35,434 nt of DNA, taken from assembly GCA_012729725.1 (NCBI GenBank), contig JAAYCO010000091.1, positions 1 through 35,434 on the forward strand, written 5' to 3'. Within the stretch, counting starts at the first letter, position 1. The number at the start of each line of letters is the position of its first letter. Under the pieces are notes generated by a model. That model was not told where the DNA came from and did no database searches. It saw nothing but the letters and a program-made list of their open reading frames with translations. Below, piece by piece: positions 1 to 35,434 of this stretch. The translations under genes and the position numbers were made by a program. The DNA comes from Planctomycetota bacterium (GTDB taxonomy: Bacteria; Planctomycetota; Phycisphaerae; SM23-33).

Positions 1-17
1 GCATCCCCCGACAAACT

Positions 18-701
18 GATTCCGCGTCTTCGCAGACGCGGCCTCATTGAAGCCGATACAAGATGTATGCCTTGGCAGTCTGATGAAACTGGATTCCGCG
101 TCTTCGCAGACGCGGCCTCATTGAAGCTCCGACGCGCCCCACTGTGCGACGCCGGTAATCGCAGATTCCGCGTCTTCGCAGACGCGGCCTCATTGAAGCC
201 AGCATTGACAAGGGGGACAAATGAAGCCAACGCCAGGATTCCGCGTCTTCGCAGACGCGGCCTCATTGAAGCGTTGCAGCCGGAAGCGATGGCTACTGAG
301 CACGCATGGATTCCGCGTCTTCGCAGACGCGGCCTCATTGAAGCGTCGTTGGCCATACCGTAAACGTGGCGGTCGGGGTCGATTCCGCGTCTTCGCAGAC
401 GCGGCCTCATTGAAGCGAAGATGAGCAAGGTCGATATCGTCCCGGACTTCCGGGATTCCGCGTCTTCGCAGACGCGGCCTCATTGAAGCAATATGACGTT
501 GCCCGTAAGCCCGGCCAGGTTGTCGATTCCGCGTCTTCGCAGACGCGGCCTCATTGAAGCCGGGAAAGTGGATCGCCCGAATGATGCTGGTCACCGCGAT
601 TCCGCGTCTTCGCAGACGCGGCCTCATTGAAGCTAGTGGGTCATGATTTGCCTTCCTTGCCTATGTTGGGATTCCGCGTCTTCGCAGACGCGGCCTCATT
701 G
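18..701 (+). CRISPR. CRISPR array, 10 repeats of 36 bp, 9 spacers
   Basis: Identical 36-bp repeats begin at 18, 92, 164, 237, 309, 381, 454, 525 and 598. A tenth at 670 keeps its first 32 bases but loses the terminal AAGC. Spacers are 35-38 bp and mutually unrelated. Each repeat carries a perfect 8-bp stem (CCGCGTCT / AGACGCGG) around a TCGC loop and ends in ATTGAAGC, which resembles the 8-nt crRNA 5' handle of type I and type III systems. The degenerate last repeat marks the leader-distal end, so the leader, and probably the cas genes, lie to the left of the window and transcription should run rightwards. The 17 bases before the first repeat may be part of another spacer. The subtype cannot be told without cas genes. 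Confidence 0.97.
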
Positions 702-722
702 TGCTTCGACTTCGCTCAGCAC
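701..722. repeat. REP-like hairpin abutting the CRISPR array
   Basis: A 22-nt sequence with 5-bp ends (GTGCT / AGCAC) around TCGACTTCGCTC directly follows the truncated last CRISPR repeat. From memory, the core TTCGACTTCGCTCAG is a dispersed palindromic motif seen in many unrelated bacterial genomes. Only one copy was noticed in this window. The sequence from 723 to 850 holds no gene I can support. Confidence 0.45.
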
Positions 723-850
723 CCTGGCTTCTCCTTCGCCCAGCAGCAGCGTACCCGTTTCACCAAGCAGCAATGCCTAAACTTGCTCAGCAATCGCATG
801 CATGCTGATTCGGCGGGCGATGGCGACATGAGTCAGAACTCGCTGGGATG

Positions 851-1645
851 TCAGAAGTAGATCACGTCGCGGATGCTATCGCCGCGAATGCGGACGGTTT
901 GGGAGTCGATGATCTCCGCGGCGGGATTCGTGGCGTAACCGTCTTTGAAGTGCGAATGAAAGAACCGCTTTTCCAGCACGAACGGCCCAGGCCAGACCAG
1001 CGGCTGGATCGGGTTCTTCTTGTGGTTTTGCACGGCTGTAACGGCGTCCTGGCGGATAAGCTGGTGCGATTTCTTCGCCGACAGCGAGATTGCGCTGTTC
1101 CGGCTGAGGCCCTTCTTTACGGCGGTGGTGGTTATGCCGGGGATCAACTCGCGGGCTTCGGCGCACGCGGCCTCGTCGCCGGTCAACCATATCAACGGCA
1201 TGCCGAACGAACCACAATGCAGCGCAAACTGGGCAATCTCGCCAATAGGCTTTCCGTTGAGCGTATAGCGATCCACCGCCCTGGACGCCTGCGTGTGGTT
1301 GAGGTTGCCGTCTTCAACGCCGGCCATGGCATGCTGGCCGATCATTATGGAGAAGTCGTAATCCTTTGTCGCCGCATCGCGGACCGACGCAGACGCCAGC
1401 GGACGCCCGTGCATCAGTTTCGCCTCGGGGTGAAGATTCTCAAATGAAACGGCGCCGGGCCCGTGGCCGTCCATGACGAGCACATCGTCAACCCCGGCTT
1501 CGAGCAGACCGTCAACGGCTGCGTTAATCTCGGCGGTCAGCAGCAACTTGGCCTGTTCGTAGTACTTGCCTTCGGGGTATGCCTGCGACTCAAAGCTCAC
1601 CACGCCCGCGACGCCCTCCAGATCAGTCATTACATATGCTTTCAT
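851..1645 (-). CDS. M55 family D-aminopeptidase (DppA-like)
   Basis: This 264-residue protein matches the zinc-dependent D-aminopeptidase family M55 (type member Bacillus DppA) in length and motifs. It opens with MTDLEG, giving the metal ligands Asp8 and Glu10. His61 (in MDGHGPG), His105 (in IGQHAMAG), His117 (in NHTQ) and Glu136 (in GKPIGEIAQ) fall where DppA has its remaining ligands and catalytic His. The family removes N-terminal D-amino acids from short peptides such as D-Ala-D-Ala and acts in the cytoplasm. No signal peptide is seen. It lies 14 bp downstream of an amidohydrolase gene on the same strand, so the two are probably cotranscribed. The true substrate is unknown; peptidoglycan-derived or dietary D-peptides are an inference. 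Confidence 0.9.
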   Translation of the reverse strand: MKAYVMTDLEGVAGVVSFESQAYPEGKYYEQAKLLLTAEINAAVDGLLEAGVDDVLVMDGHGPGAVSFENLHPEAKLMHGRPLASASVRDAATKDYDFSIMIGQHAMAGVEDGNLNHTQASRAVDRYTLNGKPIGEIAQFALHCGSFGMPLIWLTGDEAACAEARELIPGITTTAVKKGLSRNSAISLSAKKSHQLIRQDAVTAVQNHKKNPIQPLVWPGPFVLEKRFFHSHFKDGYATNPAAEIIDSQTVRIRGDSIRDVIYF

Positions 1646-1659
1646 GAGCCTTATGCCTC

Positions 1660-2541
1660 CTAGAGGCCAAGAATGCGAATGGCGTTGCCCCTGGCGATCT
1701 TGTCAAAAACGGTCTGCGATATCTCCCCGGCGTTCTTCAGTTCAAGCAGATAGTCCACCAGCGGCGTCGGTGTGGTCGGAGCACAGATGTCGGTGCCGAA
1801 GAACAGACGGTCCTGGAACTCGTTGAGGAATTTCACGCCATACTTGCGGTCGCGTTTGATGGCGTTGCAGCCGCTGCCGGCGGACAGGTCGCCGTATAGA
1901 TTCGAGTACCTGCGGAAGAACTTGGGCACCACGCCTTCGACGTCTATCGGGTTTTGCGGGTATCCGTATCGGTCTGCCGGGGTTTCAAGCACGCCCATTT
2001 CCGCCCAGAAAGTCTGCGAGTGCCCGAAGAATTTGAGCTTCGGGAACTTCTGAAGCGCCAGTTCGAGCTGGGGCAGGCCCGGCTCGTCATATAGGCCGTA
2101 GATTCCGCCGATCTGGGCGGCAAGGTGGAACGTCAGCGGCATGTCGGTATCCTGGCAGCATTTGAAGAGGTTCTGTACCCGCGGGTCGCTTATGGGAAGA
2201 TTGGTGCAGACCTCGCCAAGGCCCTTGCAGCCGAGCTTTTTGTAGTGCTCAAGCAGATGCCCCAGCGGCGCGTCGCTGGAATTCGTCATTGATCGCGGAT
2301 CAATGTTGCAGAAGGGGATGAACCTTCCTTCGTATTGCCGGGCGATGCGCACAATCTCCTCATTCGATTGAGGGACTATCGCGCATTCGGGTCCTATGCC
2401 CGGCAGCAGGACCGCCTTTTCAACGCCGATGGCGTCGTACCTTTCAATGAGCTGCTCCGGAGTGGTGTAAGGCATGGTTCCGTTGGGGCGCGTGGGCATC
2501 ATGTCCGCATATCGTGTGTGCACATGAATATCTATAAACAT
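1660..2541 (-). CDS. Amidohydrolase family (TIM-barrel) metal-dependent hydrolase
   Basis: The 293-residue protein has the layout of the amidohydrolase-2 family (PF04909). The HxH metal pair His6/His8 lies at the end of strand 1, with His139 (LTFHLA), His174 (FFGHSQ) and Asp251 (FFGTDIC) as the later ligands. Such enzymes hydrolyse or decarboxylate small carboxylic or amide substrates. It precedes the M55 peptidase gene by 14 bp, so the pair may act on one peptide or amide substrate. An AAAGGA ribosome site lies about 11 nt before the ATG. No signal peptide is visible. The exact reaction cannot be read from the sequence. Confidence 0.88.
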   Translation of the reverse strand: MFIDIHVHTRYADMMPTRPNGTMPYTTPEQLIERYDAIGVEKAVLLPGIGPECAIVPQSNEEIVRIARQYEGRFIPFCNIDPRSMTNSSDAPLGHLLEHYKKLGCKGLGEVCTNLPISDPRVQNLFKCCQDTDMPLTFHLAAQIGGIYGLYDEPGLPQLELALQKFPKLKFFGHSQTFWAEMGVLETPADRYGYPQNPIDVEGVVPKFFRRYSNLYGDLSAGSGCNAIKRDRKYGVKFLNEFQDRLFFGTDICAPTTPTPLVDYLLELKNAGEISQTVFDKIARGNAIRILGL

Positions 2542-2696
2542 CCAGTTCCAATCCTTTCGGGCTCCATCTATGCCGCGGATCTTGCGTTAATCACCGCGCA
2601 GAAGCACTGATATTTCCCATTACACTACAGTCGCAGTATTATCGATACTACTCAGTTGATCAGGCTTGTCAAAGCTAAACTTGGCTAATTATCGCC

Positions 2697-5600
2697 CTAC
2701 GCGCCGATTGGCGTGAGCTGTTCGTCGAGCTTCTTGCCGGAGTCTTCAAAGCGAACGCTGATTCTCTTGGAAACGCCGGGTTCCTGCATTGTGACGCCGT
2801 ACAGCACGCTGGCCATGCTCATGGTGCGCTTGGAGTGGCTTATAACGAGGAACTGGCTGGTGCCGACGAATTCGCCGACAAGGTTGTTGAACCTCTCGTT
2901 ATTGGCCTCGTCGAGGGCGGCGTCGACTTCGTCAAGCAAGCAGAACGGGCTGGGCTTGCTGCGGAAGATGCTGAACAGAAGCGCCAGCGCGGTCATTGTC
3001 TTTTCGCCGCCGCTAAGCAGCGATATGCTTCGCAGTTCCTTGCCCGGCGGGCGGGCGACAATCTCTATGCCGCTTTCGAGCACGTCGTCCTCGTTAAGCA
3101 GGAACATGTCCGCCCTGCCGCCGCCGAAGAGCTTGCGGAACAATTCCTGGAAATTCGCCCGGACCGCTTCGAACGTCTGGAGGAACAGCTCGCGGCTTTC
3201 CTTGTTGATTCGCTTGATAAGATCGTCCAACTGCCGCTGCGACGCCTGCACGTCCTGCAACTGCGTGCTGAGGAACTCTTCACGTTTGACCAGCTCCTCC
3301 TGCTCGGCGATGGCTTCGAGGTTCACGTTGCCCAGGCGCTCGATCTTTCCCTTGAGATCCTTGATCTCCTCTTCCACGGCAGCCCAGTCGCGCTGCTCGT
3401 CGTGCTGGTAACCCGCGTGGCGTTCGACAAGATCAATCTGCATCTCGTCCGCGGCGCGGGCGATGAGGTTCTCGATTCGCACGTCGGCCTCGCCAAGCTC
3501 AATGCGAAGGGCGTTGTGCGCCTTGGACGCCTCGTCATGCTCCGAGCGCTTGGCGGTGAGCGCTTTGCGAATTTCGTCCAGCTTGTCGCTTAGCCCCTTG
3601 CGTGATTCCTCGATGTCGGCAGACTCGGTATCCAGCGCCTGCTTCTCTGAGTAAAGCTGCTCAACTTCGGCGTTGGCGGTTTCGATGGCGGCCTTCGCCT
3701 CGTCGCACCGTGTGCGGTTGAGAGCGATCTGGTTTCTGCCCGCTTCCACATCCCGCAGCATGGCCTCGCGCTGACGGGTCAGCGAGTTGATGGTTTCCTT
3801 AAGCGACAGCCGCTTCTGCTGGCACTGCGCCTGCGCAACCTTCGCCTCGGTCAGCGAGGCCGAAAGCTGCTCGATTCCCGCTCGGGCTGCTGCGATGGCC
3901 TCTTCAAGGCGGCGCACCTCGCCCTGCCGCTCGTTATAAAGTCGCTCAAGCTCCTGGGCCTTCTGCTTGGCCTGATCCTCGTTGACGAGGGTCTGCTCGA
4001 TCTGATCCGCAAGATTCTTGAGATCCTGCATGACGACCGGCTGCTCTCGCTGAAGCCTGGCGATCTGATCGTTGGCGCGTCCGAGCCCGCCTTCGCACTC
4101 AACTCGCTCGGTGCTGGCTTCGTAGACCGCCGTGCGCAGTTTTTGCTGAAGGTTCTCAAGGTGCTCGCGTTCGCCGTGCATTGTGCTGCAACGCTGCTGC
4201 AACTGCTCGATCTGCTCGTCAAGCCCGCGAAGCTTGTCCTCAAGCTCGCTGATCTCGCTTCGCCTGGTGATGACGCCCGAGGCCTTCTTGCCTGCGCCAA
4301 GCCTCACCCTGCCGTCACTTTCAAGCACCTCGCCGCCGAGCGTGACGAACCGCGAGCCCCTGGGCGCCCTGTCGGAGGCGCGGGCCGCCGATTCGAGATC
4401 GGCTGTGACGAACGTCTTTCCGTACAGCCGCCACATCGTTGGCGCTATGACGGGCTCAAATTTCATCCAGTCCATGACGCGGGCGATAACGCCTTCGCAG
4501 GTTGACGCATCGAAGTCCTGTATGAAGCCGCCGGCCATGCGGTCGAGGCACAGCAGTTCGAGGCCGCCCCTGCCGGCGAGAATCTTCTGAATTTCGCCCG
4601 CGCAAGCGGTCAGATCTTCGTACGCATCCACGACTATATACTGGTCCATGCCGGCCATAGCCGCCTCGACCAGCGCCGAATGCTCCAGGTCGCTCTGGAC
4701 GAAGTCGCCCAGCATGCCCCGCAGGCCCTTGAGGGCGCCCTTGGACGCCGCCTCCAGCACCTTCTTGACGCCCTCGCCGACGCCCTCGCGGCGCGACTGC
4801 ATTTCGCGCAGCGTGTCGCGCCTGCCCTTGAGGCTGCTGCGCTTCTCGCGCAGTTCAGACAGCTCGCGCTGGGCGGCCTGCTCGCCTGCGATAAGCTCCT
4901 TGTTGGCCTGGCGCGTCTGTTCCAGCCGGGCCTGAGATTCGGCCAGCACCGCCTGTATCTCGCTCATCTTCGACTGGCGCGCCGACTTCTCGATCAACAG
5001 GGCCTCGAGCGCTTTCTCTATTTCAGCCGATCTTCCCGTCAGTCTGGTCCGCTGCCCGGCGAGGTTCTCGCGGCGGATGCCGCAGGTGTGAATCTCGTTG
5101 TGCAGCTGCGACATCCGGCGAAGGATGTCTATCGTCCCAGCCTTCTCATCCTCAAGGTTATCGCACAACTCGGTGATGGACGACTGCCTGGCGGCGTGTT
5201 CGCCGCGAAGTGCTTCAACCTTGACGCCAAGCTCCTGGGACATCGCGTCGATCTCGGCCAGCTCGGCGTTTCTGGCGTTGAATTCGGTCTCGAAGGTTTG
5301 CGCCTTGGCCTCAAGCTCTTCGCATCGGGCGGCTGCCTGCACGATCTGTTCGCCAAGCTCCTTGAGCCTGGATGTCAGCAGTTGGGCCCGCTCCTGCCTT
5401 GCGGTTATCTGGCTGCTGATCTGGGCGACCTTGCCCTGCACCTCGCGCGCGCTTCGCTCAAGATCCACCGCCTCCACCTCGGCAGCGCTGCGCGCGGACT
5501 CCAGGTGGTCGATGCCGGTTGAGACCGAAGAAAGCCTGTCGGCGCCGGTGTTGAGGCGGGTCTGAAGGTCCACCCGCTGGGCCTGCATCGTGTGGTACTG

Positions 5601-6317
5601 CGCCTGGAAGAACAGAAGTCGAAGCTCTTTGAGCTGCTCGGAATACTCCTGGTAGCTTCTGGCCTTGCCGGCCTGGTATTTGATGGACCTGAGCCTCTTT
5701 TGCACCTCGCCCAGCACATCGGTTACGCGAAGCAGGTTCTGCTCGACGCGTTCGAGTTTGCGAATCGCCTCTTTCTTTCGGGCCTTGTATTTGCTGATTC
5801 CGGCGGCCTCGTCGAAGATGGCCCTTCGGTCGTCCTGAGACGCCTGGAGGAACGACTCGACCCGCCCCTGTTCGATCACACTGTATGCGTCGATGCCAAC
5901 GCCGGTGTCCATGAACATCTCGCGGATGTCCCTGAGGCGCGAGGGGGTCTTGTTGATCAGGTATTCGCTTTGTCCGCTGCGATAAAGCCGCCGCGTGACG
6001 GTGATCAGGCCCCCCGCGGCCTCTTCGCCAAGCGAGGCAAGCTGAAGAGCGCCGCTGGAGTTGTCGAAGACAAGGCTTACTTCGGCCAGGCCCGACGCGC
6101 GCCGGCTCGACGAGCCGTTGAAGATGACGTCCATCATCTCCGAGCCGCGAAGGCTCTTTGCCGATTGCTCGCCGAGAACCCACTTAAAGGCGTCGACAAC
6201 GTTGCTTTTGCCGCAGCCGTTGGGCCCGACAATGCAGCTTATCCCGTCGTCAAAGTCAAATTCAGTGCGGTCGGCGAAACTTTTGAATCCCGCAACGACA
6301 AGCTTCTTGAGTTTCAT
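2697..6317 (-). CDS. smc: Chromosome segregation protein SMC
   Basis: At 1206 residues this is a full-length bacterial SMC ATPase. The N-terminal head carries Walker A GPNGCGKSN at residues 31-39. Two long Glu/Arg/Gln-rich coiled-coil arms flank a hinge at roughly 515-670 (the region with KGLRGMLGDFV and MDQYIVVDAYEDL). The C-terminal head has the ABC signature LLSGGEK near 1100, Walker B FCLLDEVDAALDE near 1126-1138 and a switch His (VISHSK). With ScpA and ScpB, not present here, SMC loads at origin-proximal sites and aligns chromosome arms. It is the last of a minus-strand run and is followed by 155 bp before the amidohydrolase gene. The long antisense open frames across it are composition effects. 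Confidence 0.98.
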   Translation of the reverse strand: MKLKKLVVAGFKSFADRTEFDFDDGISCIVGPNGCGKSNVVDAFKWVLGEQSAKSLRGSEMMDVIFNGSSSRRASGLAEVSLVFDNSSGALQLASLGEEAAGGLITVTRRLYRSGQSEYLINKTPSRLRDIREMFMDTGVGIDAYSVIEQGRVESFLQASQDDRRAIFDEAAGISKYKARKKEAIRKLERVEQNLLRVTDVLGEVQKRLRSIKYQAGKARSYQEYSEQLKELRLLFFQAQYHTMQAQRVDLQTRLNTGADRLSSVSTGIDHLESARSAAEVEAVDLERSAREVQGKVAQISSQITARQERAQLLTSRLKELGEQIVQAAARCEELEAKAQTFETEFNARNAELAEIDAMSQELGVKVEALRGEHAARQSSITELCDNLEDEKAGTIDILRRMSQLHNEIHTCGIRRENLAGQRTRLTGRSAEIEKALEALLIEKSARQSKMSEIQAVLAESQARLEQTRQANKELIAGEQAAQRELSELREKRSSLKGRRDTLREMQSRREGVGEGVKKVLEAASKGALKGLRGMLGDFVQSDLEHSALVEAAMAGMDQYIVVDAYEDLTACAGEIQKILAGRGGLELLCLDRMAGGFIQDFDASTCEGVIARVMDWMKFEPVIAPTMWRLYGKTFVTADLESAARASDRAPRGSRFVTLGGEVLESDGRVRLGAGKKASGVITRRSEISELEDKLRGLDEQIEQLQQRCSTMHGEREHLENLQQKLRTAVYEASTERVECEGGLGRANDQIARLQREQPVVMQDLKNLADQIEQTLVNEDQAKQKAQELERLYNERQGEVRRLEEAIAAARAGIEQLSASLTEAKVAQAQCQQKRLSLKETINSLTRQREAMLRDVEAGRNQIALNRTRCDEAKAAIETANAEVEQLYSEKQALDTESADIEESRKGLSDKLDEIRKALTAKRSEHDEASKAHNALRIELGEADVRIENLIARAADEMQIDLVERHAGYQHDEQRDWAAVEEEIKDLKGKIERLGNVNLEAIAEQEELVKREEFLSTQLQDVQASQRQLDDLIKRINKESRELFLQTFEAVRANFQELFRKLFGGGRADMFLLNEDDVLESGIEIVARPPGKELRSISLLSGGEKTMTALALLFSIFRSKPSPFCLLDEVDAALDEANNERFNNLVGEFVGTSQFLVISHSKRTMSMASVLYGVTMQEPGVSKRISVRFEDSGKKLDEQLTPIGA

Positions 6318-6377
6318 TGTCAGGCGTCTTCCTTAACGCATTTATTCGCGTCCATACTGCGCTCCCGGCGGGCGCCG

Positions 6378-8084
6378 CTACATTCCGGGTGCGTCCGGCC
6401 TTCCCTCGAGGGCCTCTCCCTTGTAGATTTTCATTTCATACGGGGCCGGTTGCAAGACGAATCTCGCCCGAATGTCGTTGTTCTCGCACATGCGGTACAG
6501 CACGGCCAGCACCTGCCCGTAGGTCAGGCCCATGCTAAAGTTGATGCCGCCCTCGGGCTTGGCGTCCGGGCGGGCCGCCAGCAGCCGAACGAGCGACTCG
6601 ACCTTCGGCTCGCACTTCACCAGGTCGCTGAACCGCCCGTCGGGAAGCCTCCGGAACACCGAAAGCTCCTCGCCCTCGGTCGCCCTGACGGTCAGCATGT
6701 TGTCCAGGCCGCGGAAGAATATCGGGCGGGACACCTCCATGTCCTTTCCGAACAGCACTATCTTGGCCTCGTTGCTTTGCGTGGCGTAGATAACGTAGCT
6801 TCGCTGGCTGGTGACAACATCCAGAGTGACATAATCGTCTATTCTTATACGGCGGACGAGCGACCTGTCGCCCCGCTGGAGCATTGCCTCGTAGGCGGCG
6901 ATTCTTACGCTGCTGTTTTCGTCGTTTACAAGATCCGCAAGCACCTGCGGGGGCACAAGCAGGTAATGGTTCCTGCCCAGTTCTTCAATGGCCTTCACCT
7001 GAAGCGGCGAAGGGGCCTGCGCAAATCTCACCAGCACCTGCGCGCTCATATCGTCCTTGAGCCTCGCGCCCGCCCTGGCGGCGTAGAACGCCGCGCTCGA
7101 GTTGCGCGAGCTGTACAACGAGCGGAGCATCGGAATAACTTGCCTGCCCATGGCTTCAAGAATCAGCGACAGACTGTTGTGCGAGGCCTCGGGCAGTTCC
7201 ATCGCTTCGATGACGGTTTTGGCGTGCCGCTCCCACTCGGCGCCGCTGACCAGCGAAATGTGCATCACCAGACCAAGGAAGTGCTCGTAGTCGCCGCGCC
7301 AGCTTGGTGGGATGTTCAACTCGATGGTGGTGTTGTTCTTGGCGTCGGCCACCTTCTTTATGGTGGGGAAAGTATCATTGATCCGCCGGCGGATGAGGTC
7401 GGCTCGTGCATAGTCCGGGCGGCGAAGCACGATGCGCAGCGGCTGGTCCTTAAGCACCTTGCCGCCGCCGATGATCTTTCCTTCTCGCCATCTGACAAGG
7501 TCCTCCTCGTTCGAAGGATCGATGAACGGGTTGACGAACACCGGGCCCGCGGCCTCCGCCAGCGGAAACGTGGGCCCGCCGGGCGTCGCCTGGCCCATCC
7601 ACGACAACCGAAGCTCGCCGGGAAGCAGATATCCTCCCTGAAGGCTGCGAACCTGCGTGTTGGGCATCGCCGTCACGCTCACGTCGAACGACTTGCCGCT
7701 TGGCGATCCGAAGGGTATCGCGCCGCCCATCAACACAACCGCCGTATCGGGATCCTGAAGCATCCGCAGCGGCGACAGCGAGCCCAGGCCCTTGGTCGCC
7801 GAGCCTATGCCCTGCTTTGCCAGGTAGTTCGTGAGATAATCGCTCAAATGTGCGGGAACCTCTCTGGCTCCATTCTGACCAAGGCCGATTACCACGCCAT
7901 AGCCCTGCACGGGGACCATCTCGCCGCCTTCGAGCACCGCATACTGCGAAACCGTGTTTGCCACGTGAGGCAGGTGAGGCAGCATCTCGGCCTCGTCGAT
8001 GGTGACGGTGACTTCCTTCTTATCGCGGCAACTGACGGCCATTAATGCAAGAAGCGAAAGGGATGCAATGAGATAACGGTGCAT
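6378..8084 (-). CDS. FlgI-domain lipoprotein with HEAT-like repeats
   Basis: The 568-residue protein starts with a lipoprotein-type signal (hydrophobic stretch, then MAVSC with Cys19). Residues about 58-310 resemble the flagellar P-ring protein FlgI: VQGYGVVIGLGQNG corresponds to the family's VGYGLVVGL segment, followed by GSPSGKSFDVSVTAMPNT and RSLQGGYLL and later the LRRPDYARADLIRRRIN helix. FlgI itself forms the rod bushing in the periplasm. Here the fold is followed at about 315-425 by helical, HEAT-like units (for example VLADLVNDENSSVRIAAYEAML) and a further C-terminal domain that I do not recognise. No flagellar gene is nearby. It sits 153 bp downstream of a LysM gene and 60 bp upstream of smc. 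I infer an outer-membrane-anchored ring or scaffold protein that is not part of a flagellum. Confidence 0.75.
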   Translation of the reverse strand: MHRYLIASLSLLALMAVSCRDKKEVTVTIDEAEMLPHLPHVANTVSQYAVLEGGEMVPVQGYGVVIGLGQNGAREVPAHLSDYLTNYLAKQGIGSATKGLGSLSPLRMLQDPDTAVVLMGGAIPFGSPSGKSFDVSVTAMPNTQVRSLQGGYLLPGELRLSWMGQATPGGPTFPLAEAAGPVFVNPFIDPSNEEDLVRWREGKIIGGGKVLKDQPLRIVLRRPDYARADLIRRRINDTFPTIKKVADAKNNTTIELNIPPSWRGDYEHFLGLVMHISLVSGAEWERHAKTVIEAMELPEASHNSLSLILEAMGRQVIPMLRSLYSSRNSSAAFYAARAGARLKDDMSAQVLVRFAQAPSPLQVKAIEELGRNHYLLVPPQVLADLVNDENSSVRIAAYEAMLQRGDRSLVRRIRIDDYVTLDVVTSQRSYVIYATQSNEAKIVLFGKDMEVSRPIFFRGLDNMLTVRATEGEELSVFRRLPDGRFSDLVKCEPKVESLVRLLAARPDAKPEGGINFSMGLTYGQVLAVLYRMCENNDIRARFVLQPAPYEMKIYKGEALEGRPDAPGM

Positions 8085-8237
8085 GATGACCTCCAGGATG
8101 CCGCGGGCGCTCGATATCTATGCGACTGCAGCCGGCATGCGAGCCGGCTAATTTCGCCGAACCTCAAGACCCAATCATATTACCTGGCACGCGCGTTGTG
8201 CAAGGCGGCGTGCCGCCGGCGGCGCTGACCGGACTGG

Positions 8238-9221
8238 TTAGTCCCACGCGCGGCGCGAAGGCGAGGACGGCGATGGCGACGGCGAAGCCGTCGGCGCACC
8301 CGCCGACGCGGGGCGGGTGGTAACGCTCGATGAAGCCGCCGGGCCCGCGCTGCTTTCCGCTCCGCTTAACCCAAGCATGCGACGAGCTTCTTCAATGGAA
8401 GGCAGCACTATCTCCTGGCCGATGCGAAGCCTGCTGGAATCTACACTGGGGTTTGCCCTAGCTATCGCCGGCCAAAGCGTGCCGACGCCATATTCACGCC
8501 GGGCGATGGTCTCATATCCAAGATCGCCCGACTTAACGATGTAAATCTTCTGACCGGCGGTCATGCCCGATCCCCCGCTCGAAACAACTGGTCTTGCCGC
8601 TGTCTCGACAGGCGCATCGGGCAGCAGGATCTTCTGGCCCGGACGAAGCACGCTTCGGGCAGCCTCTGGATTCGCCTGCGCCAAAAGGTGCCATTTTCTG
8701 CCGTCGTTGTAAGCTTCCTCGGCGACAGCCCACAGGCCCTTATCACCCTGCTTCACAACGTAGTATCGTTTGCCGTCGGTGTCGGTGAAGACTTTGCCCG
8801 GCTCGGCAGTGGTCGATGCCGCGACAGTCGCTGCCGGCGGGCTGATAACCGGCGGGGTGATGATCGGCGGCCTGGCTTCAACCGCAGGCCGAGACAGCGG
8901 ATTCGCCGGCCGGGTCGACGGTCCCAAATTCAGCACGGGCGGTCTGCGAACCTCTGTAACCTCCACTTCGCCGGAGGGGCGATTGTTGGAAGCAACATCC
9001 ACATCAACGTCGCGCTCAACCTCGGCGGCGGGCGGCTTGATCGTTGGAATCAACGGCGACCGCGGGCGCTCCGGTGTGTTGAACGGCCCGACAGGAGGGG
9101 TTGATTCCGGACCTGGCTGCGAGTCGCTTGCGCCATTTCCGGTGTTGAGAACGAAGTAAAGCAGTACCCCGACGCTGACGACCAGGATGGCCGTCACGCC
9201 AATCTTGACATCCGTGCGCAT
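8238..9221 (-). CDS. Membrane-anchored protein with two LysM domains
   Basis: The 327-residue protein has one N-terminal transmembrane helix (about 7-26), a Pro/Thr/Val-rich linker (about 30-145) and two LysM modules at about 152-202 (YYVVKQGDKGLWAVA to KILLPD) and 226-275 (IYIVKSGDLGYETIA to EIVLPS). It ends in a low-complexity Ser/Pro/Ala tail. LysM binds N-acetylglucosamine polymers, so this should tether the inner membrane to peptidoglycan. It is encoded directly upstream of the FlgI-domain lipoprotein, which suggests a shared envelope role. There is no catalytic domain. The promoter was not clear. Confidence 0.88.
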   Translation of the reverse strand: MRTDVKIGVTAILVVSVGVLLYFVLNTGNGASDSQPGPESTPPVGPFNTPERPRSPLIPTIKPPAAEVERDVDVDVASNNRPSGEVEVTEVRRPPVLNLGPSTRPANPLSRPAVEARPPIITPPVISPPAATVAASTTAEPGKVFTDTDGKRYYVVKQGDKGLWAVAEEAYNDGRKWHLLAQANPEAARSVLRPGQKILLPDAPVETAARPVVSSGGSGMTAGQKIYIVKSGDLGYETIARREYGVGTLWPAIARANPSVDSSRLRIGQEIVLPSIEEARRMLGLSGAESSAGPAASSSVTTRPASAGAPTASPSPSPSSPSRRAWD

Positions 9222-9399
9222 TGATCTGCTCCTTCGCGAGATCGACCGACGAGTCCGTATCCTTACGCTAGCCCTACTAAATCACATTCATCCTACATTA
9301 GCAAGGGATTTTGCACCTGCAATGGACGGTTGGCGGCGGTCGCGTATGGAACCGGTTGTTTGTTGCAAGTCAAGCCGTACGCCAAGGAGCATTTGCCTG

Positions 9400-10536
9400 T
9401 CAACGCGCCGCCGGACGGACCTCAATTAACGTTACTTCCGGGCGGGCGAACACGCGAAACGGAGGCCCCCATGTGCCCGTGCCCCTGCTGACATACAGCA
9501 TCGAGCCGTCTCCAAGAATGTTTCCGCCGGGCGCAAAGGCATGTCTTATGCGGATGAGCCAGTTGAACGGAAGCACCTGACCGCCGTGCGTGTGGCCCGA
9601 AAGCTGGATGTCAAAAAGCCCCACTGCCGCTCGCGTTACGTCCGGACGATGCTTCAGCAGGACAACCACGTCGTCGCGTCGCCCGCCGCGCAGGACGGCC
9701 GTTTCGTCAACAAATCGGCCGTCGGTGAACCGGAATGCAGCCGGATCGTCCACGCCGACAATGCGCAGACCCTCAAGGGGCTCGACTGATTGTTGTCGCA
9801 GCACTTTAAAGCCCGCGTGCTGATGAAAGATCAGGCTGTTTCGCTCGCCTGAGTAGAACTCGTGGTTGCCCAGCACCGCGTACTTGCCAAGCGGGGCGTC
9901 AACGGCAAAGAGATCCTCCGCCATGTGGTCGATCTCGTGCAACTCGCCGTCAACCAGGTCGCCAGTGCTGACAATGATGTCTGGCTTAAGGTCAGCCAGC
10001 AGCGCCACTGCCGCCTTCAACCTCTGCCGACAGAACACGCTGCCAACGTGAAGATCTGAAATCTGTGCGATCCTGATTCTGTCGCTGCCGGGGGGCATGC
10101 GATCCACCTCGACAACCACGTGCTCGACCCTGACGTCGCACGCCTCCCACAGCCCCGCCGCGGTGAAGAGAGCTACTACCGCCCAGGCCGCGAAAAACTG
10201 CACGCGCGGGGCCAGACGCACAGCCCCCGCCGGTTTCCAGAACCTCGCCGCCAAGGAGGCCAGAACCGTCCATATCTGCATCGCTACTCCGGCGGTGAGA
10301 AACCATGCAAGCAGGACCATCCATATAAGCATGATCAATCTGCCCACCTCGGCCGACCCGTGCCACCCGGCAACATCCAGCACCCTTCCCCAGACCCGAG
10401 CGCCGGCAAGCGCCGCCAGCACCACCCCCACAATCGCATACACCCGCCAGCCCTTGCCGCGAAAAGCCGACCAGAACCGCCAGAAGAAGTAGAAACTCAT
10501 CGCAGCAACCGTAGCCGTCAACATTAGCCCGAACAT
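9400..10536 (-). CDS. Membrane-anchored metallophosphoesterase (YkuE-like)
   Basis: The 378-residue protein has about four N-terminal hydrophobic helices (residues 1-130) followed by a calcineurin-like phosphoesterase domain. The dimetal motifs are all present: ISDLHVG (Asp161, His163), STGDLVDG (Asp193), LGNHEFY (Asn224, His225), LLKHRPD and the final LSGHTHGGQ. Proteins with this architecture (Bacillus YkuE and relatives, including UDP-diacylglucosamine diphosphatase-like enzymes) hydrolyse phosphoesters or pyrophosphates of envelope precursors at the membrane. The substrate here is unknown. It is first in a minus-strand run with the LysM, FlgI-domain and smc genes, but the gaps of 178 and 153 bp leave operon membership open. 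Confidence 0.92.
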   Translation of the reverse strand: MFGLMLTATVAAMSFYFFWRFWSAFRGKGWRVYAIVGVVLAALAGARVWGRVLDVAGWHGSAEVGRLIMLIWMVLLAWFLTAGVAMQIWTVLASLAARFWKPAGAVRLAPRVQFFAAWAVVALFTAAGLWEACDVRVEHVVVEVDRMPPGSDRIRIAQISDLHVGSVFCRQRLKAAVALLADLKPDIIVSTGDLVDGELHEIDHMAEDLFAVDAPLGKYAVLGNHEFYSGERNSLIFHQHAGFKVLRQQSVEPLEGLRIVGVDDPAAFRFTDGRFVDETAVLRGGRRDDVVVLLKHRPDVTRAAVGLFDIQLSGHTHGGQVLPFNWLIRIRHAFAPGGNILGDGSMLYVSRGTGTWGPPFRVFARPEVTLIEVRPAAR

Positions 10537-10628
10537 TAAGATCGCGCCTCCGCCTTGATTCTGATCGCATCAGCCCAGGTCCTCACGCAAATATACGTGA
10601 CAAGTTCACAGAAGCAAAGCCCATAGCC

Positions 10629-11543
10629 TCAGGCCAACTTCTGCAAGGCAAAGAACCCGGCAGCGTCGAGCCGGTCGTGAAGGCGGCGATATTGCTCGTC
10701 ATCAAGGCTCCGCAGGGGAAGGCGCACGGGGCCGCAATCGACGCCGGACATCTTCATGATGGCCTTGCCCGCGGGAAGCCCGCCGTATTCGATCAACAGA
10801 TCGATGAACTCCACCGCCTTGGCCTGGTGTCGCCGCGCGTCGTCCATCCTCCCTGCGTCGAATGCCTCCATAACGCGGAGGTACACCGGGGCCGAGTAGT
10901 TGTACGTGCTGCCGACGGCGCCGCGAGCCCCCACCGCCAACGCGCTGAGCAGCGCCTCATCCCTGCCGAAAAGCACGTCATACCGCCCGCCGACGGCCGC
11001 CAGGGCCTGCGAATACTCCATCATGTTCTCATGCGTGAATTTCAATCCGCCAAGGTTGGCGATGCGCCCCGCAGCCGCGGTCAGCAGGCCGGGCATCGAA
11101 AAGTGCAGGCCCGTCAGTGAAGGGATGTGGTAGTAATAGAATGGGATATTCGGCGCTCCGCCGGCGACGGCTGCGCACCACTCCACCAGGTCCGCCAGGC
11201 ACGATGGGCGGAAGTAGCCGGGTCCGAAGGCGCCCGTCGCCGCCGCCCCAATCTCCTGGGCGTGTTGGGCCAGGGCCCGCGCGTCGGACAGGCAGTTGTG
11301 CCCAGTGTGCACGATGATGGTTAACTCGCTGCCGGCGACTTCGACCCAGCGCTGGGCGACAAGGCGACGCTCGTCCAGCGTCAGCGACAGCGACTCGCCC
11401 GTCGTCCCGCAAATGAACGCTCCTCGCACACCCGCTCGAACCAGGCCCTCTGCTTGTCGCTGTATGACGCTCAGGTCCAAACTGCCGTCCTGATGAAAGG
11501 CGGTGAAAGGCGCTGCGATCAATCCCTCTGTTTTGCGGCTCAT
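10629..11543 (-). CDS. N-acetylneuraminate lyase-like aldolase (DapA/NanA family)
   Basis: This 304-residue class I aldolase of the DHDPS/NAL superfamily has the GTTGES phosphate/carboxylate loop (46-51), the catalytic Tyr138 in FYYYHIP and the Schiff-base Lys168 in GGLKFTHEN. The motifs FGRDEALL and GAVGSTYNY favour N-acetylneuraminate lyase over dihydrodipicolinate synthase, because GAxGSTxN after a GxDE loop is typical of NanA. It would cleave a sialic or ulosonic acid to pyruvate and an amino sugar. It is divergent from a GntR/FCD regulator with matching operators in between, which supports an inducible catabolic role. No other sialic acid genes are in view, so related 2-keto-3-deoxy acid aldolase activities remain possible. 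Confidence 0.85.
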   Translation of the reverse strand: MSRKTEGLIAAPFTAFHQDGSLDLSVIQRQAEGLVRAGVRGAFICGTTGESLSLTLDERRLVAQRWVEVAGSELTIIVHTGHNCLSDARALAQHAQEIGAAATGAFGPGYFRPSCLADLVEWCAAVAGGAPNIPFYYYHIPSLTGLHFSMPGLLTAAAGRIANLGGLKFTHENMMEYSQALAAVGGRYDVLFGRDEALLSALAVGARGAVGSTYNYSAPVYLRVMEAFDAGRMDDARRHQAKAVEFIDLLIEYGGLPAGKAIMKMSGVDCGPVRLPLRSLDDEQYRRLHDRLDAAGFFALQKLA

Positions 11544-11578
11544 AATGTCTCCAATAGCAAGGCGGCCAGATAACGCAT

Positions 11579-11590
11579 CTTGTATACAAG
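11579..11590. promoter_or_regulatory. Operator-like palindrome for the GntR/FCD regulator (aldolase side)
   Basis: CTTGTATACAAG is a perfect 12-bp palindrome 36-47 bp upstream of the aldolase start. A second copy with one change lies 80 bp away before the GntR gene. TTGTATACAA-type sites are, from memory, common for GntR regulators with an FCD domain. Binding by the neighbouring regulator is an inference. Confidence 0.75.
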
Positions 11591-11658
11591 ACTGCCATCT
11601 ATTGGCGGCTTATGCAAGATAATCCCCGACATTTCCGGTATTTTCGTGCGCCTTGCGT

Positions 11659-11670
11659 CTTGCATACAAG
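11659..11670. promoter_or_regulatory. Operator-like palindrome for the GntR/FCD regulator (own promoter)
   Basis: CTTGCATACAAG differs at one base from the perfect palindrome at 11579. It directly abuts a -10-like TACAAT (11671-11676), which is 6 nt before the ATG of the regulator. A bound dimer would block RNA polymerase, so negative autoregulation is likely. Confidence 0.7.
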
Positions 11671-11682
11671 TACAATAGCGGC

Positions 11683-12465
11683 ATGAGCCTTAGCGCATTC
11701 GCCTATAAGTGCATCAAGGATAAGCTGCGGACCGGACGATTCCCGGGCGGAACCATGCTCTCTGAAACCACCCTCGCCCGCGAGATCGGCGCCAGCCGAA
11801 CCCCTGTTCGTGAAGCTATCGCCCAGTTGGAGCGGGAAGGCCTGCTGGACCAGATCCCCCGCCACGGCACGTTCGTCCGCGTGATGGACCGCGACGAGAT
11901 CGAAGAGCTTTACGACCTCCGCGCGACGCTCGAAGGATTCGCCGCTGCCCAGGCGGCGCGACACATCACGCCGGCGGTGGTGTACAAACTCCGCAACCAC
12001 TGCCGCGGAATGATGGACCTGGTCCGCGAGGTTCGCCGGCTCGGACCGAAGGCATCCATCGGGGCCGGGCTGGCACAACGCTGGGTGGCGAACGACGCAT
12101 CATTCCACACCACGATCATCCACGCTGCCGCGAACCGATGGCTGACCAAGGTCACAGAGGACATGCGCCTGATGGCCCAGACCTTCGGCCTGTGCCGCAA
12201 TCTGCCCGACAACAACCCATTGGCGACGCTGCGCCGCACATGGCGCGAGCACTGCCGACTGCTTGGGGCGCTGGCAGCCCACGACGAGCGGGCGGCGCGA
12301 GAACTCGTCATCGCACACATCCTCACGGGCAAAGAGAGCCTCCTGGCATACTGCGATTGGGCGGACAAGCATCGCGGCGAGCACGCTGGGCTTGACGAGC
12401 CGCGCCGCCGTCACCTGCAAAGCCTGGACCGTTACGCCCGAATCACCCGCGGGCGCAAACGCTGA
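11683..12465 (+). CDS. GntR family transcriptional regulator, FCD (FadR) subfamily
   Basis: The 260-residue protein has a GntR winged helix at about 1-70 (LSETTLAREIGASRTPVREAIAQLE is the canonical recognition segment; quoted part: ASRTPVREAI) and an all-helical FCD ligand-binding domain at about 80-225, starting at ELYDLRATLEGFAA and containing candidate metal ligands such as the FHTTIIHAA segment. I chose the ATG at 11683 rather than an upstream TTG at 11653, because the longer version would translate through the operator and the -10 hexamer. No Shine-Dalgarno precedes this ATG, so the mRNA may be leaderless. It is divergent from the NanA-like aldolase and is presumably its repressor, with the inducer a carboxylate sugar or pyruvate-like ligand. 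Confidence 0.93.
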   Translation: MSLSAFAYKCIKDKLRTGRFPGGTMLSETTLAREIGASRTPVREAIAQLEREGLLDQIPRHGTFVRVMDRDEIEELYDLRATLEGFAAAQAARHITPAVVYKLRNHCRGMMDLVREVRRLGPKASIGAGLAQRWVANDASFHTTIIHAAANRWLTKVTEDMRLMAQTFGLCRNLPDNNPLATLRRTWREHCRLLGALAAHDERAARELVIAHILTGKESLLAYCDWADKHRGEHAGLDEPRRRHLQSLDRYARITRGRKR

Positions 12466-12585
12466 CATCAACAATGCTTCGCTGCCGATGGTTTCTGAGG
12501 ATGACTCGTTCGTCGGATGAGCGATTTACTGAATATGGCTATTCCATCGCCGAGCAGCACGTCGCGCCGGCGGCCGGGCAATTAA

Positions 12586-13545
12586 TCATTCGGTGACCGT
12601 CAGCACGACCTTGCCCAGGTTCTCGTTGCGTTCCAGAATGGCATGTGCCTGCTGGGCCTGTGTGATCGGCAACGTCTTGTAGACAATGGATCGAAGCTTG
12701 CCGGATGCAAACGCGGGCCAGTACTCCTTTTCAAGACCAGCCAGTATTTGCGCCTTCATCTCCGACGATCGGCTGCGTAAGGTGCTGCCGATCAGTTTGA
12801 CTCCCCGCCTGAAGAAGGCATTCATATTCACGGTCGTTGTCGGGCCGCCCAAGGTGGCTATGACGATCCAGCGGCACCCATTCGCCGCCGTTTCAAGGTA
12901 ATTGCCCAGCTCAGGGCCGGCCACGCAATCCATGGCGACATCCGGGGGATGTCGCGCCAGCATGTCGACGACGTTGTCTCTCTTATGATTGATTATCACA
13001 TCGGCGCCAAGACTACCGACCAGAGCCGCCTTTTCATCCGAACCAATAGTGGTGACAACCTTTGCGCCAATCGCCTTGGCAAGTTGAATTGCCGCCACGC
13101 CCAGTCCGCTGGCGCCTGCCTGGATAAATGCGGTGTCGCCGGACTTAAGGCCGCCTTCCATGCAAAGATTGAGGTAGGACGTCGCAAATGCTTCGGGCGC
13201 CGCTGCCGCCTCTTCGAAAGAAAGGCCCTCGGGCACTGGCGCCACCATTCCCATGGGAACCGCCACTTTCTGGGCGTATCCCCCGCCGCCCAAAAGCGCG
13301 CAAACCTTGTCGCCGGGGCGCCACCTGCCGCCGGCCGGGGCCTGCAAAACAAAGCCTGCAACCTCAAGGCCCATCCACTCGGGCCAGCCCGGAGGCGGCG
13401 GATACTGTCCCGCTCGCTGCATCAGGTCGGCGCGGTTGAGAGCAGCAGCACGAACGTCAATAAGGACTTCACCCGGTTTGACAACCGGATCGGGCACGGG
13501 CGTCCAGTGCAGGCTGCGGTCTTCGGCAATGGTGATTGCGTACAT
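12586..13545 (-). CDS. Zinc-independent MDR quinone oxidoreductase, PIG3 type
   Basis: This 319-residue medium-chain dehydrogenase/reductase carries the PIG3/TP53I3 signature ALNRADLMQRAGQYPPPPG at about 34-52, the cofactor loop GASGLGVAAIQLAKAIGAKV near 143-162 and the family C-terminus HAILERNENLGKVVL. It lacks the structural zinc cysteine cluster of alcohol dehydrogenases. The family uses NADPH to reduce quinones or enones. It is the last gene of a four-gene minus-strand operon (5 bp after the AroD-like gene), so it may reduce an enone made by the upstream dehydratase. That substrate link is an inference from context. Confidence 0.9.
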   Translation of the reverse strand: MYAITIAEDRSLHWTPVPDPVVKPGEVLIDVRAAALNRADLMQRAGQYPPPPGWPEWMGLEVAGFVLQAPAGGRWRPGDKVCALLGGGGYAQKVAVPMGMVAPVPEGLSFEEAAAAPEAFATSYLNLCMEGGLKSGDTAFIQAGASGLGVAAIQLAKAIGAKVVTTIGSDEKAALVGSLGADVIINHKRDNVVDMLARHPPDVAMDCVAGPELGNYLETAANGCRWIVIATLGGPTTTVNMNAFFRRGVKLIGSTLRSRSSEMKAQILAGLEKEYWPAFASGKLRSIVYKTLPITQAQQAHAILERNENLGKVVLTVTE

Positions 13546-13550
13546 GCAGG

Positions 13551-14375
13551 CTATCCTATGTGATCATCAACGCGCCATTGCATGATGCGATAGAATTCTC
13601 GCAGGTCGCTCAGCAGCGGCTTGGCCATGTTGGAGTTTTCGTCGTACTCGTGATGCCCGAAGACAAGCATGGAACCAAGCAACGGGGCCAGCGGCCTGAT
13701 GAGCTGGCCGTGCGGTCCCGTGCAGATGTACACGAAGGGAACTCTGAGCGTCCGCTTCAGTTCCACCATCGTGCGAAGCATCTCGAGCGCGTGATCAACG
13801 CTGGGACAGGCGGTGACGATCTTGACAATGTCCGCGCCGCGGGATTCGATCTCGATCGCAAGTGCAACCGCCTGACTGCAATCAAGCGCCGCGCCGAGGC
13901 AGTGCGTTGACATCAGCACCTGCGCCCCCAGGGCATGGGCTTGTTCAATCGCCAGCTTCTGCTTTTCAATGCATTTGGGGCGCATGGAGATTTCCTCGGG
14001 ATTGGCCGCCCCGAACGGCAGCGGGCAATTCTTGAGGCTTCCGCGCGAGTCGGCGTCGAAAATATCGCCAGGCAGGTCGATGCAGGCGGCCCCCGCACGT
14101 GCCGCCTCAAGCAGTTTCGTGAGGCGATCTTCATCGGATGGGCCGTCTGGAACGCGGTAGTTGATCGCCATCACCGGATGCCTTGTCGCGGCGAAGATCT
14201 TGCTGAGTTCTGCTGCCTTGCGGCATTCATCGTCAAGCCTTTGGATATGCAGAATAAACGCCCTGGCGCCATCTTCCTGGCATGCTTTGATATCCGCTAT
14301 TGTCCTGGCCGTGGTTCGGTGGCGCAGCGAACCGACCAGCAGCGGGCGCGGCAAATCGGTGAATTTTGGTGTCAT
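13551..14375 (-). CDS. Type I 3-dehydroquinate dehydratase-like (AroD-like) enzyme
   Basis: The 274-residue TIM-barrel protein aligns to class I dehydroquinase. His158 (VLMSTHCLG) and Lys185 (ADIVKIVTA) match the catalytic His143/Lys170 of E. coli AroD. Arg227 (QLIRPLAP) matches Arg213, and Arg74 (INYRVPDG) matches Arg82. The conserved Glu46 of the strand-2 ExR motif appears to be Ile44 here (HIQRLD), and there is an extra loop of about 30 residues between Asp100 and Gln152 (the segment rich in Pro, Cys and Arg). It would form a Schiff base and dehydrate a 3-keto cyclic or sugar substrate. Because it is embedded between Gfo/Idh/MocA dehydrogenases and a reductase under a LacI regulator, I infer a catabolic rather than aromatic-biosynthesis role. 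Confidence 0.75.
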   Translation of the reverse strand: MTPKFTDLPRPLLVGSLRHRTTARTIADIKACQEDGARAFILHIQRLDDECRKAAELSKIFAATRHPVMAINYRVPDGPSDEDRLTKLLEAARAGAACIDLPGDIFDADSRGSLKNCPLPFGAANPEEISMRPKCIEKQKLAIEQAHALGAQVLMSTHCLGAALDCSQAVALAIEIESRGADIVKIVTACPSVDHALEMLRTMVELKRTLRVPFVYICTGPHGQLIRPLAPLLGSMLVFGHHEYDENSNMAKPLLSDLREFYRIMQWRVDDHIG

Positions 14376-14390
14376 CGCTTTCGCTCCTGC

Positions 14391-15431
14391 CTATGCCGTC
14401 GCATCTTTCCATTTCAGAAGCCCGCAAGAGGCCAGAAGAACCTCCTGCACCAGCTCGTCATGCTCATACGTGTATTTGTTATGGCCCTTGCCGCGGACCA
14501 ACTCGGCGAACTCCAGCAGTTGATCCTGGTAGCGGTCATGCGTAACGCCAAAGTCAACGACATGCGACCCGGCGGCGTATTCGCTGTTTCCCTGCAGCAA
14601 CACAAGCCGCATCTGGAGCGGCCGGCCGTCAAATCGCTCCAGCGGGCTCAGCTCGATCGCGCCTTTGGTTCCGCTGATCTTCATGCTTCGCCGGTTCACG
14701 CCGTCGATTTCCTTGCTGCACGCCCGCAACGTGGCCAGCGCGTGTGGATACTCCAGCACCGCCAGACAGTTGTTTCTGACGGCGCTACCGTATCCTGGCG
14801 CGGACTTGAGGAACGGAACGACATTCTCCGGCCTGCCCATAATCGAGACAATCAGGTCCACAAGATGGCAAGCGAGGTTGAACATGATGCCGCCTTGAAA
14901 GCGGCCGATGTATGCCTGATACGCCTCCGAGCCGTAGTTGTGGCTCATGTCGGCCTGGAACTCGAAAAGCTCTCCGAGCCAGTTGTCCCTGACCGCCCTG
15001 GCGGCGAATTGCATAGCTGGATTGTTGCGGAACATGTATCCCATCTGAAACACGAGATCGCGCTTGCGGCATCCCTCAAGCAGCCGCCGGAATGCGGCCA
15101 TGTCCTCCCCACCAGGCTTGTCCATATGTATGGACACGTTGTGCCGCATGCAGCGTAGCGCCGCCGGCACAAGATCGTCATTCGCCGTCTCTATAATCAC
15201 GGCCCCAAGACCGGGCGCATTGAGCAGTTCCTCTTCCGTCATCCACGTCAAATCTTCGTACGGTGTGAGGTCATCGCCGGCGAACCTGGCGACGGCGGTT
15301 GAACGATCATCGACAACGCCGACAATCTCAAACGTGTCCGCCAAACGCCTGAGCGTCTGCATCTTGGCGGCGGCGTGCTCGTGACAGATGCCGATCTGCC
15401 CGATCCTGATCCTGGTCGTACGCTTGCCCAT
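14391..15431 (-). CDS. Gfo/Idh/MocA family oxidoreductase (second of the operon)
   Basis: This is a 346-residue NAD(P)-dependent sugar or polyol dehydrogenase. The N-terminal Rossmann fold begins IRIGQIGICHEHAA, the family EKP motif is present as DKP (HMDKPGG), and the C-terminal domain includes the catalytic His in FNLACHLVDL. The start at 15431 is chosen because it directly precedes the Rossmann strand and lies 7 bp after the stop of the upstream gene. A longer frame to 15629 would overlap that gene by about 190 bp. It is followed after 15 bp by the AroD-like dehydratase. The family oxidises sugars or inositols to keto sugars, the type of substrate an AroD-like Schiff-base dehydratase could take. 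The substrate is unknown. Confidence 0.9.
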   Translation of the reverse strand: MGKRTTRIRIGQIGICHEHAAAKMQTLRRLADTFEIVGVVDDRSTAVARFAGDDLTPYEDLTWMTEEELLNAPGLGAVIIETANDDLVPAALRCMRHNVSIHMDKPGGEDMAAFRRLLEGCRKRDLVFQMGYMFRNNPAMQFAARAVRDNWLGELFEFQADMSHNYGSEAYQAYIGRFQGGIMFNLACHLVDLIVSIMGRPENVVPFLKSAPGYGSAVRNNCLAVLEYPHALATLRACSKEIDGVNRRSMKISGTKGAIELSPLERFDGRPLQMRLVLLQGNSEYAAGSHVVDFGVTHDRYQDQLLEFAELVRGKGHNKYTYEHDELVQEVLLASCGLLKWKDATA

Positions 15432-15438
15432 GCGAATC

Positions 15439-16509
15439 TCAGCCAATCCATGCGAACTGCGGGTTCTGTCGCTTGACAATTTCGGTAATCCGCACCACTT
15501 CCAGTGCATCTGAACTCTTGACCGGCATGGGAACCTGTTGGCGGATGGCGCGATAAAGGTGCCTGGCGATCTCGATTTCAACCTGAATCCACATGCTCGT
15601 ATCGGGTTCGACCTTGCGTGTTTCTTCAATCCAGGGCAATTCTTGTTCCGCGCTTACGGGCCGGCCCGGAGTGGGGCTGTCGGCCGCCGCCGTCGCCGCC
15701 TCCCATCGAAAAGCCGGAGCAAGATGCTTAAGGCGTATCTCTTTCTGGTCCTGCTCGTAGGTCAGCGCTCCGCGGTCGCCGTAGATTGTGCAGTACGGCC
15801 CGGCAATGGCGGCGGAATTGCTGATTTCCAGTTCGGCGACAGTATCGTTTTCGCCTACTAGCGTGATCTTGACGTGATCGTCGCCGTCGCCCGGCGTCAG
15901 GATTCGCCTGAGATAACTGTGCACGCTTCTGACCGGCGAGCCCAGAAGCACAAGGCCCTGATCGATAAGGTGCGGCCCCCACACGCTCAACTGTCCCCCG
16001 CCGCAGTCCAGCCTCATCTGCCAATCGTTGCGGCGCATAAATATGTGGTGCTTGCAGAGCTTGATCACGTTGATCCTGCCAAGCACACCCGACGCCACAA
16101 TCGCCTGAGCATTCATGAATGCAGGCTCAAAGCGGTGGTTGTGGCAGAAGTAGATCCGCTGGGGATACTTCTCAACAAGCTGCCGAAGCAGGGTGTAATC
16201 CTCCGCTGTTACGCCTATTGGTTTCTCCAGCAGCACAATCTTGCCTGCCGACAGAGCCTGGGCGGCGCTTCGGGCATGATCCAGAGAACGAGTGGCGATT
16301 ATGGCCAACTCTATTTCGGGGTCGGCAAGGAATGCGGCAAAATCGGCATACCCCTTGCAGCCGAATCTGGCGGCGGCAGCGGCTACTCTGTCGGCCGCGA
16401 TGTCACAAACGGCCTCGAGCTTGTACTGATTCGAATCATCCGAGAACCACCGGCAGTGTTCAATGCCAATCCGGCCGATGCCGCAGACTCCAAACTTGAT
16501 AGCGCTCAT
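15439..16509 (-). CDS. Gfo/Idh/MocA family oxidoreductase (first of the operon)
   Basis: The 356-residue protein has the Rossmann start FGVCGIGRIGIEH (6-18), an intact EKP motif at 95-97 (LLEKPIG) and the C-terminal catalytic region WGPHLIDQGLVLLG. It resembles myo-inositol 2-dehydrogenase and related glucose-fructose oxidoreductase-like enzymes. It heads a tight four-gene operon and has an AGAGG ribosome site about 8 nt before the ATG. It is divergent from a LacI regulator and has an operator-like site (16570-16582) 61 bp upstream. Two paralogous dehydrogenases in one operon suggest oxidation at one position and reduction at another, for example epimerisation or a keto-intermediate route. 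Confidence 0.92.
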   Translation of the reverse strand: MSAIKFGVCGIGRIGIEHCRWFSDDSNQYKLEAVCDIAADRVAAAAARFGCKGYADFAAFLADPEIELAIIATRSLDHARSAAQALSAGKIVLLEKPIGVTAEDYTLLRQLVEKYPQRIYFCHNHRFEPAFMNAQAIVASGVLGRINVIKLCKHHIFMRRNDWQMRLDCGGGQLSVWGPHLIDQGLVLLGSPVRSVHSYLRRILTPGDGDDHVKITLVGENDTVAELEISNSAAIAGPYCTIYGDRGALTYEQDQKEIRLKHLAPAFRWEAATAAADSPTPGRPVSAEQELPWIEETRKVEPDTSMWIQVEIEIARHLYRAIRQQVPMPVKSSDALEVVRITEIVKRQNPQFAWIG

Positions 16510-16569
16510 TCTTAAACCTCTTGCCCCGACTTCTCATGGGCCAACTACATTCACCAAGGGCGCTTCCTC

Positions 16570-16582
16570 TGAAACGTTTGCA
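16570..16582. promoter_or_regulatory. LacI-type operator-like site upstream of the oxidoreductase operon
   Basis: On the minus strand it reads TGCAAACGTTTCA, a CG-centred imperfect palindrome containing the perfect AAACGTTT core, as is typical of LacI-family operators. It matches the site at 16685-16697 in 11 of 13 positions. The neighbouring LacI protein is the obvious candidate ligand. Confidence 0.6.
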
Positions 16583-16683
16583 GACACTCTTCGTATGCTA
16601 TCACACGCTGATGCAGTTACAAGGGCCGAACTCAGTGAATGTGCCTGAAACACCGCTGCATTTGCAGAATATCGGCAACTGTG

Positions 16684-16712
16684 TTGCAAACGTGGCAATG
16701 CCGGTGTAAACT
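16684..16712 (+). promoter_or_regulatory. Promoter of the LacI gene with overlapping operator
   Basis: The -35 TTGCAA (16684-16689) and -10 TAAACT (16707-16712) are separated by 17 bp. The LacI-like site TGCAAACGTGGCA (16685-16697) overlaps the -35. The -10 ends 6 nt before the ATG at 16719, so transcription would begin at about the start codon. The hexamers match consensus at four of six positions each, so this is suggestive only. Confidence 0.5.
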
Positions 16713-16718
16713 TTCATA

Positions 16719-17672
16719 ATGAGAATACAGGATATCGCAAGACTGGCAAAGGTTTCACCCGCCACTGTGTCGCGCGTGTTCAGCCATCATCCCAACATCA
16801 GGCAAGAGGTTCGCGAGCGTGTGATGTCCGTGGCCACGGCCCACGGATACCGCCCCCGATTGTCGGCCAAGCAGCGCAACGTCGTTCTCATTTTGCCCAG
16901 CGATCAGATCTACCCCATTCGCAACTGCCTGGAAATGGCGATGCTGGCGTTGACAACGGAGTTGCCTCGTCGCGGCCTGCGCATCGAAGTGCTGCCGCAG
17001 GACAACCTCGACAGGCTTGACAGCATTCAGTTCTGTGGGGCCGTGGCGATTGGCGCCGAACCGGATGACTTCACAACCTGGCCCAGCCGGTTCGCGTTGC
17101 CCCTCGTGCTGGTCGATCGAGATGCGCCCAAAGGATGCCGCAACGTGTATTCTGTGCGGTCGGATGAGGTGCAGGGCATGGACCTGGCGATCGGGCACAT
17201 GCACGAGCGGGGCTGTCGCAAGATCGGCTGCATCGTGCATGGCGAGAGCGGAAAGGGAAACGCCGACGCCCGCCGAGCCGCGATTATCCGGGCGTTAAAG
17301 AAGCGAGACTTGCCGGCGCACGACGCGATGATCCATCTTTCCGCCGACGACAACTACGTCGAGATCATCGGCAAGCTGCTGCGACAGGGTATCGACGCGA
17401 TCTTCTGTCCTGGCGGCAATGCCGGCATCGTCACCGCCTATGCCCTCTCGCTGTTCAACAAGCGGGTTCCTGACGAGATTTCCGTGATAGCATCGGAACA
17501 CAAGCAGTATTCGAGGTACGCCACGCCGTCACAGACAACCATCACGCAGGATCACGAGGCCCTGGCCAGGACCGTGGCGGACATCATCGAGTCGAGCCTG
17601 AAGAACGCCCCTGCCGATGAACAATATATCCTGCCCTACCAGTTGATCTCTCGCGACAGCGTGCGGCACTAA
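16719..17672 (+). CDS. LacI family transcriptional regulator
   Basis: The 317-residue protein begins with a canonical LacI helix-turn-helix and hinge (IQDIARLAKVSPATVSRVF, then VMSVATAHGYRPR), followed by a periplasmic-binding-protein-like sensor domain (about 58-317) with typical segments LVLVDRD, HMHERGCRKIGCI, RQGIDAIFCPGGN and VPDEISVIASEH. It is slightly shorter than LacI (about 340-360). It lies divergent from the Gfo/Idh/MocA-AroD operon and has matching operator-like sites in both promoter regions, so it most likely represses that operon in response to a sugar ligand. No ribosome site precedes the ATG. Downstream there is no cotranscribed gene. Confidence 0.94.
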   Translation: MRIQDIARLAKVSPATVSRVFSHHPNIRQEVRERVMSVATAHGYRPRLSAKQRNVVLILPSDQIYPIRNCLEMAMLALTTELPRRGLRIEVLPQDNLDRLDSIQFCGAVAIGAEPDDFTTWPSRFALPLVLVDRDAPKGCRNVYSVRSDEVQGMDLAIGHMHERGCRKIGCIVHGESGKGNADARRAAIIRALKKRDLPAHDAMIHLSADDNYVEIIGKLLRQGIDAIFCPGGNAGIVTAYALSLFNKRVPDEISVIASEHKQYSRYATPSQTTITQDHEALARTVADIIESSLKNAPADEQYILPYQLISRDSVRH

Positions 17673-18107
17673 ACACCCCAGCCGCTCGCGGCCACATGAG
17701 ACTTCTTTGTTGCTATGCTTCGTAACCTCATATGGGTATAGTAAGAGGATCATGTGGCATGTCCTGATGCATGATTGGAACGCGGAACCAATGATGTGCA
17801 AGGGCAACGAACATATGGTCCTAACATGCATGTTAATGCATCTGCTTTCGGCGGGCTTGATCGCCGATCAGCCGATTGATGAGCAGTTGGTCCCCGTCGG
17901 CGATGAAGTCCTGGCGCCGGATGAGGCTGCGGGTCACTCGTCAGATGGAGTCATGACAGATAGCACGACTGCCACAACTGCGACCAAGCAGACAACTCTG
18001 GAACTGCTGCAATGCCGGATAGCCAATTTCCACTAAGGCTCTGAAATGCAACGCACCATGCTACAGCCCATGATGATGAGATATCTCGTCGGTTTGGAGG
18101 CCCCACT
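17673..18107. other. Gene-poor stretch between lacI and small envelope genes
   Basis: These 435 bp contain only a weak plus-strand frame (best from about 17815 to 18036) with no ribosome site, no recognisable domain and a Thr-rich tail. I do not call it a gene. A ribosome site GGAGG at the right end belongs to the next gene. No repeat copy or terminator with a T-run was seen. Confidence 0.4.
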
Positions 18108-18530
18108 ATGAGGCTGTTTTGGATAACGATAATCACCGTGGCGCTGGTTACGTGTGTGTTTCTTTTGTTTTCCACCGTAAACGTGCTGGACCCCCAACAT
18201 GCCGGCAAGGTCTGCAATAAGCTTGAGTGCGTCAGGCGGCAGAAGGCGGTGTATCTTGGGGTGCGTTCATATATGGAAGACCATGGCCGGATTCCCAATG
18301 ACCTTCAATCACTTGTCGACGCCAAGTACGTGCGATCGGAAGACACCTTCTGCCCCGGCGACTTTGGCAAAACGCCGCAGCCCTTTCAGTACAACCCCGG
18401 CGCCATTGGTGTAAGCTCAGAGACTTTGCTGTCCGACAATGCTGGTTCTCACACGCAACGACACTTGCTGTCCGTCTCGCGTTTTCGCGTACTGACAAAA
18501 GGCAACGGCGAGACTGCTGTTGTTCCATAG
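18108..18530 (+). CDS. Hypothetical small membrane-anchored protein
   Basis: The 140-residue protein has a single N-terminal membrane helix (about 4-24) and a small exported domain with four Cys, including VCNKLEC and TFCPGD. The segment YMEDHGRIPNDLQSLVDAKYV followed by CPGD resembles the post-helix region of planctomycete pseudopilin-like proteins (quoted part: HGRIPNDLQSLV), but there is no prepilin cleavage motif. GGAGG lies 7 nt before the ATG. It is first of three closely spaced plus-strand genes (34 bp to the next). No function can be assigned. Confidence 0.7.
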   Translation: MRLFWITIITVALVTCVFLLFSTVNVLDPQHAGKVCNKLECVRRQKAVYLGVRSYMEDHGRIPNDLQSLVDAKYVRSEDTFCPGDFGKTPQPFQYNPGAIGVSSETLLSDNAGSHTQRHLLSVSRFRVLTKGNGETAVVP

Positions 18531-18564
18531 CATTGACCACGCAGCCTCCAGAGAAAGGAATACA

Positions 18565-18909
18565 ATGAGCAGATCATGGACTGTCGGAATGCTTCTTGTC
18601 GTCGGCCTGATAGTCGGGTGCAGCCCCGCCAGGCATTGGGAGCTTTACACATCCCCCGAGCTGACCGGACCCTGCGGCATAGCCATTGTGGCAAGCAGCT
18701 GTGAAATCTGGGGCAAGACACGATACGATTACCCCACTATTCGCGTGACGGCAGAGAATGGCGACGTGTTGGAGTTTATTCCATATGACGAGGATCCCAA
18801 ACATTGGGTACTGTATCGAGTGAATCCCGACAACACTAAGACCAAGCTGCCGCTGGTGCTTGTGGAGAAGGGCTGGGGATCCGCTCCAGAGACATGGAAT
18901 CCCCAGTAG
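18565..18909 (+). CDS. Hypothetical small lipoprotein
   Basis: The 114-residue protein starts MSRSWTVGMLLVVGLIVGC, a clear lipoprotein signal with lipobox IVGC. The mature part is short and has no recognised domain. I chose the ATG at 18565 because it is preceded by AGAAAGGA and starts the signal peptide. A longer frame from 18520 would hide it. It sits between two other envelope-type genes and its 3' end may overlap the next gene by 16 bp if that gene starts at 18894. The function is unknown. Confidence 0.7.
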   Translation: MSRSWTVGMLLVVGLIVGCSPARHWELYTSPELTGPCGIAIVASSCEIWGKTRYDYPTIRVTAENGDVLEFIPYDEDPKHWVLYRVNPDNTKTKLPLVLVEKGWGSAPETWNPQ

Positions 18910-18932
18910 TTGCTTTTAGGACACGGCATCCT

Positions 18933-19430
18933 ATGACATGCACAAACCGTTTCTGTATGCTCGTCGCAGGTGGTATGGCACTTGTCGGCCTGCTGATTTT
19001 GTCGTCTTGGGCTACGACTCATATCCTATGGGATGGTCGAATGCCAATAGGCCAATGGTTTCTCCACATCAGCGACGAGATAGGCAGACCGATTCCAGAT
19101 GCCGCAATGGAGATTATATCCCCCAAAGGAAGGTCACTGAGCACTCCTGGTGTCGAGTCTTCCGGCCCGTTTGACAACTATGCCGGCCCTGGCAGTCTGG
19201 CAAGCGATTCTCAAGGCGTAATCATGCTTCATAACACTCGCGAGTTACCCTATGGCGGAAGCTGCTGGAAACTGCTTTGGATATGGCCCATAGGCGCCTG
19301 CCCTGCCCACAGCCCTGAATCGCTCATTGTGCGCATCACCTCTCCAGGGCATGAGCCGGCAGCCACGACCATTGAAACTATACTTTCGCAAGGCCATGTC
19401 GCTCTGACCTTGCACACAAAGAGCAAGTAG
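18933..19430 (+). CDS. Hypothetical membrane-anchored protein with an Ig-like/carboxypeptidase-regulatory-like domain
   Basis: From the ATG at 18933 the product has 165 residues: one N-terminal transmembrane helix (about 9-28), then a beta-rich domain. The pattern ISDEIGRPIPDAAMEII, followed by a glycine-rich loop and DSQGVIMLH, resembles carboxypeptidase regulatory-like or CNA-B-like folds, in which small molecules or matrix are bound outside the cell. An alternative start at 18894 would overlap the lipoprotein gene by 16 bp. It is the last of three small envelope genes. The function is unknown. Confidence 0.65.
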   Translation: MTCTNRFCMLVAGGMALVGLLILSSWATTHILWDGRMPIGQWFLHISDEIGRPIPDAAMEIISPKGRSLSTPGVESSGPFDNYAGPGSLASDSQGVIMLHNTRELPYGGSCWKLLWIWPIGACPAHSPESLIVRITSPGHEPAATTIETILSQGHVALTLHTKSK

Positions 19431-19480
19431 AGGCAGAGAAGCCTGCACAATTCACCAAAAGATCATACGCTGCGGCGGGC

Positions 19481-19660
19481 CAATCGCAAGAAGCCCCGCA
19501 TGGGAATGCGGGGACCTAGCTGTTATCGCGCAGCGAATCATCGCCGTTTGCTGTTTGGTTCGCCTCGTGATCATCGCACGAAAAACAAATACAATGGCGA
19601 GGTGTCGCTACGCGACTGAAGTCTCCTTTCTCGGCCAAAGGCTGCGCGGGGCTCCGCACG
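19481..19660. repeat. Dispersed inverted-repeat element, copy A (right arm degraded)
   Basis: The left arm AGCCCCGCATGGGAATGCGG (start about 19492) and the inner segment TATCGCGCAGCGAATC match the copies at 22457, 23349 and 35239, and the right inner arm GGCGAGGTGTCGC is also present. The outer right arm is largely replaced and keeps only CGGGGCTCCGCACG. The 503-bp gap 19431-19933 that holds it contains no gene I can support, only two small hairpins (19685-19701, GTTATTC/GAATAAC; 19825-19843, GGGGGA/TCCCCC). Confidence 0.85.
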
Positions 19661-19933
19661 TCGTGCTGATTCTGGTTGTTGGGTGTTATTCGGAGAATAA
19701 CGGCGTGGTTTTGCTTCTTGGATGAAATCCCATTGACCTGACAAATGTGCGGTAGTCACGAATTGCGCATCGCCAGAGCCACGCGCGAAACATGCCGTGC
19801 CAAGAAGACTTGTCGCGTCATGAGGGGGGAATTATACTCCCCCACCATTACACACAATCGCCTGCGGCCGCTCGGTTCGCTCGTATGTGGAGGATGGTTG
19901 CCGGCAAGCGGCCGTAGCTAATAGGATATTTAC

Positions 19934-22454
19934 ATGACACGTCACGTTCACCTGATATGCAACGCTCACCTTGATCCGGTGTGGCTTTGGGAATGGCCCG
20001 AAGGGGCGGCTGAGGCAATCTCGACCTTCCGGGTTGCCGTTGAGCTGTGCGAGAACAGCCACACTCTCGTGTTCAATCACAACGAGGCCGTCCTGTACGA
20101 ATGGGTGCGGCTGTACGATCCGTCGCTGTTCGACCGCATTCGCAAGCAGGTCCAGGCGGGCCGATGGCGTATCATGGGCGGGTGGTATCTTCAGCCCGAC
20201 TGCAACATGCCCAGCGGCGAATCATTCGTCCGCCTGATTCTGGCGGGTCGCGAGTACTTCGGGCGGCATTTCGGCGCCAGACCCACAGCCGCGATCAACT
20301 TCGACCCGTTTGGTCATTCCCGCGGACTGGTCCAGATCATGGCCAAATCTGGCTTTCGTTCGTACCTGTTCGGCCGGCCGCAACAGAGGCATTGTCAGCT
20401 TCCCGACGGCCCGTTCGTCTGGGTTGGATTCGACGGCTCCAGTGTGCTTGCCAGACGTTTCACCGGCTGGTACAGCACACCGCTTGGCAAAGGCCGCAAG
20501 ACGATCGAGGCCCGGATATCTCAATCGAACAATGATCCCGAGGCGATTTTGTGGGGAGTGGGCAACCACGGCGGCGGCCCAAGCCGCCAGGATGCACGCG
20601 ACATCGACGCCATGATCGCGCAGCGCGATGATGTTGAGATAATCCACTCGACGCCAGAAGCCTACTTCGCCGATGTCGAACGCTCGCAGCGTCCGCTTCC
20701 TCGTCATGAGGGAGATCTGAATCCCTGGGCGCCCGGCTGCTATACGTCAATGATGCGGGTCAAGCGAAAGCACCGCCAGCTTGAAAACGAGTTGTACCTG
20801 ACGGAGAAGCTCGCGTCATGTGCCGCCGCCAATGGGCTGATAACCTATCCGCGGGCGGACTTGGAATCGGCAGGCAAGGATCTGATGTTTGCCCAGTTCC
20901 ACGACATACTGCCCGGTTCGTGCAACGCTGCGGCCGAGGATGCGTCGCTGCGACTGATGGATCATGGGCTGGAGATTCTGGATCGGCTCCAAGGCGCGTG
21001 CCTTCTTCGCCATGACACGCACGCAGCGGCAGGCGCGCGAGGGGCATATACCCATCATTGTCGCAAATCCGCATCCTTACACGGTCGAAGACACCGTGGA
21101 GTGCGAATTCTGTCTGCCCGATCAGTGCAGCGACGGCACGTTCACCGATGTGACGGTGCTTGGCAACGGCAAGCCCATCGCCTCGCAGATCGAGCAACAG
21201 CATAGCAATCTGGCGCTTGATTGGCGAAAACGCATCGTGTTCAAGACAAGGCTTAAGCCTGGATCGGTCAGCCGATTCGACTGCACGCTGAAAGTCCTGA
21301 ATCGCAAGCCTGCCATTACGCGACGCCCCCGAAATGGATTCTACATATTCAAGAATGATATTCTTGACGTGCGAGTTAACGCAGCCACTGGCCTGGTTGA
21401 TCGCTATGCGGTGGCCGGCGTTAACTACCTTACCCAAGGGGCTTTCTGCCCGCTGGTGCTGCGTGATAATGAAGATCCATGGGAGGTTAGCGCCACTGCT
21501 TTCGGTCCTGTTGCGGGCAGGTTCCGGCTCATGGACAAGACCAAGGGCAGCCGCTTCAGCGGTTTGAAGAACACCATCGAGTCCGTGCGCGTGATCGAAG
21601 ATGGCGACGTGCGAACCGTTATCGAAGCGGTGCTGGCATATAAGGAATCGTTCATCTGCCAGAGATACGCCCTGCCGAAACAAGGCAGCGAGGTGATGGT
21701 GGAAACTCGAGTCCTGTGGAACCAGAAGAACAGCATGCTCAAACTGGAACTGCCGCTGGCCATCAACGCGAAGCGCTATCTCGGCCACACTGCCTTCGGG
21801 GTGCAAACCCTGCCGATGAACGGCACGGAGGCGGTCGCACAGAAATGGGTATGCGCCGCCGACGATGCCAATGGTCTGGGCCTGACGTGCATCAACGACG
21901 GCATTTACGGCTCGGACTGGTGCGGCAATTCCATTCGGCCGTCGCTGCTGCGAGCGCCTGCCTACAGCGCTCACCCGGTGGGCAATGCGCCAACGTGTCC
22001 GCCGGATCGCTTCAGCCCACGCATCGATCAGGGCGAGCACATCTTCCGGTTCTGGATCAACGCCGGGAACATCGATCAGCGACTGCGGGCGGTTTCGGCG
22101 GAGGCGCAGGTTAAGAACGAAAGACCGTACGCCCTGTCCTTCTTTCCCAAGGGGGACGGTTCTCAGCCGAAGCCGGTGGTCGTCCTCGACAACCAGGCCA
22201 TCGAGCTTTCCTGCTTGAAGCGGGCTCAGAATGACGACGGATGGGTGTTTCGGCTTTTCAACACTACCGATTGCAAGCAGTCCCTGCGGCTGAGATTGCC
22301 AATCGCCGGCGTGCGTTCCACATGCCGCTTCGGCCGATACGAGATCAAGACCTTCAGGCTCAACAGCGATGGCGTTCTCAGCGAAGTGAACCTGTTGGAG
22401 GAAGAAGCCCCCGATGCATGCATATATCATAACACAATGGCGGGCAAATCGTAA
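19934..22454 (+). pseudogene. GH38 alpha-mannosidase interrupted by a +1 frameshift
   Basis: Two overlapping frames together encode one glycoside hydrolase family 38 protein of about 839 residues. Frame 1 (from 19934) carries the catalytic domain: HLDPVW (His12 and Asp14, zinc ligands), the nucleophile Asp124 in INFDPFGHS, and AQFHDILPGS. The reading must move forward one base near 20993, where CTCCAAGGCGCG would become DRLQARAFF if one G were absent. Frame 2 then continues with IPIIVANPHPY and the beta-rich C-terminal domains to 22454. GH38 enzymes hydrolyse alpha-mannosides from glycans. No signal peptide is evident. Both halves are otherwise intact, so this is a recent mutation, a sequencing or assembly error, or less likely programmed frameshifting. 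The stop codon lies at the border of a repeat element. Confidence 0.85.
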
Positions 22455-22456
22455 GA

Positions 22457-22614
22457 AGCCCCGCATGGAAATGCGGGGACCCCACTTTTATCGCGCAGCG
22501 AATCCTCGCCGTTTGCTGTTTGATTCGCGTCGTGATTATCGAACGAGAAACAAATACAACGGCGAGGTGTCGCTCCGCGACTAAATTCAGGTCCCCGCAT
22601 TTCCATGCGGGGCT
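22457..22614. repeat. Dispersed inverted-repeat element, copy B (intact)
   Basis: This is the most regular copy: 158 bp with perfect 25-bp terminal inverted repeats (22457-22481 and 22590-22614). Each 25-bp end is itself a hairpin (CCCCGCAT, 4-nt loop, ATGCGGGG). The inner halves (TATCGCGCAGCGAATCCTCG and the facing CGGCGAGGTGTCGCTCCGCG) are also imperfectly complementary, so the whole element can fold into one long hairpin or a multi-branched structure. There is no open reading frame. It begins 2 bp after the mannosidase stop. The flanking GCTTCTTGGATGAAAT (22635-22650) also occurs beside copy A (19713-19728). Confidence 0.92.
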
Positions 22615-22771
22615 CCGCACGTTGGGCCGCCTTCGCTTCTTGGATGAAATGCGTGGTTCTTCGAGGTTGCGGCGAACGAGGCGGTGGGATATGGACTGGA
22701 ATTCGCCCGTGGGAGCTTGAGAAGATTACCATCATCGAAGATACGAACGAGAAAGCCGCGGCTGAGGGAGA

Positions 22772-23203
22772 ATGACAATCATGTTGGCAAGACGGCACTT
22801 ACTGTCAGGGCTTGTGTTTGGTTTGTGCTCCTTCTGGGGAATCTGGTTGTGGGGGAAGGTCCTGGTGCTTACCGTAACGCATCGTGAGTTGCTGGGCGAC
22901 ATGCCGAAGGTCATGGCCACGCCTTTCTTCGGCCCATGTGTGGCGTGGGCAGCAATGACATTGTGTTTCGCCACAACGATCAAGTGGCCCTCACCTCACC
23001 CGTTGAAATCGTCTTCTCTATGGAGGCTGCACGTTGTTTTTCTGCCGCTCATGGCAGCAGGATTGCATCTTTGGGTGGCCAGCGAGCCAAGAGCCACCAT
23101 CGTGCCCCTGGTCACCAACACGGTGCTGTATATGGCGTACGCCACCGGCTGTGCCGGTGTTTTGGCGGGTAGAGTCTCCCGATGTGTTTCCATTGCAGGA
23201 TGA
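22772..23203 (+). CDS. Hypothetical multi-pass membrane protein
   Basis: The 143-residue protein is predicted to have four hydrophobic segments (about 9-32, 48-66, 83-102 and 113-136) and no recognised family signature. It starts after GAGGGAG. An ATG three codons downstream (22781) would give better spacing to that site. It is flanked on both sides by copies of the dispersed repeat, so it forms an isolated single-gene unit. The function is unknown. Confidence 0.6.
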   Translation: MTIMLARRHLLSGLVFGLCSFWGIWLWGKVLVLTVTHRELLGDMPKVMATPFFGPCVAWAAMTLCFATTIKWPSPHPLKSSSLWRLHVVFLPLMAAGLHLWVASEPRATIVPLVTNTVLYMAYATGCAGVLAGRVSRCVSIAG

Positions 23204-23348
23204 TCAAAGGGCAGACGCCTTTCGGCATTTCGCGGCCCTTCCTTTGATTCACCAGAAAGTACACAGCAGTCCTCGCGATTATCTGTCCATTCATATACCA
23301 TGTGCAATGCCCGAACACATCAAACGTGCAGGCGTGCCAATCGCAAAA

Positions 23349-23507
23349 AGCCCCGCATGGAAATGCGGGGACCTAACTGTTATCGCGCAGAGAATCCTCA
23401 CCGTTTGCTGTTTTTCTTCGCATCGTGATCATCGCACGAAAAACAAATACAACGGCGTGGTGTCGCTACGCGACTGAAGTCAGGTCCCCGCATTGCCATG
23501 CGGGGCT
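23349..23507. repeat. Dispersed inverted-repeat element, copy C
   Basis: This 159-bp copy has 25-bp ends at 23349-23373 and 23483-23507 that are complementary except for one loop base (GGAA versus TTGCC side). The inner segment TATCGCGCAGAGAATCCTCA carries two changes relative to copy B. It fills the 320-bp gap between the membrane protein and the convergent FmdE-like gene, which otherwise holds nothing I can support. Confidence 0.92.
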
Positions 23508-23523
23508 CCGCACGTCTTGCTCG

Positions 23524-24189
23524 TTACGATTCATGGTGCCATGTCAGCAGATCAAAGCATTCCTCCGGGGCTGTGCTCAGAATTCGCCTTGCAGCCCGGC
23601 CCTTGATCTCGTCGACCTCCGGGTGGTCGCACCCGAAGCCTTGCGCCTTGAGCTCGAAGAATTGTGCTGGAATGAAGCCTTCACGCAGCCGGAATCGTAG
23701 GCTTTGGCCGGTGGAAAGGCGTTTGGCCTCGAAGACGAAGCTCTCCAGCGAAAGCGAAGGCTTAGCCTCCTGCTTCGCCGGACGGGTCAACTCTGTTCCG
23801 GTGTAAAGCTCGAAGATGTCCCACACCCCGGGCATTCCACCCTGGACAGAAAGCCTGATGTCCGACGCGTCGGGCGCCCCGTCAGCAAACAGCTTCGCGG
23901 TTGCGAAGCGGATTGCCTGATAACCGGTGGCCACGCCTGTGCAGATCGCCTCCTCATGATCGCCCTCGTGCGAAGAGGAGTCATGAGCGTGATCCTCGTG
24001 GCGGTGGTGATACGCCATCGCATCGGCGAGCGTGATCTCCTGAACAACGCCACCAGCCCGCCGGACCCGCAGGGGATCCACTTTCGGATACGATGCCCCA
24101 GGCTTCTGGGCAGAGGAACACCCGAGCTGGGCAAACAGGGCAATTCCCAGCAGAAATCCTGCAACGACTTTGTGGCTGCACTTGCGCAT
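23524..24189 (-). CDS. FmdE-like lipoprotein with a His-rich loop
   Basis: The 221-residue protein begins with a hydrophobic signal ending AQLGC, a probable lipid anchor. The middle part resembles the FmdE family (formylmethanofuran dehydrogenase subunit E-like): EAICTGVATGYQAIRFA corresponds to the family HLCPGLAIGYR segment, and GGMPGVWDIFELYTG to the downstream conserved stretch. Just before it lies a strongly His/Asp/Glu-rich loop (YHHRHEDHAHDSSSHEGDH), a likely metal-binding site. The ATG at 24189 has AAGGAGA 6 nt upstream and is preferred over a TTG two codons earlier. The gene follows a pseudopilin gene by 29 bp. I infer a periplasmic metal-binding protein. Methanofuran metabolism is not supported. 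Confidence 0.65.
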   Translation of the reverse strand: MRKCSHKVVAGFLLGIALFAQLGCSSAQKPGASYPKVDPLRVRRAGGVVQEITLADAMAYHHRHEDHAHDSSSHEGDHEEAICTGVATGYQAIRFATAKLFADGAPDASDIRLSVQGGMPGVWDIFELYTGTELTRPAKQEAKPSLSLESFVFEAKRLSTGQSLRFRLREGFIPAQFFELKAQGFGCDHPEVDEIKGRAARRILSTAPEECFDLLTWHHES

Positions 24190-24218
24190 ACTCAATCTCC
24201 TTGCTTGGGCCGGGACCG

Positions 24219-24929
24219 TTACTTCGGTTTCCAGGCGCTCCAGAATGGGTCAAATCGGTTGGAAAACCCCATAGGCACGTCTTCTGAACGAAGAGACTCC
24301 TCATGCGAGTCCAGAAAAACGACGTTGGCAGTTTCCATGTGACGATAGACCAGGTTGTCTTTAACACATGCATGAAACAATATAACACCTGGGCCACACG
24401 ATGTGCACCAGGCATCTGAAAGCGAGCAGACGTTGGAGGGAGTCTCAAACTCCAATAGTCTGCGATACACGGTTTGGTCGGGCCTGCCGCCGAGGCCAAA
24501 CGTACCGTTCATTCCATAGCTCAGGCCGTACGGACGATCGACGCTAGGCTCGCCAGCGGTTGGGCGGCTCTGCATGGCGTTCTCGTGGCTCGGGCAGATC
24601 AGCGAGGATTGCTCGCCCATCGGTCCGATGAGGTTGCCGTCGTCGTCGTAGTCCAACGACGCGCTGACATACCGCAGCAACTGGGCGTTCATGAACCAAT
24701 GCAGCGGACTGATCGGCTCACGACTCTTCGGCTCCGACGACGGCAGCCAATCATCGTTCTCATTGGCGTAGAAGTTCACCGCCAGTCCAAGATTCCTCAG
24801 GTTGGCGGCGCACGCGGCCCGTTGGGCAAGTTCCCTCGCTCGGCTCAGGCTGGGCAGCAGAATGCCGACCAGCGACGCAATGATCGCGATTGCCACAAGC
24901 AGCTCGATAAGTGTGAATCCTCGTTTCAT
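24219..24929 (-). CDS. Pseudopilin-like secreted protein (prepilin-type N-terminus)
   Basis: The 236-residue protein opens [17 protein letters not shown], a textbook prepilin cleavage/methylation motif (cleavage after Gly4, Glu at +5), then a helix rich in Ala/Arg. The globular part ends with VVFLDSHEE, corresponding to the H-x9-DG-like end of the planctomycete DUF1559 family. These proteins are exported by a type II/IV pilus-like system and are found in large numbers in Planctomycetota. AGGAAG precedes this ATG. A longer frame to 24968 would bury the motif. It lies between the PEP-CTERM gene (85 bp upstream) and the FmdE-like gene. Confidence 0.92.
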
Positions 24930-25014
24930 AAGTGCTTCCTGGGATTCCCAGCCCGGCCGGAGCCGCACGAAAATCGACCCCGGCCGAACTCGGGAGGTAA
25001 TCCCTGCGTGGAGC

Positions 25015-25650
25015 TTACACGGCTCTGCGCTTGCGGCGAATCACCGCCATGCCGCCAAGTCCCAGGAGCGACAGCGTCGTCGGTTCCGGCACGGCGCCGC
25101 CAAAGGCGTCGAAGAACATGGCGGAGTTGGGGCCGTTGCCGACTCGCGCCACGCGGACGTACTTCACGTCCTCCGAGAAGAGCCCGGCGAAGTCAAACGC
25201 CTCTTCACGCAGATATCCAGGCGTTGAGCCCCCAAGCGTGCCGATCTGTGTGAAGATCAGGCCGTCAGTGCTGGCCAGCACGTTGGCCGAGGCGTTTGGC
25301 CCGGCGTATAGGCTGATGGTCAGATCATCTCCAGGCATATCGGAAATGCCCCCATCCCATCTCATCACGATGAACTCATTCGGGGCGTTGGACCGCCATC
25401 CGGCAACGTAATCCTTGTCGCCGGCGTGCCACATGTAGCCGTTGCCGTCGGCGTCCGCGTCGGGGGCGCCGGTCAGCCAGAACTCGGCATCCGCCGACAT
25501 CAGCGAGCCGCCGTAGTTCTGAATGTTGCTGGAATACGCCTCCACGCCGTCGGCCCAGTTAATGCCGCCGCTCACGGCCCCATTTGCCGAAACCGCCGCC
25601 GAGCCCAGCAGGACCACGGTCATCATCACGATTCTTTTTTGACTTTTCAT
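25015..25650 (-). CDS. PEP-CTERM exported protein
   Basis: The 211-residue protein has a signal peptide (about 1-24), a beta-rich domain of about 160 residues with several Asp/Gly loops and the C-terminal sorting signal [23 protein letters not shown]: the PEP motif, a membrane helix and a basic tail (shown in parts: [11 protein letters not shown] and RRKRR). PEP-CTERM proteins are processed by exosortase, which is not encoded here, and end up on the surface or in exopolysaccharide. The beta domain resembles other planctomycete PEP-CTERM proteins of unknown ligand. AAAGG lies 8 nt before the ATG. It is the first of a minus-strand run with the pseudopilin and FmdE-like genes. Confidence 0.93.
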
Positions 25651-25802
25651 TATCTACACCTTTCATCCTTTGGTTCAGTCTGTGTATGCCGACAGTCAAA
25701 CACCGACGGCACAGTTTCCTCTACTTCCTTTGCTTCCTCTTCTTCCTCGATCTGGCGTGTGGTTTTCCTCGCACCTCCGTTCCAGCCGGCTTGGCCCGCA
25801 AC

Positions 25803-25843
25803 AAAAAAGGGAGCATCGAGCGGTCGTCCGCTCGCATGCTCCC
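25803..25843 (-). terminator. Rho-independent terminator of the iron transport operon
   Basis: On the minus strand a long hairpin (outer GGGAGCAT/ATGCTCCC, inner GAGCGG/CCGCTC, with a one- or two-base bulge; 25809-25843) is followed by six T residues (25808-25803). It lies 45 bp after the hemP stop codon and 153 bp before the PEP-CTERM start, so it separates the iron operon from the next unit. Confidence 0.9.
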
Positions 25844-25887
25844 TGGCTGGCTCAGAAGCTGGCTGGGTGGGGCTTAGGCTATTGTCG

Positions 25888-26064
25888 TTACTTGTTTAAA
25901 ATCAGTTTTCCGTTCTTCGTCAGTCGCAGGCGGTACACCTCACCGTCATGGTGAATCCGCACTTCGTTGCGGTCGGCGAAGAGGTAACTCGCCTCAAGCA
26001 CGCCCGCGGCCATGAGCAACCGCTGCGCACTGCAATGGCATGGGCTTCCATCCTCGTGGCGCAT
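25888..26064 (-). CDS. hemP: HemP-like small iron/hemin uptake protein
   Basis: The 58-residue product ends in the hallmark of the HemP/HmuP family: [25 protein letters not shown] (quoted part: [15 protein letters not shown]). HemP is a small cytoplasmic protein linked to hemin uptake in proteobacteria, with a proposed regulatory role. I chose the ATG at 26064 because AGGAGG lies 11 nt upstream. A longer frame to 26100 overlaps the preceding gene. It is the last gene of the feoB operon, directly downstream of the FeoB-associated peptide and 45 bp before a strong terminator. Its N-terminal half has two Cys (PCHCSAQ). A role in ferrous iron use is inferred from context, since no heme receptor is present. 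Confidence 0.8.
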
Positions 26065-26072
26065 GACTTTTT

Positions 26073-26228
26073 TTACCTCCTGGACTTGTTCGCTTCGCAT
26101 GTCGTCTGCCCTTCATTGCATCCGCCGCAGCCGGCGCACCCGCTCTTGCCCGCAGCGCTGCGATACAGGCCATAGCCGACGCCGGCGGCGGCAAGCATTA
26201 CGATTCCGATTACAAGCAATATTTCCAT
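26073..26228 (-). CDS. FeoB-associated Cys-rich membrane protein
   Basis: This is a 51-residue peptide, too short for many gene callers. It begins [20 protein letters not shown] (one membrane helix), followed by a short basic segment and the cluster CAGCGGC plus one further Cys, and ends TCEANKSRR. This is the typical form of the FeoB-associated Cys-rich family (PF12669). The gene begins 17 bp after the feoB stop and is followed by hemP, whose ribosome site AGGAGG lies in its last codons. GAGGTGG precedes the ATG. The family is thought to assist or tune FeoB, perhaps as a FeoC-like partner with a metal or redox centre, but its function is not established. Confidence 0.9.
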
Positions 26229-26245
26229 TCATCCACCTCACTTTC

Positions 26246-28420
26246 CTACGTCACCAGCAACCCGGCCTGATACACGAACACGGTGACGACCCACGCAAGC
26301 GCGGTCAGCCCGCCAAGCTGGAACATAGCCCATTTCCACGAATTGCTCTCGCGCTTCGTTATGGCGATGGTGGCCATGCAGGGCGCGCTTATCAGGCAGA
26401 AGAGCATGATACAGAAGCCCTGAAGCGGCGTGTAGTTCGCCTGGAGCCTGGCCCTAAGGGGCTCGGAATCCTCGTCCTCTTCCTCTCCTAGCGAGTGTAC
26501 TATGCCCATCTGGGCGACGAAGACCTCTTTGGCTGCGAAAGCCCCTATCATGGCGGTGGAGATTTTCCAGTCAAACCCTGCCGGGCGCAACACCAGCTCG
26601 AGCCCGTGTCCCATCCGGCCCATCAGCGAGGCTTCCAGCGCCGCCTGGGCCTCGGCATGGTCAACGGCGGCTATCTGTTCATCGCGGCCTGAGTCCGCTT
26701 TTGCCTCGATGGCGGCTCGTTGCTGAGCGAACGCCTCCGCCTTTTCTTCCGGCAGGCCAGGCCATTGCTGCATTGCCCACAACAGGATCGAAATGCCCAG
26801 GATGATCGTGCCTGCCTTCTTCAGGTAGGCGCCGCCTCGGTTCCACATGTGCAGCCCCACGCTCTTGAGCGTCGGCATCCGGTACGGCGGAAGCTCCATT
26901 ACGAACGGCGGGGTTTCTCCGCGAAGGATCGTCGCCTTCAGCAGTTTCGCGCAGACCACCGCCAGAACAATGCCAATGATGTAAATGGTCCAAAGCATCG
27001 GCGCATGCCAGACCCGCGGATAGAACGCCGGGATGATCAGGGCATAGATGGGCAGCCGGGCGCCGCAACTCATCAGCGGCACAACCAGCATCGTCACCAT
27101 GCGGTCGCGACGGTTCTCGAGCGTCCTCGTGGCCATGATGGCCGGCACGGAACAGCCAAAGCCAATCAGCATCGGCACGAAGCTCTTGCCGTGCAGGCCG
27201 ATCCTGTGCATCAGGTTGTCCATCAGGAACGCCGCGCGGGCCATGTATCCGCTGTCTTCAAGAACCGCAATGGCCAGAAACAGCAGGAGGATGTTCGGCA
27301 GGAACACCAGAACGCCTCCGACGCCGCCGATGACGCCATCAACCAGCAGACTTTGAAGCAGGTTTTCTGATCCCCCCTGCCAAAGCCCGCCGACCGCGTC
27401 GCCCAGCCGATCGAAGCCGCCTTCGATCCAGCCCATCAGCGGGTCGCCCACGGTAAACGTCAGGTGGAACACCGCGTACATCAAGCCAAGGAAAATCGGC
27501 AGGCCCAGCATGCGGTTCGTGACCACCGCGTCAATGCGGTCGGAGAGACTGTGGCGGCCTTCGACGGTGCTGCGGACCGCCTCCTGACAGGCGCCGGATA
27601 CGAACCCGTAGCGCACCTCGGCGATCAGGGCCTCCGGACTGTCGCCCAGCAGCGATTCCAAGCGCTGGGTAGCCTTGTCGGCTGCGTCAAGCAGCGCATT
27701 GGTCCCGAAGTGCATGCGGACCCGGGCGTCGCCCTCCAGCAGCTTGATGGCAAGCCAGCGCACCGGGATGCCATCGGAGCCTACACCCGCCCGATGCATG
27801 TGCTCCTCCAGTTTGGCGATCTCGGCCTCGATCTCCGGACCATAATCGATGCGGCGCGGGGCGGGACGCTCCTGCCGAAAGGCCATTTCGACGGCGGCGT
27901 CCAGCAATTCCGTTTTGCCCTTGCCCTTGTGGCCCACGGTAGGAATGATCCGCACGGCCAGCAGTTTGCCAAGCAGGTCCAGGTTGAACTCGAGGCCGCG
28001 CTGGCGGGCCACATCGGCCATGTTCAGCGCCAGCACCAGCGGCGCGCCAAGTTCCATGATCTGCACGGCCAGGTAGAGGTTTCGCTCGAGGTTTCCGGCG
28101 TCGAGGATGTCGATGACGACGTCCGGCTTATCGTTGATCAGGAAGTCGCGTGCGACAATCTCTTCGGCTGAATACGCCGTGAGGCTGTACGTGCCCGGCA
28201 AGTCAACCACTCGCAGCCTGGCGTCGCCGTAGCGGCAGGCGCCTTCCTTCTTCTCCACCGTTACGCCGGGGTAGTTGCCCACATGCTGCCGGCCCCCCGT
28301 CAGGGCGTTGAAGATCGTGGTCTTGCCGGAGTTGGGGTTGCCGGCAAGCGCAATCGTCAACGGCGCGCCTGACGTGGCGCCGTCATGGGTAAGTTTGTCT
28401 TGTCGCATAACATTCGGCAT
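26246..28420 (-). CDS. feoB: Ferrous iron transporter FeoB
   Basis: The product, about 724 residues, has the N-terminal G-protein domain with G1 GNPNSGKTT, G3 DLPGTYSL and G4 NMAD, a helical regulatory domain, and two nucleoside-recognition (Gate) halves with the FeoB_C region between them, for example GFGCSVPAIMATRTL and MSCGARLPIY, the Cys-containing pore motifs. It takes up Fe2+ across the inner membrane, driven or gated by GTP. Start choice: three ATGs lie at 28429, 28420 and 28408. AAGGA is spaced correctly (9 nt) for 28420 only. A perfect palindrome (28413-28426) overlaps this region and is probably an operator. Downstream genes are the FeoB-associated peptide and hemP. FeoA is supplied by the upstream DtxR-FeoA fusion. 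Confidence 0.97.
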   Translation of the reverse strand: MPNVMRQDKLTHDGATSGAPLTIALAGNPNSGKTTIFNALTGGRQHVGNYPGVTVEKKEGACRYGDARLRVVDLPGTYSLTAYSAEEIVARDFLINDKPDVVIDILDAGNLERNLYLAVQIMELGAPLVLALNMADVARQRGLEFNLDLLGKLLAVRIIPTVGHKGKGKTELLDAAVEMAFRQERPAPRRIDYGPEIEAEIAKLEEHMHRAGVGSDGIPVRWLAIKLLEGDARVRMHFGTNALLDAADKATQRLESLLGDSPEALIAEVRYGFVSGACQEAVRSTVEGRHSLSDRIDAVVTNRMLGLPIFLGLMYAVFHLTFTVGDPLMGWIEGGFDRLGDAVGGLWQGGSENLLQSLLVDGVIGGVGGVLVFLPNILLLFLAIAVLEDSGYMARAAFLMDNLMHRIGLHGKSFVPMLIGFGCSVPAIMATRTLENRRDRMVTMLVVPLMSCGARLPIYALIIPAFYPRVWHAPMLWTIYIIGIVLAVVCAKLLKATILRGETPPFVMELPPYRMPTLKSVGLHMWNRGGAYLKKAGTIILGISILLWAMQQWPGLPEEKAEAFAQQRAAIEAKADSGRDEQIAAVDHAEAQAALEASLMGRMGHGLELVLRPAGFDWKISTAMIGAFAAKEVFVAQMGIVHSLGEEEDEDSEPLRARLQANYTPLQGFCIMLFCLISAPCMATIAITKRESNSWKWAMFQLGGLTALAWVVTVFVYQAGLLVT

Positions 28421-28430
28421 GCCGAACATT
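28411..28430. promoter_or_regulatory. Predicted DtxR-family operator at feoB
   Basis: A perfect 14-bp palindrome TTCGGCATGCCGAA (28413-28426) is followed by CATT. The stretch CGGCATGCCGAACATT matches CGGCGTGCCGAACATT at the dtxR promoter in 15 of 16 bases. Its position at the feoB start would block transcription or translation initiation. Binding is inferred. Confidence 0.75.
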
Positions 28431-28531
28431 CCTTCTAAAAAAAGAGACGCCGTAGCTTCGCACGCCTCACATATCTTCTATCACGCCAGTGCCACCAGGC
28501 ATCCATGATGGCCCGCGGCATAATTGTCAGA

Positions 28532-29296
28532 TCAGATCAACTTGACCGCGATTCGCTCGGCCTCGTCCTTGCGAAGCGTCAGGTGATAGCCCTTTATCTT
28601 CACCTCGATGGGATCGCCAAACGGGGCCACGCGCTCGACCTCGACCAGCGTCCCTGCCGTCGCGCCCATGTCCAATAGCCGACGGCGAATGCCGCCTGTC
28701 CCGGATATCCTTACAATGACGCCCTTCTCGCCAAGCTTCATCTCGCCGAGACTGGCGCTTGTCCGCCCATCCGCTGCCTTGCCCGTGGTTCTGCTCCTCA
28801 CTTCATCCAGAACCAGCTCCACGCACTTCTCGCAGTTGCCGGTCTTGTTGTCGTTGTCGCAGTAGTAGCCGAAGCCCTTGATCCACTTCGATCCGCCCCT
28901 GGGACAGCGCTCGACGAACTCCACGAAGTCCAGAAACCGATCAAGAATCGCATCGGGTATCGCATGCTCCATCTTGCATGCCGCCTCGTCGGCGTCTTCC
29001 CTGCCGACGGCAAGCACCTTCACGAAGAAGTCCCGCAACACCTCGTGCCGGCGGGCCACGTCCTCGGCGACGGCCCTTCCCTTGTCCGTCAGCGTGATCA
29101 GGTCGTAAGGGGCGTAGTTGATCAGCTCGCGCTGTGCCAATGCGTGCAGCGCCCCCGTCACCGAAGAACGGCTCACCTTCAGCCGCTTGCCAATGTCCTT
29201 GGCCCTCGCCGCCGATTTCTCCTGGACGATCCGGAAGATAGCCTCCAGGTAGTCCTCCAGGCTCGCACTGAGGTCCATTTGCACAGAATCGCTCAT
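28532..29296 (-). CDS. DtxR/MntR-family metalloregulator fused to a FeoA domain
   Basis: The 254-residue protein has a DtxR-type winged helix (about 8-75; LKVSRSSVTGALHAL is the recognition helix), a metal-binding dimerisation domain and a C-terminal FeoA/SH3-like domain (about 186-254; MKLGEKGVIVRI to IAVKLI). Metal ligands look mixed: Asp15 and Glu18 match MntR Asp8/Glu11 and His84 matches MntR His77, whereas Cys107-x2-Glu110-His111 matches the DtxR/IdeR Cys102-x2-Glu105-His106 pattern. A Cys-rich stretch follows (Cys131, 146, 155, 158; the CPRGG motif). It lies upstream of feoB and has an operator over its own promoter, so it is probably the iron-responsive repressor of this locus. Confidence 0.92.
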   Translation of the reverse strand: MSDSVQMDLSASLEDYLEAIFRIVQEKSAARAKDIGKRLKVSRSSVTGALHALAQRELINYAPYDLITLTDKGRAVAEDVARRHEVLRDFFVKVLAVGREDADEAACKMEHAIPDAILDRFLDFVEFVERCPRGGSKWIKGFGYYCDNDNKTGNCEKCVELVLDEVRSRTTGKAADGRTSASLGEMKLGEKGVIVRISGTGGIRRRLLDMGATAGTLVEVERVAPFGDPIEVKIKGYHLTLRKDEAERIAVKLI

Positions 29297-29361
29297 CGGT
29301 CATTGCCTCTCTGTATGATCGCCACGCCTGCCGACTGACGATGTTTCACATCCGTATGTTC

Positions 29362-29395
29362 ACTATAGCGCATAATGTACGGCGTGCCGAACATT
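29362..29395 (-). promoter_or_regulatory. Promoter and operator of the dtxR-feoA gene
   Basis: On the minus strand a -35-like TCGGCA (29385-29390) and a -10 TATAGT (29362-29367, five of six consensus bases) are separated by 17 bp. A 22-bp near-palindrome (29374-29395, 18 of 22 positions symmetric) covers the -35 and most of the spacer. Its core CGGCGTGCCGAACATT recurs at feoB. This fits negative autoregulation. The leader from the presumed start site to the ATG is about 60 nt. Confidence 0.75.
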
Positions 29396-29448
29396 TGGTC
29401 AAGCACAATCATGGAAATTTTTCGTTCCACAAGCCAGCATCATACCAG

Positions 29449-29508
29449 GAGCCCGAATGGAAATGCGGGGACTGCAACAACTATCGCGAAGCGAATCCTC
29501 GCCGTTTG
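29449..29508. repeat. Half-copy of the dispersed repeat (copy F)
   Basis: The segment matches only the left half of the element: GGAAATGCGGGGAC, then a 28-nt stretch (29478-29505) identical to that at 35165-35192, including TATCGCGAAGCGAATCCTCG. No right arm follows. The variant CGCGAAGCG (instead of CGCGCAGCG) defines a subgroup with the half-copy near 35.15 kb. Confidence 0.8.
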
Positions 29509-29549
29509 AAGTGCTTCTTCATATAACACCCACGCATCGCATATTTGTA

Positions 29550-30347
29550 CTATGGCGCACACGTATCCGCTTCAACCTGCCCGTCCACCCCCCTGCCACT
29601 TTTCCAGAGGTTCAGGTAATACTCCGCGCAGCATTTCGTTCGCCGCGCCAGCCGCAACATGAACAAAAGCGACAAAGCCGCGATTCCCATTGACACCCAC
29701 AATCCCAAGGAAAGCCACGAGTGCCCTTTCTCCGCTGGCCCGGCCGCATCGGCAGATGCGGAAGGCGCGAGCATCTCCGGGCCAAGAGCATCCGCAGCAA
29801 GCACGATTGCAGCCATTACCAACACCCAGAAGAGGAACCACTGCCAAACGCCAAACCACCGCCGCAACACTTCGTCACCCATTCGTATGGCTAAATGCTT
29901 CATGTAACTGAACTGCAAGGCGCCACAGGCCAAGCCCAGGACTACGTGCAGGTCTTTCCCAGCAGGCCAGGCAATCAAGAGAATGGCGCCTGCCGCCACC
30001 ACAATGGTCATGACCCGCGTCAACCATCGCGTCTTTCGCAGCCACTTTGCATTGTCAGGCTCCGGAGTGAGCATCAACCAGGCTGTCGCGACGCCGCCGA
30101 TGCCAAAGAAGGCAATCATGACGCCGTCCAGATTCGGCACATTCAGAAATGGCATCCTGAAGGCTGCACCAATTGCGAGAAGAGTTATTGATATCACGGC
30201 GCCTAGCCGGATGCGGTTAAACCACGCGGCAACCCGACAACCGTCCGCCGCCGGAGCTGGAACAAGACTGCCGTCGAACCGCCTGGCCGGCGTCTCGATT
30301 AGGCACGCGTTCAGCAACCTATTGTATCTATCTTCCCTCGTCCACAT
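29550..30347 (-). CDS. Hypothetical multi-pass membrane protein
   Basis: From the ATG at 30347 (GAGGTG 6 nt upstream) the product has 265 residues. A soluble N-terminus of about 45 residues (MWTREDRYNRLLNACLIETP) precedes about six hydrophobic segments, then a Cys-containing tail (RRTKCCAEYYLNLW). No family was recognised. The conserved-looking N-terminal segment might be a small recruiting helix. It lies 144 bp downstream of the alpha/beta hydrolase gene on the same strand. The function is unknown. Confidence 0.65.
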   Translation of the reverse strand: MWTREDRYNRLLNACLIETPARRFDGSLVPAPAADGCRVAAWFNRIRLGAVISITLLAIGAAFRMPFLNVPNLDGVMIAFFGIGGVATAWLMLTPEPDNAKWLRKTRWLTRVMTIVVAAGAILLIAWPAGKDLHVVLGLACGALQFSYMKHLAIRMGDEVLRRWFGVWQWFLFWVLVMAAIVLAADALGPEMLAPSASADAAGPAEKGHSWLSLGLWVSMGIAALSLLFMLRLARRTKCCAEYYLNLWKSGRGVDGQVEADTCAP

Positions 30348-30491
30348 GTTGCACCTCACGATTCCTTGAGGAAATGGAATGATGCGGATCGACCAGCGGT
30401 TGCTGGGCATAGAGCAAGAAAACAAACGGAACCGGCACAGATTTTGACATCTCTTGCCTTTCCTATGACGCGCTCAATTCTCGTCGTGCAA

Positions 30492-31310
30492 TCAGGCCCG
30501 GCCGCTGGTTTGCGACAGGAATTCCACGAAGTCGGCAAACGCCTGCTGCTGGCACCGCCGCGACAGCGCGTAGAAGAAGCCGTGCTCGGCGGCAGGATAG
30601 ATCCTGAGGTCAACGGGCGCCTTGCAGCCATGCATGGCGTCGACAAACCTGTTGGCGATTTCCAGCGGGAACATGTGCTCGTTGGCTGCATGCATCAGGA
30701 ATACCGGCGGCGAATCGTGCCGCACGTAGCTGATCGGCGAAAGCCGCTTGTATAGCGCCGGATCCTGCTCGAAGGTCTTGCCGGCCGCCCGCACCATGGC
30801 ATCCCATATGGGCGGAAATATCTCATCCCACGGCTCGAAAGTCACTGGAGCACACGAGGCGACGACGCCTGCGGGCTTTGTCCATTTGGCGGGATCAACC
30901 GTCAGGTCACCGAAGCCTCCGAGGCATTCCCCCGCCTCCCCCGGCGCAGCCATCGACAGCAGCAGCGCAAGATGGGCCCCTGCCGAACTGCCATGCACGA
31001 CAATCTTGCCGGTGGAGGCTCTCCTGGCAAGCCGATCCGCGAAGATGCCGTACCCGCAACGCACGTCGAAGAGCTGGTCGAGTGCGGTCACGCCGCAGCC
31101 GGTTCGATAGTCGCATGAGGCGCACATGAAACCCTTTTCCACCAGCGCCCGCATCAGCGTGTGGAAGATTTCGCGATGTCCGCCGTTCCACCCGCCGCCA
31201 TGGACGAAGAACACGCCCACCTCGGCAGGGCGATCCGGTGAAAAGATGTCAATCACCCTGCCACGGACGGCAGCGGAGTCATAGTATATTGAAGAATATT
31301 CAAACGTCAT
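30492..31310 (-). CDS. Alpha/beta hydrolase (BD-FAE / carboxylesterase-like)
   Basis: The 272-residue protein has the HGGGW oxyanion motif at 37-41, the nucleophile elbow GSSAG with Ser109 and the C-terminal His in AAEHGFFYAL. The acid residue is probably in the HAANEHMFP segment. This is the pattern of the HSL/BD-FAE carboxylesterases, including kynurenine formamidase-like enzymes. There is no signal peptide, so it acts in the cytoplasm on a small ester or amide. It is divergent from an IclR regulator, whose operator region lies about 200 bp away, so it might be part of that regulon. The substrate is unknown. Confidence 0.9.
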   Translation of the reverse strand: MTFEYSSIYYDSAAVRGRVIDIFSPDRPAEVGVFFVHGGGWNGGHREIFHTLMRALVEKGFMCASCDYRTGCGVTALDQLFDVRCGYGIFADRLARRASTGKIVVHGSSAGAHLALLLSMAAPGEAGECLGGFGDLTVDPAKWTKPAGVVASCAPVTFEPWDEIFPPIWDAMVRAAGKTFEQDPALYKRLSPISYVRHDSPPVFLMHAANEHMFPLEIANRFVDAMHGCKAPVDLRIYPAAEHGFFYALSRRCQQQAFADFVEFLSQTSGRA

Positions 31311-31497
31311 TTCTAACCTCGCAAGCGATTTAGACTATCATAGTGCGCAATTCAGGCTGGATAAAGGGGTAAGGAGCTCAGATCCCTTCGCGAATGGCTG
31401 GGCCTGGTGGCGGGAAGGGGAACGCAACCACATTAACGCGCACTTCAAGAACTGCGAGTGTTTCTCGCAACATTGGCGATTCTCATTGTTTTTTTAT

Positions 31498-31526
31498 TTG
31501 AAAGTTCATTTCATATACGATATGCT
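31498..31526 (+). promoter_or_regulatory. Promoter of the iclR gene with inverted repeat
   Basis: The -35 TTGAAA (31498-31503) and -10 TATGCT (31521-31526) are separated by exactly 17 bp. An inverted repeat CATAT-ACG-ATATG (31512-31524) lies between and over the -10. This suggests autoregulation by the IclR protein. The -10 lies 7 nt before the ATG at 31534. Confidence 0.55.
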
Positions 31527-31533
31527 CCGCCGC

Positions 31534-32331
31534 ATGAAGAATTCAGCCACGTCCACTTTGATGACAGGTCCGGCAGCGCGATATCGTGTTCCGGCGCTGG
31601 CGCGGGGTCTGCGGATCCTGGAATTTCTGGCGTCGCGTTCGGGCGGCGCCACGGCCGGCGAAGTGGCATCCGCCCTGTCGCTGCCGATGCCCAGCGTTTT
31701 CCGAATGCTGGTCACCATGGTTGAACTTGGCTATGTATCCAGATTGTCAGACGGCTCGACCTACCGCCTCTCCCGGAAGCTGCTGGCGGTCGGGTACGCC
31801 GCCGTCGACGCACAAGGCCTGGTTGAGAAATCGATGGACGTACTGCGCCGACTCCGCGACGCCACCCAGGAGACTGCGTTGCTGGCGGTGCTTTCGGAGA
31901 ACGAAGGCATCGTCCTGGAGCAGGTTGCCGGCTCGCACCCCGTCACGGTGCTGGTGCAGGTCGGGCACCGCTTTCCGCTGCACACGGCAGCCCCGGGCAA
32001 GGCGATTCTGGCATATCTTCCGGATGATCAGCGCGACGCCCTGCTTAAAGCGCTGACGTGGCGGCGGTACACGGAGCGGACCCTCACCACGCCCAGCGCT
32101 CTTCTGGAGGAACTGGCGGACGTGCGGAGGCAGGAGGTGGCGTTTGACCGGGGCGAGGAACTGGACGACCTGCGGTGCGTCGGCGCCCCGGTGCTGGACC
32201 CCAGCGGATACCCCCTGGCGGCTGTCTGGGTGAGCGGGCCGGCGTCGCGCATCAAGGAGGCGGACCTGCGGCGATTCGCCGGCACAGTTCGACAACACGC
32301 GCGGATGCTTTCCGAGCGCATGTTCCATTAA
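31534..32331 (+). CDS. IclR family transcriptional regulator
   Basis: The 265-residue protein has an N-terminal winged helix (about 17-75: VPALARGLRILEFLA, TAGEVASALSLPMPSVFRML) and the IclR effector domain (about 85-260) with the typical segments TALLAVLSENEGIVL, HRFPLHTAAPGKAILA and GAPVLDPSGYPLAAVWVSGP. Candidate starts are the ATGs at 31522 and 31534 and a TTG at 31486. I prefer 31534 because the other two would overlap the promoter elements. No Shine-Dalgarno is present. It is followed after 21 bp by an SDR gene and then an FAD oxidoreductase, so the three are likely one unit, controlled by a small aromatic or sugar-acid ligand. Confidence 0.93.
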   Translation: MKNSATSTLMTGPAARYRVPALARGLRILEFLASRSGGATAGEVASALSLPMPSVFRMLVTMVELGYVSRLSDGSTYRLSRKLLAVGYAAVDAQGLVEKSMDVLRRLRDATQETALLAVLSENEGIVLEQVAGSHPVTVLVQVGHRFPLHTAAPGKAILAYLPDDQRDALLKALTWRRYTERTLTTPSALLEELADVRRQEVAFDRGEELDDLRCVGAPVLDPSGYPLAAVWVSGPASRIKEADLRRFAGTVRQHARMLSERMFH

Positions 32332-32352
32332 CCCATGCACGAGGAATTACAA

Positions 32353-33081
32353 ATGGATCTTTCAGGAAAAAAGGCCATCGTAACCGGCGGCTCAAAAGGC
32401 TATGGCCTGGGCATCGCCGCGGCGCTGAAGCAGGCGGGCGCAGACGTCTGGATCACCGGGCGGGAACAATCCGCCCTGGACGCTGCTGCAAAGGAGACCG
32501 GCGCCAGGCCGATCCGGGCCGACGTCGCCTCGACTGACGACTGGGACCGCGTTTTCGCCGAAGTTACCAGCGCGACTGCGGGTCGGCTCGACCTCCTCGT
32601 AAACAATGCAGGCGCCGGAATCGCCATCGCTCCGGTGCACCAACAGAGCGACGCTGACATCGACACCGCGATCCGCGTCAACCTGATCGGGGCCATCCTG
32701 GGTTGCCGCCGCGCCGCTGCCGTCATGAGCCAGCAAGGCTCCGGCATGATCGTCAACATCTCCAGCGTCTGTGCCCTGCATGCCTGGCCGGGCTGGAGCG
32801 TCTACAGCGCCGCCAAGGCCGGGCTGGCGAAATTCGCCCACGGGCTTTACACGGAACTGCGTCCCTTCGGCGTGCGTGTCACCACGGTCACGCCCTCCTG
32901 GGGCGCTACCGAATTCAACCAGGCGGCGCATCTGGGAACGCGTGACGCCCAGACTACCGGCCACTGCATGCAGCCGGCGGAGATGGGCCGGCTGATTGTC
33001 GACCTCTGCACGATGCCCGACCATCTGGTGGTTCCAGAGATTGTAGTGCAGCCGATCGTTCAGGAAATCGTCCCGATGTAG
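32353..33081 (+). CDS. SDR family oxidoreductase
   Basis: This is a 242-residue classical short-chain dehydrogenase/reductase. The cofactor motif TGGSKGYGLG lies at about 12-21, NNAG near 82-85, the catalytic Ser in NISSVCALHAW and YSAAK as Tyr-x3-Lys. The ATG at 32353 is chosen because GAGGA lies 7 nt upstream. An alternative at 32335 lacks a ribosome site. It oxidises or reduces a hydroxyl/keto group using NAD(P)H. It lies between an IclR regulator and an FAD-dependent oxidoreductase, so it is likely part of the catabolism of the regulator's ligand. The substrate is unknown. Confidence 0.93.
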   Translation: MDLSGKKAIVTGGSKGYGLGIAAALKQAGADVWITGREQSALDAAAKETGARPIRADVASTDDWDRVFAEVTSATAGRLDLLVNNAGAGIAIAPVHQQSDADIDTAIRVNLIGAILGCRRAAAVMSQQGSGMIVNISSVCALHAWPGWSVYSAAKAGLAKFAHGLYTELRPFGVRVTTVTPSWGATEFNQAAHLGTRDAQTTGHCMQPAEMGRLIVDLCTMPDHLVVPEIVVQPIVQEIVPM

Positions 33082-33108
33082 TTTGTGTTTTGGTTCAGGA
33101 GCACCTTG

Positions 33109-35025
33109 ATGGCCCGGATATGGCTGGAAGCGGAAGCGTTCGATACCCTCGGCGGATGGGTGGTCGATCAGCAATCGATGGAAACAATGGGTTCAGCGTA
33201 TCTCATGGCGCACGGGATGGGCCGCCCCGTCGCTGACGCCCAGACGACGTTCTCGGCGCCTGCGCCTGGACGCTACGCCGTTTGGGCGCGAACCCGCGAC
33301 TGGACGGCCGTTTGGAAGCGAGGCCGATCGGCGGGCAGATTTCAGATCCTGATCGACAACATTCTGCTTCCTGAAGTCCTGGGAACCCACGGGCCGGAAT
33401 GGTCCTGGCAGAAGGCGGGAACGGTGGAGCTGAACGCTGGCGCCGCCCATGTAGCGCTTCGCGACCTGACGGGTTTCAACGGTCGATGCGACGCGATCTA
33501 CTTCACGACCGACCTCGACGAAGTTCCTGACGACGGCGCCGAAGCCGTAGCGCAGATGCGGCGCGACATCGGCGGCGTCATCTGCGAGGACCACCCTGAG
33601 GAGTTCGACCTTGTGGTTGCCGGCGGCGGCGTGGCGGGAATCTGTGCTGCCGTCGCGGCTCTCCGCAGCGGCTTGACGGTGGCGTTGCTTCAGAACCGCC
33701 CGGTGTTGGGCGGGTGCAACAGCTCGGAAATCCGCGTGTCAATGGGCGGCGTCACCCACGTGGGACGGTATCCCCAATTGGGAAACGTGGTGCGCGAGAT
33801 CTCTCCAGTGTTCGGCGGGAACGGCACCTACAGCATCGACACATACGAAGACCACCGCAAGCGGAATGTTTTTCTGCTGCACCCGGCCGACCGCTACTAT
33901 CTGGGGCTCAATGAGCACGTGGTGGCAACGGAGACCGATCACTGCGACGCAACTCGAATCGCCGCAGTGGTTACGCGCCACACTCGCACCGGCGCCGAGA
34001 AGCGATACCGCGCCCGGCTGTTCGCCGACTGCACCGGCGACGCCGCGGTCGCACGAATGATGGGCGCCGAGACCATGGTCGGAAGGGAGGCCCGGGACCG
34101 CTTCGGCGAGTCGCTGGCGCCCGAGCAGGCAGATCGACAGGTAATGGGGATGTCGGTGCAATGGTATTCGCGGCCAGCCCAACAGCCCGTCCCCTTCCCG
34201 GACATCGATTGGGGCATCGAATTCACCGAGGACAACGCCTATTTCGTTCGTTGCGGGAACTGGGAGTGGGAGACGGGACAATACCGCGACCAGGCAAGGG
34301 AGGCGGAGTATATCCGGGATTATGGCTTGATGGTAACTTATGCGAATTGGTCGTTTCTGAAAAACCGTTCACGCCGGAAAGAAGAATGGGCCGCGGATGA
34401 ACTGACATGGGTTTCGCCATTGGGGGGCAAGCGCGAAAGTTGCCGGGTCGTCGGAGATCACATTCTTACCCAGCGGGACATAGAAGACGGGGTGATTTAT
34501 GAGGACGGCGCCGCCCCCATCACGTGGAATATCGACCTGCACTTTCCCGATCCTGAAAACACCGCCAAATTCGCCGAGCCTTTCCGATCTTGCGCATACC
34601 ATCGCGGCGTGCCGGAACCATACCCCATTCCGTATCGTTGCCTCTACGCGCGCGACGTGGCGAACCTGTTTCTAGCCGGTCGTCACGTCAGCCTGTCGCA
34701 CGTGGCATTCGCATCGGCAAGGGTCATGCGCGTGCTGGGGATGCTCGGCGAGGTCGTGGGAATGGCGGCCGCCGTTTGCACAGAATTCAACATACAGCCG
34801 CGTGACGTGTACGCGACACACCTCGACAAGCTCAAGCAGCGCATGGCCGCCGGCGTCCCTGCGGTCCCCTACCACACCGGCGGCGGAAACTACAACGCCG
34901 AGTTGTATCACTTCAAAGACTTGGGACATGTGCGATTGTTCCCGTTTCGTGATGACGCCAAGCTCGCGGACCCCAAAATCGCCAATCGCATCGAGCAACT
35001 CCACGTGGAGCACAAGAAGCCGTAA
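33109..35025 (+). CDS. FAD-dependent oxidoreductase with N-terminal beta-sandwich domain
   Basis: The 638-residue protein has an N-terminal beta-sandwich (about 1-135; IWLEAEAF, PGRYAVWARTRDW, VALRDLTGFNGRCDAIYFT) like the carbohydrate-binding or golvesin-like modules attached to planctomycete oxidoreductases. This is followed by an FAD_oxidored (PF12831-type) domain with DLVVAGGGVAGICAA near 167, GGCNSSEIRVSMGG, LFADCTGDAAVARMMGAE and the C-terminal FAD-binding LFLAGRHVSLSHVAFASARVM. The ATG at 33109 follows AGGAG by 7 nt. No signal peptide is seen. It is probably the terminal enzyme of the iclR-SDR unit. The substrate is unknown, plausibly a sugar or polyol. Confidence 0.9.
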   Translation: MARIWLEAEAFDTLGGWVVDQQSMETMGSAYLMAHGMGRPVADAQTTFSAPAPGRYAVWARTRDWTAVWKRGRSAGRFQILIDNILLPEVLGTHGPEWSWQKAGTVELNAGAAHVALRDLTGFNGRCDAIYFTTDLDEVPDDGAEAVAQMRRDIGGVICEDHPEEFDLVVAGGGVAGICAAVAALRSGLTVALLQNRPVLGGCNSSEIRVSMGGVTHVGRYPQLGNVVREISPVFGGNGTYSIDTYEDHRKRNVFLLHPADRYYLGLNEHVVATETDHCDATRIAAVVTRHTRTGAEKRYRARLFADCTGDAAVARMMGAETMVGREARDRFGESLAPEQADRQVMGMSVQWYSRPAQQPVPFPDIDWGIEFTEDNAYFVRCGNWEWETGQYRDQAREAEYIRDYGLMVTYANWSFLKNRSRRKEEWAADELTWVSPLGGKRESCRVVGDHILTQRDIEDGVIYEDGAAPITWNIDLHFPDPENTAKFAEPFRSCAYHRGVPEPYPIPYRCLYARDVANLFLAGRHVSLSHVAFASARVMRVLGMLGEVVGMAAAVCTEFNIQPRDVYATHLDKLKQRMAAGVPAVPYHTGGGNYNAELYHFKDLGHVRLFPFRDDAKLADPKIANRIEQLHVEHKKP

Positions 35026-35135
35026 AACCGCCTCGATGCGGAGATGAAGGAAGAAGGAAGCGTTCGAGAAGTTACGAACCCTCTCTTCAGTATGCATGTC
35101 CCACATCACACCAGTGAGATGGGTCCATGGCATAG

Positions 35136-35206
35136 GTCCCGCACGAACAATGCGGGGGTTCCACCAACTATCGCGAAGCGAATCCTCGCCGTAATGGTTC
35201 GCGTCA
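35136..35206. repeat. Half-copy of the dispersed repeat (copy E)
   Basis: The left-half sequence has a degenerate outer hairpin (CCCGCACGAACAATGCGGG) followed by the 28-nt block at 35165-35192 that is identical to the half-copy at 29478-29505. It lies immediately before full copy D, giving a tandem half-plus-full arrangement. The stretch from 35026 to 35135 holds nothing I can support. Confidence 0.8.
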
Positions 35207-35238
35207 CACCCAGCAATCGAAACCAGCCCAACGCAAGG

Positions 35239-35400
35239 AGCCCCGCATGGCAATGCGGGGACCTGACTGTTATCGCGCAGCGAATCCTCGCCGTTTGCTG
35301 TTTTTTGTTCGCGTCGTGACTATCGCACAAAAAAACAGATACAACGGCGAGGTGTCACTCCGCGACAGGGCGTTAGGCCCCCGCACGGCCTTCGGCCGAG
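35239..35400. repeat. Dispersed inverted-repeat element, copy D (exchanged right hairpin)
   Basis: The left arm AGCCCCGCATGGCAATGCGG (35239-35258) and the inner segments TATCGCGCAGCGAATCCTCG and ACAACGGCGAGGTGTC match copies A to C. The right outer hairpin is replaced by CGGCCTTCGGCCG, a different but equally stable hairpin (35386-35398). The last 34 bp of the window contain nothing recognisable. Confidence 0.88.
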
Positions 35401-35434
35401 AAAGTAGAACAGGAGAACAGGTGAGCAGTAGAGA

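Follow-up and report, generated by a model that had tools for sequence, protein, structure and literature searches.

The window, by which we mean the whole stretch of 35,434 nucleotides from a Planctomycetota bacterium analysed here, carries a compact minus-strand operon in which a relative of type I dehydroquinase, termed here the AroD-like protein, is encoded among oxidoreductases. The order is lacI (divergent), GFO1, GFO2, AroD-like and PIG3, with gaps of 7, 15 and 5 bases between the four operon genes (Table 1); both Gfo/Idh genes thus lie upstream of the AroD-like gene and PIG3 downstream. The first-pass annotation had placed the gene between two Gfo/Idh dehydrogenases and a PIG3-type reductase with a LacI gene nearby, and this arrangement is borne out, although its interval of 13551–16509 takes in only the AroD-like gene and the two Gfo/Idh genes and leaves PIG3 and lacI outside. 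GFO1 and GFO2 both score above cut-off for PF01408 and PF22725, the Rossmann and C-terminal domains, and the window PIG3 is the sole TIGR02824 match above cut-off among the 10 matches listed for the genome. PIG3 enzymes are not all enone reductases; in the window operon, PIG3 would probably reduce an enone. In the profile search the operon proteins and two neighbours yielded no match to a metal-dependent lyase or hydratase family.

Table 1 Features of the AroD-like operon and its regulatory region in the window
Feature	Position	Strand	Remarks
PIG3-family quinone/enone oxidoreductase	12586..13545	-	TIGR02824 351 bits, cut-off 296.8
AroD-like gene	13551..14375	-	274 aa, intact 274-codon ORF; type I dehydroquinase fold
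GFO2, Gfo/Idh/MocA dehydrogenase 2	14391..15431	-	Profile matches; start codon taken at 15431
GFO1, Gfo/Idh/MocA dehydrogenase 1	15439..16509	-	Profile matches
Putative LacI operator TGCAAACGTTTCA	16570..16582	-	Motif in lacI-operon gap
LacI-family regulator	16719..17672	+	Divergent from operon

The AroD-like protein is a relative of type I dehydroquinase in which the AroD fold and the catalytic pair are kept. Its score against Pfam DHquinase_I (PF01487; 62.8 bits, cut-off 22.2) and its structural matches place a type I dehydroquinase barrel in the protein. The AlphaFold2 model, built on 60 aligned rows, averages a pLDDT of 90.8, falling below 50 at residues 113–123, and its top solved matches are type I dehydroquinases. 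Dehydroquinases make up the first 41 of the 50 solved chains listed (Z 19.7–25.4, identity 14–21%); IspG is the next match in that list, at Z 16.9. Against the aroD equivalog model TIGR01093 the protein reaches 42.6 bits, far under the cut-off of 139.3.

Two alignments gave the residue equivalences, a profile-based one to the Arabidopsis enzyme (2gpt) and a joint one with 61 AroD-like rows; alignment A2 combines the window and L024 with 58 of the 60 contig-scan loci, L082 (short) and L084 (an outlier) being excluded. H158 and K185 align with the catalytic His143 and Lys170, as the first-pass annotation had read them, D100 with Asp114 and R227 with the carboxylate-binding Arg213, and all four are kept in 61/61 AroD-like rows. 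In crystal structures of the canonical enzyme (PMC9902378), Arg213 and Gln236 hold the carboxylate, and Glu46, Arg48 and Arg82 hold the C4/C5 hydroxyls. Glu46 and Arg48 are found in none of the 61 AroD-like rows. In the window they are faced by I41 and H43, so that the loss of Glu46 claimed earlier stands, with Ile41 rather than Ile44 in its place and with Arg48 lost as well. Position 41 is Ala in 32 rows, Cys in 10, Thr in 9, Gly in 8 and Ile in 2, and position 43 is Asp in 27, Glu in 24, His in 3 and other residues in 7. The assignment of Glu46 and Arg48 to the canonical enzyme rests on PMC9902378 and the 2gpt alignment; the seven canonical rows were picked by a motif spanning both residues, and their presence in 7/7 is by construction and no evidence. 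Arg82 has its equivalent in R74 by the profile alignment to 2gpt, which was used instead of the joint alignment, where the canonical rows are off by one at this position. Gln236 is retained in 57/61 AroD-like rows and is replaced by K252 in the window and in L121, a locus in another family of the class.

Four further residues, D104, E128, Q139 and R179, are invariant across the 61 AroD-like rows. D104 and E128 sit between strand 4 and the following helix of the AlphaFold2 model, in a loop that is probably at the catalytic end, as in such barrels. The span from D100 to H158 is 58 positions in the window and L121 and 42 in the other 59 AroD-like rows; by Salmonella numbering the corresponding Asp114-to-His143 span is 29, and the seven canonical rows from the search loci range from 20 to 38. 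The extra loop of about 30 residues noted earlier is therefore correct relative to Salmonella. With its Schiff-base pair and carboxylate arginine in place but Glu46 and Arg48 lost, the protein appears to have rebuilt its reading of substrate hydroxyls, and retention of the Arg213 equivalent suggests that the substrate bears a carboxylate. In dehydroquinate, the carboxylate is borne by the carbon that loses the oxygen. Because it lacks the hydroxyl binders and scores below the equivalog cut-off, the protein should not be named AroD.

A canonical AroD-AroE fusion (144.9 bits) is encoded on another contig of the same genome, which answers the earlier suggestion to look for a separate aroD or aroQ; the absence of any other dehydroquinase, the first half of what was to refute the earlier reading, therefore does not hold. 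Because of this fusion and the TIGR01093 score, the AroD-like gene is not the biosynthetic dehydroquinase, in line with the first-pass reading, and a biosynthetic role was rejected. Among 20 tested genomes holding an AroD-like gene, 17 have another dehydroquinase: a type II enzyme is present in 12, and a type I enzyme of at least 144.9 bits in 5, while the AroD-like copies score at most 80.2. In the available sequence of the remaining three genomes (those of loci L050, L060 and L032), no other dehydroquinase of type I or II was found.

The gene cluster recurs. In G764, a genome from another family of the same class (locus L121), the order is lacI (divergent), MDR dehydrogenase, GFO1, GFO2, AroD-like and PIG3; the order GFO1-GFO2-AroD-like-PIG3 is common to both genomes and their AroD-like proteins are 69% identical, so that gene-order conservation, proposed earlier as a check, is found. 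Neighbours were counted at 62 AroD-like loci (at least 200 bits, same strand, within 5 kb; LacI at least 400 bits on either strand). PIG3 is a neighbour at 29 loci, GFO2 at 24, SDR8 at 18, SDR3 at 16, an epimerase-like protein at 15, MDR at 12 and GFO1 at 5, and LacI lies near 11. Of the 38 loci whose flanks extend 3 kb or more in both directions, 29 have at least one operon-type oxidoreductase on the same strand, 24 at least two and 20 at least three; such enzymes are absent at the other nine (L035, L044, L054, L056, L058, L059, L073, L081 and L083). None of nine canonical aroD loci has an operon-type oxidoreductase, with less than 2.5 kb on one side at four of the nine. The operon profiles were built from the very loci counted, and the counts therefore describe recurrence, with the canonical loci as control. 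Because the arrangement recurs in other genomes it is more than chance, and comparison between genomes gives good support to the recruitment of a dehydroquinase relative out of biosynthesis and into an operon of dehydrogenases.

The distribution of the AroD-like gene is patchy. Matches at E 2.2e-29 or better occur in 4/392 genomes drawn from the phylum and in 5/100 relatives, the source genome included in both counts; among those 100 relatives it was found in 0/34 other genomes of its own family. A profile search of the class (E 1e-30) found it in 6/397 genomes. The contig scan gave 60 AroD-like loci, of which many belong to Lentisphaeria or Victivallales. Its carriers include Victivallis vadensis DSM 14823, Geminisphaera colitermitum TAV2, Kiritimatiellae, Planctomycetota and two Bacteroidota, among them Membranihabitans maritimus, as well as one Spirochaetes MAG and two MAGs labelled Clostridia. 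A 68-row tree (61 AroD-like and 7 canonical, with canonical loci L007 and L011 outside, the latter rejected by the motif filter) separates the canonical rows from the rest by one branch (100/100) and sets the window and L121 (100/97) next to the remaining 59 AroD-like rows; the tree carries a flag for long branches. The AroD-like proteins of L073 and L065 start with an apparent twin-arginine export leader, spotted by eye. The AroD-like gene of L073 has, two genes upstream of it, one for a glucose/sorbosone-dehydrogenase-type protein that includes a cytochrome c domain, and on its downstream side one for a GH29 fucosidase; at this one locus an oxidising enzyme is again near the AroD-like gene.

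The gap between lacI and the operon supports a putative local operator, TGCAAACGTTTCA (Table 1). L121 has TGCAAATGTTTCA in its own lacI-operon gap, and the N-terminal ends of the LacI proteins are closely alike between loci. The pattern TGCAAAYGTTTCA occurs once each in the window genome (G000) and in G764, with 0 occurrences of the reversed pattern, and the wider pattern TGCAAAYGWWKCA has 0.01 expected occurrences in the window. A motif search found TGCAAATGAAGCA-like sites in many, not all, of 17 gaps, and the Lentisphaeria operator pattern matched 38 times across 12 genomes, its reversal 4 times. Each of these patterns was drawn up from sites of the kind it matches, and the counts are no independent test. 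Among the 30 of the 38 pattern matches recovered as loci, a regulon search for a transporter or hydrolase gave no coherent gene set outside the operons. LacI may control the operon through the putative site.

Genes for sugar-acid metabolism adjoin 4 of the 62 loci. The L077 cluster continues into a PfkB kinase and a KDPGal aldolase (224.5 bits, cut-off 207), the kinase having KDG/KDGal kinases among its nearest models, under cut-off (410.4 vs 700; 184.6 vs 440). L060 has a KDPG aldolase on the opposite strand and UxaC and UxaE downstream; at L050 the downstream genes include those for a sugar-acid-type dehydratase and a DHDPS-family protein. In the window, a NanA-type lyase with its own divergent GntR gene adjoins the operon; it is under the NCBIfam cut-offs and reaches 258 bits to 5afd. 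Because these hints come from only 4/62 loci and differ from one another, they weigh little, and an acidic sugar is weakly favoured as substrate. A NanA link as a general rule was dropped, there being no NanA-type gene beside the L121 operon. Inositol was considered on account of the MDR family, whose best NCBIfam match is IolM, and set aside because that match scores 89.2 bits where the cut-off is 450. No neighbours pointing specifically to inositol or quinate were found.

We propose that the AroD-like gene represents a specialised catabolic branch of type I dehydroquinase, most likely a beta-eliminase that works through a Schiff base on a keto acid supplied by a Gfo/Idh enzyme, with PIG3 then reducing the enone; we hold this with evenly balanced confidence. 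A Gfo/Idh enzyme would convert one hydroxyl group on a carboxylated sugar or cyclitol into a ketone, with which Lys185 would form a Schiff base. His158 would aid loss of the adjacent proton and elimination of the beta-oxygen, Arg227 would hold the carboxylate as in dehydroquinase, PIG3 would reduce the resulting enone, and the LacI protein would control the operon. From the gene set and the retained residues we infer the elimination chemistry, the order of reactions and the acidic substrate. We count against this explanation the 9/38 flanked loci that lack an operon-type oxidoreductase, the change of Gln236 to K252, the 3/20 genomes in which no other dehydroquinase was found, the small number (4/62) and disagreement of the loci with sugar-acid genes, the lack of a NanA-type gene beside the L121 operon, and the variety of reactions in the PIG3 family.

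Other substrates would suit parts of the evidence. A Gfo/Idh enzyme could make a 3-keto glycoside or glycuronide whose glycosidic bond the AroD-like enzyme splits by beta-elimination at C1, a metal-free parallel to known 3-keto-glycoside lyases. We consider this rather unlikely: the nearest solved relatives of GFO2 are glucuronide-3-dehydrogenase 8tdi (49.5 bits) and DgpA2, the latter also matched by GFO1, but the matches of both proteins to solved relatives are weak, and with dehydroquinase-like binding the carboxylate arginine would not lie beside C1 of a glycuronide. PMC13273386 treats oxidation and subsequent beta-elimination of a 3-keto glycoside as an established pathway; the product is hydrated there, not reduced, which leaves PIG3 unexplained. 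Dehydration of a ketone derived from quinate or another cyclohexane carboxylic acid, with further ring reduction by PIG3 and SDR enzymes, is improbable. It would make use of the retained Lys/His/Arg site, and the many models that some SDR neighbours match, under cut-off, include those for cyclohexanecarboxylate dehydrogenase, yet none of the window operon proteins matched quinate/shikimate dehydrogenase models in the profile search. LacI and Gfo/Idh partners are commoner with sugars, which we also count against this reading, and the readers of the C4/C5 hydroxyls named in PMC9902378, Glu46 and Arg48, are gone in 61/61 rows.

The Schiff base might instead serve carbon-carbon cleavage of the class I aldolase type, not elimination. 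The dehydroquinase family and class I aldolases have a common barrel and lysine chemistry, and the new residues D104 and E128 (61/61) in the loop after strand 4 would fit such a change; the complete dehydroquinase His/Lys/Arg set and the neighbouring enone-type reductase, which suits an elimination product better, make it quite improbable. Ulosonic acids are a very improbable substrate, although in 4-keto derivatives of sialic acid or KDO the carboxylate, leaving oxygen, CH2 and ketone are placed as in 3-dehydroquinate, so that the enzyme might eliminate the C2 oxygen of such a compound. As PMC7535918 describes, the Gfo/Idh enzyme RgNanOx oxidises C4 of 2,7-anhydro-Neu5Ac via 4-keto-DANA, and it needs no separate eliminase. 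The NanA-type lyase adjoining the window operon (258 bits to 5afd) would suit such a substrate, but it falls under the NCBIfam cut-offs, has its own divergent GntR gene and is missing beside L121.

If the proposed Schiff-base elimination holds, the branch would supply a metal-free eliminase for keto sugar acids and a so far undescribed route of oxidation, elimination and enone reduction across Planctomycetota, Lentisphaerota, Verrucomicrobiota, Kiritimatiellota, Spirochaetota and Bacillota, and an exported form in Bacteroidota may pair with a periplasmic sugar dehydrogenase instead of Gfo/Idh; this wider view is tentative and more doubtful. Titles and abstract starts in the PMC open subset, to which the search was confined, gave no description of a dehydroquinase relative of this kind within a catabolic operon. 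A textbook biosynthetic family would here have a branch with the same lysine chemistry and a rebuilt pocket, often near dehydrogenases, which makes a testable case of an aromatic-biosynthesis enzyme turned catabolic. Were it true, 'dehydroquinase' genes scored by Pfam may be something else where bacteria already own one, and the use of acidic sugars by little-known gut, rumen and digester bacteria could come into view.

Compared with AroD (PF01487, TIGR01093), the AroD-like protein is alike in fold, catalytic His and Lys, and the Asp114 and Arg213 equivalents; it differs in lacking Glu46/Arg48, in extra residues after strand 4, in a Lys for Gln236 in the window lineage, in scoring under the aroD equivalog cut-off and in its operon with dehydrogenases. 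Nasseri et al. 2024 reportedly deal with 3-keto-glycoside oxidation/elimination pathways. Such pathways (8tdi, DgpA) are similar in that Gfo/Idh oxidation is followed by a proposed beta-elimination (PMC13273386); the known C-glycoside lyase described there uses a divalent metal and the product is hydrated, whereas the window proposal has a Schiff-base enzyme and an enone-type reductase. In the anhydro-sialic acid enzymes RgNanOx/YjhC, a Gfo/Idh protein likewise makes a 4-ketone beside a carbon bearing both carboxylate and leaving oxygen, and elimination follows (PMC7535918). There a single enzyme oxidises, eliminates, hydrates and reduces, with no AroD-like partner described.

The operon, which comprises the genes for two Gfo/Idh/MocA-type oxidoreductases, the AroD-like protein and the PIG3 enzyme, is immediately adjoined in the window (10629-12465) by a NanA-type lyase gene and a divergent GntR/FCD regulator gene. 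This lyase gene with its regulator was not found next to the related operon of locus L121. Further along, at 19934-22454 (+), a GH38 alpha-mannosidase is divided between two overlapping frames, a split that reflects a frameshift: the gene is broken or the assembly is in error there. At 851-2541 (-), a gene for a peptidase M55 (D-aminopeptidase) adjoins an Amidohydro_2 gene, and the contig edge carries a CRISPR-like array (18-705), in which a 36-base repeat recurs in 10 copies at a spacing of 71-74 bases, the final copy being degenerate at its end.

Among AroD-like loci of other genomes, three from Lentisphaeria (L036, L039 and L045) place a D-aminoacylase-type protein, its type assigned by eye rather than by family search, in line ahead of SDR8 oxidoreductase and AroD-like genes. 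A separate subgroup (L054, L056, L058, L059 and L083) stands alone, with no operon oxidoreductases on the same strand within 5 kb and with its own set of recurring neighbours (neighbour clusters 10 and 11). In two Bacteroidota (L073 and L065), the AroD-like protein starts with a twin-arginine-like leader, as if destined for export.

Coordinates of features in the window and in two Bacteroidota loci
Feature	Location	Coordinates	Strand	Remark
NanA-type lyase	Window	10629-11543	-	
GntR/FCD regulator	Window	11653-12465	+	Divergent from lyase
GH38 alpha-mannosidase, 38N + middle domain	Window	19934-21205	+	First frame
GH38 alpha-mannosidase, 38C	Window	20964-22454	+	Second frame
AroD-like protein with twin-arginine-like leader	L073	9818-10771		
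AroD-like protein with twin-arginine-like leader	L065	643-1629
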